Of a DNA stretch of 64,000 nucleotides, positions 1-64,000 are shown one piece after another. Location: contig NZ_RQXT01000040.1 of assembly GCF_003863365.1 (NCBI RefSeq), positions 1-64,000 on the forward strand. The letters are read 5' to 3'. Within the stretch, counting starts at the first letter, position 1; each line of letters begins with the position of its first letter. The notes below the pieces were generated by a model, which worked only from the letters and a program-made list of their open reading frames with translations, was not told where the DNA came from and ran no database searches. Both the position numbers and the translations under genes were made by a program. The DNA comes from Mesorhizobium tamadayense (GTDB lineage: Bacteria; Pseudomonadota; Alphaproteobacteria; Rhizobiales; Rhizobiaceae).

Positions 1-105
1 TCGCCAAAGGGGGTCGCCGCGCGTGAAGCGCCGGCGTCTTCGGTTGCGAGAGACGACGCTGGCGGGTCGAGTGGCACGGCGGAATTTCACCGCCGTGCTC
101 TCCTA

Positions 106-139
106 GAACCGTGCGTGAACCTCTCAGCTCACACGGCTC
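106..139 (-). ncRNA. Group II intron domain V
   Basis: On the minus strand this reads GAGCCGTGTGAGCT, a short loop, then the pairing arm GCACGGTTC. This is the conserved catalytic hairpin of bacterial group II introns. It lies just downstream of the maturase stop, the normal position. Confidence 0.75.
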
Positions 140-1390
140 CCGGTATCCGGCCATTGGGCATGTAGAAGCGGCCAGTGCGCGAAGAGCCCTGGCTTGGTCC
201 TGATGATACGGGCGAGCCACTCGCGCGCGCCTTTCGGCTTTTGCTTGAAGCGCTTGAACTTGCGGCGGGCCCATTTTCTCAGATGGAAGTCAATCCGGCG
301 CAGACTGTCGTACAGCGCCGATTTGTAGAAGTGACTGTAGTAGTTGATCCATCCACGGACGTAGGGATTGATCCGCCGGGCGAGATCCTCAAGGGCTGTG
401 TCGGTCCGGTTTTGGAGACCCCATTGCCGAACTTCCCGACGCATCGCCTTTAGCGCCCCTGGGGACGCCGCTGGCAAGAATGAGACGCCGTATGTCCCAT
501 TGGGCCATGCCGTAAACCGCGGCCGGAACGAGTAGCCGAGGAAGTCGAACTGGACCGTGGGATAGCGCTCGCTGCGGTTGGTGTCTGCGCAGTAGACGAT
601 TTTTGTCTTCTGCGGGTGGAGCGCCAACCCACACGTCGCGAACCGCTCCACTAGAGCGGCGCGCAAGGCTTCGGCCGCGGATTGGGTTCGGCAGTGGCAG
701 ATCACGTCATCCGCGTACCGCTCAAATGGAACAGCCGGATGGGTCCGTGTCATCCACAGGTCGAACGCGTAATGCAGGAACAGATTCGCCAGGATCGGAC
801 TCACGACCGATCCCTGCGGGGTTCCAGCCTCCCGTGGCTCGATGCAGCCATCTTCCCTTTGCACCGGCGCCATCAACCAGCGCTCCACATAGAGCAGTAC
901 CCAGCGGCAGTCGGTATGTGCCCGCACAGCCTTGAGGAGCAGATCGTGTGGAATCGTGTCGAAGAACGCCTTTATGTCGAGGTCGAGCACCCAGTCGTGT
1001 CGCCAGCAGCGCTGACGGGCCGTGCGCACGGCGTCGATCGCCGAGCGGCCGGGCCGGTAGCCGTAGGAGTCGACATGGAACAACGGGTACCAGTCGAGGC
1101 TCCAGATACCGTCGGACAACTTCTTGCGCGATGCGATCCGACACCGTTGGTATGCCCAACGGCCGCGTTCCGCCCGCCGCCTTCGGAATGTCCACCCGCC
1201 GCACCGGTTGGGGGAGATAGCTTCCCGAGGACAGCCGGTTCCAGAGCTTGTAGAGGTTGCCAGTTAGATCAACCTCAAAGTCAGCAATCGACTGTCCGTC
1301 TACTCCAGCCGCTCCTTGGTTGGCCTTCACCTTCTTGAAAGCCTCCCAGACTTCCCGCTTCGGGATGTCAAACGGCTTTGCCTTGGTCAT
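124..1390 (-). pseudogene. ltrA: Group II intron reverse transcriptase/maturase, frameshifted
   Basis: The reverse transcriptase/maturase would splice and mobilise the surrounding intron. The N-terminal frame starts at 1390 and carries RT0 (NQGAAGVDG) and RT1. The remainder, in another frame to 124, has GYRPGRSAIDAV, the DLDIKAFFDTI motif, TPQGSVVSPILANLFLHY, the catalytic YADD near 706-717 and a C-terminal maturase X region. The frames part near 1086, where one extra base separates codons for LEPRL from those for FHVDSYGYRPG. The full product would be about 420 residues, normal for En-minus maturases. As read the gene is inactive unless frameshifting rescues it or the base is a sequencing error. 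Confidence 0.85.
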
Positions 1391-1959
1391 GCGGCTCCTC
1401 CCGTCGCCGGTTGGCCGCCTGACCTTGGCGGGATACTGCAGCCCCTTCGGTCCAGCCCCATTACAGAGCCTTCACCCCTACTACGGACTGCTCCGTCCCT
1501 GTGCCCCGCATCGGTACTCTCGCCCTTGTGGGGATTTCCCGCTTGAGCTTCTCCCTTAACATCGGGGCGACAGGTTCCCGCGTTCCACAAAAGAGCCTGA
1601 TCCGGGTTCACGCCGCCTCCAAGCCGGATGCCGCTCGGGCCGGGCTCCAGGGCGCCGCCCAAACTGGTCCCAGAGGCCACTACCTTCCCTCTGGTTTCGA
1701 CATCGCCCTGTGAATTTCGGCACGTCATCAGCGGTTCGCTTGCGCTCGTCTCTCCGGATCTCACCTGACGGGATTTACCCCCGCCTTTTCCTGCGACGCT
1801 CACCACCAGCGCTCTTAACGCCAGCAGCTCACAGTGGTTTGGAGCCTGCGCCCGATCGCCGGCTCCGAGGGGCCTGCCCTCATCTCTCTTGCAGCTCCAC
1901 ACCTCCTTCTCTGTTGGTGTGTTCGCGGCACACGTAATGCATCAGTTTGAAATCTGAGC

Positions 1960-2079
1960 CTAGCGGCGCTTCAAGCGATCACTGGAACGGGCCGGCAGTT
2001 TAACAGGCTGGGCATCCTTGATGATCTTGAGCGCTTCCTCTTTGGTGGCGATTATCTGGTTGACGGAGCGGATTTGCAT
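1960..2079 (-). CDS. Small ORF, 39 aa, unknown
   Basis: The ORF starts 6 nt after the stop of the ankyrin-cytochrome gene on the same strand, so translational coupling is possible. The product is basic and hydrophilic: it begins MQIRSVNQIIATKEEALKII and ends RLKRR, with no signal peptide or membrane segment. I do not recognise it. The group II intron begins 26 nt past its stop. It could be a real small gene or the remnant of a larger element that received the intron. Confidence 0.35.
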   Translation of the reverse strand: MQIRSVNQIIATKEEALKIIKDAQPVKLPARSSDRLKRR

Positions 2080-2085
2080 GAGACT

Positions 2086-2982
2086 TTAGGGCAGAGGGAG
2101 CGGCTTGTCACTGAGCGTTCGCAAGTAGGCAATCAGATCAACGCGCTCGGTCTCGTCGGGAACACCGGATATTTCCATGAACACGCCAGGCGTGGTGAGC
2201 GTGGGGCCGTAAAGGTAGGTGTTCAGGTCCTCGTAGGTCCACACGCCCGCCCAAGCCAGTAGCGTTTTGGAGTATTTGGCTTCGGGCGAGGATGCCTTGT
2301 CGCGGCCGACGACCTCCCACAAGTTTGGACCCTGCTTGGCACCCTGGCCTGGTTCGCTGCTGTGGCACCCGTCACAATTTCTGCCGAAGTATGCCCGGCC
2401 CTTCTCGACATCGGCGGAAGCCAACTTTGGAGCAATCGGTCCGGGCTTCGGCAGCACGACACCATTCGCCATGAGATATTCAGATATCTCGGAATAGTCG
2501 AAGAACCTGGCAAGATGGATTGGTGTCCGTGCGACGAGGTCCGTGCCTCGGGCGTTGACATCAGCCCCCGCTGTGACCAGTGCCTTGACACAGTCCAGGC
2601 AGCCATGCTTGACGGCCACGTGTATGGCAGCCTGATCTCCTTGAGTTGAGTTGGGATCGGCGCCATGCGCCAACAGCAGCGTGATGAATTCGAGCTTGTT
2701 TTTTGCAACGGCCGCCATCAAGGGGGCCCCCCCTATCTTCGATCCGGCGTTGACGTCTGCACCGCGCTCGATCAGCAGTTTGGCTGCATCGAGATGCTGC
2801 CTGCTGACTGCATAGTAGAGCGGCGTTGCATAGCCATCAGGGTCGTTGACGTTCGCGCCCGCATCAAGGGCCGCCGTAATGGCAACCGTGTCGCCCTTCT
2901 TGGCAGCGTCATGAATGGCTCCCGCCTGCGATGTCAGCGGGATCAAACAGAAACATATCAATAACAGCATCCCTGCGCGCAT
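2086..2982 (-). CDS. Periplasmic ankyrin-repeat / cytochrome c fusion
   Basis: The 298-residue protein begins with a signal peptide (about residues 1-20, ending SQA-GA). Ankyrin repeats follow at about 22-172, with the DAGANVND, ERGADVNA, AHGADPN and TAGADVNA signatures. The C-terminal class I cytochrome c domain has the heme motif CDGCH at 203-207 and a likely axial Met at about 269 (PGVFME). It should act in the periplasm as a heme protein. The ankyrin part may bind a redox partner, but the partner is unknown. No respiratory gene adjoins it. Domain order and heme motif are direct observations; the function is inference. Confidence 0.85.
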   Translation of the reverse strand: MRAGMLLLICFCLIPLTSQAGAIHDAAKKGDTVAITAALDAGANVNDPDGYATPLYYAVSRQHLDAAKLLIERGADVNAGSKIGGAPLMAAVAKNKLEFITLLLAHGADPNSTQGDQAAIHVAVKHGCLDCVKALVTAGADVNARGTDLVARTPIHLARFFDYSEISEYLMANGVVLPKPGPIAPKLASADVEKGRAYFGRNCDGCHSSEPGQGAKQGPNLWEVVGRDKASSPEAKYSKTLLAWAGVWTYEDLNTYLYGPTLTTPGVFMEISGVPDETERVDLIAYLRTLSDKPLPLP

Positions 2983-3249
2983 CGAAGTTGCCTCCTGCTG
3001 CTGGGCGAGCGTGGCGGCTATGCCATTGCGACATTACCGCGCGGAGTACCGCGCCATAGCGTGTGACCCGAAAGGAGTGCAAAACGCACGGCTCTATATT
3101 AGCATTGTCTCATATATGGATGGGATTACAAGCCATATGCCGCTCGAAAGCCGCTTCAACCGCTAGCATGGCCTCCCGGCGGCTTTCCGCAAATGCCCGC
3201 TGCAGCCTCAATCGCCCGTTCGCGATCTAGGGGCGAATCGCTACTCTGC

Positions 3250-4746
3250 TCAAACTGATGCACTGCCCGCTGGCGATCTACGTGAGACGACCCCCTCTGG
3301 CCTGCCGGCCATCTCCCCTCGAGGGGGGAGATTACGCGCGCCGACCAACGCAACGGCCACCGCCGCCATGACCAATCCCGCCGCCACGGCGAATGTAACC
3401 CGCATGCCGCCGGCGACTGCTTCAGGCGCCGCCCCGCCGACCTCGCCGGTGCCCACCGCAAAGGCGAACACCGCGCCCATCACCGCCGTGCCGGTGATCA
3501 GGCCGAGATTGCGCGACAGGCTCAGCATGCCCGAGACCACGCCGCGCTCGTTGCTGTCGACATCGGCCATGACGGCGGTGTTGTTGGCCGCCTGGAAGAG
3601 CTGGTAGCCAGGCGTCAGCAGCACGATCGCTGTGGCGTAACCGGCGACGCCGAACAGCGCGGGCAGCACCGACAGGGCAATGCAGCCGATCACCATCAGC
3701 GCCAATCCGGCGACGACCATCGCGGATGCGCCCAACCGGTCGACGGCGCGGCCCGCCGCCACGCCGCAGAGCGCCGACACGACCGGGCCGATCGACAGGA
3801 CGGCGCCGACCAGCGCCTCGCCCAGGCCCAGCGCGCGCGACAGGAAGAACGGTCCGACCACAAGGGTCGCCATCATCACCGTCGAGACCAGCACGTTCAT
3901 GGCAAGGCTCGGCGCCAGCACCGGGTCGCGGAACAGCGCTGGCTTGACCAGAGGCGAGGCCACCTTGCCCTCGGCATAGAGGAACAGGCCGGCGCCGAGG
4001 ACGGCCATCCCAAGCAACGCGGTGTTCAGGCCGCCGAAATGGCCGCGCGCAAAAGTCATCGCCAGCGCGTAGGCGGCGAGCGTCAGCGAAAGCAGTGCCG
4101 TGCCGAGCGTATCGAAGCGAGCGCCGGCCCTCATCGCGCCGCGATCTTCTCTCGCCTCGCCCGCTGGCAGAAAGCGCTGGGCGGCAAATGCAGCTACGAC
4201 GCCGAGCGCGGCGTTGACGAGGAAGATCGAACGCCAGCCGAGGGAAGCGATCAGCACGCCGCCGAGCGACGGCCCGAGCGCGGTGCCGATCGCCGACATG
4301 GTGCCGAGCAGGCCCATGGCGCTGCCGGTGCGCTCTTTCGGCACCGTCTCGCCGACGAAGGCAATGGTCAGCGCCATCATCACCGCCGCGCCGAGGCCTT
4401 GCGCGGCGCGCGCGGCGATCAGCAGCGGCAGGGTCGGCGCGAGCGCCGCTGCCAGCGAAGCGGCGCTGAACAGCGCGAGACCCGCCGCCAGCAGCTGTCG
4501 GCGCCCGACGAGATCGCCCAGCCGCCCGACGCTGACAATGAGCGCGGTGATGGCGAGCAGATAGGCAAGCACCACCCATTGCACCGCCGGGAAGGACGCA
4601 GCGAAGGCGGTGCTCAGCGTCGGCAGCGCGACATTGGCGATGCTGGTGCTGAGCGAGGACAAGAGCATGGCAAGCGACAGGCTGGCCAGCGCGCCGGTTG
4701 CCGAGCGGCTCGCCGATGCGATGCGTGGGTCTGCGATGTCGGCCAT
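3250..4746 (-). CDS. MFS transporter, DHA2 drug-exporter type
   Basis: This is an inner-membrane proton antiporter of about 498 residues with many hydrophobic helices. The motif GRLGDLVGRRQLL after the second helix and the length fit the 14-helix DHA2 family. Start 4746 (MADIADP) is chosen because a further 26 upstream residues are Arg/Pro-rich and unlike the family. The last ~20 residues run into a palindromic repeat (about 3297-3341), so the native C-terminus may have been replaced. It is divergent from a LysR gene 134 bp away, the likely regulator. The substrate is unknown. Confidence 0.85.
   Translation of the reverse strand: MADIADPRIASASRSATGALASLSLAMLLSSLSTSIANVALPTLSTAFAASFPAVQWVVLAYLLAITALIVSVGRLGDLVGRRQLLAAGLALFSAASLAAALAPTLPLLIAARAAQGLGAAVMMALTIAFVGETVPKERTGSAMGLLGTMSAIGTALGPSLGGVLIASLGWRSIFLVNAALGVVAAFAAQRFLPAGEAREDRGAMRAGARFDTLGTALLSLTLAAYALAMTFARGHFGGLNTALLGMAVLGAGLFLYAEGKVASPLVKPALFRDPVLAPSLAMNVLVSTVMMATLVVGPFFLSRALGLGEALVGAVLSIGPVVSALCGVAAGRAVDRLGASAMVVAGLALMVIGCIALSVLPALFGVAGYATAIVLLTPGYQLFQAANNTAVMADVDSNERGVVSGMLSLSRNLGLITGTAVMGAVFAFAVGTGEVGGAAPEAVAGGMRVTFAVAAGLVMAAVAVALVGARNLPPRGEMAGRPEGVVSRRSPAGSASV
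3297..3341. repeat. Palindromic intergenic repeat, short copy
   Basis: The core pairs ATCTCCCCTC with GAGGGGGGAGAT. It belongs to the window's commonest repeat family, which also lies near 10.2, 10.4, 12.5, 14.3, 20.6, 34.8, 38.4 and 48.0 kb. This copy supplies the final codons of the MFS gene. Confidence 0.8.
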
Positions 4747-4880
4747 GGTCGTTCTCCGGCGCGGGTGAAACCTGCCGGGAAGATAGGCGCCTGCCTGATA
4801 TGGCGGAACGCGCAGCATTTGCACTTCATCGGTGCATCAAACGCCATGTCACAAAGCCTGGACCGTGCTATGGTCGCGCC

Positions 4881-5786
4881 ATGTCCCGACCCGATCTCAA
4901 CCTGCTCGTCACGCTGGATGTGCTGCTTGCCGAAGGCAGCGTCGCCAAGGCAGCGCGGCGGCTGAAGCTCAGCCCTTCGGCGACGAGCCGGGCGCTCGCA
5001 AAACTGCGCGAGGCGACAGGCGATCCGCTGCTGGTGCGCGCCGGGCGCGGCCTGGTGCCGACGCCGCGCGCCATCGAGCTCAGTATGCAAGCCGGCCGGC
5101 TGGTGAAGGAAGCGGAAGCCGTGCTGCGTCCCGCCGAGGGGCTCGACCTGAAACGCCTTGCGCGCTGCTTCACGCTGCGCAACAGCGACGGTTTCGTCGA
5201 GAATTTCGGCCCTGCCCTTATCGCGCGCGTCGCCGAAGAAGCGCCCGGCGTGCAGATCCGCTTCGTGCCGAAACCCGACAAGGACAGCGCGCCGATGCGC
5301 GAGGGCGGCGCCGACCTCGAGACCGGCGTGATCGGCGGCTCGACCGGCCCGGAGGTGCGGGCGCAGGCTTTGTTCCGCGACCGTTTCGTCGGCGTGGTGC
5401 GCATGGGCCACCCTATAAGCGAAGGCAAGATCACCGCCGCCCGCTTCGCCGCCGGCCGGCACATATTGATCTCGCGCCGCGGCCTCGACCGCGGGCCGGT
5501 GGACGACGCGCTGGAGCCCGCCGGGCTGACGCGGACAATCGCGACCGTGGTCGGGGGCTTTTCGGAGGCGCTGGCGCTGGCGCGCGGCTCCGACCTCATC
5601 GCCACCGTGCCCGAGCGCTATACGGGCAAGCTGCGCGAAGGCCTGTTTACCTTCGCCCTGCCGGTGAAGCTCGCCGAGCTCACCATCTCGCTGCTATGGC
5701 ACCCGCGCCTCGACGCCGACCCCGCGCATCGCTGGCTGCGGGGTGTTGTGCGCGAGGTCTGCGGCGGGCGGCACTGGAAACTTTGA
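4881..5786 (+). CDS. LysR-family transcriptional regulator
   Basis: The 301-residue protein has an N-terminal winged helix-turn-helix (about residues 1-62, core GSVAKAARRLKLSPSATSRAL) and a periplasmic-binding-like effector domain (about 90-295). Start 4881 is the ATG that places LNLLVTLDVLL at the usual position; the ORF continues upstream into the intergenic region without homologous sequence. It is transcribed away from the DHA2 exporter and probably controls that gene and itself from the 134-bp spacer. The inducer is unknown. Confidence 0.9.
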   Translation: MSRPDLNLLVTLDVLLAEGSVAKAARRLKLSPSATSRALAKLREATGDPLLVRAGRGLVPTPRAIELSMQAGRLVKEAEAVLRPAEGLDLKRLARCFTLRNSDGFVENFGPALIARVAEEAPGVQIRFVPKPDKDSAPMREGGADLETGVIGGSTGPEVRAQALFRDRFVGVVRMGHPISEGKITAARFAAGRHILISRRGLDRGPVDDALEPAGLTRTIATVVGGFSEALALARGSDLIATVPERYTGKLREGLFTFALPVKLAELTISLLWHPRLDADPAHRWLRGVVREVCGGRHWKL

Positions 5787-5987
5787 CCCGTCGCGATCCG
5801 CTCCTATCGACAAATGAAATCGCGGAGCATCGCACAAGGGCTCGAGGTTGCGCACCGTCACCTCTTGCGCGCCGGCGCCGCCCATAAGACCGGCAATCAG
5901 CGTCGCGACAAAGATGAGAAGCCCGAGCGCCACCCTGTCCAGCCAGGACTTGCGCCTGGCAAGCACTTCGAGCAACCGATCGCCCAT
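5694..5987 (-). CDS. Small membrane protein, 97 aa, unknown
   Basis: The start at 5987 has GGAGGAGGG about 7 nt upstream. The product carries one hydrophobic segment (about residues 18-40, VALGLLIFVATLIAGLMGG), either a membrane anchor or a signal peptide. The second half overlaps the 3' end of the convergent lysR by 93 bp and looks less protein-like, so the true gene may be a shorter one that has lost its stop. No family recognised. Confidence 0.4.
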   Translation of the reverse strand: MGDRLLEVLARRKSWLDRVALGLLIFVATLIAGLMGGAGAQEVTVRNLEPLCDAPRFHLSIGADRDGSKFPVPPAADLAHNTPQPAMRGVGVEARVP

Positions 5988-6008
5988 CGCACCCTCCTCC
6001 GCTGGCAT

Positions 6009-6543
6009 GGCGCATCATAGCATGCCGGCTTCAGGGTATCACGAAGCGGTTCACAGAGGGGTCCTCGAAGGGGCGATTTGACGCCGACGTTGCGCTACGG
6101 AAATACACCCAAAAAAAGTCAGGGGTAAAAGGGGAACCTCAAAAAGCCTCAACCGGTGAAAAACGAGCCTATTCAAATGCATAGGCGGCAAAGCCGGCGT
6201 CGCCTTCCGCAAGGGCCGAAAAGCCCGGAAATCCGCCATTTTCGGGCTTCCTCCAAAGGCAAATGGTGTGATCGCGGCAGGCCGATTTCGGGCCTAGCGC
6301 AACGGCAAAGACGCCACTGCGCGAGGCGCCCCGGGCGGCGTTGACAGCAAGGCCCGCCAATGGCACTTCGCAAAGCACTGGTCACGCCATGACCGTTGCT
6401 GTTGGGGACGGGACGGGGTTTCAGCAGCTTGGCGGCGGCGCCGGACGGGCGGGCACCTGCGTGGTGTGCCGCCCGCTCCTGGCCGGGCGCGACGCGAGAA
6501 GAAGGCCGGGTCTACGTCACCTAAGCCAGCACCCGACGAAGCC
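6009..6543. other. Non-coding stretch, no confident gene
   Basis: The stretch lies between the small membrane gene and the RiPP-like precursor. A minus-strand 62-codon ORF (6051-6239) has a GGAGGA upstream but an unconvincing composition. CCTCAAAAAG occurs at about 6137 and again at about 6542, overlapping the precursor stop, so a duplicated 3' end is possible. I see no RNA gene. Confidence 0.4.
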
Positions 6544-6636
6544 TCAAAAAGTGAAGCCTGATGCCGGCACCGCTGCAGTCGCCGCCGAGAGCTTGTAGCG
6601 CTTTCGCAGCCTGGGCTTCTCGTAACGCTTCTTCAT
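6544..6636 (-). CDS. RiPP precursor-like peptide with lasso-type leader
   Basis: The 30-residue peptide has the leader signature recognised by lasso-peptide RRE domains at exact spacing: Tyr5, Pro8, Leu10 and Thr20 (Y-x2-P-x-L-x9-T), with the usual Gly at 14 replaced by Tyr. If Thr20 is the penultimate leader residue, cleavage after 21 gives a nine-residue core ending GFTF with no Asp or Glu, so a classical macrolactam lasso is impossible. AGGAACGG lies upstream of the ATG. No cyclase, protease or exporter gene is nearby. It lies 72 nt downstream of a putative regulator on the same strand. The class is assigned from the leader only. Confidence 0.6.
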   Translation of the reverse strand: MKKRYEKPRLRKRYKLSAATAAVPASGFTF

Positions 6637-6708
6637 CGTCCGTTCCTGTGTGGCCCAACGATCGGTCGAGGTGAGCGCGATCCGGCCGCGCTGTCAACCT
6701 CCACGCTC

Positions 6709-7641
6709 TTAGCCCGCGTGCTGCAGCCAATGGCGGTCGAACACGTCGAGGATGGCGCGGTACTCGGACGGCGGGATCTGGTTGACGCCGCCGTCGCTGT
6801 CGGCATTGAGGAACTGTCCGAGCTGGCTGTCGATCGCTTCCGGATGCTCCATGACGATGCCGAGGCTTGCAAGGTCGGCGGCGATCGAGGTGCCGGGCGG
6901 CAGGTACCCGCCCCATTGTTCGGCGGCGGGCGCATCGCGCAGACGCACCAACAGGATCCTGGTGAGCGAGGGCTGTGCCTCCGGGCCGATGATGGCGGTG
7001 CCGACCATATAGCCGCCGAGCACGCTCACCGGCTGCGTATGCGGAAACAGGCAAAGGAAGAACTGCGACTCGCCGCCCACCTCCTTCAGGTGCAGATAGA
7101 GGCTGCGCTTTGCCGGCGTGACCGGTCCGCCGAGCTGCAACTGCCCGGTCGGCAAGGTCTCGCGATATGTGGCGGTGAAGGCATGCGCGCCGGGCCCCGC
7201 CTCGATCGACAGGCGGCCCCTGATGAGCTGGCCGCGATAATAGGGCGACCAGGCGCGCGAATAGCAGGCATAGGTCCCGGCGAGCGCCAGTCCGATGCCC
7301 TTGTCGTCATGCCCGGGCGACGCCTCGGACTGCGCGTGGGCGCGGCGTTCGAGCTCCGCCGCTTCGATGCCGTGGCGGGCGGCGATCGCGGCCGCGAAGC
7401 TCGGCAGATCGCTCTCGGCGATCCAGGCGCCGGGCTGCTCGAGGCGCAGCACTTTCGCCCAATCGTCATAGACGCTGTGCTCGCGAGGCTGCGCGCGGCC
7501 TTGCAGCCATTTGTCGGCGCGGCCGACATCGAAAGCCGTCTTCGGGTTGACGGCACGGAACGCCGCCGCCAGGTCCTTGCGGCTGGCGGTTCCCAGCACG
7601 ACCGAAGTCAGTCGTAACTTCTGCGCGATGTTCAGTGCCAT
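6709..7641 (-). CDS. Hypothetical protein with HTH-like N-terminus
   Basis: The 310-residue soluble protein has no signal peptide. The N-terminal ~70 residues (QKLRLTSVVLGTASRKDLAAAF, then DKWLQGRAQPRE) resemble a divergent XRE-type helix-turn-helix. The remainder (about 110-300) is a mixed alpha/beta domain I do not recognise, with GTYACYSRAWSPYYRGQLIRG. The gene directly precedes the RiPP-like precursor on the same strand, with ATTCCA direct repeats about 160-185 nt upstream of its start. A regulatory role is inferred from these features only. Confidence 0.65.
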   Translation of the reverse strand: MALNIAQKLRLTSVVLGTASRKDLAAAFRAVNPKTAFDVGRADKWLQGRAQPREHSVYDDWAKVLRLEQPGAWIAESDLPSFAAAIAARHGIEAAELERRAHAQSEASPGHDDKGIGLALAGTYACYSRAWSPYYRGQLIRGRLSIEAGPGAHAFTATYRETLPTGQLQLGGPVTPAKRSLYLHLKEVGGESQFFLCLFPHTQPVSVLGGYMVGTAIIGPEAQPSLTRILLVRLRDAPAAEQWGGYLPPGTSIAADLASLGIVMEHPEAIDSQLGQFLNADSDGGVNQIPPSEYRAILDVFDRHWLQHAG

Positions 7642-8044
7642 CCGGCTGCACCTGTTCCATCCCGATGGAATCGGGATCGGCCTCTTGTTCGAGCGAAGAT
7701 CATGCTTTCATGGCCGCCGCAAGCTCGCTGTGGGCTGCAACCTGACCAGGCAAGCCATCTCGCCGGGTCCGCGCCTTGTCGCTTTATTTCTACCGACTAA
7801 TATTCCAGGAATTCCAGAGAATTCCATGCCGTTCCGCATGTAGCCCCTTTTCGCGCCATCGACCAGCGCTAAGCTCGCCATGGGCAAGGGGCAGACCGTC
7901 AGGAAAACGCGCTGAATGTGGGGCTTGAGCTCCCCTTCCTTCGTAGAGCAGTGACACGCTCGATGCCGAGCAACGGCGAAACCCGGCTTCGAAAGACGGG
8001 AACAACCGAACCGTAATGCCACCTCATCAAGAAGGAATCATCAG
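7642..8044. other. Intergenic region between divergent genes
   Basis: This 403-bp spacer contains the ATTCCA repeats and is otherwise without a convincing gene. ORFs on the minus strand (7708-8022) lack homologous-looking sequence and ribosome sites. Promoters for both flanking genes should lie here. Confidence 0.5.
7802..7827. promoter_or_regulatory. Triple ATTCCA direct repeat
   Basis: ATTCCAG starts at 7802 and 7811 and ATTCCAT at 7821, so three hexamers fall 9 and 10 bp apart on about the same helical face. This geometry suits cooperative protein binding. It lies 160-185 bp upstream of the HTH-like gene (start 7641) and 218 bp before the secreted-protein gene at 8045. The binding factor is unknown. 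Confidence 0.4.
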
Positions 8045-8284
8045 ATGACCTCAACCGCCTCTTCCAGACTCACCTTCATTGTATTTACCGCGGGATGCAT
8101 CGCATTGGCGCTGCTCTTCGCATATGCGCCGGCCGGAGGATCGCCGTCGAGATATGTCAAGGCGCCCGCGCCGCAGGCCCTCGAGCCCACGCGCATCGCC
8201 ATAGACAACGAGGCGCACGCGATACGCTTCTATATCGACGGCAAGCAGGTCGCCCTGCTCGACGCGTCCGGTTTCAAGCGATGA
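8045..8284 (+). CDS. Small membrane-anchored protein, 79 aa
   Basis: AAGGAA precedes the ATG. Residues about 9-30 form one hydrophobic segment ([19 protein letters not shown]). A short periplasmic domain rich in Pro and Ala follows, ending with a beta-hairpin-like stretch ([19 protein letters not shown]). The next small secreted-protein gene starts 31 nt downstream on the same strand, so the two are probably cotranscribed. Unknown family. Confidence 0.6.
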
Positions 8285-8314
8285 GGAGGCCACAGAACCA
8301 AGGGGAACACTGTC

Positions 8315-8545
8315 ATGAAAATCACCCTGTCAGCGCTATCGGCGCTTCTCCTCACAATTGGGCTGTCGCAAGCCGCGGAGGCCGAGACGAAGATCCTGGT
8401 GACCACGACAAAGTCCAGCACCGAGAAACACCGGCCGCTGCTCGATGAAAAGGCCACCGGCGGCATCGTGCCTTTGGCCGGCCGGACGGCAAATGCCGCC
8501 GAACCGGGTCAGGCCTATCCGCCGCCATTGGACCTGCATTTCTAA
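8315..8545 (+). CDS. Small secreted protein, 76 aa
   Basis: A clear signal peptide (MKITLSALSALLLTIGLSQA, cut near AEAE) precedes a ~53-residue hydrophilic, Thr/Pro-rich mature part with no Cys. AAGGGGA lies upstream of the start. The TAA stop is the first part of a perfect 18-bp inverted repeat (8543-8584) that begins a dispersed repeat, so the gene end and the transcript end appear to be supplied by the repeat. Function unknown. Confidence 0.65.
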   Translation: MKITLSALSALLLTIGLSQAAEAETKILVTTTKSSTEKHRPLLDEKATGGIVPLAGRTANAAEPGQAYPPPLDLHF

Positions 8546-8651
8546 AGCAGGTCGCGTGAAAAAGGATTCACGCGACCTGCTTTAGGTCTTTGATTTTTAA
8601 GCATGTCTTTGTCCCGAAACCGCTGCGCACTTTCGGCAGACATGCTCTCGG
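8543..8651. repeat. RIME-like mosaic repeat, copy 1
   Basis: An 18-bp arm (TAAAGCAGGTCGCGTGAA) faces its exact reverse complement across a 6-nt loop (8543-8584). A second segment follows with GCATGTCTTTGTCCCGAAA and ends AGACATGCTC. Related copies lie at about 13212-13312 and 27480-27585. The layout resembles rhizobial intergenic mosaic elements. The hairpin could also end or stabilise the upstream transcript. Confidence 0.8.
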
Positions 8652-8958
8652 GGTGATTCCAGCATGCCGCATCGCGGTCATCCGCGAAGAGGATGCGAGG
8701 AAAAAGACACGGCCGGCAAAGGCCGACCTGGTCGAGCCGCACCGGCCAGCCTGAGGGTCGGGTGGCTTGGCGCCGCCGGCGGGGGCCGGCGCCCGCTCGC
8801 GCGGATCGCAAAGCTGCGGCCCGCGCGGGCCAAGTTTTTCGGGCCAAGCTCCAATGTCTCGGGCCAAGTCACTCTTGACGAAAGGACGGTGACCCGGAAA
8901 GGTCGGCGCGGTCGCGGCCGGGCGCGACGCGCGACAAGGCTCTGAGGGAGGCCGTGCC
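8652..8958. other. GC-rich stretch without a supported gene
   Basis: Several overlapping ORFs are open in this very GC-rich DNA, but none has both a ribosome site and protein-like composition. The last 15 bases hold the GAGGGAGG ribosome site of the RidA-family gene. Confidence 0.5.
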
Positions 8959-9444
8959 ATGCCGGGTGCCGAGGAAAAGCTTACTGCGCTCGGTATCGCC
9001 TTGCCGCCGCCGCTGAAACTGCCGCCGGGCATGGTGCTGCCCTTTCCCTGGGTGAATGTGCGCGGCAACCGCGCCTACATCTCCGGCCACGGGCCGCAGG
9101 AACCGGACGGCTCGCTCGCCGGCCCGTTCGGTGCCGTCGGCGACAGCGTGTCGCTGGAAGAGGCGCAGGCATCGGCCCGCAAGGTCGGGCTGTCGATGCT
9201 CTCCAGCCTCAGGCGCGAACTCGGCAGCCTCGACCGGATCACAGGCTGGTGCCGCGTGCACGGCATGGTCAATTCGGCGCCGGGCTTCACCCAGACGCCC
9301 GCGGTGATGAACGGCTTTTCGGACCTCATCCTCGAAGTCTTCGGACCTGAAGTCGGCCGCCACGCCCGCACGGCAATCGGTGTTGCTGCCCTGCCCTTCG
9401 ATCTTCCGGTCGAGATCGAGGCCGAGGTGATGATCGAGGGGTGA
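8959..9444 (+). CDS. RidA/YjgF-family protein
   Basis: The 161-residue protein belongs to the longer YjgF/chorismate-mutase-like branch, with WVNVRGNRAYISGHGPQ near the N-terminus and GVAALPFDLPVEIEAEVMIEG at the C-terminus. Classical RidA hydrolyses reactive enamine/imine intermediates; whether this branch does is not shown here. GAGGGAGG precedes the start. It is monocistronic as far as can be seen. Confidence 0.85.
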   Translation: MPGAEEKLTALGIALPPPLKLPPGMVLPFPWVNVRGNRAYISGHGPQEPDGSLAGPFGAVGDSVSLEEAQASARKVGLSMLSSLRRELGSLDRITGWCRVHGMVNSAPGFTQTPAVMNGFSDLILEVFGPEVGRHARTAIGVAALPFDLPVEIEAEVMIEG

Positions 9445-9543
9445 TGCGCCATATCTCGGTGCAATGATCCCGAAACCGTGTCGCTCTGCTCCGCTTGCGG
9501 CCACCAAGCCTGTACCTACATGTTCGGCGAGAGGGATCTTGCC

Positions 9544-9765
9544 GTGCAGCGTTATCGAAGGTTTATCTGGCCACGTCTGCAACGCGGAGATGCTTGTGGC
9601 ATCGCGCTGGCAGTTGCCTTTATGCTGGTCTTCGTCGCGTTCTTGGCCTGGTACGGTCGCTTCATCGGATCGCATCTCGCTGATGGCGATCCTTCCTGTG
9701 CTTTCGGCCCAAGGGGTACGGTCTGCTTGTTGACAAGCTCTACGCCCGGCCAGACAAGGCATTGA
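9544..9765 (+). CDS. Small membrane protein, 73 aa, unknown
   Basis: A GTG start at 9544 is preceded by GAGAGGGA. The product is basic at first (QRYRRFIWPRLQRG), then has one strong transmembrane helix (about residues 17-38, GIALAVAFMLVFVAFLAWYG) and a short tail with two Cys. Upstream in-frame starts (9478 GTG, 9520 ATG) are possible. No family recognised. Confidence 0.45.
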   Translation: MQRYRRFIWPRLQRGDACGIALAVAFMLVFVAFLAWYGRFIGSHLADGDPSCAFGPRGTVCLLTSSTPGQTRH

Positions 9766-9935
9766 TCCTTGAGGGCGAGATGTCCGGCAGGACAGAGGGG
9801 TGCGAAGGAACGCGGGCGTCTTCCTCGTCCGACCCACCGGTCTTTGAAGAAAGCGCGATCCATAAGAGCGGCTTGACCAGGCCATCGCCGGCGCGATAGG
9901 CGGGCGCAGGCCATCCAACCGATGAAGGACCCGCC

Positions 9936-10157
9936 ATGACAGACGCCATCGTAAGAGACAGCAACGGCACGCCGCTGAAGGATGGCGACTCCGTGACCCT
10001 GATCAAGGACCTCAAGGTCAAGGGCACGTCCGAGACGATCAAGCGCGGCACGCTGGTGAAGAACATCCGCCTCAACGGCAACCCCGGCGAGATCGAATGC
10101 AACACCAAGCAGGTGAAGGGCCTGGTGCTGAAGACGGAGTTTTTGAAGAAGGCGTGA
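9936..10157 (+). CDS. PhnA-like (YjdM C-terminal domain) protein
   Basis: The 73-residue protein matches the C-terminal domain of proteins annotated PhnA/YjdM: VRDSNGTPLKDGDSVTLIKDLKVKG, then GTLVKNIRLNG and IECNTKQVKGLVLKTEFLKK. The N-terminal zinc ribbon of the longer form is absent, as is common for rhizobial versions. Despite the family name, a role in alkylphosphonate use is unproven. It is an isolated gene followed by palindromic repeats. Confidence 0.85.
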   Translation: MTDAIVRDSNGTPLKDGDSVTLIKDLKVKGTSETIKRGTLVKNIRLNGNPGEIECNTKQVKGLVLKTEFLKKA

Positions 10158-10225
10158 TTGCGGGCCGGGACCGAGGTGGTGATTTTCCAGCGCAGCGCTG
10201 GCGATTGGCGCGGCGCGGGCGACGG

Positions 10226-10415
10226 GCAATCTCCCCCTTGCGGGGGAGATGTCCGGCAGGACAGAGGGGGGTGCTGTCCCGCCAGCCTACCGGCATTCGA
10301 CATACCTTCCTGAGACATGGGATCTTGTCAGGCAGAGCAGGAAAGCTGGCGTTCCTTCGCACCCCCCTCTGCCCTGCCGGGCATCTCCCCCGCAAGGGGG
10401 GAGATCGGCAGCTTC
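10226..10415. repeat. Paired palindromic repeats
   Basis: One unit (about 10226-10278, ATCTCCCCCTTGCGGGGGAG then GTCCGGCAGGACAGAGG) faces an inverted unit (about 10352-10412, CCTCTGCCCTGCCGGGCATC). They are separated by ~75 bp, so the whole can fold back on itself. The same pair is at 20572-20742. They fill most of the spacer before the acyltransferase. Confidence 0.8.
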
Positions 10416-10559
10416 GGCGCCGCGCCACCCTTTCTCGTCGCCCTCACCACCTCCCCTTATGTTGCACTGCGTTAGATTTGTTGCATTGCGATATGGAGGC
10501 ATAGCGGCAACTCTTTACGCAAGGCGGGATACGAACGACCATTGCGAGGTTCGTCTTCC

Positions 10560-12518
10560 GTGTCAGCACCATCGCCGGATTTTCGGCCCGACATCGAAGG
10601 GTTGCGCGCGCTGGCCGTGGCGGGTGTCGTCGCCTTCCACTTCGGCCTCACCGCGCTGCCCGGCGGCTTTGCCGGCGTCGACATCTTCTTCGTCATTTCC
10701 GGCTACCTGATCACCCGCCATCTGGTCGGCGAGATCTCCGGGACCGGCCGGCTCGACCTCCTGCGCTTCTATGCCCGGCGAGCGCGCAGGCTCTTGCCGG
10801 CGGCGCTCTTCGTCATCGCCGCGACGCTTGCTGCGGGCGCGATCATCCTCTCGCCGGAGGAGCAGGCGCTCTATTCCAAGGGCGCGATGTGGGCGTCGGC
10901 CTATGTGATCAATCTGTGGCTGATCCGCTGGTCGTTCGACTATTTTGCCAACGACGCCGCCAACAACCCCTTCATCCATTACTGGTCGCTGTCGGTGGAG
11001 GAGCAGTTCTATCTCGCCTGGCCGGCGCTCCTGATGCTGGCGACCTGGCTGAGGCCCGGCAAGCGGGCAATCATGCTTGCGATCGGCATTGCCGGCCTCG
11101 TTTCCTTCGCGGTCTGCGCCTGGCTGACGACCGTGTCGCAGCCCTGGGCCTTTTATTTCGCGCCGCTGCGCGCCTGGGAGTTCGCCGCCGGCGGGCTGGC
11201 TGCGATGGCCCCGGCGTGGCTGCTCCAGAAGCACCCGCGGCTTGCCCTGGCGCTCAGCCTCTGCGGGCTGGCCCTGATCGGCTTCGCTTACCTCACCTTC
11301 AGCGAGGAGGCTCCCTTCCCCGGCTTCCTGGCGCTCATACCGGTTGCCGGCACTGTCCTCCTCTTGCTGGCGGGCGCGGCCGGCGTCAGGGACGGCGTGA
11401 ATGCCGCCCTGGCGCTGCCGCCCTTGCAATGGATCGGAAAACTTTCCTATTCGCTCTATCTGTGGCACTGGCCGGTCATCGTCTATGCCGGCATGCTGGT
11501 GGAGGAGCTGACTTTTCCCCAACGCCTCGTCTGCCTCGGGCTGACGCTGGCGCTTTCGGCGCTCACCTACCATCTCATCGAGAATCCGATCCGCCGCAAC
11601 GGCTGGCTTATGGCCAATGCGGCGCGGGCGCTGGTGCCGGCCCTCCTCCTGACCGGCACCGGCGTCGCAGCCGCCTACGGCAACGCAGCGTTCGCCGTGC
11701 GCGACCTCGACCCCGAGCAGCGCAGCATCGCGGCTAGCGCGGCCCAACCCGCCACCGCGCGCGCCAAGGCCTGCGTGGAGGGCTATGACACGGTGACGCC
11801 GAAGCCCTGCGTGTTCGGCAACGGCCGGCGCATGATCGCGCTGTTCGGCGATTCCCATGCCGATCACTGGTCGACCCCGCTGATCGAGGCCGGAAAGAAG
11901 AACGGCTACCGCGTCGAGACCTGGCTGAAGAGCTCGTGCCGGCCCTCGCGCTTCTCCTTCTATGTCACCAAGCTCAACCGCAACTACCGCGAATGCGACC
12001 AATGGCGCGAGCAGGCGATCAAGGAGATCATCGCCGCGAAGCCTTCGCTGGTGGTGATCTCGGAGCTGTCGCTGACCTCCTCGCGCAAGATGGCGGCCGG
12101 CAAGGGCGAGCCGGACACGCCGGACGCCGTGTGGCGGGCCGGCCTGCGCTCGACACTGACGACCTTGAGCAAGGCCGGACTCAAGATCGCCTTCATCCGC
12201 GACGTGCCGTTCAACGACGAGAACGTCGACACCTGCGTGGCGCGCGCGCTGTGGCGCGACAAGGCGCCTTCGCTTTGCGACCAGACGCGCAGCTATGCCG
12301 CCAACGACGCGATGGCCGCGGTCGAGCGCGAGATCGTCACCAGCGTGCCTAATGCATCTTACGTCGACCTCACCGACCGCTTCTGCAACACCACCACCTG
12401 CCACGTCTTCATCGACGGCAAGCTCGCCTTCCGCGACCAGCACCACCTGGCGACGCCGTTCGCGGAATCGCTGGAGCCGGAGGTAGAGAAAAGGGTGATT
12501 TCGAAGGTGGGGAGGTAG
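10560..12518 (+). CDS. OafA/YrhL-type acyltransferase with SGNH domain
   Basis: The 652-residue membrane protein has an N-terminal acyltransferase-3 domain (about residues 5-345, starting RPDIEGLRALAVAGVVAFHF and ending LIENPIR) with about ten helices. A periplasmic SGNH esterase-like domain follows (about 405-645), with the GDSHADHW block and a final DQHHLA. Such proteins O-acetylate surface polysaccharides. GTG 10560 is chosen because GAGG lies upstream and the product then starts just before the conserved RPDIEGLRA. A TTG 18 nt earlier is the alternative. Confidence 0.9.
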   Translation: MSAPSPDFRPDIEGLRALAVAGVVAFHFGLTALPGGFAGVDIFFVISGYLITRHLVGEISGTGRLDLLRFYARRARRLLPAALFVIAATLAAGAIILSPEEQALYSKGAMWASAYVINLWLIRWSFDYFANDAANNPFIHYWSLSVEEQFYLAWPALLMLATWLRPGKRAIMLAIGIAGLVSFAVCAWLTTVSQPWAFYFAPLRAWEFAAGGLAAMAPAWLLQKHPRLALALSLCGLALIGFAYLTFSEEAPFPGFLALIPVAGTVLLLLAGAAGVRDGVNAALALPPLQWIGKLSYSLYLWHWPVIVYAGMLVEELTFPQRLVCLGLTLALSALTYHLIENPIRRNGWLMANAARALVPALLLTGTGVAAAYGNAAFAVRDLDPEQRSIAASAAQPATARAKACVEGYDTVTPKPCVFGNGRRMIALFGDSHADHWSTPLIEAGKKNGYRVETWLKSSCRPSRFSFYVTKLNRNYRECDQWREQAIKEIIAAKPSLVVISELSLTSSRKMAAGKGEPDTPDAVWRAGLRSTLTTLSKAGLKIAFIRDVPFNDENVDTCVARALWRDKAPSLCDQTRSYAANDAMAAVEREIVTSVPNASYVDLTDRFCNTTTCHVFIDGKLAFRDQHHLATPFAESLEPEVEKRVISKVGR

Positions 12519-12527
12519 GCGCCTGAT

Positions 12528-12712
12528 CTCCCCCATCGAGGGGAGATGGCCGTGAAGCGGCCAGAGGGTCGTCTCACGTAGATCGCCGACGCCCTCTCTC
12601 GTCGTCGCGGAAGGCGCTGGCGTTTTCACGCGCCGCAAGGCGCTGGCGCTTCACGCGCGGCGCCCCCTCTGTCACCTTCGGCGACATCTCCCCCTACGGG
12701 GAGATAACCCGC
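12528..12712. repeat. ~185-bp inverted-repeat element, copy 1
   Basis: It begins with CCATCGAGGGGAGATGGCCG and ends in CTTCGGCGACATCTCCCC, with GCGCTTCACGCGCGGCGCC in the interior. A near copy is at about 34805-34951. The ends are inverted, a MITE-like or mosaic structure. Confidence 0.75.
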
Positions 12713-12789
12713 GCACCTTTTCCCGGGAACATCGCCTGCCCCGAAACCGTTAATACGCTGAAGGGGCATGCATCGAAAAGGAGGCAGCG

Positions 12790-13107
12790 ATGAAAAAGCT
12801 TCTGCTTGCTTCGATGATCGCCATCGCCTCGGCGTTTGCGATCGCGCCGGCGAGTGCCGGTAGTGTCGAGTTCGGCATTGGCGTCGGCCCGTCCTACGAT
12901 CCTTATTACGGAGACTACTATGGCGGGTATTACCCTCACCGCTATTACCGGGACGTCTATGATGACGACTACTACACTCCCTATCGCGAGCGTTATGTGG
13001 TTCGCTATCATAACCGGTATTATGGCGATAATTGCCGGATCAGGATCGTGAAGCACTGGCGCCATCACCGCCGCGTTATCGAGAAAATCCGCATCTGCGA
13101 GCGCTGA
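12790..13107 (+). CDS. Secreted Tyr/His/Arg-rich protein, 105 aa
   Basis: AGGAGG precedes the start. A signal peptide (about 1-23, ending ASA) leads to a Tyr/Gly/Asp-rich middle (YYGDYYGGYYPHRYY) and a basic C-terminus with two Cys bracketing RIRIVKHWRHHRRVIEKIRI. The C-terminal block is shared with the neighbour at 13456 (both W-x-H-H-x-R-V-I/L-E), so the two are tandem paralogs. Likely a periplasmic or surface protein; the function is unknown. Confidence 0.75.
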   Translation: MKKLLLASMIAIASAFAIAPASAGSVEFGIGVGPSYDPYYGDYYGGYYPHRYYRDVYDDDYYTPYRERYVVRYHNRYYGDNCRIRIVKHWRHHRRVIEKIRICER

Positions 13108-13455
13108 CCGACTAGCGCTGTGACCGGCTCATCTCCCCTGCAGGGGAGATGTCGCCGTGCGCGAGGTGCATTCCACACGCCCGAACCGCTTATCGGTGCA
13201 ACCCTGGCGCTCTAAAGCACGGAACGGATTCAGGCGACGCGATTTAGGCCTTTGTTTTTTATGCATGTCGTTTTCGCAAAACCGTTGCACACTTTTGCGC
13301 GACATGCATTAGCCCTCGGTTGGCTCTCTACTGGCAACCGCTTCACGGCCATCTTCCCTAAGTGGGAAGTTACGCCGGGCGGGAATATTAGCGATCGGGA
13401 ACATAGGCTTCCTGCGGGGCGTTTATCCGATGATCAGCCTTAGGAGGAGGTTGCC
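13108..13455. repeat. Intergenic repeats, including RIME-like copy 2
   Basis: A short palindrome (CATCTCCCCTGCAGGGGAGATG) lies at about 13131-13152. A diverged mosaic element covers about 13212-13312 (TCTAAAGCA ... ATGCATGTCGTTTTCGCAAA ... CGACATGCATTA). The GGAGGAGG ribosome site of the next gene ends the stretch. Confidence 0.7.
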
Positions 13456-13809
13456 ATGAGAAAACTGCTACTCGCTACGGTGATTGCCATCGCCTCCGCG
13501 GCAGCCACGGTCGCGCCTGCTGATGCACAGTTCTTCGGTCTTGGCGGCGGCTTTTTCGGTCCGTTCGGCGGCTTCGGCCCCTTTTACGGCCCGTATTACG
13601 GCGATCCGTTCTACGACTATGGCGGCCGCTATTACGGCTCGCGCTACTACGGCCCGCGCTATTACGGCGGCCACTATCCCCGCTACATGATGCGTTATCC
13701 GTACCGCTACTACCGGCACCACCACTACCGCCATTGCCATGTGAGGTGGGTGAGGCACTGGCACCATCACCACCGCGTGCTGGAACGCGTGCGGGTTTGC
13801 CGCTATTGA
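13456..13809 (+). CDS. Secreted Gly/Tyr/His-rich protein, 117 aa
   Basis: GGAGGAGG lies upstream. The signal peptide (about 1-24, ending ADA) is followed by Gly/Phe and Tyr-Gly repeats (RYYGSRYYGPRYYGG), then a His-rich tail with two Cys around VRWVRHWHHHHRVLERVRV. The tail is clearly related to the protein at 12790, while the middle is expanded. A structural or metal-binding surface protein is possible but unproven. Confidence 0.75.
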   Translation: MRKLLLATVIAIASAAATVAPADAQFFGLGGGFFGPFGGFGPFYGPYYGDPFYDYGGRYYGSRYYGPRYYGGHYPRYMMRYPYRYYRHHHYRHCHVRWVRHWHHHHRVLERVRVCRY

Positions 13810-13824
13810 CGAGGCTCGGCGATC

Positions 13825-13862
13825 TCCCCCACGAGGGACCCGCAAGGGGGGAGATTGGCAAC
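13825..13862. repeat. Palindromic repeat, short copy
   Basis: ATCTCCCCCACGAGGG followed by GCAAGGGGGGAGATTGG, of the common family. It separates the secreted-protein gene from the convergent gcrA-like remnant. Confidence 0.7.
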
Positions 13863-13893
13863 TTCGCCGACGGCGCGTTCATCGCCCCGCCTC

Positions 13894-14711
13894 TCACATC
13901 CCCCTCCCGCGATGGCCGTGGAACCGCGCATGATGATGCGCGCAATAACTCCGCGTGGCCGATGTCGGTAGGCCGCAGCAGAGCATGTCTGGGCCGGGCC
14001 GCGCGCCCGGCGGATCATGCTCCGGATCCCGCAGAGCGAGGTCGACCGGCGCGCGGCAGCGGCCGAAGAGGCAATCGAGGAAGCGCATCGCCGCGACATG
14101 CGGCTGACGGCCGGGCGCAACCGGGGGCGGCGGTGCAGGCAGCTTGTAGAGCTGGGCCTCGGATTTTTCGCGGTTGCCCGGTGTGAGCCAAGCCGGCGGC
14201 AGCGTGCGCGCGGGTTTGCGTGGCTTTTTGGGTTTGAGCGCGACGCGGGCCTCGATGGTGTCATCCGCCTTCGCTGAGGCTCCATTGACCGGCAGGCCGG
14301 CGGGACAGCGCCCCCTCTGCCCTTCCGGGCATCTCCCCCACTTTCTCGCGTAAGATTGCGGGGGAGATTGGCGGCTGCGGCGCCGGCGCCTTCCATCAGC
14401 TCGGCGTGTCTGGAAAGCGCCGCCGGTTCCGAAAGCGTGATCCCTGCAGCCGTCACCCTGCCCCGCCGGCCCGGCCGATCCGGCCGCGCAGCGTGCTTCC
14501 GCGGCCGGCCGCCGGCACGGCCGCCCTTGGGGTTGGCGAAGCCGATGGCGAGCAGGCCGGCGTTGCGGTGCACGATGCCGATGATGGCGTTGCGCGAGAC
14601 CGGGCTGCCGCGCAGCGCGCTGAAGCGGCCGGCGATGCGCGAGGCCGAAAGCCCCTCCTTCAGCCAGGCGGCGATCTCGTCGATTTCCTTTTCAGTGTAG
14701 GCAGCGGCCAT
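13894..14711 (-). pseudogene. GcrA-like cell-cycle regulator, broken by a repeat
   Basis: The N-terminal part (start 14711) has the GcrA helix-turn-helix: YTEKEIDEIAAWLKEGLSAS, then SRNAIIGIVHR. The C-terminal GcrA block lies in another frame and ends at 13894: CLFGRCRAPV, MLCCGLPTSATRSYCAHHHARF. Between them, about 14284-14372 is a palindromic repeat of the common family. GcrA is a sigma70 cofactor that activates methylated promoters in alphaproteobacteria. The break suggests this paralog is inactive, or that only the N-terminal DNA-binding part is made. It is the last gene of the operon facing the S24 repressor. Confidence 0.75.
14284..14372. repeat. Palindromic repeat inside the gcrA-like gene
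   Basis: On the minus strand the sequence changes from coding to AATCTCCCCCGCAATC, then GGGGGAGATGCCCGGAAGGG and a GC palindrome, before coding sequence resumes out of frame at about 14280. It is of the same family as the intergenic copies. Confidence 0.75.
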
Positions 14712-14848
14712 GTCTCATTCCAGTTGCTTGCGAAAGGCTTGGGCTTGCGAAGGGCTTGGCTTCCGCCAAGCGCGAGGGTTCGGCCGCGAGGCCGCATCTT
14801 GAGGTCAGGGAAAGGGTTGAGGTCAGGCGGCGCCGGGCGCCGCGCCGG

Positions 14849-15130
14849 TCAGTCGAAGAAGAGCGGCCTCGGCGCAGCCCGCGTCAGGCCCGACACCGCC
14901 CGGCCCGTCGCCCGATCGAACAGGATGACGGTGCCGTCCTCGGTGCGGATGCCGCTTGTGCCGCCCGAATTGGGGGCCGGAGCCGGGGGAGGAACGGCTC
15001 CGGCCGTTCCGGTGAACCGGGGTGCGGGCGGTTCGACCGGATCCGGGGCAAGCGCCCCGGAATGCGTCCGGACCGGGGAGGAGGACGGCCCGGACGATTC
15101 AAATTCGAAAGTCGAGGAAAGCGCGTTCAT
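14849..15130 (-). CDS. Pro/Ser-rich hypothetical protein, 93 aa
   Basis: The start (15130) overlaps the stop of the upstream gene in ATGA, so the two are coupled. The product is low-complexity: Ser/Glu-rich at first, a Pro/Ala-rich centre, and a more ordered tail (SGIRTEDGTVILFDRATGRA). No signal peptide or membrane segment. It is the second gene of the small operon opposite the S24 repressor. Unknown family. Confidence 0.6.
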   Translation of the reverse strand: MNALSSTFEFESSGPSSSPVRTHSGALAPDPVEPPAPRFTGTAGAVPPPAPAPNSGGTSGIRTEDGTVILFDRATGRAVSGLTRAAPRPLFFD

Positions 15131-15441
15131 GCCGCCTCCTCCAGCGATGCACGATGGCCGGCCAGCCATTCGTAGCTGACGCCGGCTATGCCCAGCCTGC
15201 GGCTCGCCGCGACAACATTCGGCCAGTGCTGCGGCGCGATGCGGCCGCGACGGCGCATCTGGCGGGCCGCCTCGTAGCCGCAGCCGACATCGGCGGCGAA
15301 AGCGCCGATGCTCTGCCAGCGGTCGATAAGCCCCGGGATGCTCGTGGGCAGCCCCGAAATATTCGTGGGCGGTCCCGAGATGCTCGTGGGCTGCGCCGGA
15401 ATCACTGGCAATGCGGAAATGCTTGCGGGATTCTCATTCAT
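15127..15441 (-). CDS. Small HTH protein (CARPH-ISOPRO/Cro-like)
   Basis: The 104-residue protein has an N-terminal tandem Ser-Ile/Pro repeat (PTSISGPPTNISGLPTSIPG, about residues 18-37) and a C-terminal helix-turn-helix (IGAFAADVGCGYEAARQMRR, then IAPQHWPNVV). The latter resembles the small Cro-like domains beside phage repressors. Its start codon lies 9 bp from the GTAC-type operator at 15450-15465, so binding there should block its expression. It is divergent from the S24 repressor, forming a two-sided switch. Confidence 0.7.
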   Translation of the reverse strand: MNENPASISALPVIPAQPTSISGPPTNISGLPTSIPGLIDRWQSIGAFAADVGCGYEAARQMRRRGRIAPQHWPNVVAASRRLGIAGVSYEWLAGHRASLEEAA

Positions 15442-15449
15442 GCGCTAAG

Positions 15450-15465
15450 CGTACGTTATGTACGA
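15450..15465. promoter_or_regulatory. Operator of the S24 switch (GTAC pair)
   Basis: CGTACGTTATGTACGA has two GTAC cores 9 bp apart. Its reverse complement matches 15 of 16 bases of 22928-22943. A single TCGTACA (15483-15489) and a TGTACGA (15516-15522) complete the 80-bp spacer; the last overlaps the repressor start codon. Autoregulation is inferred. Confidence 0.7.
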
Positions 15466-15521
15466 AAAGCGCGCAAGCAATATCGTACACTTTGGACCAA
15501 AATTTTCAGGCATTTTGTACG

Positions 15522-16154
15522 ATGATGGATTCCCGGCACAGATTGCAGCAGGCGCGCGCCCAGGCGGGCTATGCCTCGCCCAGCGATGCGGCGCGGGCGC
15601 TGCGCGACATCAACAAGAACACGCTCATCAGCCATGAGAACGGCAACCGGCCGCTGTCGCGCAAGGCGGCGGAGAAATACGGCCGGCTGTTCAATGTCGA
15701 CCCCGGCTGGCTCTTGTTCGATGGCGACAGCGCCGAGGCCAGCCCGGCGCACCTTGCCCCCTCGCCCGTCACCATCGACGTGCCGATCGTCTCATGGATC
15801 AGCGCCGGCGAGCTCGGCAGCCAGGACAGCGTCGTCAACCTCTCCGACTATCCGACCATTCCGACCGCCGATCTCGAGGAAGGCGAGTGGATCGCGCTGC
15901 GCGTCGATGGGCCGTCGATGAACAAGATCTCGCCGCCGGATTCGATCATCTTCGTCAACCTGCGCGACAAGCGGCTGGTGACCAATGGCTGCTACGTCAT
16001 TTCGGACGAGACCGGCCGCGCCACCTACAAGCGCTACCGCCCCAACGACATCCCGCCCTTCCAGCCGGCGTCCTATCTCGACATCCCGCCGCCGGAGTTG
16101 GAGGGCGCGATCACGATCATCGGGCGGGTGAAGCGGTCGATGATCGATATGTGA
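15522..16154 (+). CDS. XRE/S24 LexA-CI-like repressor, autocleavage type
   Basis: The 210-residue protein has an N-terminal XRE helix-turn-helix (about 5-66) and a C-terminal S24 peptidase domain (about 88-205). The self-cleavage elements are all visible: Ala95-Gly96 (SWISAGELG), Ser132 (DGPSM) and Lys170 (ATYKRY). Their spacings of 37 and 38 are close to LexA's. RecA-stimulated cleavage after DNA damage is therefore plausible. GTAC operators fill the 80-bp divergent spacer, one overlapping the start. It could be a domesticated prophage repressor; no phage structural genes are nearby. Confidence 0.85.
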   Translation: MMDSRHRLQQARAQAGYASPSDAARALRDINKNTLISHENGNRPLSRKAAEKYGRLFNVDPGWLLFDGDSAEASPAHLAPSPVTIDVPIVSWISAGELGSQDSVVNLSDYPTIPTADLEEGEWIALRVDGPSMNKISPPDSIIFVNLRDKRLVTNGCYVISDETGRATYKRYRPNDIPPFQPASYLDIPPPELEGAITIIGRVKRSMIDM

Positions 16155-16308
16155 GGGATAATATCCCCTCGAGGAGGAGAAAGCGCCTCGCAGTAGCGTC
16201 GCCGCTTCCGCGAAGAACAAAAAAAGAACTTTCGGACTTGTACTTGTTGTCAAAATCCCCTTAGATCACGGATGCGTGGGATGTGGTTCCGTTTGCCGGG
16301 AGGGGGTT

Positions 16309-16932
16309 ATGAACAAATCGATCAGGGAAAATCTGCATTTCGTCCTGTTGGCGCAGGCCTGTTTGCTGGCGGAGCCGGCCGTCGTCAATGCCGAGGATGC
16401 GGACTATCATCCGCAGAATTTCGCCAGCCGCTGAGCGCCGCCAGGGGCACGATCACTCCGGCCGGCGGAGCGGAGCGGACAGGAGATCCGTTTCGACGGC
16501 TGGCTGGTCTATCCGCAAATCGACAAGGCCAGGAACATTCTCTACTACGCCAACATCCTGAACTGGGGCGGCGACAGGACGATCAACATCTCCGTCTCGA
16601 TCTTCGACAGGCAGGGCTATGTCCCGATGAAGATCGTGCCGGTGAACGGCAACATAGCAGCGGAATCCGTGCACAAGATCGTCGAGGCATCGGCCGCCGC
16701 CTACAAGCCAAAGGCCGGCTCCTCCTATTTCGAACATTCCAGCGGCGACAAAGTGGCCGGCTACGGCGCGCTCGGCGTTCTGGCGGCGATGCTCGGCGTC
16801 AAATTCGGCAAGGCCGCCGGCATCGGCCTCATCGCGCTCGTCCTGGTGGTGTTGAAGAAGGGTGCCTTGCTGCTGTTGCTGCCGCTGATCTGGCTCAAAA
16901 AACTGTTCAGCCGCAACAAGGCTGACAGCTGA
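16309..16932 (+). pseudogene. DUF2167 membrane protein, decayed
   Basis: The C-terminal half of a DUF2167 protein is clear from about 16480: EIRFDGWLVYPQIDKARNIL, NWGGDRTINISVSIFDRQG, then GDKVAGYGALGVLAAMLG and a final helix pair. An in-frame N-terminal piece (start 16309) carries a signal peptide but stops at TGA 16432-16434. The total (~205 codons) is well short of the ~300 usual in the family, so an internal deletion as well as the stop is likely. A shorter product from ATG 16627 would keep only the membrane end. Confidence 0.65.
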
Positions 16933-16945
16933 TCTGGGCCGGCAA

Positions 16946-17886
16946 ATGGCAAGCCGGGCGGATGAAAGCCCGCTGATACGGCTTGTGCGAAGATGGCGCC
17001 TGCCGTTGTTGTTGCTGCTGGCCGGCCTTGTCGCGCTCGACGTCCGTGGCGCCATGGGGATCGCCGCCAATCTCACCTATGCAGCCTGCATCGGCAATCC
17101 GGCCGACCCGGCCCGCCGGCTAGAAGCCTGCACACGTATTGTCGAGGACAGGGCTGACAGTCCCGACAAACGCGCAATCGCTTACTTCAAGCGCGCCTAT
17201 GCCTGGGCGGCAAAAGGTGATTATGACCGCGCCATCAGCGATAGCGACGCTGCGATAAACATCAATCCAAAATATGCCGTCGCCTACTACAATCGCGGCA
17301 TTTTCTGGTCGGACAAGGGTGACAATAGACGGGCTATCGCCGATTTCGGTCAGGCAATCAGCTTCGGTTTCAACGGCGCCGGTGTTTACGAGAACAGAGG
17401 CGTTGCCTGGGCATCCGAGGGCAATTACGTGCGCGCTATCGCCGACTACAGCCAGGCCATCAACCTCGATGCGACGCTCTTCCGGGTCTATGAAAATCGT
17501 GGCCTGAGCTGGCTCCACAAGGGCGACTACGACCACGCCATCGCCGATTTCACCGTGGCAGTCAGCCTCGATCCGAGTACCGCCTACGCGTATTTCGGTC
17601 GCGGTCTTGCATGGTCTTTCAAGGGCGACGGCGACCGTGCGATCGCCGACTACGACTCGCCGTGGACCTCGATCCGAATCTGGCCGATGCATATTACGCG
17701 CTGGGCCGCGCCTGGGCGCACAAGGGCGACCACGACCAGGCCATCGTCGACTACGACCAGGCGATAGCGCTCAACCAGAAATCCGCCGATTTCTACAACG
17801 CCCGAGGCGAGTCCTGGAAGGCGAAGGGGAACCGCGATCGCGCCGAGGCGGACCGGAAGATGGCGGTCGGCCTCCAAGGAAAGTAG
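16946..17886 (+). pseudogene. TPR-repeat membrane-anchored protein, one frameshift
   Basis: An N-terminal signal anchor (about residues 18-33, LPLLLLLAGLVALDVRG) leads to at least six tetratricopeptide repeats of the form KGDYDRAISDSDAAININP. Near 17657 one base is missing. The first frame ends at 17767 with non-TPR residues, while the second resumes AVDLDPNLADAYYALGRAW and continues to 17886. Restored, it would be a ~313-residue periplasm-facing scaffold. A sequencing error is possible. The partner is unknown. Confidence 0.7.
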
Positions 17887-17961
17887 CGCGCCGCGAGGCC
17901 CGCAAGCTCGCGTTCCTTCGCGCCCCCTCTGTCCTGCCGACCTATGGCTTCCTAGACTCAC

Positions 17962-18975
17962 CTACCCCACCAAAAACTCATTGCTGAAATAGCCAGAGAA
18001 ATCCGGCTTCTCCTTCAGCGCCTTGCCGTTGCCATCGAGCAGTATCCCCGAAGCGAACAGATACCCTCCCATGGCCTCCATCTTGGCCTTGTCCATCGTG
18101 CCGATGGCGCCCGCGGCGCTCTTCAGGAAATGCCCGTCGTTCAGCGCCTTCAGCGAGGCGTGCACCAGCGCCGGGTTGGTGAGCGTGTCCTTGTTGGCGG
18201 CGATCAAAAGGTCGCCGGCCTCCTTCGCGTTGTCGACGGCGAACTCATAGCCGCGCCGCGTCGCTTCGACGAAAGCAGCGGCCACCCTCGGGTTGGCGCC
18301 AAGGAAGGCGTTGCTGGAGACGATCAGCGTGGTGTGCTCGTCCGGCACGCCGTAATCGGCATAGCGAAAGCTGCGCTGCTTGAGGCCTTTCAGCTCCGCC
18401 TCGACGCCTTCCCAGGTGGAGACTTCGAGGGTGAAGTCGACCGCGCCGTTGGCCAGCGCCTCATAGGCCGAGGTGCCGAGCGTCACCGTGTTGAAGACGC
18501 CCTTGCCGCCGTCGTGGCGGATGATGGTCGAGATCAGCGCGTTCTCCCAGGCGCTGCCGAAGCCGCCATAGGTCAGGCCGTCGAGATTCTTTGGGCTCTT
18601 GATCGCGGCGCGGTCGGCGTTGAAGACGACGCGGCCGGTCTCCGACTGGACGACGGCGTAGACGGCTTTGAGGTCGGCGCCGGCACTCTTCTGCGTGAAC
18701 AGGCCGAGCGAACCGGAGATGCCGAAATCGGCAATGCCACTGGCAACCAGCGTGCCGGAGCCGGTGTCGCCATAAGGCAGGATTTCGACGTCGAGCCCGG
18801 CATCCCGGTAAAGCGCTTTGTCGCGGGCGACGAACAGGCCGACATGATTGGTGTTGGCGGTCCAGTCGAGCGCCACCGTGATCTTTTGCGCGGCGACCGC
18901 CTTGGCGCGAGCGGGAAGCGGCAGGCCGGCGGCTAAAGCCAGAAGCAGCGCCTGGCGGCGGGTGAAGTCGGTCAT
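17962..18975 (-). CDS. thiY: ABC substrate-binding protein, NMT1/THI5 type
   Basis: The 337-residue periplasmic protein has a signal peptide (about 1-24, RRQALLLALAAGLPLPARA) and an NMT1/THI5-like domain starting KITVALDWTANTNHVGLFVA. Members bind pyrimidine precursors of thiamine such as formylaminopyrimidine. It is the last gene of the TPP-riboswitch operon; its start overlaps the stop of the ATPase gene. The ThiY name rests on family plus context, and the exact ligand is not proven. Confidence 0.85.
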   Translation of the reverse strand: MTDFTRRQALLLALAAGLPLPARAKAVAAQKITVALDWTANTNHVGLFVARDKALYRDAGLDVEILPYGDTGSGTLVASGIADFGISGSLGLFTQKSAGADLKAVYAVVQSETGRVVFNADRAAIKSPKNLDGLTYGGFGSAWENALISTIIRHDGGKGVFNTVTLGTSAYEALANGAVDFTLEVSTWEGVEAELKGLKQRSFRYADYGVPDEHTTLIVSSNAFLGANPRVAAAFVEATRRGYEFAVDNAKEAGDLLIAANKDTLTNPALVHASLKALNDGHFLKSAAGAIGTMDKAKMEAMGGYLFASGILLDGNGKALKEKPDFSGYFSNEFLVG

Positions 18976-19745
18976 TTCGTCTCTCCATCAGATGATCGGG
19001 AATTGGGATCGGCCAGGCCAAGCAGCGTGTCGAGGATGCCGGCCTCGATCGCGGCGGCCTCGCGGGCAAGCTCGGCACTTTCGGTGCGCGGGCGCGGCAG
19101 CGGCACCGCGACCTCGCTGACGACGCGGGCGGGGCGCGCCGAAAGCACATAGATGCGGTCGGACAGAAGCACCGCCTCGCGCACGTCATGGGTGATGAGC
19201 AGCGCCGTCCAGCGATGGCTTCGCCACATCGTCTCCAGCCAGCGCTGCATGGCCGCACGGGTCAGCGCATCGAGCGCGCCGAACGGCTCGTCGAGCAGCA
19301 GCATGTCGCGCTGCTGCACCACGGTGCGCAGCAAAGCGGCGCGCTGGCGCATGCCGCCGGAAAGCTCGGCCGGCCAGGCGCGCTCGAAGCCGGCAAGACC
19401 AAACTCGGCGAACATAGGCGCGACACGCTCGCGCGCGGCCCGCCGCTTCATGCCCTGGACCTCCAGCCCCAGCGTGGCGTTGTCGATGACGCGCCGCCAC
19501 GGCATCAGCGCATCGCGCTGCGGCATGAAGGCGAAACGGGCGCCATCGAGCGGCGCGCCGTCGAAGCGCATCTCGCCCTCGCCGCGGATCGCGCCGGTGA
19601 GGAGCTGGAACAGCGTCGACTTGCCGGCGCCCGACGGTCCGAGGATCGAGACGAACTCGCCCGCAGCGACATCAAGCGAGATTCCGGCCAGCACCTCGAG
19701 CGCGCCGAAGTTTTTGCGCACGTCGCGGAGTTCCAGCCGGGTCAT
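18972..19745 (-). CDS. thiZ: ABC transporter ATPase
   Basis: The 257-residue ATPase has Walker A GPSGAGKST (about residue 37), signature LSGGMRQRAAL (about 127), Walker B MLLLDEPFGALDA and the switch His (LLITHDVREA). It belongs to the nitrate/sulfonate/taurine-type importers. It overlaps the permease stop (ATGA) and the binding-protein start, so the three are translationally coupled. It should power thiamine-precursor uptake. Confidence 0.9.
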   Translation of the reverse strand: MTRLELRDVRKNFGALEVLAGISLDVAAGEFVSILGPSGAGKSTLFQLLTGAIRGEGEMRFDGAPLDGARFAFMPQRDALMPWRRVIDNATLGLEVQGMKRRAARERVAPMFAEFGLAGFERAWPAELSGGMRQRAALLRTVVQQRDMLLLDEPFGALDALTRAAMQRWLETMWRSHRWTALLITHDVREAVLLSDRIYVLSARPARVVSEVAVPLPRPRTESAELAREAAAIEAGILDTLLGLADPNSRSSDGETK

Positions 19746-20551
19746 GGCCGGCCCTCCCCGGAAGGCTCGGCCTTATCGTCGCGCCCCGCCCTCTCGCTCT
19801 TTGCGTTTTCCCAGGGCATGGCGAGGCGCTGCACCAGCACGGCGAGGCCGAACAGTGCGAGCGTCAGCGCCGAGCTGACGGCGACCGCGGCAAGCACGAG
19901 GTCGGGCCGGAAATTGTTCTTGGCGCTGAGCATGTAGATGCCCAGCCCCTTCGCCGCTCCGGCATATTCGGCGAAGATCGCGCCGACCACCGCATAGGTG
20001 ATGGAGATCCTCAAGCCGGCGAAGAAATAGGGCAGCGCCGACGGCAGCCGCGCCAGCCAAAATATGCGCCAGCGCCCCGCCCCCATGGCGGCGAGCATCT
20101 GGCTGATCTCCTTTTCGGTCGCCGCATAGCCCTCGACCAGCGCGACCATCATCGGGAAGAAGGTGACGAGCGCGATCAGCAGGATCTTCGGCAAGAGCCC
20201 GAAGCCGAACCACAGCACCACCAGCGGCGCGATCGCCACCAGTGGCAAGGTCTGGCTGGCGATCAGGATCGGGAACAACGCGCGCCGCAGCCTCGGCAGG
20301 AAGTCGACCAGCGCCGAAAGCACGAAGGCGGCGAGGAGCGAGCAAGCGAAGCCGGCGAGCGTGGCGCTGATGGTGGGCAGCGTGTTTTCGGCCAGTGCCG
20401 CTCGGCTCTCCCAGGCCTGCGCCAGCACGCGCGACGGCGCCGGCAGGATGGTCGGGGCGATATCGCCGAAGCGGGCGTAGAGCTCCCAGGCGGTGAGGAG
20501 CATCGCGAGGGAGAGGACGGCGGGGGCCAGCTTGGTGATGGCGGTGGCGAC
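19742..20551 (-). CDS. thiX: ABC transporter permease, start unclear
   Basis: An inner-membrane permease of at least 270 residues with about six helices and the EAA-type loop (AAMGAGRWRIFWLARLPSAL). The recognisable protein begins at about 20551 (AITKLAPAVLSLAMLLTAWE). No ATG, GTG or TTG lies between there and the palindromic repeat at 20572-20616, while the open frame continues through the repeats to 20845. The repeat therefore seems to have replaced the native start, and translation probably begins inside repeat-derived sequence. Confidence 0.8.
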   Translation of the reverse strand, partial: VATAITKLAPAVLSLAMLLTAWELYARFGDIAPTILPAPSRVLAQAWESRAALAENTLPTISATLAGFACSLLAAFVLSALVDFLPRLRRALFPILIASQTLPLVAIAPLVVLWFGFGLLPKILLIALVTFFPMMVALVEGYAATEKEISQMLAAMGAGRWRIFWLARLPSALPYFFAGLRISITYAVVGAIFAEYAGAAKGLGIYMLSAKNNFRPDLVLAAVAVSSALTLALFGLAVLVQRLAMPWENAKSERAGRDDKAEPSGEGRP

Positions 20552-20876
20552 AGCCGATCTCCCCCCTTGCGGGCCCTTGCGGGGGAGATGTCCGGCAGGA
20601 CAGAGGGGGGCGCGAAGGAACGCCGTCTTGCGAGACTTGCGGGGAGCAATGGACGAACGCCGCGCACGCAACCACCTGCCAAGCCGGCGGGACAGCACCC
20701 CCCTCTGCCTTGCCAGGCATCTCCCCCGCAAGGGGGTAGATCGGCCGTCACCACGGCTTTCGCCAATCGCCGAAGGTTCCCCTTTCTCTTGTGAGATGGG
20801 ACCAGCGATATCTCTCCCACGCAACGGTTCAGACGAAACAGCCACGACAATATCCTCGACGGCGCCTAAACGCGGC
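20552..20876. repeat. Paired palindromic repeats inside the thi operon
   Basis: Inverted units lie at about 20572-20616 and 20697-20742, like those at 10226-10412. They sit between ykoF and the permease, so the operon transcript must pass a large fold-back structure. Confidence 0.75.
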
Positions 20877-21485
20877 TCAAACCGCGGTCGGGCTGTTCGC
20901 CGAAATGGTGATGTCGAGGGTCACGTGGCCGGCGCCGGGGCCGAAGCGGCAGAAGGCTTCGGCGAGCGTGGCAAAGATCGCGCCGGCATCGCCGCGCAAT
21001 TTGGTGCAGAAATGCTTGGATCGCTCGAAGACGCCGGACTGTTTTAGAAAATCGATGCAACCGTAGATCTCGTCCATGTGGTCACCGGCGCCCATCACAT
21101 AGAGCGAGAACTGCGCCGTCGCCGGCTGGCCGGTCGAAGGTGTGGCCTGGACGGCGCGGATCGCCGCGACCTTGCGCTCGTCCAGCGGGATCGCTGGGCC
21201 GGCGATCTCGTCGGAGCGGCAGATCGGATCGTCGGGCTCGCCAGGGCAGCCGCGCGAGACGGCGGCCGAGAGCACGCAGTGCCTGCCGTTCCTGGCCGCC
21301 GCCACGAATAGGTCGCGCATGGCCGGGAACAGCACTTCGGGCGGCCCAACCAGAAGCGTCGAGATGTCGTCGGTCTCGATCCTCAGCCTGTCGCGGTAGG
21401 GATCGAGCGCGCCGAGCGCGCCAAGGATGACGCCGACGAAATCGTCGGCCATGGGATAAAGGGAAATCTGTGCGCCTGAAAACAT
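20877..21485 (-). CDS. ykoF: YkoF-family thiamine/HMP-binding protein
   Basis: The 202-residue cytosolic protein has two related ferredoxin-like halves: GAQISLYPMADDFVGVILGA at the start, and TAQFSLYVMGAGDHMDEIY at about 125. This is the duplicated YkoF fold that binds thiamine or its pyrimidine half. It is the first gene behind the TPP riboswitch, whose 3' end stops 7 nt before the start codon. A role alongside thiXYZ in precursor uptake or delivery is inferred from Bacillus ykoF context. Confidence 0.9.
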   Translation of the reverse strand: MFSGAQISLYPMADDFVGVILGALGALDPYRDRLRIETDDISTLLVGPPEVLFPAMRDLFVAAARNGRHCVLSAAVSRGCPGEPDDPICRSDEIAGPAIPLDERKVAAIRAVQATPSTGQPATAQFSLYVMGAGDHMDEIYGCIDFLKQSGVFERSKHFCTKLRGDAGAIFATLAEAFCRFGPGAGHVTLDITISANSPTAV

Positions 21486-21491
21486 GGCCCG

Positions 21492-21582
21492 CCTCGCTCC
21501 GCTGGTATTATCCAGATCAGCTTTAGGGTCCGAAGGCTTGCCGCCTCCATCTCAGCCCCGACCGTACGGAGCACCCCTGTGG
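21492..21582 (-). ncRNA. TPP riboswitch (THI element)
   Basis: On the minus strand the order is CAGGGGTGCTCC, GGGGCTGAGATGGAGGC, a variable stem, GGACCCTAAAGCTGAT, then GGATAATACCAGCGGAGCGA. These are the conserved THI-box blocks. The start of ykoF follows 7 nt later and no terminator stem with a U tract intervenes, so control is probably by hiding the ribosome site when TPP is bound. Confidence 0.93.
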
Positions 21583-21687
21583 ATGGGCGCGTTAAACCAC
21601 TGTTCGGGCGAAGGGGGAAGTCTTTTTTGCCGGTGTGGCAGGAAATGTGAATTGGGCCAGCCTCCCTCCCCTTGTGGAGCATTCTCA

Positions 21688-21715
21688 TTATAAGGCTTTC
21701 ACAATCTTCTTATAA
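21688..21715. promoter_or_regulatory. Palindrome TTATAAG-N14-CTTATAA, copy 1
   Basis: The arms are at 21688-21694 and 21709-21715. This copy lies between the riboswitch and the nucleotidyltransferase gene. Its geometry is identical to copy 2. Confidence 0.55.
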
Positions 21716-21746
21716 CACCCTTGTGCATCAGCCTGACAGAATATAG

Positions 21747-21774
21747 TTATAAGAAAATATTGAAAATCTTATAA
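21747..21774. promoter_or_regulatory. Palindrome TTATAAG-N14-CTTATAA, copy 2
   Basis: The arms are at 21747-21753 and 21768-21774, 59 bp from copy 1. The right arm ends 24 bp before the start codon at 21799, where the promoter or ribosome site should lie, so it looks like an operator. Confidence 0.6.
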
Positions 21775-21798
21775 TTCCATCTCCCCAGGGAGCAGGTC

Positions 21799-22884
21799 AT
21801 GAAGGCGATCGATCTCGCCTATCGCACCCTCTATGCCGAACTGGTGCAGCGCAGCCTGGATGCTTCCTTCGAGACCGATTTCTCGACGGCGGGCAATTTC
21901 GTGCGCGTGCCGGTCAAGGGCCGCGACTACTGGTATTTCGAAGAGACCCGCCCGCAGAAGTCCAGGCGCTATGTCGGCCCCGCCGAAGACCCGGAAATCG
22001 CCAAGCGCGTCGCGGCCTTCAAGGACATCAAGAGCGATCTCAGGAGCCGCCGCAAGCTGGTTTCCACGCTGGTGCGCGACGCCGGCCTGACGGCACCCGA
22101 CACGTTCACCGGCGATGTCGTCGAGGCGCTGGAAAAGGCCGGGCTCTTGCGCCTGCGTACGGTGCTCATCGGCACCGTCGCCTTCCAGACCTATGCCGGG
22201 CATCTCGGCGTCAAACTGCCCGGGGCCGCGCTGCAGACGGGCGATGCCGACTTCGCAAAATTCCATTCCGTCTCGAGCGAAGTGGAAGACAGCCTGCCGC
22301 CGGTCATCGATGTGCTGAAGGCAGTCGATCCGACTTTCCGCGAAATCCCGCACCGGAGAGATGCCGGGCGCACGACGCAGTATGAGAACGCCTCGCGCTA
22401 CCGGATAGAATTCCTGACTCCGAACCGCGGAAGCGACGACCATGCCGACCATGCCAGCCCGATGCCGTCGCTGGGCGGCGCCTCGGCGCAGCCCTTGCGT
22501 TTCCTCGATTTCCTGATCCGCGATCCGGTCAGGACGGTGCTCTTGCATCGCTCCGGCGTGCCCTTGCTTGTCCCCTCGCCCGAGCGCTTCGCCGTCCACA
22601 AGCTGATCGTCGCGGCGCGACGCGAGCGAAGCGCCGCTGCGAAGCGGGAGAAGGACCTGCATCAGGCGAGCCTGCTGGTCGAGGCGCTCGACGTTACGCG
22701 TCGGCGGGACGACCTCGCCCATGCCTTCGCGGAAGCGTGGGAACGGGGCGAGGCGTGGCGTGAGGCGCTGCGTAAAGGGTTGCAACTGCTTCAGCCGGAC
22801 AGGCGCGAGATGGTGGACCTTGTCCTAGGCAAGGCGCTCGACGAAGCGCAAATCGACCTCGACGGTTTCACGGTGCAGCTTTAA
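21799..22884 (+). CDS. GSU2403-family nucleotidyltransferase-fold protein
   Basis: The 361-residue cytosolic protein has a nucleotidyltransferase-like core around LLRLRTVLIGTVAFQTYAGH (about 115-134), then TGDADFAKFHSV with a D-x-D pair at about 150. The ending (HKLIVAARR, then a helical tail) fits the GSU2403/NTP_transf_8 group. GGGAGCAGG precedes the start. The target is unknown; members resemble toxin-antitoxin nucleotidyltransferases, but no partner gene adjoins. Two identical palindromes lie upstream. The small GTAC-regulated gene starts 86 bp downstream. Confidence 0.8.
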   Translation: MKAIDLAYRTLYAELVQRSLDASFETDFSTAGNFVRVPVKGRDYWYFEETRPQKSRRYVGPAEDPEIAKRVAAFKDIKSDLRSRRKLVSTLVRDAGLTAPDTFTGDVVEALEKAGLLRLRTVLIGTVAFQTYAGHLGVKLPGAALQTGDADFAKFHSVSSEVEDSLPPVIDVLKAVDPTFREIPHRRDAGRTTQYENASRYRIEFLTPNRGSDDHADHASPMPSLGGASAQPLRFLDFLIRDPVRTVLLHRSGVPLLVPSPERFAVHKLIVAARRERSAAAKREKDLHQASLLVEALDVTRRRDDLAHAFAEAWERGEAWREALRKGLQLLQPDRREMVDLVLGKALDEAQIDLDGFTVQL

Positions 22885-22902
22885 GTGAGTTATCGTTCAA
22901 AT

Positions 22903-22944
22903 TGTACGAGTCCTGCTTGACCGCCATTCGTACATAAAGTACGA
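22903..22944. promoter_or_regulatory. GTAC operator cluster matching the S24 switch
   Basis: TGTACGA (22903-22909) is followed by TCGTACATAAAGTACGA (22928-22944), with GTAC cores 9 bp apart. The second block matches the reverse complement of 15450-15465 at 15 of 16 bases. It lies 27-43 bp before the start at 22971, over the expected promoter. Control by the S24 repressor is inferred. Confidence 0.7.
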
Positions 22945-22970
22945 TACTGCCCTTGCTTGAGGAGACTTGC

Positions 22971-23312
22971 TTGGACACCGCGAACCATGCCGCTTTCGCC
23001 GACCTTTCCCGTCCAATTGTGTCGCCATTGCCGTCCGCCGAGCGCGAGCGCCTGGCCGGCGCCTGGCGCATGGCCAGCCAGGACATCGCCGACGACATCC
23101 GCTTCATCCGGCAATATCTCAAGGTGATCGCCGAGAAGGAGGAGCGTCTGTCGACCGGCACGCTGGTGCACGGCCGCGCCTATGTCGAGGCATGCGCCGC
23201 CTGGCTGCCGGAAACGCGGTATCTGAGGAACCTCAGGCTGATCAGCGAATGCGAGTGCGCGATGATTGCGGCCGGCGTGCGGTTTGCAACGTCGAGCGAT
23301 GCCTGGGAGTGA
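22971..23312 (+). CDS. Hypothetical protein, 113 aa, likely S24-regulated
   Basis: The TTG start at 22971 is chosen for the GAGGAG 7 nt upstream. The product is helical and hydrophilic (ERERLAGAWRMASQDIADDI, then YLKVIAEKEERL), with Cys in the C-terminal part (ECECAMIAAG). No signal peptide or known domain. The promoter region carries the operator found at the XRE/S24 repressor, so it is probably silent until that repressor is cleaved or released. Confidence 0.65.
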   Translation: MDTANHAAFADLSRPIVSPLPSAERERLAGAWRMASQDIADDIRFIRQYLKVIAEKEERLSTGTLVHGRAYVEACAAWLPETRYLRNLRLISECECAMIAAGVRFATSSDAWE

Positions 23313-23557
23313 GCGCTCCCTTTCTCCAAGAGAAGGTAAGACCGAACGCCGGCAGGACAGGGCGCGAAGGAACGCGGCGAAACACAGTCGCCGCTCCCAA
23401 AACGCGAATAATCATACCCTCTGCAACCCTCGGCTCGGTGGCTCGAAAAATGCATCGTTTCACACAATTGCCAATTGGTGGACGTGGGCGAGCGGCCGGT
23501 AGTTAAATTCCGCTCGGGTAAGGAGGCATAGTCGCATTCCAGGGAGGAACTCGTTTG

Positions 23558-23761
23558 ATGGACCAGCAAATCGACATCGGCATACAGCCCGACGATCAGC
23601 CTTACGAAGTAGCCTCATTCGCCAGGAAACATGGCCTGCCGATCCCGGTCGCGGATGCGGTCCTGTTCGCCAAGGGTCCGTCGCGCGCTGCCTGCGATAC
23701 CGCAGCGCTGGCCTTCCTCTGCGCGGTCTCGCAATTCGCCAGGAAGCAAGGGGTGCGCTAG
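23558..23761 (+). CDS. Small hypothetical protein, 67 aa
   Basis: GGGAGGAA precedes the ATG. The product begins DQQIDIGIQPDDQPYEVASF and then has a helix-turn-helix-like segment (ARKHGLPIPVADAVLFAKG). A small DNA-binding or adaptor role is possible. It stands alone, preceded by 245 bp without genes. Confidence 0.6.
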   Translation: MDQQIDIGIQPDDQPYEVASFARKHGLPIPVADAVLFAKGPSRAACDTAALAFLCAVSQFARKQGVR

Positions 23762-23996
23762 AATCTCCCCTTCTCTCTTTCTTGTGGGAGAAGGTGTGGC
23801 CGAAGGCGACGGATGAGGGTTTGGGAGGAATGAGGCTGGGGCAATTTCAAGCATAATTGCCAAGCTGGAGCACCCTCATCCGTCTCGGCGCTTCGCGCCG
23901 ATCCACCTTCTCCCACAAGGGAAGGAAAGGGTGCGGCTCTCCGCGCTCTTTCACCTGGTTGTCGGGTGAGCCAGCGGCCGCCCGGGCCGCCGGAAA

Positions 23997-24245
23997 TCAG
24001 GTTTTGGCTTTAGGCTTGGCGGCTGTCTTGGCGGGGGCCTTGGGTTTTTCCGCCTTCACCGCTTTCGGCTTGTCTGCCTTGGCGGCAGCCGCCTTCTTCG
24101 GCGCGGCCTCGGGTTTCGGCTTCTCGCCATCGATCTCGGCGATCGCTTGCTCCCAGTGCTCGATATGCGAGCCTTCCGGCCGGCCTGCCTGTTCCCAAAT
24201 CTCATGCGCCCGCCGGCGAATGCGTTCCTGCCTGTCGTCCGTCAC
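23997..24245 (-). CDS. DUF2934 protein with Lys/Ala/Pro tail
   Basis: The 82-residue product starts at GTG 24245, with GGAGG 6 nt upstream, and opens with the DUF2934 core (RIRRRAHEIWEQAGRPEG, then HWEQAIAEI). A Lys/Ala/Pro-rich tail (KAAAAKADKPKAVKAEKPKA) resembles histone H1-like tails and may bind nucleic acid. Such genes are common in rhizobia, and their role is unknown. Confidence 0.75.
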   Translation of the reverse strand: MTDDRQERIRRRAHEIWEQAGRPEGSHIEHWEQAIAEIDGEKPKPEAAPKKAAAAKADKPKAVKAEKPKAPAKTAAKPKAKT

Positions 24246-24353
24246 TGTCGCCTCCTTTGCATAGGGCCCTGCCCCGACGGAAACATTAGCCGAATTTTCC
24301 GGTGGCGTCTTGCGCATCGACGCATGGGTGCCTGAACTTCTGCAGTGATTTCT

Positions 24354-24563
24354 TCAGTGCTCGTCGACGACGACGGCGATGCCCAGATGCGCTGCCTTTT
24401 TTGTAATCAATGCGGCCAAATCGGCGTCAGAGCGTTCAGTTCCGGTGCGCTCGCGCAGGATGGTGACCGCCTCCTTCATCGACAGCAGACCTGTGCGATG
24501 TTCGGCCAGAAGCTTGTCTACGGCTTTTGCGCAATCGACTAATTCGACATGGGGATAGTGCAT
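24354..24563 (-). CDS. Small hypothetical protein, 69 aa (paralog at 34949)
   Basis: AAGGAG lies 9 nt before the ATG at 24563. The product is helical with LLSMKEAVTILRERTG, and ends with a strand, LGIAVVVDEH. The same plan (HLISMSKAVEELRVLTG, then CAVLFDEQ) is seen in the product at 34949-35185, so both belong to one unnamed family. Function unknown. Confidence 0.65.
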   Translation of the reverse strand: MHYPHVELVDCAKAVDKLLAEHRTGLLSMKEAVTILRERTGTERSDADLAALITKKAAHLGIAVVVDEH

Positions 24564-24640
24564 GGCTGCGACTCCTTTCAAGGAGCCGGCATCCCCCCGC
24601 CGGCATGGCGGGAGGATCGGGGGCTCGTAAGCACATAAGG

Positions 24641-24940
24641 CTACTCGATAACCTGTATCACTCTGCGTGTGCCCGGGTCGACAAGAACCGTGTGGTCGTT
24701 GACGATAGTATATCTGTACTGAACGTCCGGTACCGTCTGCAATTCGACGGTGTCAGGCACCGTCGAGCCGACGCCAAGCTCCAGCCCCAGCACATTGACC
24801 GAGGCGATCGGGTGCTTGTGGACGTACTCCTTGACGACTGTCTGCTGCTCAGGGGTGACGATGATCTCGTCCGCAGCCGCGAAGCCGATGCCGGCCACCA
24901 GAGCTAGGCCGGCGACAGCAGGAATAAGGGTGGTTTTCAT
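24641..24940 (-). CDS. DUF1236 periplasmic protein
   Basis: The 99-residue protein has a signal peptide (about 1-22, ending AAA) and a full DUF1236 domain: VVKEYVHKHPIASVNV, GSTVPDTVELQTVPD, then NDHTVLVDPGTRRVIQVIE. The family is rhizobial and of unknown function; the domain pairs a short helix with a beta-hairpin. Closest relative in the window is the product at 26060. Confidence 0.85.
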   Translation of the reverse strand: MKTTLIPAVAGLALVAGIGFAAADEIIVTPEQQTVVKEYVHKHPIASVNVLGLELGVGSTVPDTVELQTVPDVQYRYTIVNDHTVLVDPGTRRVIQVIE

Positions 24941-25155
24941 CGTAAATCTCCTGTTGCGTTGGCGAGCTCCGCAGTGCCTCCGCGAAGAGCGGAAACATCG
25001 GCGTATCGAAAATAGGAGCTCCCGGAACAAACGCGTGCGCAACGCTCTTGTTCCGACAGCAGACGCTAATCGATCCTGCGCGCGGAATCGACGGGAACTG
25101 TTGCGGCGGCTTTCGCATTATTTGCATTGCACGATTTGACAAGCTGAAGGCCGCC

Positions 25156-25494
25156 ATGAGTGGAGGTCTCGTCAGAAGCGACATGCCCCTTCGCCGCCCG
25201 GTTGCGATCGCCGTCGGCGCCGGTTTCAAGCGTGAGATCGCTTCGTTGGCCGCGATGGAGAATTTCCTCATGGAATGGCCGCCGGCAATGCGCGGCGAGT
25301 GCTATGTCGCGGCGGTGCAGGCCTGCGAGGCGGCGCGAACCGGAGAGATGAAACTCGCGGAAACACGGCAGGCTTTCCTGTCATTCGCAGAGAAAGCCGG
25401 CATCTTGTGGACCGGCATCGATCCGGTGACGGCGCTGCGCGAAGCCAAGATCAGGCGCGTCAGGGCCAGGCGCGAGAACCGGCCGCGGCCGTGA
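25156..25494 (+). CDS. DUF982 protein, 112 aa
   Basis: Start 25156 (MSGGLVRSD) gives a DUF982 domain: FLMEWPPAMRGECYVAAVQA and AETRQAFLSFAEKAGIL. The tail is basic. A TTGACA lies about 20 nt upstream of the start. DUF982 genes are numerous in Rhizobiales and their function is unknown. Confidence 0.7.
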   Translation: MSGGLVRSDMPLRRPVAIAVGAGFKREIASLAAMENFLMEWPPAMRGECYVAAVQACEAARTGEMKLAETRQAFLSFAEKAGILWTGIDPVTALREAKIRRVRARRENRPRP

Positions 25495-25617
25495 GAAAGA
25501 TCGGCAGGCGTCGGATCCCAGAGTTTGCGGCACCGATGTGGCTCGCGCGCAACGGCGCGCGCTGCCGTCCACGCGCTGGACGGCAGCCGGTCGATATCGA
25601 ATGGCGGGGAAGCTGCG

Positions 25618-25839
25618 TCAGTTAGGCGACGTTTCGCTGAGCGCCTCGGTGACGAAGGATGCGGCGATCAGGTCGTCCGCATCGATGCGTAGGGAGCCAT
25701 CGCCGCCCCCCATGATGGCCGCGACCTTCTGGAAGGTCTTCATCTCGTGTTCGGTGATCCGGGCGTCCCGCATCCTGGCTTTCAGATCGGCGACACGCAT
25801 CCCGAGCGAGCGGGATGTTCCGATTTCTCGATTCGACAT
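25618..25839 (-). CDS. Small hypothetical protein, 73 aa
   Basis: GGAGGAGG precedes the ATG at 25839. The product is polar and helical (MRVADLKARMRDARITEHEM), followed by GGGDGSLRIDADDLIAASF. No signal or membrane segment. The longer upstream frame is rejected because it lacks a ribosome site. Confidence 0.6.
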   Translation of the reverse strand: MSNREIGTSRSLGMRVADLKARMRDARITEHEMKTFQKVAAIMGGGDGSLRIDADDLIAASFVTEALSETSPN

Positions 25840-26059
25840 GTTGGTCAGTCCTCCTCCCCCAGCCCATGCCTGTTTGCCGCCGCCCGAATCCGCATCCTGC
25901 CAATGGCTTATGTTGCTTATGAGGCACCGCGAACCCAGAGGCGGCAACGCGTACCCGGACGGAAGGTTCCGTTAGCGTATAGTAACGAAATAATACTTGC
26001 TCATGGCCCGCCGCCGAGCCGGGCGACGGGACCATTCGGTTAGCGGAATTGCCAGACGG

Positions 26060-26359
26060 TTACTGCAGCACCTTCACGATCTTGCGGGTGCCGGGGTCGA
26101 CGATGACCGTCTGGTTGTCGACGACGACGTAGCGGTATTTGACGTTCGGCACTTCGTGCAGCTCGACCGTGTCGGGAAGGGTGCTGCCTATGCTGAGCTC
26201 AACGCCGGGAATCTTCACCGAGGCCAGCGGCTGCTTGTGCACATACTCCTTGATGACGGTTTCCTGCTCGGGCTCGATGACAACGTCCTGCGCGGCCACG
26301 GCCCCAGCACCGGCCAAAAGCAGAAGGGCCGCGGCGGCTGTGGTGATGTGCATCTTCAT
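26060..26359 (-). CDS. DUF1236 periplasmic protein, second copy
   Basis: The 99-residue paralog of the 24641 product has the same length: a signal peptide (about 1-22) then VIKEYVHKQPLASVKI, GSTLPDTVELHEVPN and VDPGTRKIVKVLQ. It is divergent from the repeat-rich DUF1236 gene, with a 223-bp spacer, so shared regulation is likely. Confidence 0.85.
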   Translation of the reverse strand: MKMHITTAAAALLLLAGAGAVAAQDVVIEPEQETVIKEYVHKQPLASVKIPGVELSIGSTLPDTVELHEVPNVKYRYVVVDNQTVIVDPGTRKIVKVLQ

Positions 26360-26582
26360 GGTCGTTTCCTTTCGTGGGTGACGTGAGTAGTTCTACGCTG
26401 CGCCTGCGATCTCCACAGCAATCGGCACTGGCCAAACGCCGACAGCCAAGCCTTGTTCCTGCAAAATTGCCGTCGGCATTTTCACAAAACGTAACCCGGG
26501 CTTGCGGGGCAAAAATTCGGAACAATGTTTTTCACCTCGGGTTTACGGGAACGAAGGGACCGACTTTCCGAGGAGAAACCAG

Positions 26583-27470
26583 ATGAAACATCTTCTGATC
26601 ACAAGCATGATCGCGCTCGGCGTCGGTTGCGGCGCCGCGATGGCCCAGACCGAGTCCGCGCAGCCGAGCGGCGGCGACAACTGTGTTGCCGGCCAGGCCG
26701 ACTGCCAGAAGGGCGGCAAGGCAGGCGAGCGGGCCCAGGGCAAGATGAAGTCGCAGACCGAGCAGAATGCCCAGGGCAAGGCCGGCGCCAGCACCGAGGA
26801 GCAGGCGCAGGGTAAGGCCAAGATGAAGACCACCGAGCAGGCTCAGGGTCAGGCCGGCACCAGCACCGAGGAACAGGCGCAGGGCAAGGCCAAGATGAAG
26901 ACCACCGAGCAGGCTCAGGGTCAGGCCGGCACCGAGGAACAGGTGCAGGGCAAGGCTAAGTGCCCGACTGGTATGACCAACTGCCCGAAGGGTTCCAAGA
27001 TGAACGAACAGGCCCAGGGCAAGACCAAGATGAAGACCACTGAGCAGAATGCCCAGAGCAAGACCGGCACCAGCACTGAGCAGAACGCCCAGGGCACCAC
27101 TAAAATGCAGACCCAGCAGAATGCCCAGGGCAAGACCGGTAAGACTACCGAGCAGAATGCCCAGGGCAACACCAACGTGCAGACCGACCAGGACAAGACG
27201 GCCTCGATCAACAACGTGACTGTCGAGCAGAAGACGCAGATCACGCAGATCATCCACGAGACCAACGTGCAGCCGGTTCGCGATGTCAGCTTCAACATCT
27301 CGATCGGCGTCGAGGTGCCGCGGCACAAGATCCGCCTGCATCGACTGCCGCACCGCATCGTCGAGATCGTCCCGGCCTACGAAGGTTACTTGTATTTCGT
27401 GCTGGCCGACGGACGCATCGTCATCGTCGATCCGGACAGCTACGAGATCGTGGTGATCCTGGAGGCCTGA
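26583..27470 (+). CDS. DUF1236 protein with long Gln/Gly/Lys repeats
   Basis: The 295-residue protein has a signal peptide (about 1-22, ending AMA), then ~180 residues of imperfect repeats built on TEQ(N)AQGKxKMKT, and a C-terminal DUF1236 domain (NVQPVRDVSFNISIGVEVPR to IVDPDSYEIVVILEA). The repeats include near-identical blocks at DNA level, so the copy number may vary. The composition suggests a disordered periplasmic or cell-wall-associated linker. GAGGAG precedes the start. Confidence 0.8.
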   Translation: MKHLLITSMIALGVGCGAAMAQTESAQPSGGDNCVAGQADCQKGGKAGERAQGKMKSQTEQNAQGKAGASTEEQAQGKAKMKTTEQAQGQAGTSTEEQAQGKAKMKTTEQAQGQAGTEEQVQGKAKCPTGMTNCPKGSKMNEQAQGKTKMKTTEQNAQSKTGTSTEQNAQGTTKMQTQQNAQGKTGKTTEQNAQGNTNVQTDQDKTASINNVTVEQKTQITQIIHETNVQPVRDVSFNISIGVEVPRHKIRLHRLPHRIVEIVPAYEGYLYFVLADGRIVIVDPDSYEIVVILEA

Positions 27471-27479
27471 TCCCGGACC

Positions 27480-27585
27480 CTAAAGCATGTCACGTGAAAA
27501 AGGATTCACGCGACCTGCTTTAGGTCTTCGATTTTAAGCATGTCTTTGTCCCGAAACCGCTGCACACTTTCGGGAGACATGCTTT
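27480..27585. repeat. RIME-like mosaic repeat, copy 3
   Basis: CTAAAGCATGTCACGTGAA faces TTCACGCGACCTGCTTTAG across AAAGGA, followed by GCATGTCTTTGTCCCGAAA and AGACATGCTTTA. It is about 90 percent like copy 1 at 8543 by eye. Confidence 0.8.
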
Positions 27586-27603
27586 ATCGCGAAGAAAAAA
27601 AGT

Positions 27604-27636
27604 CCGCCGTGCCGCAAGGCTCGGCGGCCTCTTTTT
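27604..27636 (+). terminator. Rho-independent terminator
   Basis: CCGCCGTGCC and GGCTCGGCGG pair with one mismatch over a GCAA loop and are followed by CCTCTTTTT. It would end transcripts from the repeat-rich DUF1236 gene. Confidence 0.65.
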
Positions 27637-27949
27637 GCCTCGGGCGAAATGCACGGGAGCCCGGGTCATGAAACCCACCACCTTCGGGCGCGCGCCTTGC
27701 AGGCGCCGTGGTCCAAATCGTTGATCAATGCGATGACGGGAACCGATCGGTCCCGGCATGGTTTCTCAAGCGGTAGCCAGGGGGCCGCAGGTCCGTACGG
27801 CATCGGCCGAAAGGCCCATAAGATGGAGGCTCCCTTGCAGTATTGTTCAGTCTTGCGATCCCACCGGAAAAGGTGCAAGGGTCGGGGCGGGTAGACAAAT
27901 GGGCGAGATCGCCGATGATCGCATGCGGTCGCGGCGCTCGGTTGGGCAA
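27637..27949. other. Intergenic, upstream of the ExoX-like gene
   Basis: No supported gene. In-frame Met codons at 27758, 27899 and 27923 could extend the ExoX-like product, but the extra residues are basic and unlike the family. Confidence 0.4.
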
Positions 27950-28246
27950 ATGTATTTTCCGCAGTTTCTTGTGGGAATGACGGCAACGCTCCTGGTGGTT
28001 CTCGGTTGGACTTACGCATCCACCGGGTCGGTTTGGGAGTCGCTGGGCTGGACATTCCTGGCGGGCGTGGCGTTGCAAGCGGGCTACTTCGTGGCCGTGT
28101 TATGGCTTGTGCACGGTGAGACCCGCGTGACGGACGAGGCCAAAGCCGGCACCACATCGGCGCCGGCCGAGCTGCCCGGTCCGTTCGAGCGCGACGGCAT
28201 CATCCACGCGCTGCTTGCGCGGCTGTTCCCGACACTGATGCCGTAA
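27950..28246 (+). CDS. ExoX/SyrA-like exopolysaccharide repressor
   Basis: The 98-residue product begins MYFPQFLVGMTATLLVVLGW and has two membrane helices (about residues 6-24 and 33-55) then a charged tail. The opening and helix layout match the SyrA/ExoX family of small inner-membrane proteins that repress exopolysaccharide synthesis post-translationally. No exopolysaccharide synthesis gene adjoins, though a GH16 glycanase with its exporter lies 22 kb away. Confidence 0.65.
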   Translation: MYFPQFLVGMTATLLVVLGWTYASTGSVWESLGWTFLAGVALQAGYFVAVLWLVHGETRVTDEAKAGTTSAPAELPGPFERDGIIHALLARLFPTLMP

Positions 28247-28279
28247 AGCAGTTCCGGTATCCGGCGGAAGCCTCCCCAA

Positions 28280-28461
28280 CGTCGTCATCCTTGGGCGTAG
28301 CGACGCGAAGCGGAGCGAAGACCCAAGGATCCATGCCGTGACCCCGACCGAAGAATGCAGCGGAGCAGAATTCTGCGCCGTTGCAACGCCTTGAGGTTAC
28401 GGCATGGATCCTGGGGTCTGCGCCGCGTCGCTTCGCTCCTTGCTCCGCCCCAGGATTGACG
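28280..28461. repeat. ~185-bp element, copy 1
   Basis: It starts CGTCATCCTTGGGCG and ends with an imperfect inverse (CGCCCCAGGATTGACGG). Internal inverted blocks are GGATCCATGCCGTGAC and ACGGCATGGATCC. Copy 2 is at 30910-31098. It fills the gene-free gap of 309 bp here. Confidence 0.75.
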
Positions 28462-28555
28462 GAAGAGGCGTTTTGGCCAATCTCCAACGCGTGCGATCGG
28501 TTAGAGCAATTTAGCGCGCCGCACTGAAACAGGGCGACGCGCTTGCCGTGCGGGG

Positions 28556-28963
28556 TCAACGCGCCGGAGCGGCCGTGGCCGAGCGCACCGTCTCCGAAGA
28601 CGAGAAGACGACGAAGCCAAAGATCAGCACCGCGGCGGCGACGATCAGCGAGCCGATCGCCACGACCGGCTCGATCTCCGGATGGCCTGCCGCCAGCATC
28701 CAGTAGAGCGCCGGCAGCATGATCACGATGCCGACCGTATAGAGACCGTAATGGATCACGGCGATGCGGCGCTCGGCCTTGGCCGGATTGAGCGCATAGT
28801 AGCCGCCGAAGATCGCGCTGGTGACCCAGCCGAGAAGGTTGATGTGGGCATGCGCCGGGAAGGCGCCGTGGTCGCCCGAAATCGCCATCTGCAGCCCGGC
28901 CGCAACGCCCAGGATGAGAAAGACGATGGCCGTCTTGAAGAAAAGCTCCGAAACCCGTGGCAT
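28556..28963 (-). CDS. Small heme-copper-oxidase-like membrane protein
   Basis: The 135-residue protein has four predicted helices and the motif FPAHAHINLLGWVTSAIFGG (about residues 35-54). The histidine pattern recalls helices of NnrS and cytochrome oxidase subunit I, so heme or metal binding is possible. GGGAGAA precedes the start. No oxidase gene is adjacent; the function is unknown. Confidence 0.65.
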   Translation of the reverse strand: MPRVSELFFKTAIVFLILGVAAGLQMAISGDHGAFPAHAHINLLGWVTSAIFGGYYALNPAKAERRIAVIHYGLYTVGIVIMLPALYWMLAAGHPEIEPVVAIGSLIVAAAVLIFGFVVFSSSETVRSATAAPAR

Positions 28964-29235
28964 GTTGTTGTTCTCCCAATGCCCTTGTTACCCGACTCTG
29001 CTAAGCCTACACGAAACAAGGCATATTAGCCATGACGCTATTGAGGCTCCAACAAGGCGCGACCGCATATCAAAAGATATCGCATGCCCCTTTGCAACGA
29101 ATTATATCGTAATACGACGTTTCTGAAAAACCCTTGAGTGGCAGCCAGGGAGGCGCAGCTTTTGCCGATCGGCCGGCCATCGTTTGAACCCGTTGGTGAA
29201 AGCGCCTATGCTTGACGGACAGCACAGGAGGCTTC

Positions 29236-29430
29236 ATGCCCAAGCTGACAAACGCCGCCGATATGGCCAGGTCCATCGGCGTTGACCCTGACGCGTTTCG
29301 GCAAGCATTGCGGAGCGCGAAATTCCCCTGGCACAAACGCGATAACGATTGGATCGTGGAGCTTGACAGCCCGGAGCATTCGTCAATGCGAACCGTGCTG
29401 GTAACGCTCCTGAGACGAAAGAAGGCCTAG
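29236..29430 (+). CDS. Small hypothetical protein, 64 aa
   Basis: AGGAGG lies 5 nt before ATG 29236. The product reads like a short helix-turn-helix (AADMARSIGVDPDAFRQALR) and then a two-strand wing (FPWHKRDNDWIVE) with a basic end, so DNA binding is a reasonable guess. Isolated gene. Confidence 0.6.
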   Translation: MPKLTNAADMARSIGVDPDAFRQALRSAKFPWHKRDNDWIVELDSPEHSSMRTVLVTLLRRKKA

Positions 29431-29526
29431 AACTGGCGGCAAGCGCCACACGCGCGGATTGCCATCCCGTCCAAACAAAATGCCGCCGAGCGGATGCCCG
29501 GCGGCAGGGCAGTCCACCCTCTCGCC

Positions 29527-30321
29527 TTACGGCGTGGACGTCGCCGCGGCGGCCTGGTCGATCTTGTCGGCCAGCACGCCCTTGGCCCAGTCCGTCACCT
29601 CCTGATCGACCGGCTTGTTGGCCATGTCCTGCAGGGCGGCGTCGAGCGAGGCGTCATCGGGAGCGACAGCGGCGTCTGCCGCGGCCTGGGCATCCGCGAC
29701 TGCCTGGGTGTCTCCGGTGATCGTCGTGTTCTGGGCGTCGATCTGCGACTGAACGTCGGCGATCTGCGCGTCGAGAGCCGCCTGCTGTTCGGGCGTGAAG
29801 CCGGTTGTGTCAGTCGCATTGAGGTCGGCGAGCTGCGTAGTGAGGCCGGCGAGCGTGGCCTGGTCGGCGGCCAGCTGGGCGTTCGCCGCGTCGAGCTTGG
29901 CCTGCGCGTTCTGGGCTGCGGCCGCCTGCGTCACATAGGCCTGGATGGAGGCGAACTTCTTGCTCTTGGAGTTCATGTAGGCGTTGATGTTTCGCTGCAG
30001 CGAGTTCAGCCGACCGAGCTTGGCATGGATGTTCTTTTCCTTAGGCGTCGCGGCCGCGACCGTGTCATCCGTGGTTTCGTCGGTCGTGTCGTCCGCCTTG
30101 GCCACCTGGCCTTTAGCCGACGCCGACTTGCCGTGCGAGGCGCCGCCGTTGCCCTTGCCGCCGCCATTGCCGCCACCGTTGCCGCCGCCATTGCCGTTGC
30201 CGCCGCCATGGCTGCCGCCATTGCCGTGGCCGCCGCCATTGCCGCCGGCATCGGCAAGTGCTGGAGCAGCCGCGAGCGCCAGAATGGCAAGTGAAGCCAG
30301 AAGTGTCTTTCGGATCGTCAT
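29527..30321 (-). CDS. Secreted Gly/Asn-rich coiled-coil protein
   Basis: The 264-residue protein has a signal peptide (about 1-24, ending ALADA), a Gly/Asn/His-rich repeat (about 25-65, GGGNGNGGGNGGGNGGG), a Thr/Asp linker, and an Ala/Gln-rich helical region (about 100-245) that should form coiled coils. The start is at 30321, where the signal peptide begins; the frame runs further upstream without support. A surface or matrix role is possible. Unknown family. Confidence 0.7.
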   Translation of the reverse strand: MTIRKTLLASLAILALAAAPALADAGGNGGGHGNGGSHGGGNGNGGGNGGGNGGGKGNGGASHGKSASAKGQVAKADDTTDETTDDTVAAATPKEKNIHAKLGRLNSLQRNINAYMNSKSKKFASIQAYVTQAAAAQNAQAKLDAANAQLAADQATLAGLTTQLADLNATDTTGFTPEQQAALDAQIADVQSQIDAQNTTITGDTQAVADAQAAADAAVAPDDASLDAALQDMANKPVDQEVTDWAKGVLADKIDQAAAATSTP

Positions 30322-31204
30322 CGTGTTTCTCCGCAGGTGAATCGCCATCACTGCCCAACCGCTAAGCCGCGTCTTATGAGAATTTCCTAATGGCTTGGAG
30401 TAACTTTTAGACAAATACCGTCGCGGCAAGGGAGCAAACCGGGCATACCGCTGCGGTTTTGGCCGAAATCTCGCATTAACTTATTGAAATCATTTCATAA
30501 ATAAAAGGGCTAAGCCCGGGCCCGCCCTCTGGAACAATGAAGGCCCATGCCTCATCGGACCATGGGCCCAGCGCCGTGCGGCCTGCGAGGCCGAAGGGAC
30601 TCAGATCCTTGTTTATGCATTGGTTTTTGCAAAGAACTGAGCCGCTTTTGGGCGTCGAGCATGGGAGCCGTCAGCTTCTGGCCGATCGAGCGCACAAACG
30701 GTTTGTCTTCAGGCAATCCCGGACGAACACCAATATATACTTTTATATATCTTTCTTGGGACTGCTCTTTGCCTTACGCAACGCCGGACGGAAAACCGCT
30801 CCGCACTTTTCCTGGAAATGCTCTGGTTCCCTAGCACAGAAATTTTGACCGGTCGGCTATGCTTGCGTTGGCAGACCGCATGCCTTGGTGATTGGCCGAA
30901 AGGCCCAACCCGTCGTCATCCTTGGGCGGAGCGGGAAGCGAAGCGTACCGCGTAGACCCAAGGATCCATGCCGTGACTTCAGAGCGCCGCTGCGATGCAG
31001 AATTCTGCCCCCGCTGCACCCTTCGGTCGAGATCACGGCATGGCATCCTAGGGTCTGCGCGCGTCGCTTCGCTCCTGCTTCGCCCTGGGATGACGAGGTT
31101 GGAGAGGCTTCAGCCTGCGCTTGCGATGATTTCACGAAAAAAGAGCGGTGAAAATCTTGCCCGCCGACAAGCCTGCAACCTGTCAAAATCCCTGTGTCGA
31201 GGAA
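30322..31204. repeat. Repeat-rich intergenic region
   Basis: It holds an AT-rich promoter-like stretch upstream of the Gly-rich gene (about 30360-30510), a diverged mosaic repeat (about 30605-30660), a short mosaic copy (about 30774-30826, CCGCTCCGCACTTTTCCTGG) and copy 2 of the ~185-bp element (30910-31098). No supported gene. Confidence 0.65.
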
Positions 31205-31615
31205 CTAGCTGCCGACCAGCGGCACCGTCACCGTCGTCGAATAATTGATCGGGAAATCGCTGAAGTAGGGAAAGGCGATGACGAAGGCGTAGCTGGCGTT
31301 GACATGCGCCATCTTGAAGCCGCCGCTCGACGGATCGGTGGTGATGGTGACGCTGACGTTCTGCAGGCCAAGCGCCTGCAGCTTCTGCGTCGCGATCGCC
31401 TGGATCTGGGACTGGGTCAGCGTGTTGTTGAGCTGCAGGGAGCGCGCGGACGCCTCGAGCGCGTAGCGCACGCTGGACTCGCTGTTCATCGACCAGCCGA
31501 AGGCGAAGATGCCGAACAGGAGCATGATCAGGAAAGGCGCGATCAGCGCGAATTCAATCGCGGCTCCGCCCGAGGCACTGCCGGCGAAAGCCCGAGGTCC
31601 TTGTTTAGCGAACAC
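31205..31615 (-). CDS. TadE-family pilus assembly protein
   Basis: The GTG start at 31615 overlaps the end of the upstream TadE-like gene by 11 nt. The 136-residue product has a short basic N-terminus, the TadE pseudopilin helix ([20 protein letters not shown]) and a periplasmic beta domain. It is the third of three coupled minor-pilin genes on this strand. The rest of a tad secretion system is not in the window. Confidence 0.8.
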
Positions 31616-32045
31616 GGACCACCTGCTGATGGCCGAGGGCGCTGTTATGCGGGAAGACGCCGAAGGTGAAGGGCGGAACCCAGGTGCCCGACGCCTGGAC
31701 CTGAACGTAGATCGAAGGCAGCTTCGGACCAGCGCATATGTCCGTCGAAGTGACCATGGTCGTCCCGCACTTGTAGCTGCGGGTAACCACGATCGCCGCA
31801 TCGGAAGGTTTCTTTTCCCAACTCGCCACCGCCGCGGCCTGGACGGCGCTGTCGTCGGTGGCGCCGGCCAGCAGCAAGTTTGCCGCCGTCTTCACGCCCG
31901 CCCGCATCGCCATCGAGCTGGTGACATAGGACCAGCCATCAGCGATGCCGAAGAGAGCGGTGCACAGTATCGGCAGCACCAGCGCGAATTCCACCGCGGC
32001 GGCGCCGGAGCGGTTCTTGCGGAAGCGGATCACGAATGGGCTCAT
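31605..32045 (-). CDS. TadE-like pseudopilin
   Basis: The 146-residue product has an N-terminal cytoplasmic tail, then [20 protein letters not shown], the TadE-type pseudopilin helix with its conserved Glu. The periplasmic part has two Cys (KCGTT, DICAG) that could form a disulfide. It lies 4 bp from the TadG-like gene upstream. Confidence 0.85.
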
Positions 32046-32049
32046 GCCG

Positions 32050-33288
32050 CTACTCGACGATCCGCACGGCTTGGGCAGCCGGAATATTCTTCATCCCAAG
32101 GCTGGTGCAGTCCTGCTTGATGGTCGTACTGCCGGACCACTGGATCGTGTCCGCGAGGACCTGCGTGCAGCCGCCGGTCCCCGAGAAGTTGCCGAGATAG
32201 CTGACCTGCTGCTTGGGGAAATAGATGGCGCCGGTCAAAAGCGAGTCCGCGGTGCCGTTGAAGGTGCTCTGCGCGCTGGTGCCGGTCCTGTCGCCGTAGA
32301 ACAGCACGCCGGAATAGGTGCCCGAGGTCTGCGCACTCAGCGTCACCGTGGCATTGCCGTTCATGCTGACGGTGTTGCTGCCGGCCATGAAGATGGTCAC
32401 GCCGGTTCCTGAAACGACCGCGCCTGCGTTGATCTTCAAATTGCCCTGGACGACATAGACGCCGGGAGAAAGCGTGACATTGCCCTTGAGGTCCATGCCG
32501 TTGCAGTAGGTGCCGGCCTGGAGTGTTTGCGACGTTTTGCTGCCGTTGACTTTCGAGCACTGGCTCGAGGCCGCGGGCGACGGCAGGTCGGCGTAAGGAT
32601 CAGCCGCCGGCAGGGCCTGGGTGATCGGTGCCTTGCAGACCATCGTGGGTGTGGTGCCAAGCGAAACGCCACCAACCGCTATCAGGCAGTCAGTCTGGAG
32701 GGTCGCCGAGCCCTGCACCTTGATGGCATCGTTGGCGTTCGAATTCGCGTTGATGACGCAGCCGATCTGCTTGAGGCTGGTGTTGCCGGAAATGCTCACC
32801 GCCTGCGCGGCCGACAGATTGAACGCCGTGTTGCAGGCATAGGCGCCATCGGTGATGAGCGCCACCGCCCGCGCCTGCTCGGGCACCTTGGTCTGCGTGA
32901 AGATCGAGGTGAACATCCGGTCCAGGTTCTGGTTGAGGATCACCTCGACCGCCTTGTTGGCCACGTTCGGCCCCGAGGTGGGCGGCGTGTGGACAACGAT
33001 GGTGCCAGTGCCAAGCCCATTCTCGGTCGCCGACTGGGTAGCGGCCGTGGTGATCGCCGCCGTATCGGATCCCGCGATCTTCTCCAGCGCGCCGGCATAG
33101 GCGGCGGCGTCAGCCGTCGCCTGCAGCTTCAGGCTCGAATAATACCAGTAGGACGTCTCGACGCCGAGCCCCGCGCCGCCGACGACAATGGGCAAGGCGA
33201 GCGCGAAGATGATGGCGACATTGCCGCCCTCGCCGCTTCGCAGGCGACGAGAGACGAATTGTCCGAAAATTCGACCGAATAAGGCCAT
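32050..33288 (-). CDS. TadG-like Flp pilus assembly protein
   Basis: The 412-residue product starts at 33288 (MALFGRIFG). The N-terminal helix GGNVAIIFALALPIVVGGAG is of the TadG type. The large periplasmic domain ends in beta-helix-like repeats (NVTLSPGVYVVQGNLKINAG) with several Cys. It heads the operon with two TadE genes. Its C-terminal part resembles the divergent gene at 33569. Confidence 0.85.
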   Translation of the reverse strand: MALFGRIFGQFVSRRLRSGEGGNVAIIFALALPIVVGGAGLGVETSYWYYSSLKLQATADAAAYAGALEKIAGSDTAAITTAATQSATENGLGTGTIVVHTPPTSGPNVANKAVEVILNQNLDRMFTSIFTQTKVPEQARAVALITDGAYACNTAFNLSAAQAVSISGNTSLKQIGCVINANSNANDAIKVQGSATLQTDCLIAVGGVSLGTTPTMVCKAPITQALPAADPYADLPSPAASSQCSKVNGSKTSQTLQAGTYCNGMDLKGNVTLSPGVYVVQGNLKINAGAVVSGTGVTIFMAGSNTVSMNGNATVTLSAQTSGTYSGVLFYGDRTGTSAQSTFNGTADSLLTGAIYFPKQQVSYLGNFSGTGGCTQVLADTIQWSGSTTIKQDCTSLGMKNIPAAQAVRIVE

Positions 33289-33568
33289 GGCGGAGCGTAC
33301 CCAAGCTATCCCAGCCGTCACGTTCAGCACCCGCCGATAAACGAATGGATAATTTTTTCGCTCGACTTGCGATTTTCGGACCCCAGAAAGCGCTTTCGCA
33401 CCTCCTGCGGTGACCGAGCTAAGACTTAAGGCCCAATACTCATCAGACTTAAGGCGCAATCTGCGGAGAAGCCTGCCATTTTAGCATTTGCTGCATTTTA
33501 TCTTTTTCGGAAATCGGTCGTAGAGACGGCTGCGGTATTTCTCTGCCATTTCCGGCGAGGGTGCTGCT

Positions 33569-34786
33569 ATGATTGGACGGTTCTGGGCTTCGACGCGCGG
33601 TAACTTCGCGCTGGCGACCGCGATCGCCGCGGTGCCGCTGATGCTGGTCGTGGCCGGCGCCGTCGACGTGGCGGGCACGAGCGACGACGCCGCGCAACTG
33701 CAGAACTCGCTGGACGCGGCCGGGCTCGCGGTGGGCACGAAATACCAGCCGAGCATGTCGGCCGGCGACGTGCGCCAGCTTGGCCTGACTTTCTTCGCGG
33801 CCAATATGAGCGCCGCCGACGCCGGGGAATATTCGGGCAGCCTCGCCGCCTTCCAGGCAACGGCCAGCGGTAATCCCAGCGCCTACACCATTTCGCTGTC
33901 GTCCAGCATCACCCGCCCAGCTTTCGTCAGCGGCGCGCCCGCCTGGCAAGCGATCCGCTCCGCCTCCATCCAGGTCAAGCCCGGGGCGCAGGCATGCGTC
34001 TTGGCGCTCGATCCGCATGTGGGTGCCGCCGTCAACCTGCAGGGCTCGACCAACGTCTCGATGAACGGCTGCGTGATCGCGGCCAACTCGGACGCGGCCG
34101 ACGCCGTCAACCGCGGCGGCTCGGCGATCGTCAGCGCCGGATGCGTCTCGACGGTCGGCTCGACCTCGGGGATCACACCACCCAACGCCACGCTTTCATG
34201 CGACGCACCGCTCACCAACCAGTACGCCTCCTTCGATCCGCTGGCCAACGTCACTCCGCCCGCCTACGGGCTCTGCCAGTCGATGCCCAACGGCAAGACG
34301 ATCACGCTCTCGCAGGGTACCTATTGCGACAAGACCTTGTCGGGAAAGATCACGCTCAACCCGGGCGTCTACCTCATGCGCAACGTCACCATAAAGCCCG
34401 GCGGCAATGGCAGCCTCACCGGCCATGGCGTGACGATCTTCCTGATGGAAGGCTCGCAGCTCTACATCAACGCCAATGATCAGGTGGATCTCTCGCCGCC
34501 GACCAGCGGCCCTTATGCGGGCATCACCATCTTCCAGGACCACGGCAACACGTCCGCGCTGACGATCAACGGCGGATCCGGCTCGGTGGTGAGCGGCTTC
34601 ATCTACGCCCCCGACGCGCCCATCTCCTACGCCGGCAACTCCGACATGAATGCGCAAGGCAGTTGCCTGCGGCTGGTCGGCAAAACCGTGGAGATGACGG
34701 GGAATTCGGCCGTCAAATCGGACTGCACGGCCGAACTCGGCAATCGCGAGATGTATGCCGGCAGGATGATCACCCTGGTGAAATAG
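33569..34786 (+). CDS. TadG-like protein, divergent paralog
   Basis: The 405-residue product has the N-terminal helix RGNFALATAIAAVPLMLVVAG and the same C-terminal plan as the 32050 product: GTYCDKTLSGKITLNPGVYL, then SGPYAGITIFQD and GSCLRLVGKTVEMTGNSAVK. The pair faces away across a 280-bp spacer, so one likely arose by duplication. Membrane-anchored, periplasmic. Confidence 0.85.
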   Translation: MIGRFWASTRGNFALATAIAAVPLMLVVAGAVDVAGTSDDAAQLQNSLDAAGLAVGTKYQPSMSAGDVRQLGLTFFAANMSAADAGEYSGSLAAFQATASGNPSAYTISLSSSITRPAFVSGAPAWQAIRSASIQVKPGAQACVLALDPHVGAAVNLQGSTNVSMNGCVIAANSDAADAVNRGGSAIVSAGCVSTVGSTSGITPPNATLSCDAPLTNQYASFDPLANVTPPAYGLCQSMPNGKTITLSQGTYCDKTLSGKITLNPGVYLMRNVTIKPGGNGSLTGHGVTIFLMEGSQLYINANDQVDLSPPTSGPYAGITIFQDHGNTSALTINGGSGSVVSGFIYAPDAPISYAGNSDMNAQGSCLRLVGKTVEMTGNSAVKSDCTAELGNREMYAGRMITLVK

Positions 34787-34804
34787 CGCCACTCGCGGGA
34801 CCTC

Positions 34805-34951
34805 GCAGGGGAGATGGCCGCGAAGCGGCCAGAGGGGTCGTCTCGCATGGAGCGCCGGCGCCATCTCTCGTCGCAGAAGAGGTAGGCGCTTCACGCGCGG
34901 CGCCCCTCTCTGTCGCCTTCGGCGACATCTCCCCCTCAAGGGGGGAGATCA
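34805..34951. repeat. ~150-bp inverted-repeat element, copy 2
   Basis: GGGGAGATGGCCGCGAAGCG at one end and CTTCGGCGACATCTCCCC at the other, with GGCGCTTCACGCGCGGCGCC inside, as at 12528-12712. It abuts the stop of the next minus-strand gene. Confidence 0.75.
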
Positions 34952-35185
34952 CAACTCGCCGACGATATCGGCGCCCGGCTGCTCGTCGAAGAGCACCGCG
35001 CAGCCGCGCTCCAGCGCCACCTGGCTCAGGGCGTTCGCCGCCGCTTCGTCCGATGAGACGAAGTCGCCGGTCAGAACGCGCAGTTCCTCGACGGCTTTCG
35101 ACATCGAGATGAGGTGCCCGGCCGCGCGATCGCTCACGCAGGCATCGACGACGCAGAGAAGATCGATGAGTTCGAAGCTGTCCAT
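34949..35185 (-). CDS. Small hypothetical protein, 78 aa (paralog of 24354)
   Basis: The product begins MDSFELIDLLCVVDACVSDR, has HLISMSKAVEELRVLTG and ends CAVLFDEQPGADIVGEL. It shares its SM-x2-AV-x2-L-x3-TG core and closing strand with the 24354-24563 product. Its stop codon sits at the edge of the repeat at 34805-34951. Function unknown. Confidence 0.6.
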   Translation of the reverse strand: MDSFELIDLLCVVDACVSDRAAGHLISMSKAVEELRVLTGDFVSSDEAAANALSQVALERGCAVLFDEQPGADIVGEL

Positions 35186-35264
35186 AACGGCCTCCGCCCG
35201 CGGCATCCCTTCGCGGGAATCAACGACGTGACGGGCGGCCGGGTTCCGCCCGGCGTCGTCGCGG

Positions 35265-35567
35265 TCACGATTTCGACGACGGCCTGGGCGGCGCCCGCTT
35301 GAGATCGAAGCGGAGCGGCAGGCAAGGCTCGAAGCAGGCGCCGCGCACCGAGCCGGTCGTGGTCGCATCGACCGGGAAAAGGACCACCATCGAGGCTTGG
35401 CGTTCCGGCCAGAGCGGCCTGCCGAAGACGAGGAAGACGCCGGCGATCAATCCTGCCAGCAATAGAGCAGCGAACAGGTTCGCGATGAATTCGCCGGGCT
35501 TGATGGATGTCTCCCAGAGCGGTTCGCTGCGCACTTTTCCTGGAATTGCTCGGGAGGCGCCCGCCAC
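35265..35567 (-). CDS. Small membrane protein, start inside a repeat
   Basis: A hydrophobic helix (ANLFAALLLAGLIAGVFLVFG) and a basic, Cys-containing tail. The first ~18 codons come from a dispersed mosaic repeat (about 35518-35552), so the true start may be a GTG at about 35531. Unknown family; expression is uncertain. Confidence 0.35.
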   Translation of the reverse strand: MAGASRAIPGKVRSEPLWETSIKPGEFIANLFAALLLAGLIAGVFLVFGRPLWPERQASMVVLFPVDATTTGSVRGACFEPCLPLRFDLKRAPPRPSSKS

Positions 35568-35903
35568 ATCGCAGGAGATGGCGGGTCACCCCGTTGTCGA
35601 CCGCCGATGAAGGGACTTTGCTCGACGGCCTGTGAAGCAATGAATTGCCCGCCGTGCTTGTTTCCAGAAATCTGACGGTTCGGGCCTCTGCGTCGCAGGG
35701 TGAGACCTCAGTCCCACCTGCGCCATGGGACCGTAGCCCCAGTGGCGAAACGATCGCCTTTGGCCCTGCACGCCGGCGACGGCCGATCGCTTCGGCGAGG
35801 CGCAACCAGTTGCCCGGGAGCGCGTTGACTGAGTGGCTACTCCAACACTGCCCGCGCATTTTTTCAGAAAGGCGCGGGCTCTTTTTCTCGCCGGCAGGGC
35901 CGC
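35568..35903. other. Gene-free stretch
   Basis: Six-frame reading gives only ORFs without ribosome sites. I see no RNA gene or clear repeat apart from the mosaic end near 35550. Confidence 0.4.
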
Positions 35904-36095
35904 TCAGTCGTTCATTTCCATCGGCTGATGGCCCGGCCTTTGATGCCAGACGACCTGGCGAAAATCCGTCAGTTCGACGACTTGCTCGCAGACCGGACAG
36001 ACATAGCTGTCGCAGCACGGACGAAGCGACGGCGGCGTGCCGCGCACTGCCCCGACCGGGGGACGGGTTTGCGTTCTTACACCCTGATGAAGCAT
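35904..36095 (-). CDS. Small Cys-containing protein, 63 aa
   Basis: GGGAGGAA precedes the ATG at 36095. The motif CCDSYVCPVCEQVVE (about residues 27-41) contains C-x4-C-x2-C and could bind zinc or iron. The remainder is polar. Probably a real small metal-binding protein; no family recognised. Confidence 0.5.
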   Translation of the reverse strand: MLHQGVRTQTRPPVGAVRGTPPSLRPCCDSYVCPVCEQVVELTDFRQVVWHQRPGHQPMEMND

Positions 36096-36500
36096 CGGTT
36101 TCCTCCCTTTTTTAGTTGATTGCCTCCGCCCGATAGCCCTCCCGCGCCGCGGCTACGTCCCGGCCCGCCCGGCGTGCGGCGCGCACGTGAGCGAACTCGA
36201 GATTGTTCCGGTTGGGTATCGCGACGGCGATGACGAGATCGTCCAGACAAGTTGCCGAGGGTTCATAGGATTCTCCCCAATGGGGCGAGAAACGGGGTGA
36301 CCCCTCAGTCACCGTCGTGCCAGCGCAAAAAACAGCAAATCACCGGCAGGATATGCTTGCAATACCGGTCACCCGACAAAATCGATTTCCTGCTGCGCCC
36401 GGCAATCACATTAGCAATCCCTCATTGAAAGGCGTATGAATCCGGCAGCGGTCGCCGACGATCGCAGCGTCGGGCTCCGCTTGAAGCAAGGGAGGATGTC
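36096..36500. other. Gene-free stretch before the cupin gene
   Basis: A 66-codon minus-strand ORF (36112-36312) is open but unconvincing. The GGGAGG ribosome site of the cupin gene lies at the right edge. Confidence 0.4.
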
Positions 36501-36881
36501 ATGGCCGAAGCTGCAATGAACGTCACCAAACTCGAATCCAAGTCGCACAACAATCCCGACGAGGTCCGCTCGCCCGCCAAGACGCGTGTCGAAATCGTGC
36601 GGCTGCCGGGCTTCACGCTCGGGCGGATGAACATGGAGCCGGGCTGGAGATGGTCCGAATGCGTGAAGCCGGTGGTCAAGACCGAGAGCTGCCAGGTCTC
36701 GCATGTCGGCTATTGCGTGTCCGGGACGATCACCGTGCGCATGGATGACGGGACGCAGAAGACCATCGAGGCCGGCACGTCCTACACCATTCCGCCCGGC
36801 CATGACGCCTGGGTGGAAGGCAATCAGCCGTTCCAGTGCATCGAGGTGCTCAGCGCCGAGCAGTATGCCAAGCCGGCGTAG
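36501..36881 (+). CDS. Cupin-domain protein
   Basis: The 126-residue single-domain cupin has motif 1 around SHVGYCVSGTITVRMDDG and motif 2 around YTIPPGHDAWVEGN. Only some metal-ligand histidines are kept (His in SHVG and PGHD). Small cupins serve as isomerases, dioxygenases or sugar/ligand sensors; no specific role can be given. The palindrome at about 36893-36910 follows it. Confidence 0.8.
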   Translation: MAEAAMNVTKLESKSHNNPDEVRSPAKTRVEIVRLPGFTLGRMNMEPGWRWSECVKPVVKTESCQVSHVGYCVSGTITVRMDDGTQKTIEAGTSYTIPPGHDAWVEGNQPFQCIEVLSAEQYAKPA

Positions 36882-36980
36882 CCAAGCTAATCTCCCCCTC
36901 GAGGGGAGATCGGCGACGCAACCGCTCAAAACGCGCCGGTTGCGTGCGGTTGCAACCGTTCTCACGCCCAGTGCGGCGGG

Positions 36981-37014
36981 TTGACAAGAGACTGGTTTTG
37001 TTCTCTTTATGTTC
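36981..37014 (+). promoter_or_regulatory. dinB promoter with SOS (LexA) box
   Basis: TTGACA (36981-36986) is a good -35. GTTC-TCTTTAT-GTTC (37000-37014) is an exact match to the alphaproteobacterial LexA site GTTC-N7-GTTC, and it overlaps the -10 position. LexA binding would block RNA polymerase until SOS induction. Confidence 0.9.
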
Positions 37015-37085
37015 CGGCAAACACCTCTTACAAAAGCCTTTACTAATGCTGCGGCGCGGTATCGGGCCGGAGACGGGAGCGCGGG

Positions 37086-38348
37086 ATGCTCGCAACGGAC
37101 GCTGCTTTTGCCGCCACCATCCTGCATGCCGATCTCGACGCCTTCTACGCCTCGGTCGAGCAGCTTCTCGATCCGTCACTGCGCGGCAAGCCGATCGCGG
37201 TCGGCGGCGGCGTGGTGCTTGCCGCCTCCTATGAGGCCAAGATCTTCGGCGTGCGCGGCGGCATGCCCGGCCGCAAGGCGCGCGAGCTTTGCCCTCAACT
37301 GATCTTCGTTGGCGGGCGCTTCGGCGAATACCAGCGCCTCGGCGATGCCGCGATCAAGGTGCTCGACGATTTCACGCCGGTGGTCGAGCGCATCTCGATC
37401 GACGAGGCTTTTGCCGATGTCGCCGGCTGCACGCATCTGTTCGGGCCGCCGGAGGAGATCGCCAAAACCATCCGCCGTCGCGTGAAGGCCGAGCTCGGCC
37501 TGCCGATCTCGATCGGCGTGGCGCGGACGAAGCATCTCGCCAAGATCGCCTCGCAGGTGGCCAAGCCCGACGGGCTGGTGGTGGTCGAACTCGGCACCGA
37601 GCTCGCCTTCCTGCATGACCTGCCGGTGTCGCTGATGTGGGGCGTCGGGCCGGCGACCAAGGCTAGGCTCGCCGAGATCGGCGTCGAGACGATCGGGCAA
37701 TTGGCGCGCACGCATAGCGGCGTGCTGGAGCGGCTGATCGGCCACGCCGCCGGCCAAAAACTTGCAGCGCTCGCCTGGAACCGCGACCCGCGCCGGCTGG
37801 AGACGCATCGCCGCGCGATTTCCGCCGGCGCGCAATCGGCGCTCGGCCGCAAGCCCGCGTTGCCCGGCGTCTTCGTGCCGACGCTCTTGCATCTGGCTGA
37901 CCACGTCGCCAGCCGCCTGCGCACTAAGGACCGGCCCGGCCGCACGGTGACGGTGCGCGTGCGCTTTGCCGATATGCGCGCGGTCACACGCTCGGTGACG
38001 CTGGAACAGCCGATCCAGGCCACCACGATGCTCGCCGAAATCGCCGAGGAGCTGGTGCGCGGAGTGCTCGCCGCCCATCCGGGCGAGAGGGAAATCTCGC
38101 TGCTGGCGATCTCGGTCTCGCATCTGGAGGAGCATGCCGAGCTGCAGCTCGAGCTGCCGCTCGGGCTCGCGGACGAAAAGCTGAAGCCGGGCAGCCGCCG
38201 GGGGCTGGCCCGCTTCGGCGCCGACCGCGCCGTCGACAAGATCCGCCGGCGCTTCGGCAAGGAGGCGGTCGGCTACGGCACCGTGGCGCTGGAAGCGGCG
38301 CGCTCGGTGCCGGATGCATTCCGGGAGTTGGCGGAGAAGGAGTTGTAA
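37086..38348 (+). CDS. dinB: DNA polymerase IV
   Basis: The 420-residue Y-family polymerase for translesion synthesis opens with ILHADLDAFYASVEQ (palm metal site), then the fingers and the SIDEAFADV catalytic block (about residue 105). Helix-hairpin-helix motifs (WGVGPATKARLAEIGVETIG) and the little-finger domain (about 240-360) follow. The C-terminus lacks an obvious clamp-binding QxxLF motif in the last residues. An exact SOS box precedes it. Length is slightly above the E. coli protein (351). Confidence 0.93.
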   Translation: MLATDAAFAATILHADLDAFYASVEQLLDPSLRGKPIAVGGGVVLAASYEAKIFGVRGGMPGRKARELCPQLIFVGGRFGEYQRLGDAAIKVLDDFTPVVERISIDEAFADVAGCTHLFGPPEEIAKTIRRRVKAELGLPISIGVARTKHLAKIASQVAKPDGLVVVELGTELAFLHDLPVSLMWGVGPATKARLAEIGVETIGQLARTHSGVLERLIGHAAGQKLAALAWNRDPRRLETHRRAISAGAQSALGRKPALPGVFVPTLLHLADHVASRLRTKDRPGRTVTVRVRFADMRAVTRSVTLEQPIQATTMLAEIAEELVRGVLAAHPGEREISLLAISVSHLEEHAELQLELPLGLADEKLKPGSRRGLARFGADRAVDKIRRRFGKEAVGYGTVALEAARSVPDAFRELAEKEL

Positions 38349-38369
38349 TTGGCGAAGGCGGCGGGCGCG

Positions 38370-38405
38370 CGTAATCTCCCCCTTTGAGGGGGAGATTACG
38401 CTCCG
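38370..38405. repeat. Palindromic repeat, short copy
   Basis: AATCTCCCCCTTTGAGGGGG followed by AGATTACG, of the common family. It lies between the convergent dinB and aldose epimerase genes and may end both transcripts. Confidence 0.7.
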
Positions 38406-38429
38406 CCGCCCTGCGTCCTCAGAGCGCGC

Positions 38430-39296
38430 TCATCCCATCACCGCCCAATCCAGCCGCATCGCCGCGCTCATCGTTTGCCCATGGTCGAGCTCCGTCAGCC
38501 CCTCTCCGTGATGCGCATCGACGGGATGCGATACCGGCTCGAAGCAAAAGAAGCCGGCATCGGGCGACGGCGAATAGAGGATGTAGACATCAAGCTCCGG
38601 CGGGGCGGTGAGCGTGATCGCGATCCCCTCTTCCATTTGCACGATCCTGGCGTGGCCATTCCATCCGTCGAAGGCGTTGTTCACCCAATCCGGCGGCAGC
38701 GGGATAGGGCGCTCGAAATCCCAAGCCGGATGCTCGCTCACCGGCACGACGCCGACAGGCAAATGGCGCTCGTCCTCCAGCCAGACGCGCCTGGCCTTCG
38801 CCTCCAGCAGGGTTGTGTCGCCGCGTGGGAACCAGGGATGGAAGCCGAGGCCGTAAGGCAGGCGCATGCCGGCGCGGTTCTCCACCGTCAGCCACGCGTC
38901 GAGCGCGCCGTCGCGCAGCGCGTAGGTGACGGTGGCCCTGTAGCGGTAAGGACCGATCGCGCCGTCTTCGAGCACCAGCTCCGCCTCGGTGTCGGTGCGG
39001 TGGGCAAGCCGCCACGGTTTCTGGAAACCGTCGCCATGGATCGGGAAGGTCTCGCCCGGCACGTTCGGCTCGACGGCATGGAAACGGCCTTCGAAGAAAA
39101 AGCCGCCGCCGGAAATGCGGTTCGACCACGGCACCAACAGCTGGCAGCCGGACGTGCCGGTGCCGTCGCCTGGCTTGAGCAGCGGAACCGGCGCGCTGCC
39201 AATCACCAGCGCGTCATAACGGGCGATCGCCGCGCCGTTCTCCGGCGCCAAAACCAGCCTTGACTGCCCGTCATTCAGCTCGATCGCGCCGGCCAT
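38430..39296 (-). CDS. Aldose 1-epimerase family protein
   Basis: The 288-residue cytosolic GalM-fold enzyme interconverts sugar anomers. The expected groups are visible: WSNRI, the FPIHGDGFQKPW histidine, GLGFHPWFPRG, and the base Glu in CFEPVSHPVD. The ATG at 39296 follows the SDR stop by 2 nt; a GTG at 39302 overlaps it. Last gene of the sugar-acid operon, where it would supply the anomer used by the dehydrogenase. Confidence 0.85.
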   Translation of the reverse strand: MAGAIELNDGQSRLVLAPENGAAIARYDALVIGSAPVPLLKPGDGTGTSGCQLLVPWSNRISGGGFFFEGRFHAVEPNVPGETFPIHGDGFQKPWRLAHRTDTEAELVLEDGAIGPYRYRATVTYALRDGALDAWLTVENRAGMRLPYGLGFHPWFPRGDTTLLEAKARRVWLEDERHLPVGVVPVSEHPAWDFERPIPLPPDWVNNAFDGWNGHARIVQMEEGIAITLTAPPELDVYILYSPSPDAGFFCFEPVSHPVDAHHGEGLTELDHGQTMSAAMRLDWAVMG

Positions 39297-39298
39297 GC

Positions 39299-40054
39299 TC
39301 ACCAGCCGCCGTCGATGGCGATGTTCTGGCCGCTGATCATGTCGGAGACCGGCGAGACCAGGAACAGCACGAGTTCGGCGACATTCTCAGGCTCGATGCG
39401 CTTCTTCAGGCTTTGGTTCTCGAGGATCCAGTCATTGTACTGCTTCAACCGGTCGCCGAAGACGCGCTCCTCGGCCTCCGAGACCACCGCGCCCGGCGAC
39501 ACGGCGTTGACCCTGATGCCATGCGGGCCGAGCTCGCGCGCCAGCGATTTGGTGAGGCCGAGCATGGCGCCCTTCGAAGCGACATAGGGCACGTAACCGT
39601 CCCAGCGGCCGTTGAGCGTGATCGAGCAGAAGTTGACGATCTTGCCGTAGGCCTTGGCCTTCATGCCCGGCGCGCAGGCGCGCACAAGCGCGAAGGCGGC
39701 CGAGGAATTGACGCGGATCTGTTCCTCATACTCGGTGAGCGAAAACTCCTCGAAGGGCCGATTGATGATGAGCGCCGCGTTGTTGATCAGGATGTCGATG
39801 CCGCCTTCCTTCGCCGCCAGCGCCGCAACAGTCGCTTCCGCTTCGGCAAGGCGGTTGAGATCGCAGCCGACGAAGGCGATATCGCCCTTGGCCTGCCCGG
39901 CAAGCGCGGCCACAATCTGCGCGGCGTCTCCGATGTCCGGTCGATCGAGCACCAGGACGCGCGCGCCGGCCCGCGCCAGCGTCACCGCCTGCGCCCGGCC
40001 GAGCGAGCCCAGCCCGCCCGTCAACAGCACGATACGATCGCCAAGCACCTTCAT
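39299..40054 (-). CDS. SDR-family sugar dehydrogenase
   Basis: The 251-residue NAD(P)-dependent enzyme shows the Rossmann motif TGGLGSLGRA (about residue 11), NNAALIINRP, and the catalytic YVASK (Tyr about 157). ATG 40054 is chosen for GAGGTGG 6 nt upstream. Within the operon it most likely oxidises the imported sugar to its lactone, which the SMP-30 product would open. Substrate inferred from context only. Confidence 0.85.
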   Translation of the reverse strand: MKVLGDRIVLLTGGLGSLGRAQAVTLARAGARVLVLDRPDIGDAAQIVAALAGQAKGDIAFVGCDLNRLAEAEATVAALAAKEGGIDILINNAALIINRPFEEFSLTEYEEQIRVNSSAAFALVRACAPGMKAKAYGKIVNFCSITLNGRWDGYVPYVASKGAMLGLTKSLARELGPHGIRVNAVSPGAVVSEAEERVFGDRLKQYNDWILENQSLKKRIEPENVAELVLFLVSPVSDMISGQNIAIDGGW

Positions 40055-40064
40055 CGCCGCCACC

Positions 40065-40796
40065 TCACAATACGCCGTGGACTTCGTCGATCGAGGTGTC
40101 CTCGATGCGCTTATCCAGCACGATCTCGCCGCGCGCCATCGCCACGATGCGGTCGCAGCATTCGAAGACGTGGTGCATGTTGTGGCTGATGAAGACGCCC
40201 GTCACCCCCTGCTCCTTCAGGCCGCGCACGAAGCCGATCACCTTGTTCGTCTCCTTGACCGAAAGGTGGTTGGTCGGCTCGTCGAGGATCATCACCTTCG
40301 ACTTGAAATGCATGGCGCGCGCAATCGCAACACCTTGGCGCTGGCCGCCGGAGAGCTCGCCGACGAGCGCGTCGGGCGAGCGCAGATGCAGATCGACATT
40401 GGCGATCGCGCGTACGCTCTCCTCGGCCATCTTCTTCTGGTCGAGGATGCCGACGCCGAGGACCGAGAAGCGCGTCGGCTCGCGGCCGATGAACAGGTTC
40501 CTGGCGATCGACATGGTGGGGACCATGGAGTTGTACTGGTAGATGGTCTCGATGCCGAGAGCCATCGCATCGCGCGGCGTCGCGATGCTGACCGGCCTGC
40601 CCTCGACCTGGATTTCGCCCTTGTCGGCGCGGTGGACGCCGGACAGGATGTTGATGAGGGTCGACTTGCCGGCGCCGTTGTCGCCGACGAGGCCAAGCGC
40701 CTCGCCGCGCCGGAAGTCGAGCGTGACGCCTTTGAGGGCATGCACGCCGGAATACCATTTGTGGAGGTTGCGCACGGAGATGATGGCGTCGCTCAT
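40065..40796 (-). CDS. Sugar ABC transporter ATPase, single-domain
   Basis: The 243-residue ATPase has Walker A GDNGAGKST (about 38), signature LSGGQRQGVAIARA and Walker B VMILDEPTNHL. It resembles one half of RbsA-type proteins; the single-domain form pairs as a homodimer, as in FrcA. It ends 10 nt before the SDR start and is 3 nt from the permease. Confidence 0.9.
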   Translation of the reverse strand: MSDAIISVRNLHKWYSGVHALKGVTLDFRRGEALGLVGDNGAGKSTLINILSGVHRADKGEIQVEGRPVSIATPRDAMALGIETIYQYNSMVPTMSIARNLFIGREPTRFSVLGVGILDQKKMAEESVRAIANVDLHLRSPDALVGELSGGQRQGVAIARAMHFKSKVMILDEPTNHLSVKETNKVIGFVRGLKEQGVTGVFISHNMHHVFECCDRIVAMARGEIVLDKRIEDTSIDEVHGVL

Positions 40797-40799
40797 GCT

Positions 40800-41819
40800 T
40801 CAGCCCTCCATCTTGATGGCCTTGGCGCGCTTGCGCATCCAGGCGTTGGCAACGACGGCGAAGATGGTGAGGAACCCGATGGCGAACTTGAACCAGTTGG
40901 CATCGACGTGGCTCAGCACAAGGCCGTTGTCGATGACGCGGATCAGCGTGGTGCCGATGATGCCGCCCATGACGGTGCCGATGCCCCCGGCGAGCGAGGC
41001 GCCGCCGATGACGGCGGACGCCACCGCCTGCAGTTCCATCCCCTCGCCGATCGAGGGCAGCGGCGAGCCAAGCCGCAGCACCTGCAACATGCCGGCGAAG
41101 CCGGAGAGCACAGAGCAGAGCATGAAGCAGACGACTTTGACCCTGGCGGTCGGGATGCCCATGGCGGCGGCCGCAGGCAGGAAGCCGCCCGTGGCCTTTA
41201 TCCAGTTGCCGAAATTGGTGCGCGACAGCATCAGCGAGGTGAGCACGGCAACCGCCGCGAACCACAGGAACGACATGCGGAACATGTTGCCCGGCCCGAC
41301 GAAGGAGGTGAACAGCCAGTTGGGCAGGTCGGCAGGCAGCAGCGGCGGAAAGCCGCCGGAGACGACGACGGTGAGCGAGCGCGCCATGAACAGCATGCCG
41401 AGCGTGGTGATGAAGCTCGGTATGGCAAAGCGGATGGTGACGTAGCCGTTGATCAAGCCAATGGCCGCGCAGACGAGCAGCCCGGCGAGCAGCGCCAGCG
41501 GGAACGGTGCGCCGTGCACCATCAGCACCGCCATCGTCATCGGCATCAGCGCGAAGACCGAGCCGACGGAGAGGTCGAACTCGCCGCTGATCATCAGGAT
41601 GGTGACGCCGATGGCGACGAGGCCGGCCTCCGGCAGGATGCCGAGGATGCCGCGCAGGTTGTCCTGGTTGAGGAACACGCCGTGCGAGCGTACCTGGAAC
41701 AGGGCGATGAGCAGCACCAGAAGGATCAGCCCGGCCAGCTCCGGCTTTTCGAGATAGGTCTTGAACAGGCGCTTCAACGAGGGGCTCCGGCGGTTCGAGA
41801 TTTCCAAGATGACCGGCAA
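40800..41819 (-). CDS. Sugar ABC transporter permease (RbsC/FrcC type)
   Basis: An inner-membrane protein of 339 residues with about nine helices and the family motif SGEFDLSVGSVFAL; the EAA-like region lies near GIPTARVKVVCFM. A TTG at 41819 is the farthest start; the common start for relatives would be nearer LKRLFKTYLEKPELAGL, so the start is uncertain. It pairs with the ATPase and with the binding protein upstream. Confidence 0.85.
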   Translation of the reverse strand: MPVILEISNRRSPSLKRLFKTYLEKPELAGLILLVLLIALFQVRSHGVFLNQDNLRGILGILPEAGLVAIGVTILMISGEFDLSVGSVFALMPMTMAVLMVHGAPFPLALLAGLLVCAAIGLINGYVTIRFAIPSFITTLGMLFMARSLTVVVSGGFPPLLPADLPNWLFTSFVGPGNMFRMSFLWFAAVAVLTSLMLSRTNFGNWIKATGGFLPAAAAMGIPTARVKVVCFMLCSVLSGFAGMLQVLRLGSPLPSIGEGMELQAVASAVIGGASLAGGIGTVMGGIIGTTLIRVIDNGLVLSHVDANWFKFAIGFLTIFAVVANAWMRKRAKAIKMEG

Positions 41820-42046
41820 CGCCGATCAAAGGCTTGAGGTTCTTGTTCTACGCAATTCCGGACGGGAAACCGCTGCGCACTTTTCCTGGAATTGCTCTCA
41901 CGCTCGGAGACCGTTTCGAAACTCGCTCCTGCGAGTCATATGAAGGTGTTTTCGAGAACCGGAGCGGAGCGTACATTTGAGTACGTGAGCACCGGAAGCG
42001 CAGAAACGCCTTCAGATGGCCGCAGGAGTGGAGTTTCCAAACGGTC
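41820..42046. repeat. Mosaic repeat between binding-protein and permease genes
   Basis: About 41848-41899 is a mosaic copy with CGCAATTCCGGACGGGAAAC and TTTTCCTGGAATTGCTCT as imperfect inverted ends. A second block follows (about 41900-42045, with GACCGTTTCGAAACTC near its left end and CCAAACGGTCTC near its right end). It may reduce downstream transcription relative to the binding protein. Confidence 0.65.
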
Positions 42047-43024
42047 TCAGCGCATGCCTTGCGCGGAAAGCGCCATGATGGCGTCGGCGTCCTTCTGCCG
42101 CACGATGCCCTGGCCGGTATCGATGTCGGAAGGAGCCAGACCGACCTTCTTGTTGAGATAGGCCTCCATCACCGGCATGAAGCCCTGCATGTAGGGCTGC
42201 TGGTCGACCAGCGCCTGGACATAGCCCTTCTGCATCTGCTGCAGCACTTCGGGCACGAGGTCGAAGCCGCCGAGCAGGACCTTGCCGGGCGCCACGCCGC
42301 GATCAGCCAGCACCCGCGCCACGCCGGCGCACCAGAAGCCGGTGTCGAAATAGGCCGTGGTGTCGGGATGCGCGTTGAGATAGGCACCGACGCGGTCGGA
42401 GGTGATGGCGAGGTCGGTGCCGCTGTCGATGCGCTCCCACGATACATCGCGGTCGGCATGGGCGGCCTTGTATTCCTCGAGGAACTGCATGACGCCGGCG
42501 CCGCGGGTTTCCGACCAGTTCTGGCCGGGAGCCGAAATGCCGACCAGCACTTTGATCGGGCCGTCCTTCGGGAAGTTCTCGGAAATCGCCTTGGCGAGCG
42601 AATAACCGGCGGGCTTGAAGCCTTGGCCGACGAAGGCCAGGCGCGCATTGCCCTTGGCGCCTTCGGTGTCGTCGACATTGACCGCGATGACCAGCACGCC
42701 GGCGTCGCGCGCCTCCTTGATGACGTCGTCGAAGGCATGGTCGTCGACGATGGAGGTGAGCAGCGCGTCGGGCTTGGCGGCAAGGGCGGCGCGCATGTTG
42801 GCGACCTGCTGCTCGATGGAGCCCTCGGTCTGGGTGAAGACCATGTTGCAGGTCGCCTCGACCTTGGCGCAGCCATCGTCGAAACCTTTCTTCACCGCCT
42901 GCCAAAAAGTATTCGAGGCCGACGAATGATGCGTGAAGACGATGTTGAGGCCGTCGGCTCTGGCCACGGATTGCCCGCCGACAAGGGCTGCGCCGAGCAG
43001 AAGCATTGCAGTCAGTTTTCTCAT
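42047..43024 (-). CDS. Sugar ABC substrate-binding protein
   Basis: The 325-residue periplasmic protein has a signal peptide (about 1-23, ending ARA) and a RbsB/type I periplasmic fold (IVFTHHSSASNTFWQAVKKG, then DALLTSIVDDHAF). It delivers a sugar to the RbsC-type permease. GGGAGGAACA precedes the start. The ligand is unknown. Confidence 0.9.
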   Translation of the reverse strand: MRKLTAMLLLGAALVGGQSVARADGLNIVFTHHSSASNTFWQAVKKGFDDGCAKVEATCNMVFTQTEGSIEQQVANMRAALAAKPDALLTSIVDDHAFDDVIKEARDAGVLVIAVNVDDTEGAKGNARLAFVGQGFKPAGYSLAKAISENFPKDGPIKVLVGISAPGQNWSETRGAGVMQFLEEYKAAHADRDVSWERIDSGTDLAITSDRVGAYLNAHPDTTAYFDTGFWCAGVARVLADRGVAPGKVLLGGFDLVPEVLQQMQKGYVQALVDQQPYMQGFMPVMEAYLNKKVGLAPSDIDTGQGIVRQKDADAIMALSAQGMR

Positions 43025-43048
43025 GTCTGTTCCTCCCTTTGGATCTTT

Positions 43049-44251
43049 CTAGATGTCCGCCTTGTCGCTGACGCGGCGGTGGACGGTGTAGGCCTTGCCA
43101 AGATCGGGACTGAGCGCCAGCCCCAGCCCCGGCCCCGGCGGCACGGTGATCATGCCGTCCTTCACCTCGGGCAGTGCCGTCACCAGGTCGCGGTACCAAG
43201 TGCGGTAGAAGGCGCGCACGCTTTCCTGGACGAGCGCGTTGGGCGCGTTCAGCGACAGATGCGTCGAGGCGGCGAGCACGACCGGACCGGTGCAGTCATG
43301 CGGCGCCACCGGCAGCCGCCAGGCCTCGGCCATGGCGGCGATCTTGCGCGCCTCTGACAGGCCGCCGCACCAGGAGATGTCGAGCATGACGATGCCGGCA
43401 GCACCGGTTTCCAGAAGGTCGCGAAAAGCCCAGCGGCTGCCCAGCGTCTCCGAGGCCGAGATCGGCGCGGGGCTCGCCGCGGCATAGCGCTTCAGGTCGC
43501 CGAGGCTGTCCATGCGGATGGGGTCCTCGTGCCAGTAGGTGGCGTAGGGCCTCAGCGCCTCGGCGATCCGCATGGCCGGCAGGAGCTGCCACATCGAGTG
43601 GAACTCGACCATGACGTCCATCCGGTCGCCGACGGCTTTGCGAATCTTCTCAAAGGGTTCGAGCGCCGCCTTCAGGTCGGCCGCCGAGATGTCGTTGCCT
43701 CGCGTCTTTTCGGCTGCGTGGTCGAACGGCCAGATCTTCATGGCGGTGATGCCGTCCTCGAGCAACTCCTCGGCCAGTTCGCCGGCGCGGGTGAGGAAGG
43801 CGTTGAGGTCGTCGTAGTCCCGTTTCGCGCCGATGCCGTAATTGGCGGTGGTCTGGCCCTTGGCGTCCTTGATGTATTCGGTGCCGGCGCAGGTGTTGTA
43901 GGTGCGGATCGAGCGACGGCTGAAGCCGCCCAGAAGCTGGGCAATCGGCTGGCCGGTGGCCTTGCCGAAAATGTCCCACAGCGCGATGTCGAAAGCGGAA
44001 TTGCCGCGCACCTCGGCGCCGCTGGAACGGAAGCCGAGATAGCCGACCAGATCAGCGGCCAAAAGGTCGATAGCAAGCGGATCGCGGCCGATCACCCTGG
44101 GCGCGACATATTCGTGCAGATATTCCTCGACAGTGCGCGACAGGTAGAAGGTCTCGCCGAGGCCGGTGATGTCAGCGTCGGTATGGACCTCGACCCAGAG
44201 CAGGTTGGGCCGCTCCTCGATGCGGACGGTCTCGATGGCGCGGATCTTCAT
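43049..44251 (-). CDS. Mandelate racemase/enolase-superfamily dehydratase
   Basis: The 400-residue enzyme has the capping domain (about 1-125) and a barrel with GITAMKIWPFD (catalytic Lys region, about 177), metal ligands in MVEFHSMW, HEDPIRMD and SASETLGS, and the base His in VAPHDCTGP (about 317). Such enzymes dehydrate sugar acids to 2-keto-3-deoxy acids or isomerise lactones. Its start is 2 nt from the GntR stop. Specific substrate unknown. Confidence 0.85.
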   Translation of the reverse strand: MKIRAIETVRIEERPNLLWVEVHTDADITGLGETFYLSRTVEEYLHEYVAPRVIGRDPLAIDLLAADLVGYLGFRSSGAEVRGNSAFDIALWDIFGKATGQPIAQLLGGFSRRSIRTYNTCAGTEYIKDAKGQTTANYGIGAKRDYDDLNAFLTRAGELAEELLEDGITAMKIWPFDHAAEKTRGNDISAADLKAALEPFEKIRKAVGDRMDVMVEFHSMWQLLPAMRIAEALRPYATYWHEDPIRMDSLGDLKRYAAASPAPISASETLGSRWAFRDLLETGAAGIVMLDISWCGGLSEARKIAAMAEAWRLPVAPHDCTGPVVLAASTHLSLNAPNALVQESVRAFYRTWYRDLVTALPEVKDGMITVPPGPGLGLALSPDLGKAYTVHRRVSDKADI

Positions 44252-44252
44252 G

Positions 44253-44972
44253 TCAGGCAATCCCCGCATCGAGCAGCGCCTTGACGCTCTTGTCGAAATG
44301 TTGCGCCATGTGCTCGGCCGCCAGCCGCGGATCGCCCTTGAGGATAGCGTCGGCGATGTCCTCGTGGCCCTTGATCATCTTGAGCTGGTCCTCGTCGGAC
44401 GAGCGGGTGCGCCAGCCGATGACCCAGGTGCGTCGCGTCACGCCGCTGAAGGCGGTGACGATCAGCGAAAACACCGGATTGTGCGAGGCGGCCGCGATCG
44501 CCTCGTGGAAGGCGATGTCGTGCTCCATGACGGTCTCGGGATTCTTGAAATTCTCGCGCATCAGCCGAGCTGCGTCGGCGATAGCAGCGGCCTCCGTTTT
44601 GGTGCGGCGGAGCGCCGCCAGCGCGACGGTGCGCATCTCGATGGTACGCCTGACGTCATAGACCTGCTGGACGCTGATCTGCTGGGTGGTGATGCCGTGC
44701 TCGATGACCATCGACATGGCGCCGGTGTCGAGCTTGGCGACGGTGGCGCGGCGACCGGCGCTCAGGTCGATCAGGCGCATGGCCGAAAGCGAGCGGAAGG
44801 CCTCGCGCACGACGGTGCGGGAGACGTTGAGCTGGCGCGTCATGGCAGCCTCGCTGGGCAGCGGATCGCCCGGCGCCAAGCCTTCCGAGCGGATGTGCTG
44901 GGTGATCGCCTGGATCGCCGTGCTGACCAGGCCAGGACTCGGCTCACCCGGTGGGTCCGTCTGCTCTTGCAT
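44253..44972 (-). CDS. GntR-family (FadR/FCD) regulator
   Basis: The 239-residue protein has an N-terminal winged helix (PGDPLPSEAAMTRQLNVSRT, then VVREAFRSLSAM) and a C-terminal FCD domain (about 90-235) whose metal-binding His residues can be seen (AFHEAI, GHEDIADAI). Start 44972 follows GAGGGAG. It leads the sugar-acid operon and faces the lactonase gene, with a perfect palindrome between them that is its probable operator. Confidence 0.9.
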   Translation of the reverse strand: MQEQTDPPGEPSPGLVSTAIQAITQHIRSEGLAPGDPLPSEAAMTRQLNVSRTVVREAFRSLSAMRLIDLSAGRRATVAKLDTGAMSMVIEHGITTQQISVQQVYDVRRTIEMRTVALAALRRTKTEAAAIADAARLMRENFKNPETVMEHDIAFHEAIAAASHNPVFSLIVTAFSGVTRRTWVIGWRTRSSDEDQLKMIKGHEDIADAILKGDPRLAAEHMAQHFDKSVKALLDAGIA

Positions 44973-44986
44973 TCCGCTCCCTCGAA

Positions 44987-45003
44987 AACCTGTATGACAG
45001 GTT
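44987..45003. promoter_or_regulatory. GntR-type operator palindrome
   Basis: AACCTG-TATGA-CAGGTT is a perfect 6-bp inverted repeat 14 bp upstream of the gntR start and 76 bp before the lactonase start. Its position would let one bound dimer control both directions. Confidence 0.75.
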
Positions 45004-45079
45004 GTTATTGAATTGCTCATAGTTCAGGCAAAAGATATATGTCAAGCCGATTTCTGGATGTGTGCCCGGAGGCACCCTC

Positions 45080-45979
45080 ATGCTCGAAATGAAAGCCAGC
45101 CTGATCTTCGACGCGCGCGACGTTGTCGGCGAAAGTCTGGTGTGGGACGAGCGCCGTGAAAGGCTGGTCTGGGTCGACATCATCGGCCGCAGGGTCCATC
45201 AGCTGGACCCGTCGAGCCGAGCACATGAAAGCTGGGCGACGAGCGACCTTGTCACCTCGGTCGGCCTGCGCAAGGACGGCGGCGCGATTGTCGGCCTGCG
45301 CAAGGACATTGCACTGTGGGATTTCGGCGGGCCGTTCCAGACGATCGCGGCGATCGAGCCCGACCGGCCGGGAACACGGCTCAACGAGGGCGTGGTCGCG
45401 CCGGACGGCTCGTTCTGGATCGGCACGATGGCCAACAACATTGGTCCGGACGACGCGCCGATGGCGATCACAAGCGATGAGGGCCGGCTCTACCGGGTCG
45501 ATCCGGACGGCAATGTGAGAAGCCTGAGTGAAGACCGGTTCGGCATCACCAATACCATGGTGTGGCTGCCTGACGGGCGCTTTATCACCGCCGACACGAT
45601 GAAAAACGCGCTCTATAGTTATGACTGGGACAGGGAGGCGGAACGGCTCGGCGAAACGCGCCCCTTCTTCGCCGGTTTCGAGCGCGGCCTGCCGGACGGC
45701 TCCTGCCTCGACGCCGAGGGTTATGTCTGGAACTGCCGGGTGGTGGGCGGACGCTGCCTTGCCCGCATCGCGCCCGACGGCAGGCTGGACCGGATTGTCG
45801 AGCTGCCCTGCAGCTGGCCGACGAGCTGCGCCTTCGGCGGCCCAAACCTCGATACGCTGTTCGTCACCTCCGCCCGCTTCACGATGAGCGCGGAGCATCT
45901 CGGCGCAAACCCGCACGAGGGCGGCCTGTTCGCGCTACGTCCGGGAGTGCGGGGCGTGCCGGGCAATCGGTTTGGGTAA
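45080..45979 (+). CDS. SMP-30/gluconolactonase-family lactonase
   Basis: The 299-residue six-bladed propeller hydrolyses sugar lactones with a divalent metal. The expected ligands are visible: the Glu in DVVGESLVW (about residue 18), TRLNEGVVAPDGSFWIGTM, and NTMVWLPDGRFITADT. ATG 45080 is used rather than the in-frame start at 45062. It is divergent from gntR and fits between the SDR dehydrogenase and the dehydratase in an oxidative sugar pathway. Confidence 0.9.
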   Translation: MLEMKASLIFDARDVVGESLVWDERRERLVWVDIIGRRVHQLDPSSRAHESWATSDLVTSVGLRKDGGAIVGLRKDIALWDFGGPFQTIAAIEPDRPGTRLNEGVVAPDGSFWIGTMANNIGPDDAPMAITSDEGRLYRVDPDGNVRSLSEDRFGITNTMVWLPDGRFITADTMKNALYSYDWDREAERLGETRPFFAGFERGLPDGSCLDAEGYVWNCRVVGGRCLARIAPDGRLDRIVELPCSWPTSCAFGGPNLDTLFVTSARFTMSAEHLGANPHEGGLFALRPGVRGVPGNRFG

Positions 45980-46094
45980 TCTTGCCGCGAGAGGGAGATC
46001 GGCAGCAGCGTTCAAAAAAGTTCTCCATCGCTGTCGGACTGGCCAAGCCTCGTTCGTCATAGGAACATAGACCGGCAATCAGAGGAGAAACGAT

Positions 46095-46538
46095 ATGCCC
46101 AGCACCGTCCGCCTGCACCGCGTCCTGGCAACCAAGCCCGAGAAAGTCTATCGCGCCTTCATCGAGGCGGACGCGCTGGCGAAATGGCTGCCGCCGAACG
46201 GCTTCACCTGCACGGTACATCACCTGGAAGCAAAGGTCGGCGGCACGTTCAGGATGTCCTTCCGCAACTTCACCACGGGCGACAGCCACGCCTTCGGCGG
46301 CGACTATGTCGAGCTGGTTCCGGGCGAGCTCGTCCGTTACACGGACAAGTTCGACGATCCCAACCTGCCCGGCGAGATGCAGGTGACCGTGAGCCTGAAG
46401 AAGGTCTCGGTCGGCACGGAGATGGAGATCACCCAGGCCGGCATACCGGACGCCATTCCGGCCGAGGCCTGCTATCTCGGCTGGCAGGAATCGCTCAAGA
46501 ACCTGGCAAGGCTCGTCGAGCCGGAGATCAATCAGTAA
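46095..46538 (+). CDS. SRPBCC/AHSA1-family protein
   Basis: The 147-residue START-fold protein begins STVRLHRVLATKPEKVYRAF and has KWLPPNGFTCTVHHLEAKVG and a C-terminal helix GWQESLKNLARLVEPE, typical of AHSA1-like proteins. The fold binds hydrophobic ligands. GAGGAG precedes the start. Function unassigned. Confidence 0.85.
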   Translation: MPSTVRLHRVLATKPEKVYRAFIEADALAKWLPPNGFTCTVHHLEAKVGGTFRMSFRNFTTGDSHAFGGDYVELVPGELVRYTDKFDDPNLPGEMQVTVSLKKVSVGTEMEITQAGIPDAIPAEACYLGWQESLKNLARLVEPEINQ

Positions 46539-46718
46539 CAACCGGTTGCGATGCCTATTGCGGCCGGCCGCGACATCGAAGTATGTCCCGGCCGGCACGC
46601 GGCCCGATTTCCAATTTGTGAAGTTACGCGTTTCCCCCGCTTGCCAGAATGGCTGCGTTGGGCTGGATTGAGCAAAGCCGAGCTCGAATGCGCCGAACGG
46701 ACAGGCAGGGGGGCCGCG

Positions 46719-47948
46719 ATGGAGCCGAATCCGGCCGGATCATCACCGAGCGACGACAAGATCGAGCATTACGATCTCGGCCTCTGCCTGTCGGGCGGCG
46801 GCTATCGCGCCATGCTGTTCCATGCCGGCGTGCTCTGCCGGCTGAACGAGGCAGGCCTGCTTGCGAAAATCGACATGGTGAGCTCGGTCTCCGGCGGCTC
46901 GATCGCCGCCGGGTTGCTGGCGGTTCTCTGGCCGCGCCTCACCTTCGCCAATGGCGTCGCCAGCAATTTCCACGAGCTTTACCTCACGAAGATCCTCGCT
47001 TTCTCGCAGGTCTTCCTCGACGCGCCTTCGATCCTCAAGGGCGTGCTCAACCCGTTTTCGAGCGCGGCGCGCGAAGTCGCGGCCTCCTACGAGCGCCACC
47101 TGTTCGACGGCTCGGGGCCGACGCTGAAGAGCCTGATCGGACGTCCCTGGTTCGTGTTCTGCTCCAGCAATCTCAGCACCGGCTCGCTGTTTCGCATGTC
47201 CAACCGCTACATCGCCGATTATCGGATCGGCGTGGCCAAGCATGCGGACTTGCCCGTCGCGACCGCGGTCGCGGCGTCATCCGCCTTCCCGCCGTTCCTG
47301 TCGCCGCTCAGGCTCGATCTCACGCAATTCGAGTGGGAGAACGACAGGCTCGACGCGAGCGTCGGCCCGCCGATCCCGGCCGGGCGCGCCGTGCTCACCG
47401 ATGGCGGCGTCTACGACAATCACGGCATCGAGCCGGCGCTGAAGCGCTGCCGCTGGCTGCTGGTCAGCGACGCCGGCGCGCCCTGGCAGGCGTCGGGCTC
47501 TGGCTACTGGAACTGGTTCTCGCAGTTGAAGCGGGTGCTCGACACCACAGACAACCAGGTGCGCTCGCTGCGGCGGCGTGATCTCGTCGCCCGCTTCCAG
47601 GCGGCGAAGGATGCCGAGGCCCTGCCCAATGACGCGGCCCGGCCCGACTATGCCGCCACCCGCGGCGTCTACTGGTCGATCACCAGCAAGCCGGACACTG
47701 CGGAGCCGACATTCGTGCAGAGCGCGGCAATCGCGCCCGCCGATATCGGCACGTCGCTGCATTTCCTCGGGGCCAAGGAAACGGTCGACCTGGTGAACTG
47801 GGGCTATTGCGCCAGCGACCAGGCGCTGCGGAGCTGGTACGCGCCGGCGCCGCCGGCGGGCAAAGGCGTGCTGCTGAAAACAGGCGATGTGAAGCCCGGC
47901 CGCTGCGCGGTGGTGTCGAAGGCGCTGATGAGTGTTTTCAAGATTTGA
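46719..47948 (+). CDS. Patatin-like phospholipase
   Basis: The 409-residue protein carries the patatin elements: oxyanion loop LCLSGGGYRAMLFHAG (about 22-37), nucleophile elbow SVSGGS (about 55-60) and the DGG dyad TDGGVYDN (about 228). It should hydrolyse acyl lipids. Start 46719 (MEPNPAG) has AGGGGGG upstream; the frame extends 56 codons further without support. No secretion signal is seen. Single gene. Confidence 0.88.
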   Translation: MEPNPAGSSPSDDKIEHYDLGLCLSGGGYRAMLFHAGVLCRLNEAGLLAKIDMVSSVSGGSIAAGLLAVLWPRLTFANGVASNFHELYLTKILAFSQVFLDAPSILKGVLNPFSSAAREVAASYERHLFDGSGPTLKSLIGRPWFVFCSSNLSTGSLFRMSNRYIADYRIGVAKHADLPVATAVAASSAFPPFLSPLRLDLTQFEWENDRLDASVGPPIPAGRAVLTDGGVYDNHGIEPALKRCRWLLVSDAGAPWQASGSGYWNWFSQLKRVLDTTDNQVRSLRRRDLVARFQAAKDAEALPNDAARPDYAATRGVYWSITSKPDTAEPTFVQSAAIAPADIGTSLHFLGAKETVDLVNWGYCASDQALRSWYAPAPPAGKGVLLKTGDVKPGRCAVVSKALMSVFKI

Positions 47949-48215
47949 GGGCATTGGGAGACTTGGTTTCCTCGCCCGCACAAAGTGGGGAGAGGAACCC
48001 AGGTGCGCATTCGCTGGCGGGACAGCGCCCCCCTCTGCCCTGCCGGGCATCTCCCCCACACGGGCCCACAAAGGGGGGAGATCACGCGCTCCGCCGCTTT
48101 CACCAAATCACCGTCGTGGCGCAATCCAAACGGGTTCGTGCCTCGCAGCGGTCCGTGCTAACAGAGGCGCATTCATCAACAGGCGGCCTCCCCGCCCCAA
48201 CGAATGGATTGCGAC
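47949..48215. repeat. Intergenic region with palindromic repeat
   Basis: A repeat unit covers about 48027-48084 (CCCCTCTGCCCTGCCGGGCA, then CAAAGGGGGGAGATCACG). It is of the common family, here with an extra CACACGGGCC insertion in its loop. Confidence 0.7.
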
Positions 48216-48920
48216 ATGGCAGCGGAAAAGGTAGCTCTGGTGACGGCGGGCGGCAGCGGCATGGGGGCGGCGGCGGCGAAGCGGCTGGCGGCGGACGGCT
48301 TCAAGGTCGGCGTGCTCTCCTCCTCCGGCAAGGGCGAGGCGCTGGGGAAAGAGCTCGGCGGCTTCGGCGTCACCGGCTCCAACCAGTCGAACGAGGACCT
48401 GAAGCGCCTCACCGACGGCGCGATTGCGCGCTGGGGCCGCATCGACGTCTTGGTCAACAGCGCAGGCCACGGGCCGCGCGCGCAAATCATCGAGATCAGC
48501 GACGAGGACTGGCACAAGGGCATCGACACCTATTTCCTGAACGTCGTGCGCCCGGCGCGGCTGGTGACGCCGGTGATGCAGAAGCAAAAGGGCGGCGCGA
48601 TCATCAACATCTCGACCGCGTGGGCGTTCGAGCCGAGCGTGGCCTTCCCGACCTCGGCGGTGGCGCGCGCCGGGCTCGCCGCCTTCACCAAGATCTTCGC
48701 CGACACCTATGCGGCCGACAACATCCGCATCAACAATGTGCTGCCGGGATGGATCGACAGCCTGCCGGCGACCGAGGAGCGTCGCCGGAGCGTGCCGATG
48801 AAGCGCTACGGCACTTCAGAAGAAGTGGCGGCGACGATCTCCTTCCTCGCTTCAGAAGGTGCGGCCTACATCACCGGCGAGAACATCCGCGTCGACGGCG
48901 GCCTGATGCGGGGGTTCTGA
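48216..48920 (+). CDS. SDR-family protein lacking the usual Tyr-Lys
   Basis: The 234-residue Rossmann protein has an N-terminal TAGGSGMGAAAAKRL cofactor loop and VLVNSAGHGPRAQ. At the catalytic position it reads FPTSAVARAG where YxxxK is expected, so both Tyr and Lys appear replaced (Ser and Arg). Ser of the triad (INIST) is present. It may be a non-classical reductase or a binding protein. The start may also be 48204. Confidence 0.8.
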   Translation: MAAEKVALVTAGGSGMGAAAAKRLAADGFKVGVLSSSGKGEALGKELGGFGVTGSNQSNEDLKRLTDGAIARWGRIDVLVNSAGHGPRAQIIEISDEDWHKGIDTYFLNVVRPARLVTPVMQKQKGGAIINISTAWAFEPSVAFPTSAVARAGLAAFTKIFADTYAADNIRINNVLPGWIDSLPATEERRRSVPMKRYGTSEEVAATISFLASEGAAYITGENIRVDGGLMRGF

Positions 48921-48987
48921 GCGCTTGAATGGCGGCCTGCCTCTACTACCCTGAGGTTCGGCGAGAAGAACACCGGGAAGCAGCGAC

Positions 48988-49779
48988 ATGAACGCTTCAT
49001 TCAAGCTGGGCATTGTCGGCGGCGCGGGCTGGCTGGGCGGCGCCATCGCGGGTGCTGCGCTTTCGGCCGGGGTGGTGCGGGCGGAAGACCTTACCCTGTC
49101 CTATCGCAGCGCCAAGCCCGGCCGCTTCTCCGGCGCATTCTTGACCGACGACAACCAGGCGCTCGCCGACCGCTCGGACGTCATCATGCTTTCGGTGCGG
49201 CCGCAGGACTGGCCGTCGCTCGGGCTGGACGCAACAGGCAAGTTGGTCATCTCGGTGATGGCCGGCATCCGTATGGCCGAGATCGGCGAGAAGCACGGCA
49301 CAAGCCGCGTCGCGCGCACGCTGCCAAACGCGGCGGCCGAGGTCGCAAAATCCTACACGCCGTGGATCGCGAGCAGCGATGCGACCGAAGCGGACCGCGC
49401 CATCTTGCGCGCGATCTTCGACGCCTGCGGGGTGCAGGACGAGGTGGCGACCGAGCGCGACATCGACTACCTCACCGGCCTCACGGGCTCCGGCCCCGCC
49501 TTCCCCGCCCTCTTGGCGGACGCCATGATGCGCGACGCGATTGCCTTCGGCCTGTCGGCCGACGTCGCGCGGCGCGCCGTCAACACCGTGCTTGCCGGAA
49601 CCGGCCGGCTGCTCGAGCTCAACGACACCTCTCCCGCCGACACGGTGGAAGCCTTCCTCGGCTATCGCGGCACGACAGCGGCCGCGATCGAGACGATGCG
49701 GGAGGCGGGCTTCGACGAGGCGGTGGCGAAGGGGCTGGCGGCGGCGCTCCTGAAGTCGATCGCGATGGGCAAGGCGTGA
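48988..49779 (+). CDS. ProC-like pyrroline-5-carboxylate reductase
   Basis: The 263-residue NAD(P)-dependent reductase has the Rossmann opening LGIVGGAGWLGGAIAGAAL, LSVRPQDWPSL, and the family signature DYLTGLTGSGPAFPALLADA (about 158). It would make proline from pyrroline-5-carboxylate or act on a related imine. Probably a second copy beside a housekeeping proC elsewhere (inference). Confidence 0.85.
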   Translation: MNASFKLGIVGGAGWLGGAIAGAALSAGVVRAEDLTLSYRSAKPGRFSGAFLTDDNQALADRSDVIMLSVRPQDWPSLGLDATGKLVISVMAGIRMAEIGEKHGTSRVARTLPNAAAEVAKSYTPWIASSDATEADRAILRAIFDACGVQDEVATERDIDYLTGLTGSGPAFPALLADAMMRDAIAFGLSADVARRAVNTVLAGTGRLLELNDTSPADTVEAFLGYRGTTAAAIETMREAGFDEAVAKGLAAALLKSIAMGKA

Positions 49780-50122
49780 GCGGGTGACGGTCCGCCACGT
49801 CAGCCATCCATCCGCCGATTTCGAACCGTTGCTCAGATGAGACGGCCGAGCCCGCAGCAAATGCATTCGTCCGCAACGGTCTGCCTAACAATTCGGCAGA
49901 ATTCAGCAATATTGTATAAAATTGACTAGGCTTCACGTTAAAATTGCATTAGCGCTGTCTTATTCTATCTATTCTGAAGAATTAATCGATAAAGGAAAAT
50001 TTTTCCTCTGTACTATTTGGTTATTCCTTGGAACTATCACTTGAATTAGAAGTTGGTTGGAACTGGTCGACGGAACGCGCATAGCGTGTTCCAGGAGCCA
50101 GGCAGCACGGAGGGAGTGACCG
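49780..50122. other. AT-rich regulatory region of the glycanase operon
   Basis: Much lower GC than its surroundings between about 49880 and 50060. It holds a perfect palindrome AGGAAAA-T-TTTTCCT (49993-50007) and several possible -10 boxes. GGAGGGAG lies just before the glycanase start. Likely promoter and operator DNA. Confidence 0.5.
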
Positions 50123-51550
50123 ATGACCACCATCGTCAACGCAGTAGGCGTTGCTCTTCCCTATAGCGGCGCTTCCACCCATTGGTACTCGGCGTCAGGC
50201 TCCGGACCGGACTTGTACGGCAGCTCCGGAAATGACTCCTTCTACGGAGCATCCGGTGTGAACGTCACCATGCACGGTGGCTACGGCGACGACATCTATT
50301 ACCTCTATGCGGCGAGCAACAAGGTGGCGGAGGCCGGCAGTGCAGGTATCGACACAATCAGCACATGGATGAGCTACAAGCTCCCCGACAACGTCGAGAA
50401 TCTCGTCGTCACCAAGGCCGGTAACTATGCTTTCGGAAATGGGTTGGACAACATCATCACCGCCAAGGCCGGGCACCAGACGCTGGACGGCGGCGCGGGA
50501 AATGACGTTCTGATCGACGGCGGCGGCGGTTACGACACTTTCATCGTCTCAAAGGGCAACGGAAGCGACCTGATCGCCAATTTTGCGGCGACGGATACCG
50601 TGCGCCTTAACGGCTATGGGTTCGCATCGTTCGACGCCATCCACTCGAACATGATCCAGGCGGGACCCAACGTCATGCTGAACCTCGGATCCGGCGAGAT
50701 CCTCGAGTTCAAGGACACAACCATCGACAAGCTGCAGCCCAGCCAGTTCGAGCTGCCGATCGACAAGTCCGGAATGACGCTGTCCTTCTCAGACGAGTTC
50801 AACACGCTGAACCTTCACAACGCCCAAGGCGGCACCTGGGATACGAACTTCTGGTGGGGGGCGCCAAACGGCAGCACCTTGACCCAGAACAACGAGCTGC
50901 AATGGTATATCGACGCCAATTACGGCCCGACAAGTTCCGTCCATCCGTTCAGCGTCAACAACGGCGTGCTCACCATCACCGCGGCGCAGGCGCCGGCGGA
51001 CATCAAGCCGCTGATCAACAATTACGAGTACACGTCGGGCATCCTGACGACGCACGATAGCTTCTCGCAGACCTATGGCTATTTCGAAATGAAAGCCGAC
51101 CTGCCCGAAAATACCGGCGCCTGGCCGGCCTTCTGGCTGCTGCCCGAAGACGGCTCCTGGCCGCCGGAGCTGGACGTCGTGGAAATGTACGGCCAGAGCC
51201 CGAACTCGCTTCTGATGACCGCGCACACGAATGAGACGGGAACGCACACCAAGGTCGGGTCGACGGTGAACGTCTCGGACACCGCCGGCTTCCACACCTA
51301 TGGCCTGCTGTGGACGCCCGATAAGCTGGTGTGGACCTATGACGGCGTGCAGGTCGCGGAAGCGGCGACGCCCTCCGACATGAACAAGCCTATGTACATG
51401 CTGGTCGATCTTGCGATCGGCGGTCAGGCCGGCGCGCCGCCGGACCATCTCGCGACGCCGGCTCAGATGAAGATCGACTACATCCACGCCTACACGCTGA
51501 ACGATCTGCAGCAGAGCCACCTGAACGTCACGGGCGAGCACACGGCATAG
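50123..51550 (+). CDS. GH16 exopolysaccharide glycanase with RTX-like repeats
   Basis: The 475-residue protein has no N-terminal signal peptide. The N-terminal half (about 25-135) has RTX-like calcium-binding repeats (GSSGNDSFYGASG, GGAGNDVLIDGGGG). The C-terminal half (about 220-460) is a GH16 domain with the catalytic ELDVVEMYG (two Glu about residues 350-356). It resembles ExsH/PlyB-type enzymes that trim exopolysaccharide. The exporter genes follow directly, so type I secretion is expected. Confidence 0.9.
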   Translation: MTTIVNAVGVALPYSGASTHWYSASGSGPDLYGSSGNDSFYGASGVNVTMHGGYGDDIYYLYAASNKVAEAGSAGIDTISTWMSYKLPDNVENLVVTKAGNYAFGNGLDNIITAKAGHQTLDGGAGNDVLIDGGGGYDTFIVSKGNGSDLIANFAATDTVRLNGYGFASFDAIHSNMIQAGPNVMLNLGSGEILEFKDTTIDKLQPSQFELPIDKSGMTLSFSDEFNTLNLHNAQGGTWDTNFWWGAPNGSTLTQNNELQWYIDANYGPTSSVHPFSVNNGVLTITAAQAPADIKPLINNYEYTSGILTTHDSFSQTYGYFEMKADLPENTGAWPAFWLLPEDGSWPPELDVVEMYGQSPNSLLMTAHTNETGTHTKVGSTVNVSDTAGFHTYGLLWTPDKLVWTYDGVQVAEAATPSDMNKPMYMLVDLAIGGQAGAPPDHLATPAQMKIDYIHAYTLNDLQQSHLNVTGEHTA

Positions 51551-51603
51551 CAGCCGCCCATGCTTCAGGATCACTTCGCGGGAATACGGGCGGGAATGCG
51601 GGA

Positions 51604-53373
51604 ATGACCAGGCAGTCGAGCTTGCGGCCGGTGTTCAGGCGCGCCATTGCCGATGTCGGCGTCTTCTCGTTGCTGATCAACATCCTGCTCTTGGTAATCC
51701 CGCTCTATCTGCTGCAGGTCTATGACCGCGTGCTGCCCTCCTCCAGCGTCGAGACGCTGCTCTACCTCTCGGCCATCGCGGTGATGGCGCTCGCCTTTCT
51801 CGGCTTCCTCGACGCGGTGCGCGCCGTCTACACCCAGCGCGTCGCGGCGACCGTCGATGAGAAGCTGGGCGCGACGACATTCGCCGCGTCCCTCGCGCCC
51901 AAACGTGCCGGCGGCCTGTCGCCGCTGCGCGACCTCGCCTCGGTCTGCGCCTTCATCCGGTCGCGCGGCGTGGCGGTGCTGTTCGACCTGCCCTTCGCTC
52001 CCGTCTTCCTCGCTTTGCTCTATCTCATCCATCCGGTGCTGTTCTGGGTGACGCTCGCCGGCACGGTGCTGCTCGTTCTCCTGGTGGCAGCGAACCAGCT
52101 TGCCATCGGCAGGAACGATGCCTTGTCCGCGGAACGCTCGGCCGTCGCCAGCCAGGCGGAGCAGGCCTTCGCCCGCAATGCCGACACGCTGCGCGCCATG
52201 GGCATGGTCGAGAACGCCGCGCGGGCCTGGGGGCGGCACGTCGCCGAAGCGCTCGCCCTGCACGACCGCTCCGCGAGCGCCAACGCGATCTTCAGCGGCG
52301 CCTCGCGGGCGCTGCGCATGATGCTACAGCTCGCGATCCTCGGCGCCGGCGCATGGCTGGTGGTCGAAGGGCAGATGACGGCCGGCATGATCTTCGCCTC
52401 CTCGCTGGTGTCGTCGCGCGCGCTGCAGCCGCTCGACCAGCTGATCGGTTCCTGGCGGCAGATCGTCGACGCTCGCCAAGCGTGGACAAGGTTGGAAAAG
52501 GCGCTTGCGGCGCAGCCGGCACAGGCGCGGAAACTGGCCCTGCCCGATCCGTCGGGCGCGATTTCCGTGCTGGACGTCTTCTTCATGGCGCCGAATGCCC
52601 AGCCCGGCACCGAACCCATCCTCAAGCGGCTGAATTTCCAAATCGGCGCCGGCGAAGCGGTGGCGATCATCGGTCCGAGCGGCGCCGGCAAATCGACGCT
52701 GGTGCGGCTGCTCGTGGGTGCCGCCCAGCCGACCGGCGGCTCGGTCAGGATCGACGGCGCCGACCTCAGGAGCTGGGACGAAAGCCAGCTCGGAAGAAAG
52801 ATCGGCTACCTGGCGCAGGAGGTGGAACTTTTTCCCGGATCGATCGCGGAAAATGTCGCCCGCTTCGAGGCGGAAGCAGACGATGCCGCGATCATCGAGG
52901 CCGCTAGGCGCGCACAGGCGCATGAGCTGATCCTGGCGCAGCGCGACGGCTACCAGACCAGGATCGGCCCGTCGGACAGGACGCTGTCGGGCGGCGAGCG
53001 CCAGCGGATCGGGCTGGCGCGCGCCTTCTACGGCAATCCGCGCATCCTCGTCCTCGACGAGCCGAGCGCCCATCTCGACGGCAGCGGCGAAACGGCGCTC
53101 GAGGCGGTGCTTGCCGCCGCGCGGGCCGCGGGCGTCACGACGATCGTGATCACGCATCGTCCTTCCATCGCCGCCGCCTGCGACCGCGTGATGCTTTTGC
53201 GCGGCGGCGTGATCGAAGCCTTCGGCCCAAGCAGCGAGGTGCTGCGGCAGCCGGCACCCGACAAAGGCACCGGCAAGGGCGCCGGCAAAAGTGTGCCCGC
53301 ACAGCAGGGCACGGTGGTGACAGGCTCGTTCGCGCCGACGATCCGCGCGCACGGCATCCGCTTCGGATCATAG
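51604..53373 (+). CDS. prsD: Type I secretion ABC ATPase/permease
   Basis: The 589-residue fused exporter has an N-terminal membrane domain with about six helices (about 20-310) and a C-terminal ATPase: Walker A IGPSGAGKST (about 358), signature LSGGERQRIGLARA (about 462), Walker B ILVLDEPSAHLD and switch His (VITHRP). It matches the PrsD/LapB-type group without a peptidase domain. It lies 53 nt after the GH16 gene, its probable substrate. Confidence 0.88.
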   Translation: MTRQSSLRPVFRRAIADVGVFSLLINILLLVIPLYLLQVYDRVLPSSSVETLLYLSAIAVMALAFLGFLDAVRAVYTQRVAATVDEKLGATTFAASLAPKRAGGLSPLRDLASVCAFIRSRGVAVLFDLPFAPVFLALLYLIHPVLFWVTLAGTVLLVLLVAANQLAIGRNDALSAERSAVASQAEQAFARNADTLRAMGMVENAARAWGRHVAEALALHDRSASANAIFSGASRALRMMLQLAILGAGAWLVVEGQMTAGMIFASSLVSSRALQPLDQLIGSWRQIVDARQAWTRLEKALAAQPAQARKLALPDPSGAISVLDVFFMAPNAQPGTEPILKRLNFQIGAGEAVAIIGPSGAGKSTLVRLLVGAAQPTGGSVRIDGADLRSWDESQLGRKIGYLAQEVELFPGSIAENVARFEAEADDAAIIEAARRAQAHELILAQRDGYQTRIGPSDRTLSGGERQRIGLARAFYGNPRILVLDEPSAHLDGSGETALEAVLAAARAAGVTTIVITHRPSIAAACDRVMLLRGGVIEAFGPSSEVLRQPAPDKGTGKGAGKSVPAQQGTVVTGSFAPTIRAHGIRFGS

Positions 53374-53376
53374 ACG

Positions 53377-54696
53377 ATGACAGTCGAGAGCCTCGCCTGG
53401 AACGGCCAGCCACGCACCGATTTCCGGCGCGTGGCCTTTGCGGGATATGCGGCAATCGCAGTCTTCGCGGGCGGCTTCGGCTATTGGGCGATGAGCGCGC
53501 CACTGTCCGGCGCGGTGATCACGCAAGGCACGATCTCGGCGACCGGCGGCAACATCCTGATCCAGCAGCCCGAGGGCGGCATCGTCCAGCAGCTGCTGGT
53601 CCACGAGGGCGACCGCGTGCGGCAGGGCGAGGACCTCATCCTTCTTGACCGGACGGCCGCGCAGGCCGACCTCAACCGGCTGACGAGGCAGTCGATCGCG
53701 CTCAGGGCCACGACGGCGCGACTGGAGGCCGAACGCGACGGACTGGACAGGCTGGCGCCGATCGCCGAGGCGGCACCCGCGCCGTTTCAGCAGGATTTCC
53801 AGAATCTGCTTCGCGAACAGCAGAAGGAGTTCGACGCCAGGCTTGCCCGGTTCCGGTCGGAGCAATCGATCATGGCGCAGCGGGTCGCCATGCATCGCGA
53901 GTCGGTCGTGGGATTGAACGCCCAGAAGCTTGCCATCGAGCAGCAGTCCGAGGTGGTGAAAAAGGAGCTCGGCATCAAGACCGGCCTTTTGGACAAAGGC
54001 CTCACCAACCGCACCGAATATTCGCAGCTTTTGCGCAGCGAGGCCGACCTCGTCGGCCAGGCCGGCGCGCTGGAGGCCAATCTCGCCGCGGCTAACTCCC
54101 AGATCGTCGAAGCCCAGGTGCAAGTCGAGCGGCTGACCACGCAGCGCGTGGAGGAAGCGCTGACCAAGCTCGACGAGGTCCGCACCAACCTCGCCGACAT
54201 CGAGGAGCAGATGCGGGCGGCCGAAGCGGTGCTTCAGCGCACGACGATCAAGGCGCCGGCCGCCGGCATCGTGGTGTCGTCGACCTACAATTCCAGGGGC
54301 AGCGTGATCGCGCCGGGCGAGAAGATCATGGAGATCCTGCCGACGGCGTCGGGCCTCAACGTCGATGCCAGGCTGCGGCCGAAAGACGTCGACCAGGTCC
54401 GCGTCGGCCAGCCGGCGAAGCTCAGGCTGTCGGCGCTCAACATGCGCCTGACGCCCGAGGTGTCGGCCACCGTGACGCAGATTTCCGCCGACCGGCTGAT
54501 CGACCAGACGACGCACGAACCCTATTTCCGCGCCAAGCTGAAGATCGCCGACGCCCTGCCGCCCGGCGTGAAGGCCGAGCAGCTCTATCCCGGAACGCCG
54601 GTCGAGGCCTTCATCAACACCGGCGACCGGACCTTCTTCGAATATCTGGCACGGCCGATGATGGATTCGTTCGCGCGGGCGTTTGCGGAGAGGTAG
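53377..54696 (+). CDS. prsE: Type I secretion membrane-fusion protein
   Basis: The 439-residue HlyD-family adaptor has one N-terminal helix (about 22-42), a biotinyl-lipoyl half-motif (IQQPEGGIVQQLLVHEGDRV), a long periplasmic coiled coil (about 90-290), and the C-terminal beta-barrel with KAPAAGIVVSSTYNSRGSVI. It starts 3 nt after prsD. With an outer-membrane TolC (not in the window) it completes the exporter. Confidence 0.9.
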   Translation: MTVESLAWNGQPRTDFRRVAFAGYAAIAVFAGGFGYWAMSAPLSGAVITQGTISATGGNILIQQPEGGIVQQLLVHEGDRVRQGEDLILLDRTAAQADLNRLTRQSIALRATTARLEAERDGLDRLAPIAEAAPAPFQQDFQNLLREQQKEFDARLARFRSEQSIMAQRVAMHRESVVGLNAQKLAIEQQSEVVKKELGIKTGLLDKGLTNRTEYSQLLRSEADLVGQAGALEANLAAANSQIVEAQVQVERLTTQRVEEALTKLDEVRTNLADIEEQMRAAEAVLQRTTIKAPAAGIVVSSTYNSRGSVIAPGEKIMEILPTASGLNVDARLRPKDVDQVRVGQPAKLRLSALNMRLTPEVSATVTQISADRLIDQTTHEPYFRAKLKIADALPPGVKAEQLYPGTPVEAFINTGDRTFFEYLARPMMDSFARAFAER

Positions 54697-54746
54697 GCGG
54701 GCGGGCCGCCATGCGCGCACAGTTCCTCTCCCGGCGGCAGCATCAC

Positions 54747-55637
54747 TCAGACGGCGATTTGAAGCGCTCCGTAACGTTTTACTTCGGCTTCGATTTCCCT
54801 GACCAAAGTCTCCAGCGCGGGATTTCGGGAGTTGCGCGCGCGCCTGACCACGTAAGCCAGATCCGGGGGCTTGGGGAAGTCCTTGTCGACAATCTCCATA
54901 CCGGGTTGCAGGTGCCGCTGACTCAAGAGCGCGACGCCGAGCCCCGAGGTCACGCCTGCAATGATGCCCGCCGCGCTGGAGCATTCGAACACGGTCTCGA
55001 ACACCGTTCCCTCGTCCTGCCCAAGATCGAGCCCCCAACGCCGATAGAAACAGTTCTCGTCGAAGGAGAGAAACGGGATTGGCTTTTCCTTCGATAGAAC
55101 CAAGTCGGGAGATTTCACCCAGTGCAGCGTTTCGCGGTACAGGACGATGTCAGCGGGGCGGACCTCGTGCTGGAATACTTGCACGATGGCGGCGTCGAGG
55201 GTTCCTTGGCTGAGCTGCTCCTGCAATACGAGGCTCATGCGCACTTGCGTACGGACGCTCACCTCGGGGTAGAGCCGGCGAAACCGGCCAAGAATGCGTG
55301 AGAGGTCCGTACAGGTCGTATCCTCGGTCATTCCCAGCGCGATCTTGCCATGCAGCGTGCTTTTCGAGAGGCTCAGGATCGCTTCGTCATGGATTCCCAG
55401 GATGCGCCGCGCGTAACCCAGGAGATCGTGCCCGGCCGTGGTGAACATCGGCGCATTAGCCTTCCGGTTGAGGATTTCACAATCGAGGCTCGCTTCCAGT
55501 CTCCTCATCTTGTGGCTGACAGCCGATTGCGACAAACCCAGAATCTCAGCCGCACGCGTCACGCCGCCATGCTTCTCGATCGCGAGCAACGCCCGCAAGG
55601 CATCGACATCCAGGCGGCGGCTCATAGCTCCAGCCAT
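54747..55637 (-). CDS. LysR-family regulator
   Basis: The 296-residue regulator has its winged helix-turn-helix at about 5-65 (KHGGVTRAAEILGLSQSAVS) and an effector domain with TEDTTCTDLSRILGRFRRLY. Start 55637 places RRLDVDALRALLAI at the usual place. It faces the EamA transporter gene across 209 bp and likely controls it. Confidence 0.9.
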   Translation of the reverse strand: MAGAMSRRLDVDALRALLAIEKHGGVTRAAEILGLSQSAVSHKMRRLEASLDCEILNRKANAPMFTTAGHDLLGYARRILGIHDEAILSLSKSTLHGKIALGMTEDTTCTDLSRILGRFRRLYPEVSVRTQVRMSLVLQEQLSQGTLDAAIVQVFQHEVRPADIVLYRETLHWVKSPDLVLSKEKPIPFLSFDENCFYRRWGLDLGQDEGTVFETVFECSSAAGIIAGVTSGLGVALLSQRHLQPGMEIVDKDFPKPPDLAYVVRRARNSRNPALETLVREIEAEVKRYGALQIAV

Positions 55638-55846
55638 GACAATCCTCGTTCGAAACAAAACCAACGCGCCAACCCGTGACGCGGAACTGGTTTTCAAGGC
55701 AAACGATATGCCATCTTTCATGGCTATTTCATGGACGTATCGAAATTTGTCATGTGCAACCGTGCGTGCATGCCGCCATAAATCTGGGCCGAACGTTGGC
55801 CCTGATCCACTTCCGGAGCACGGGCGCCGCTTGAAAAAAGAAGCCA

Positions 55847-56782
55847 ATGACGCTCCTGCAGAACAAGACCCATCCCCTCGTATGGCCGATCATGGCGACA
55901 GCCCTGGTCCTCAGCTGGAGTTCCGGTTTCGTCGGCATCCGCTACGCCTGCGAGAACGCGGATGTCATGCTGGTCCTGTTCTGGCGGACTTTGATGTCCG
56001 GATTGATCCTTCTGCCATTTGCTCTTCTGATCGGGCCGCGCATCGGCGCGCACTCCCTGATCCAGCAGATGATGTTCGGCGTGGCAATGATGTTCCTCTA
56101 TCTGGGCGGCTTCGCGCTTGCCATCGGCCAGCGCGTGCCGACCGGCCTCGTCGCTCTCATTTCCGATCTTGTCCCTCTCGCTATCGCAGCCTTGTCGCGG
56201 CCGGTTCTGGGTCACCGGTTGAGCGGGAGACAATGGATCGGAATGGCTCTCGGAGCGACCGGCGTGCTCATCGTCTCGCTGGACAGCCTGACTCTCGGGA
56301 CGGCCCCGGCCTGGGCATATCTCTTGACGGTCGCTTCCATGGTGGTTTTGGCGCTGGCAACGGTAGTGCAGAAGCGGATGGGGATGATCAATATGCCCAT
56401 CCATCAGAGCCTCTGCATTCAATGCCTGACGGCCGCGATCCCTTTCGCCGTCTGTGCCGGATGGAACGGCGGGCTGATGCCGCCTCTCGACACCCGTTAC
56501 GAGTTCGGCATCGCCTGGCTGGTGCTGTTTTCGACCTTCTTCTGCTACAGCACGTATTACGCAAGCCTGCGCCTTTACCCGGCCGCGCAGGTTAGCAGCG
56601 TGATCTATCTTAGCCCACCGGTGACGATGCTCTGGGGCTGGTCGATGTTCGGCGAGCCGCTTTCGGAGGCGATGTTCCTCGGCCTTGCGGTGACACTGTT
56701 CGGGGTCTGGCCACCTCATCGCGGAGCGCGGCATCGAAGGACCGGGGCAGGTTTGGGCTCGGTCGAGCAGACCATCGGCTAA
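55847..56782 (+). CDS. EamA/DMT-family exporter
   Basis: The 311-residue protein has ten predicted helices in two EamA halves (SWSSGFVGIRYACENADVML in the first, SMVVLALATVVQKRMG in the second). Members export amino acids, metabolites or drugs. The tail after the last helix is basic and differs from relatives. Divergent from a LysR gene, its probable regulator. Confidence 0.88.
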   Translation: MTLLQNKTHPLVWPIMATALVLSWSSGFVGIRYACENADVMLVLFWRTLMSGLILLPFALLIGPRIGAHSLIQQMMFGVAMMFLYLGGFALAIGQRVPTGLVALISDLVPLAIAALSRPVLGHRLSGRQWIGMALGATGVLIVSLDSLTLGTAPAWAYLLTVASMVVLALATVVQKRMGMINMPIHQSLCIQCLTAAIPFAVCAGWNGGLMPPLDTRYEFGIAWLVLFSTFFCYSTYYASLRLYPAAQVSSVIYLSPPVTMLWGWSMFGEPLSEAMFLGLAVTLFGVWPPHRGARHRRTGAGLGSVEQTIG

Positions 56783-56910
56783 TCAGTCGATGAACGCTCG
56801 TTGGAGCCTTATCTCGGCGCTCGGTATCACCGAGGATGAAATCGACCTCATGATCGATCGAGATCTACTCCAGCGTCGATCCAATCATTGACATCAAGGA
56901 GATACCCCCA

Positions 56911-57633
56911 ATGAAGCTGACAGATTTCAAGGCCCTGACATTCGACTGCTACGGTACGCTCATTGATTGGGAAAGCGGCATGATCGACGGCCTGAAGCCG
57001 CTGACTGAGCGGGCTGGTCGTCGCTTAAGCCGCAACGAGATACTGCAGGCGCACGCTCGGCACGAATCCAGTCAGCAGAAATGGACTCCCGAAAAACGCT
57101 ACCGCGACCTTCTGGCGATCGTCTATAAGCGGCTTGCGGAGGAATGGGGGGTCGTCATCACTCCAGAGGAGTGCATGGCTTATGGCGAAAGCGTGAAGGA
57201 CTGGCCGGCCTTTGCCGACTCCGCGAAAGCCTTGCAATATCTCAAGCAGCACTACAAGCTGATCATCCTTTCCAACGTCGACAACTATAGCCTTTCGTAT
57301 AGCAATAAGAAGCTTGGTGTCGATTTCGACGCGATATACACGGCGGAGGATATTGGTTCCTACAAACCTTCCGCTCGCAACTTCGACTATATGCTCGAAA
57401 AGCTCAGGACAATCGGAGTGGGGGATGAGCAGGTCCTGCACACGGCCGAGAGCATGTTCCATGATCACGCTCCCGCCAACAGCTTAGGTCTCGCGTCGTG
57501 CTGGATCTATCGTCGGCACGCCGATCAAGGCTTCGGCGCCACGATGCATCCCGGCGACATGCCGAAGGTGGATTTCCGCTTCGACAGCATGGCTGACCTC
57601 GTGAAGGCCCACACTGAAGAATTGGGTGCCTGA
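56911..57633 (+). CDS. Type II haloacid dehalogenase-like hydrolase
   Basis: The 240-residue HAD protein has motif I FDCYGTLIDWE with the Asp nucleophile (about residue 12), motif II LIILSNVDNY, motif III KPSARNF and motif IV around HTAESMFHDHAPA. This layout fits type II 2-haloacid dehalogenases, which act on haloacids or on phosphate esters. No haloacid uptake gene is close. A preceding GGAG lies at the correct spacing. Confidence 0.88.
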   Translation: MKLTDFKALTFDCYGTLIDWESGMIDGLKPLTERAGRRLSRNEILQAHARHESSQQKWTPEKRYRDLLAIVYKRLAEEWGVVITPEECMAYGESVKDWPAFADSAKALQYLKQHYKLIILSNVDNYSLSYSNKKLGVDFDAIYTAEDIGSYKPSARNFDYMLEKLRTIGVGDEQVLHTAESMFHDHAPANSLGLASCWIYRRHADQGFGATMHPGDMPKVDFRFDSMADLVKAHTEELGA

Positions 57634-58043
57634 TACCCGAGCCGTCAGGCCATCTATTGCGCGACGGCACCTGCCTGCTGCCGAACACGGTCTGGAAAAA
57701 AGACAATCGGACCCATGGCTTACCAAGATCGGGCTATGGGTCAGACGCGCGGTTGAAACCGTGTTCTCTCCAGCTGTTATGGCGCTGTTTCAGCGTAACC
57801 GGCAATCGTACCACTTGGGTCTGACCCGGACCCGCGTGACTGATCGGCCCGATTGTTTTCAGCACCCGGCGTTCGACCACCGAACGCAATTTTGCCCTAC
57901 AGGCTTCGGGGCTGCTCGAGCCGGTTGGCAACAACCCTGCACTGTCGAGGTGACGACACGTTGGGATAAGGACCATACGGGCCTAACCGCGAATACGCCC
58001 ATATGATTATGGCCGCGGTGCCCGAGAATGCGCAAGCTTTCCT
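57634..58043. other. Gene-free stretch, possible mobile-element scar
   Basis: Codon use is unlike the neighbours and no frame carries a recognisable protein. A minus-strand ORF (57734-57976) lacks a ribosome site. It might be the remnant of an insertion sequence, but I find no terminal inverted repeats. Confidence 0.35.
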
Positions 58044-59036
58044 TCAGGCTAGTCTCTGCTCGAATTCGACCACCTGTACCTTTTGCCGCAGTCCGGTGGC
58101 GACGACGGAGACCCTGAACCTTCCTTCCAGAGCCGCATCGAATATGGCGCCCACGATGATGTCGGCATCGGCATCGACTTCCTCGCGGATGCGCGTTGCT
58201 GCCTCGTCGACCTCGAATAGCGTCATATCCGGGCCACCGGAAATAGAGACGAGGACGCCTCTGGCGCCCCCCATCGATGCCTCGTCAAGAAGCGGGTTTG
58301 CGATCGCTGCTTCGGCGGCGGCCTTCGCCCGCCCCTCACCTGAGGATTCTCCGGTACCCATCATCGCCCGGCCCATGCCACGCATCACCGAGCGCACATC
58401 GGCGAAGTCGAGATTGATCAGTCCCTCCTTGACGATGAGGTCAGTGATGCAGCCGACGCCCGCGTAGAGGACGCGATCGGCCATGGCAAAGGCGTCCGCG
58501 AAGCTGGTCTTGGCATCGGCGATCCTGAAGAGGTTCTGGTTCGGGATGACAATCACGGTATCGGCGCATTCGCGCAGCCGCTCGATGCCCTCCTCGGCCG
58601 CCTGCATCCGGCGTCTGCCCTCGAAGACGAACGGTTTGGTGACGACGGCGACGGTCAGAATGCCGGCCTCGCGCGCGGCATGCGCAATAACGGGAGCGGC
58701 GCCTGTTCCCGTCCCACCGCCCATGCCGGCGGTCACGAAACACATATGGGTTCCGGCAAGGTGGTCCATGATTTCGCCGATCGATTCCTCGGCCGCCGCA
58801 TGACCGACGTCCGGCACGGAGCCGGCTCCCAGGCCCTCGGTCACGCCGGCGCCGAGTTGGATCAGCCGGGAAGCCTTCGACATGGCAAGCGCCTGTGCGT
58901 CGGTATTGGCCACAATGAACTCTGCACCCTGCAGGTTCTGGGCAATCATGTTGTTGACGGCGTTTCCACCGCCGCCGCCGACACCGATCACGGCGATCCT
59001 GGGCTTCAACTCGATAATGTTCGGGGTAGCGGTCAT
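58044..59036 (-). CDS. ftsZ2: Second FtsZ, C-terminally short
   Basis: The 330-residue protein has the FtsZ GTPase core: [18 protein letters not shown], the tubulin signature [16 protein letters not shown] (about 103), and the T7 synergy region ([11 protein letters not shown]). It ends with [10 protein letters not shown], directly after the core, so the linker and the C-terminal peptide that bind FtsA/ZipA-type partners are absent. Start 59036 has GGAGG upstream. It resembles rhizobial FtsZ2, a non-essential paralog. Confidence 0.9.
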
Positions 59037-59400
59037 GCTATCCTCCATCTGGATGCGCGTAATGCCGGCCTTTGCACGAGCAAGGAGCAAGCGAATCAAA
59101 GCAACTCCGCCTTCGATAGAGGATCAGACGGGAGTCGCGATCGCAAGCGCCGGGCCGCCACACCGCAGGTTCTGGTGCGAGCCTTTATCGCTGGCGCGGG
59201 CGGATCCCCACCGTTCGGCCGCCGTTCTCACAGCCGCAACCATGCTCGCCATCCGCCTCGTTTCGTGGCCGTCTTCTCGCAGCCGGATTCGGTCCGCGAG
59301 CCTTGGAACCAAAGACGCGCGAGACTGTTCAGCTATAGCTTTGACACGACGCCGACGTGCCCGGCCGGTTGGGCAAGCGGCGCCCTTGAGGAGTTTCATC
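59037..59400. other. Divergent spacer between ftsZ2 and a secreted-protein gene
   Basis: The long plus-strand frame through this region (from 58882) is not protein-like before 59401. Promoters for both genes should lie here; no clear operator was recognised. Confidence 0.4.
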
Positions 59401-59832
59401 ATGTCCAGATTTCGTTCAGTCGCGGTTGCCCTCATCGCGGCCGCGGGCGTTACCTTTGCCAGCGCCGCGCACGCCGACAGCGGCACGATCCGCTTTTCCG
59501 TCTACAAGGCGGCCTTCTTCATCGGCGGCTCCGGTGGCGAGGGAACGCTGACCTTCCACGGTCGCCACTATCCCATCTCGATCGGCGGCATCTCGGGCGG
59601 CCTCGCCTTCGGTGCTTCCAAGACCTATTTCAAAGGTACCGTGCGCCACATTCGCCGCGCCCGCGACGTGGCGGGGGTGTACGGCGCGGCGGGCGGGGGC
59701 GGCGCGCTCGGCAGAGGCGCGCAGGTGATCGTCATGACCAATGACAAGGGCGCCGAACTCCAACTCACAGGCCGGCAGGTAGGCCTGCAAGTCAACGCCG
59801 ATCTCAGCGGCATGAGTATCGGGCTGAAGTAA
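59401..59832 (+). CDS. Periplasmic glycine-rich hypothetical protein
   Basis: The 143-residue protein has a signal peptide (about 1-25, ending AHA). The mature part is beta-rich with regular Gly: FSVYKAAFFIGGSGGEGTLT, HYPISIGGISGGLAFGASKT and LTGRQVGLQVNADLSGM. A small periplasmic barrel-like or lipid-associated fold is possible. I do not recognise the family; the start (ATG 59401) is set by the signal peptide. Confidence 0.7.
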   Translation: MSRFRSVAVALIAAAGVTFASAAHADSGTIRFSVYKAAFFIGGSGGEGTLTFHGRHYPISIGGISGGLAFGASKTYFKGTVRHIRRARDVAGVYGAAGGGGALGRGAQVIVMTNDKGAELQLTGRQVGLQVNADLSGMSIGLK

Positions 59833-60057
59833 GGGCCGGTCCAGCCGAACCGAATGTCCGGAGGTGAGAAGGGCCACTTCCGATGTCGACCCTCGCCTTC
59901 GCGAGCTCGAGCGGAGGCGCGGCGCTCGCCAATACTCGCCAAAAAGTGAATGTCTCTCTGGCTCAATCGCCGCCTGTAGACATCGCGCTCCCAATCACCC
60001 AATCTGACCCGCGGGAACAAGAAGCGCTTCGAAGAAAGCGCGGACCTTCGGGTGAGC

Positions 60058-60936
60058 ATGAAAAATCGATGGACCTTGTATGATCCACGGCTGGCCTCGA
60101 TGCTGATCGCGCCGGTGCTGTTGCTGCTGATCTTCTTCCTGGTGCTGCCGATCGCCGTGATGGCGGTCTATACCTTCTTCACCTTCGTCACCGCCGGCGT
60201 GGAAACCAGCGCACTGACCGCCGCCAACTGGCACGAATTCCTCACCGACAGCTACTATCACGGCTTCCTGTTGAAGACGCTGAGGGTCGGCGCCATGACG
60301 GCGCTGCTATGCGGCGTGCTCGGCTATTTTCCGGCCTATTTCATCTGGGCCACCAGCTTCAAGCACAAATGGCTGCTCCTGCTTTTGCTGATCGTGCCGT
60401 TCTGGATAAGCTTCACCATCCGCACCTTTTCCTGGATCAACATCCTGGGCGAACAGGGCGTCATCAACGTGGCGCTCATAAGAATGGGCATCATCAGCGA
60501 GCCGCTGCCGATGCTCTACACCGAGGGCGCGGTGATCATGGGACTGCTGCATTTCCTGCTGCCCTACATGATCCTCAACGTCTATGTGAGCCTGGAGAGC
60601 ATCGACCGCACGCTGATTGCGGCCGCACGCTCGATGGGCTGCACCAGCGCGCAGGCGTTCCGCGAGGTGACGCTGCCATTGTCCCTGCCCGGTCTCGCGG
60701 CGGGCCTGCTGCTCTGCTTCGTGCTGGCGGCCGGCAGCTACGTGACGCCGCAGCTTCTGGGCTCGGGGCGCGACGCGCTGTTCGGTAATCTGATCTACGA
60801 CACCATCATGAGCGAGCTGAACTGGCCGATGGGCGCCACGCTGTCGATCGTGCTGTTCGTCGTGCTCGGCTTCTTCGCCGCCATCTACACCCGCTACATG
60901 GGCATGTCGCAGATCGTCAAGGGACTCGGTGGATGA
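60058..60936 (+). CDS. Polyamine-family ABC permease (PotB type)
   Basis: The 292-residue inner-membrane permease has six helices and the EAA loop AARSMGCTSAQAFREVTLPL (about 195). This subfamily imports spermidine, putrescine or opine-like compounds. ATG 60058 is used; a GTG 6 nt earlier is possible. First gene of a four-gene importer. Confidence 0.88.
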   Translation: MKNRWTLYDPRLASMLIAPVLLLLIFFLVLPIAVMAVYTFFTFVTAGVETSALTAANWHEFLTDSYYHGFLLKTLRVGAMTALLCGVLGYFPAYFIWATSFKHKWLLLLLLIVPFWISFTIRTFSWINILGEQGVINVALIRMGIISEPLPMLYTEGAVIMGLLHFLLPYMILNVYVSLESIDRTLIAAARSMGCTSAQAFREVTLPLSLPGLAAGLLLCFVLAAGSYVTPQLLGSGRDALFGNLIYDTIMSELNWPMGATLSIVLFVVLGFFAAIYTRYMGMSQIVKGLGG

Positions 60937-60983
60937 GGGGATTGGGCAGATGAGGAGATTGGCCGGATGAAAGGGTTGGGCGA

Positions 60984-61826
60984 ATGAAGGTGGGGCGGCC
61001 GAACAAGGAAGGCAGATGGGCCTGGCGGCTGACCGGCTTCGTGACGCTGTGCGTCTACATCTTCATGTTCGCGCCGATCGTGGCCACCGTCATCCTGTCG
61101 TTCAACGCCTCGATGTTCGGCGGCTTCCCGATGACCGGCTTTTCCCTGCAATGGTACGGCAAGCTTATGGCCAACGAGGCGGTGCTGGCCGCCTTCCGCA
61201 CGTCGCTGTGGATCGCCCTGGTCACCGCGGTCGTCACCACCGCGATCGGCGTCGTCACGTCTTTCGCGCTGGTGCGCTTCGAATTCCCCGGCAAGCAGAC
61301 GCTGAGTACGCTGGTGATCTTGCCGGCGCTGGTGCCGGAAACCATTTTGGGCGTCGGCCTCCTGGTGCTGATCAAGGCGGTCGACCAGCCGCGGACTATG
61401 CTTCTCCTGGTGCTCGGCCATATCCTGCTCGCCGTGCCCTATGTGGTGCTGATCACCCAGGCGCGCATGGTCGGCATCCGGCGCGTCTATGAGGAGGCGG
61501 CACTTTCGCTCGGCGCTTCGCGCTTCTCGTCCTTCCGCGAGATCACGCTGCCGCTGCTTATCCCGGCCGTGGTGGCGGGCGCGCTGCTCGCCTTCACCAT
61601 CTCCTTCGACAACACCTCGGCCAGCCTGTTCTGGCGGCCGGCCGGCGTCGAGACCATGCCGACGCAAATCCTTTCGATGCTGAAAATCTCGATCAGCCCG
61701 GAGATCAACGCGCTCGGCACCGTCATGATCCTGGTGACCGTCGGCATCCCGCTGATCGGCGGCCTGATCCTACAAAGCCTGACCAGATTGAAAAGACGAG
61801 ACGAACCAAAGGAGGAAGCACGATGA
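60984..61826 (+). CDS. Polyamine-family ABC permease (PotC type)
   Basis: The 280-residue permease has six helices and the EAA loop EEAALSLGASRFSSFREITL. The partner of the upstream permease. Its stop overlaps the start of the binding protein (ATGA), so they are coupled. Confidence 0.88.
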   Translation: MKVGRPNKEGRWAWRLTGFVTLCVYIFMFAPIVATVILSFNASMFGGFPMTGFSLQWYGKLMANEAVLAAFRTSLWIALVTAVVTTAIGVVTSFALVRFEFPGKQTLSTLVILPALVPETILGVGLLVLIKAVDQPRTMLLLVLGHILLAVPYVVLITQARMVGIRRVYEEAALSLGASRFSSFREITLPLLIPAVVAGALLAFTISFDNTSASLFWRPAGVETMPTQILSMLKISISPEINALGTVMILVTVGIPLIGGLILQSLTRLKRRDEPKEEAR

Positions 61827-62965
61827 AAATGTCCACCACCAAGCGGCTGGAACGGCTGCACGACCGCTACGCCAACGGCGATCTCAGCCGCCGCACTTTC
61901 CTGAGCCTGACCGCCGTCGCTGCGGCCTCGGCGGGCCTTTCGATGCCATGGATGAGCCAGGCCCTCGCCGCGGTCGAGCAGGTGCGCTTCGACGGCTGGG
62001 GCGGGACGGTGCAGGAGGCGATCGACAAATATGCCTTCCAGCCCTACACGGCCAAGACCAAGATCAAGGTGGTCCAGGGCACATTCGGCGACGAGAACGA
62101 GATCATCACCAAGATCAAGACGGCGAAGCCCGGCGACTTCCAGATCGTGCATTCGTCCGGCGTCAACTACTACATCAAATACGTCAACGCCGGGATGAAC
62201 TCGGAGATCAACGAGGCCAACATTCCCAACATGGCGAATGTGCTGCAGCCGATGATCGAGCCGTTCCGCAAGCTGACGCCAAAGCTCTCGGCGGTGCCTT
62301 ACGACTACGGCACCACCGGCATCGCCTACAACACCAAGGTGATCTCGCCGGAGGAGGCGAAGGAGAAAGGTGCGGGCCTGCTGCTCGACAAGAAATACGC
62401 CGGCAAGGTCGGCGGCTATGCCGACATGACCACGCGCGTCTGGTACGCGGCCCTCGCTACCGGACAGGACCCCAACAACATCAAGGACATGGAGACGATC
62501 TGGGCCAAGGTGCGCGAGACGCGCGACCTCGCCAAGAAGTTCTGGAGCTCCGGTGCGGAGCTGATGGACCTGCTGTCCAAGGGCGAGATCGTGGTGACCG
62601 ATGCCTGGTCGGGCCGCGTCGCCGCCCTGCAGGACCAGGGCCATCCGATCGGCTATCTCGATCCGGCCGGTTCCTATGCCTGGATGGAGGACATGCTGAT
62701 CCTGAAGGGCTCGCCGATGGCCGAGTGCGAGGAGCTGATCAACTTCATGCTCGATCCGGCGACCTCGATCGCGGTGGCCGAGGGCCAGAGCTATCCGCCG
62801 TCGCTCGACCCGACAAAGGTCAAGCTCACCGAGAAGATCGAGAAGCTGCCGGCCTTCGACAAGACGGGCTCGATGAAGGCGCTGACGTTCGCCGATCCGG
62901 TCTATTGGGCGACCAACGAGGACGCTTGGACCAAGCAGTGGGACAGGATCGCGAAAGGTGCCTGA
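61823..62965 (+). CDS. Polyamine-family ABC substrate-binding protein
   Basis: The 380-residue protein carries a twin-arginine signal (SRRTFLSLTAVAAASAGLSM, about residues 21-40), so it is exported folded. The mature part is PotD-like: EQVRFDGWGGTVQEAIDKYA and VPYDYGTTGIAYNTK. Ligand unknown; polyamine-type or related amines likely. Confidence 0.88.
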   Translation: MKMSTTKRLERLHDRYANGDLSRRTFLSLTAVAAASAGLSMPWMSQALAAVEQVRFDGWGGTVQEAIDKYAFQPYTAKTKIKVVQGTFGDENEIITKIKTAKPGDFQIVHSSGVNYYIKYVNAGMNSEINEANIPNMANVLQPMIEPFRKLTPKLSAVPYDYGTTGIAYNTKVISPEEAKEKGAGLLLDKKYAGKVGGYADMTTRVWYAALATGQDPNNIKDMETIWAKVRETRDLAKKFWSSGAELMDLLSKGEIVVTDAWSGRVAALQDQGHPIGYLDPAGSYAWMEDMLILKGSPMAECEELINFMLDPATSIAVAEGQSYPPSLDPTKVKLTEKIEKLPAFDKTGSMKALTFADPVYWATNEDAWTKQWDRIAKGA

Positions 62966-64000
62966 CAGCCGCGTATCGTCATCAGACCCCCGGCCGGCTT
63001 CGGCCGGGGCACCCTCCCCCGCCGCCGGCGGACCTGCCTCCGGCATGGGCGCGGCGAAGCCGGCGGTCGAGTTCCGCGACATCGACATCGCCTATGGCAA
63101 GTTCGTCGCGGTGCGCGATTTCTCGCTGTCGATCCGCAAGGGCAGCTTTGTCACGTTGCTCGGGCCGTCGGGCTGCGGCAAGACGACGATCCTGCGCTCC
63201 ATCGCCGGCCTGGTCGACATTTCGGGCGGCCAGATCATGATCGACGGGCGGCGTGTCGACGACGTGCCGATCTATAGGCGCAACATCGGGCTGGTCTTCC
63301 AGAGCTACGCGCTGTTCCCGCACAAGACCGTGTTCGACAACGTCGCCTTCGGCCTGAAATACCGCAACGTGCCGAAGCCCGAGATCGCGCGCAAGGTCGG
63401 CCAGGCGCTCGACATGGTGCGGCTGCCGGGCAGCGAGAAGAAGCTGCCTTCGCAACTGTCGGGCGGGCAGCAGCAGCGGATCGCGCTGGCGCGGGCCATC
63501 GTCTTCGAACCGCAGGTGCTGCTGCTCGACGAGCCGCTATCGGCGCTCGATGCGAACATGCGCGAGGAGATGCGCGTCGAGATCAAGAAGATCCAGAAGG
63601 CAACCGGCATCACCGCCATCTTCGTGACGCACGACCAGGAAGAAGCGCTTTCCATGTCGGACCGCATCGTGGTGATGAACGCCGGCTCCGTGGAGCAGAT
63701 CGGCACGCCGGAGGAGGTTTATGAGCGGCCCGCCACCGCCTTCGTCGCCGATTTCCTCGGCAAGGCCAACATGCTTGCCGGCACCGTGAGCAGATCCGAT
63801 AGCACGACGGCGGTCGCGCTCGCCGCCGGCCAGACGGTCGACGTGATGTCGCCGCGGCCGCTGGCGCCCGGCAGCAAGGTCACCGTCGTGGTCCGGCCGC
63901 AAAAACTGTCGGTCGGCGCGGCGGCGAGCGGAAACCGGCTGTCCGGCCGTGTCGTCTCGACCTCCTATCTCGGCGGCAGCGCCATCTACGAGATCGATAT
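62958..64000 (+). CDS. Polyamine-family ABC ATPase (PotA type), cut by the window edge
   Basis: At least 347 residues are present and the 3' end is missing. It shows Walker A GPSGCGKTT, signature LSGGQQQRIALARA, Walker B LLLDEPLSALDA, switch His (FVTHDQEEAL) and the start of a TOBE domain. The GTG at 62958 overlaps the binding-protein gene by 8 nt but adds a ~29-residue Pro/Ala/Ser-rich lead. ATG 63045 (GAAKPAVEFRDIDIAYG) is the other candidate. Confidence 0.85.
   Translation, partial: MPDSRVSSSDPRPASAGAPSPAAGGPASGMGAAKPAVEFRDIDIAYGKFVAVRDFSLSIRKGSFVTLLGPSGCGKTTILRSIAGLVDISGGQIMIDGRRVDDVPIYRRNIGLVFQSYALFPHKTVFDNVAFGLKYRNVPKPEIARKVGQALDMVRLPGSEKKLPSQLSGGQQQRIALARAIVFEPQVLLLDEPLSALDANMREEMRVEIKKIQKATGITAIFVTHDQEEALSMSDRIVVMNAGSVEQIGTPEEVYERPATAFVADFLGKANMLAGTVSRSDSTTAVALAAGQTVDVMSPRPLAPGSKVTVVVRPQKLSVGAAASGNRLSGRVVSTSYLGGSAIYEID

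Follow-up and report, generated by a model that had tools for sequence, protein, structure and literature searches.

The stretch of DNA analysed here, hereafter the window, comprises 64,000 nucleotides from Mesorhizobium tamadayense, and at 6544-6636 on its minus strand lies a 30-residue open reading frame (ORF) with the translation MKKRYEKPRLRKRYKLSAATAAVPASGFTF, ended by a stop codon. This ORF is a real gene, one of eight copies scattered over the genome, and its features are collected in Table 1. As the original prediction had stated, Y5, P8, L10 and T20 occupy their places in the translation, and residues 22-30 (AVPASGFTF) form a nine-residue core with neither Asp nor Glu. The ORF therefore has the YxxPxL motif and the Thr at -2 of lasso leaders that work with a discrete RRE, and its core does not have the combination of Asp/Glu at core position 7-9 and a threading tail that a macrolactam would need. 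A profile-based name for the ORF was considered and dropped, since no NCBIfam profile matched and Pfam DUF5972 (PF19397) reached only 12 bits, below its gathering score of 22.6; the profile NF033521 lasso_leader_L3 was passed by two of nine relatives scanned.

Table 1. Coordinates of the precursor gene and its parts in the window
Feature	Position	Strand	Basis
Precursor peptide gene, 30 aa, ATG start, TGA stop	6544..6636	-	translation, paralogs, orthologs, pN/pS
Codons 1-21, lasso-type leader: Y5, P8, L10, L16, T20, A21	6574..6636	-	
Codons 22-30, putative core AVPASGFTF	6547..6573	-	presumed cut after A21
Ser26 codon, putative phosphate acceptor	6559..6561	-	Ser statistics of the core-blind set
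AGGAA, Shine-Dalgarno-like, -11 to -7	6643..6647	-	upstream sequence; family purine peak
TTGACA, -35-like box, 61 nt before start	6692..6697	-	between upstream gene's stop and ORF

Absence of the ORF from close relatives had been named in advance as grounds for abandoning the original prediction, and orthologs with the core [AT][VAT]P[SAP]SGF[TSA]F are in fact present in no fewer than eight relatives of the genus; the count is a minimum, as it covers just the stretches around the listed probe matches. Among nine orthologs (36 pairs), pN/pS is 0.33 for the leader, 0.25 for the core and 0.30 overall, as raw pairwise proportions with no tree. The gene upstream, at 6709-7641 on the minus strand, encodes a 310-aa protein with no Pfam or NCBIfam match; it adjoins the ortholog in six of the eight relatives' stretches and a LysR gene lies near the ortholog in six of eight, an absent neighbour being uninformative because these stretches span about 2.7-5.3 kb. 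Elsewhere in the window, 124-1390 (minus strand) holds reverse-transcriptase-like ORFs, by eye of group II intron type, that are split across two frames.

The upstream signals recur in the family. Across the 144 precursors described below, purines peak at -11 to -8 and TTGACA stands at -50 to -69 in 80; anywhere within -200 to -20 the box is found in 91 of them, compared with 4 for the reversed box and 9 for its reverse complement. A search with TTGAC places the box at the usual distance in only four of the eight copies in the genome itself. Orphan copies that have TTGACA look like separate transcription units.

The precursor family and its core serine

With the window peptide as probe, eight family members were found in its own genome (7.53 Mb, 303 contigs), after two further matches with E values of 2.1 and 2.5 had been discarded. 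These are the window gene on contig C239, one copy each on C78, C293 and C290, and four on C237. The search for additional precursors with this leader, which the original prediction had suggested, thus yields seven more in the same genome, and as the family is moreover genus-wide the ORF is not the single oddity it had been taken for. Common to all eight are K2, K3, Y5, K7, P8, L16 and T20; the start codon is ATG, but GTG in two. The core-blind leader DNA pattern RTGAARAARNNNTAYNNNAARCCN matches eight places in this genome, all of them family members, and its reversed form has no match in 37 genomes, so the family lies far beyond chance. The leader consensus is MKKxYEKPTLVRRGKLSAxTA.

Precursors were collected by their leader, with P8 fixed and residues 1-3, 5, 7 and 10 restricted. 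Of 149 candidates, five did not begin with ATG, GTG or TTG and were excluded, which left 144 precursors with cores mostly of 7-13 residues. Among these, Y5 is conserved in 144, L16 in 143 and A21 in 142, the invariance of P8 being uninformative because the collecting pattern fixes it. T20 is present in 109 of the 144, so that the lasso-leader spacing, although exact in the window ORF as had been claimed, is not diagnostic alone. Asp or Glu at core position 7-9 occurs in 17 of the 144.

The presence of Ser in all 144 cores is biased because the probe carried Ser at residue 26, and Ser at residue 25 or 26 in 117 of the 144 (against 39 +/- 5) comes from the same probe-biased set; for this reason the core-blind subset is relied on. 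Among 41 distinct peptides from the core-blind loci, a core Ser is present in 40, the exception coming from L286; pooling and redealing the residues would give 31.0 +/- 2.6. It occupies residue 26 in 28 of the 41, compared with 5.9 +/- 2.2 when each core is shuffled and a maximum of 14 in 2000 such shuffles. A wider set of 160 peptides, after exclusion of one with more than 60 aa, contains Ser in 151 cores, Thr only in eight (some sister genera) and neither in one; the L286 peptide, which looks degenerate, has neither residue in its core. Cores from sister genera are otherwise different and, by eye, retain S-G, G-[ST] or V-T.

Two core types stand apart. The core QIVASGVVLGE is nearly unchanged across species at L011 (7678-7776) and relatives (L130, L139, L162, L179, L192 and others), and unlike most cores it has pN 0.08 against pS 0.50 over its 15 pattern-matching members. 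Furthermore, 27 of the 144 cores contain Cys, and in a subset of precursors Cys stands around the Ser, as in CTPSTC and CPISQC (L182, L154, L165, L170 and others); these Cys-flanked cores could possibly form a disulfide or bind metal.

A cyclase-free cassette and its distribution

The original prediction held that no cyclase or protease gene lies near the ORF, and contig C239 has no RRE or B2. The same is true for RRE and B2 profile matches on C237, C293 and C290, which together with C239 hold the seven orphan copies; other enzymes beside these copies were judged by reading ORFs only. Genome-wide, Transglut_core3 (PF13471) has two matches, both on C78, and PqqD (PF05402) has four, on C78 and C178, so the RRE protein whose absence had been proposed as a ground for rejection is available in the genome. 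The C178 domains are at C178:26630-26806 and C178:55680-55874, the latter in a 423-aa open frame.

A candidate cassette lies at about 97.5-100.7 kb on C78, directly preceded by the eighth precursor, in the order precursor, PqqD-type RRE (PF05402, 44.8 bits, cut-off 23.4), lasso B2-type peptidase (NF033537, 71.5 bits, cut-off 33), HprK-like kinase and a convergent NTP_transf_5 gene (PF14907, 90.2 bits, cut-off 31.2). The kinase falls short of both curated cut-offs (Hpr_kinase_C 18.2 vs 33.3; HprK_rel_A 28.3 vs 200). Its predicted structure (pLDDT 93.2, pTM 0.89) matches, over residues 132-328, that of Coxiella HPr(Ser) kinase 3tqf_B (137 residues aligned, Z 13.5, rmsd 2.7). It also aligns with PEPCKs (279 residues, Z up to 16.1, rmsd 4.8), and these folds, as listed in the PDB comparison, may not be the sole ones that match. 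Residues His136, Lys159, Asp176 and Asp177 are invariant in 46 sequences and resemble the catalytic His-Lys-Asp-Asp motif reported for lasso kinases (PMC9266682, in excerpt). There is no asparagine-synthetase-like cyclase at the C78 cassette, no exporter was recognised among the cassette ORFs read, and archaeal-type SpI (TIGR02228 sigpep_I_arch) has no match at E<=0.001 in this genome, the same profile matching in 8 of 14 control genomes. The surroundings, by reading of ORFs, look polysaccharide-related.

Each of the 29 same-genus cassette stretches (28 relatives and the genome itself; 10.3-19 kb) contains the four genes together, and none of the 29 has a cyclase homolog at 1e-6, on which ground a lasso peptide with a hidden cyclase was rejected. 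Among 18 stretches from other genera the four genes were detected together in 15, the exceptions being L264 without NTP_transf_5, L276 without PqqD and L273 (G271) with B2 only; the B2 of L269 was counted from the homolog search, as the script's overlap filter had masked it. None of the 18 has a cyclase match at 1e-4. In the best 80 of 92 loci obtained with the kinase as query, 65 of them titled Mesorhizobium and others including Ancylobacter, Chelativorans, Roseovarius, Prosthecomicrobium and Hyphomicrobiaceae, B2 occurs in 80, PqqD in 79 and NTP_transf_5 in 79, and 77 have the four genes with no cyclase match at 1e-3. L377 lacks NTP_transf_5, L388 lacks PqqD, and L380 has a cyclase-like match of 25% identity about 1.5 kb from PqqD. 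These 80 loci are not an independent set because they come partly from the same genomes as the other sets.

Precursors and cassette occur together. The cassette B2 was found in 29 of 37 same-genus genomes, the own genome included, and the core-blind leader pattern in the same 29 and in none of the other eight (Fisher p 2.6e-8, phylogeny ignored), with 1 to 9 copies per genome and 147 altogether. Similarly, the protein probe at E<=1 gave 5-14 matches in each of the 29 cassette-bearing genomes, none in seven of the eight cassette-free ones and a single weak match (E 0.77) in the eighth, G006. Among 24 genomes from other families of the order, G043 has one probe match (E 0.09) without B2. A family-wide sample has B2_2 homologs in 24 of 394 genomes and 10 of 109 genera; of 37 genomes probed, all 19 with B2_2 gave a precursor match at E<=1, compared with 2 of 18 without, both of these weak (E 0.38 and 0.74). 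Four of the 19 match only at E 0.15-0.79, and their loci (L244, L247, L248, L249) do contain precursor-like peptides.

The position of the precursors differs between genera. A precursor adjoins the cassette by the strict pattern in 3 of 28 same-genus relatives and in the genome itself, and with a loose pattern one lies inside 9 of the 29 same-genus stretches; as only these nine contain one, the precursors of the genus are mostly remote. In other genera the loose pattern finds precursor-like peptides within the 14.5-kb stretch in 12 of 18 cases (13 if a probe match inside L271 is included), and tandem arrays occur, with ten such peptides in L267 and five each in L272 and L274.

Proposed maturation in trans and the alternatives

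The reading that we favour, at a probability of roughly two in three, is that the window ORF is a RiPP precursor matured in trans by the cyclase-free, lasso-derived RRE/B2/kinase/NTP_transf_5 cassette. As judged from sequence, the PqqD-type RRE would bind the Y5-x-x-P8-x-L10 leader, the kinase of HprK/PEPCK fold would phosphorylate the conserved core Ser (S26), and the B2 transglutaminase-like peptidase would cut after A21 to give a short linear phosphopeptide, the cleavage site being placed by analogy with lasso leaders that have T at -2. The NTP_transf_5 protein might then decorate the phosphate further, perhaps with a sugar. One cassette would serve all eight dispersed precursors of the genome, and with many precursors a single set of enzymes would yield a small collection of linear peptides. 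The suggestion of a trans-acting pathway with a chemistry other than macrolactam formation thereby gains support at the sequence level, given the seven further precursors and the candidate machinery on another contig. The view of the ORF as an orphan precursor holds in so far as it is a RiPP with a lasso-type leader, but the machinery can be recognised as related to the pathways of phosphorylated lasso peptides and of linear polyphosphorylated peptides (LPPs). Points against the favoured reading are the subthreshold Hpr_kinase_C and HprK_rel_A scores, the Thr-only cores (the LPP kinase accepted no Thr in place of Ser), the peptide L286, the locus L273, the genome G043 and the 35 of 144 members in which residue 20 is not T. 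To these come co-occurrence figures uncorrected for shared ancestry, the separation of cassette from lasso locus by one genome (G035, below), the usual TTGACA distance in only four of the eight own copies and the failure to recognise an exporter among the cassette ORFs.

It is unlikely, though worth weighing, that the leader serves only RRE binding and B2 trimming while the kinase and NTP_transf_5 act elsewhere, the products being unmodified linear peptides such as signals. RRE and B2 are the parts tied most directly to the leader, the kinase family scores are weak by sequence and some genera have Thr instead of Ser. However, with B2 as query, kinase and NTP_transf_5 are adjacent in 29 of 29 same-genus genomes, and the 18 other-genus stretches have the kinase in 17 and NTP_transf_5 in 16; moreover, the catalytic quartet of the kinase is invariant and 159 of 160 cores retain a Ser or Thr.

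The same contig, C78, also carries a canonical lasso locus (L021, 5250-12742) about 22 kb from the cassette, with genes for a precursor, PqqD, B2 (64 bits), a cyclase (NF033535, 753.3 bits, cut-off 525), an HprK-like kinase (37.2 bits, under the cut-off of 200), an ABC transporter and, by alignment and with no NCBIfam match, a putative NTP_transf_5 relative. Its precursor ends in ITQGGAGTTALDAAFPAHTPFDQLTFS, and if it is cut after T-Q the core has Asp at position 9. It seems quite improbable that the RRE, B2 and cyclase of this locus process the orphan precursors, whether into lasso peptides or into linear by-products, even though its precursor's leader likewise has YxxPxL and its cyclase is present in 30 of 37 same-genus genomes, namely the 29 with precursors and G035. 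The nine-residue window core without Asp or Glu argues against it, as does the resemblance of the window leader to that of the precursor adjoining the cyclase-free cassette, and 12 of 18 stretches from sister genera have precursor-like peptides near a cassette with no cyclase match at 1e-4. G035 in particular has the canonical lasso cyclase but neither the cassette B2 nor such precursors, which indicates, from a single genome, that precursor occurrence goes with the cyclase-free cassette rather than with the lasso locus.

That the orphan copies are unmatured, decaying remnants of a formerly clustered array is very improbable: their scattering, the degenerate look of the family copy L286 and an incomplete plasmid gene table listing a gene at one of the four best match places would suit it, but pN/pS is 0.30 for the whole ORF and 0.25 for its core, orthologs share neighbours, and the Shine-Dalgarno sequence and a TTGACA at the preferred distance are present.

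Beyond the favoured trans-maturation reading, we tentatively raise a broader proposal that may well prove to reach too far. The system could represent a new Alphaproteobacteria RiPP class in root-nodule symbionts, in which one cyclase-free, lasso-derived cassette acts in trans on dispersed and diversifying precursors that have promoters of their own (eight genes here). Each strain would thereby produce its own library of linear phospho- or phosphoglyco-peptides, which may have a link to the cell-surface polysaccharide whose genes lie close to the cassette.

Relation to known systems

The NCBI record 'putative RiPP precursor' WP_258589678.1 (Mesorhizobium, pMspAR02b) belongs to the family by sequence, matching a consensus-like probe at 92% identity across 26 residues, but it gives a name only, with no pathway, enzyme set or modification. 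Among the results listed from the open-licence PMC literature were the LPP paper and lasso reviews, and nothing on the present system in rhizobia.

The organisation proposed here resembles that of cyanobacterial prochlorosins, with one enzyme and many dispersed precursors. Most precursor genes are too distant from their enzymes for cluster-based genome mining to detect them, whereas the leader pattern combined with cassette co-occurrence finds them. If our reading is true, a single set of enzymes gives each strain of a nitrogen-fixing symbiont genus several short peptides that carry modifications. This would be combinatorial synthesis in nature, a counterpart of the Bacillota LPPs that is probably distinct from them, and a further example of lasso machinery lacking its cyclase. 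The system also offers a test of one RRE with many remote substrates, beside a second lasso RRE in the same cell.

The linear polyphosphorylated peptides (LPPs) of Bacillota are the closest comparison. In the excerpted account, LppK phosphorylates core Ser3, acting on Ser and not on Thr or Tyr substituted for it, an SpI-like peptidase removes the leader, and LPPs and paeninodins are said to be restricted to Bacillota (Popov et al. 2026, PMC13381572); a word search of its main text returned no Proteobacteria, Pseudomonadota, orphan or 'in trans'. As far as that source goes, both systems have a discrete RRE, a YxxP leader, an HprK-like kinase and an NTP transferase without a macrolactam cyclase, and in both a phosphorylating lasso locus is often present as well, in a setting of polysaccharide genes. 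The residue on which the kinase acts is near the core N-terminus, Ser3 in LPPs and presumably the core Ser here; the conservation of that Ser and of the kinase residues agrees with a putative phosphate chain on it. The combination of RRE, HprK-like kinase and NTP transferase without cyclase is found in the cassette and not beside the window ORF. The leader peptidase, however, is SpI-like in LPPs and of lasso B2 type in the cassette, and the LPP leader motif YxxPxVLxHQxIxFETxxS is not matched by the consensus given above. Moreover, LPP precursors of 35-200 aa lie inside the cluster, whereas those described here have about 26-45 aa (with a 60-aa collecting limit) and are mostly remote from the cassette, and the MsbA-like exporter of LPP clusters has no recognised counterpart beside it. 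Since the peptidase and leader-motif features fail and the phylum differs (Bacillota as against Alphaproteobacteria), the system is not filed as an LPP.

Phosphorylated lasso peptides such as paeninodin and pseudomycoidin share with the cassette the RRE, B2, an HprK-like kinase with His-Lys-Asp-Asp and the lasso-type leader, and pseudomycoidin also has an annotated nucleotidyltransferase, like the NTP_transf_5 of the cassette, PsmN being needed for the hexoses on its phosphorylated Ser (PMC9266682, in excerpt). Unlike them, the cassette has no cyclase, and the nine-residue core has no acidic ring residue and its Ser inside the core, not at the C-terminus. The system described here is a variant within the cyclase-free, kinase-bearing branch of lasso-type RiPPs.
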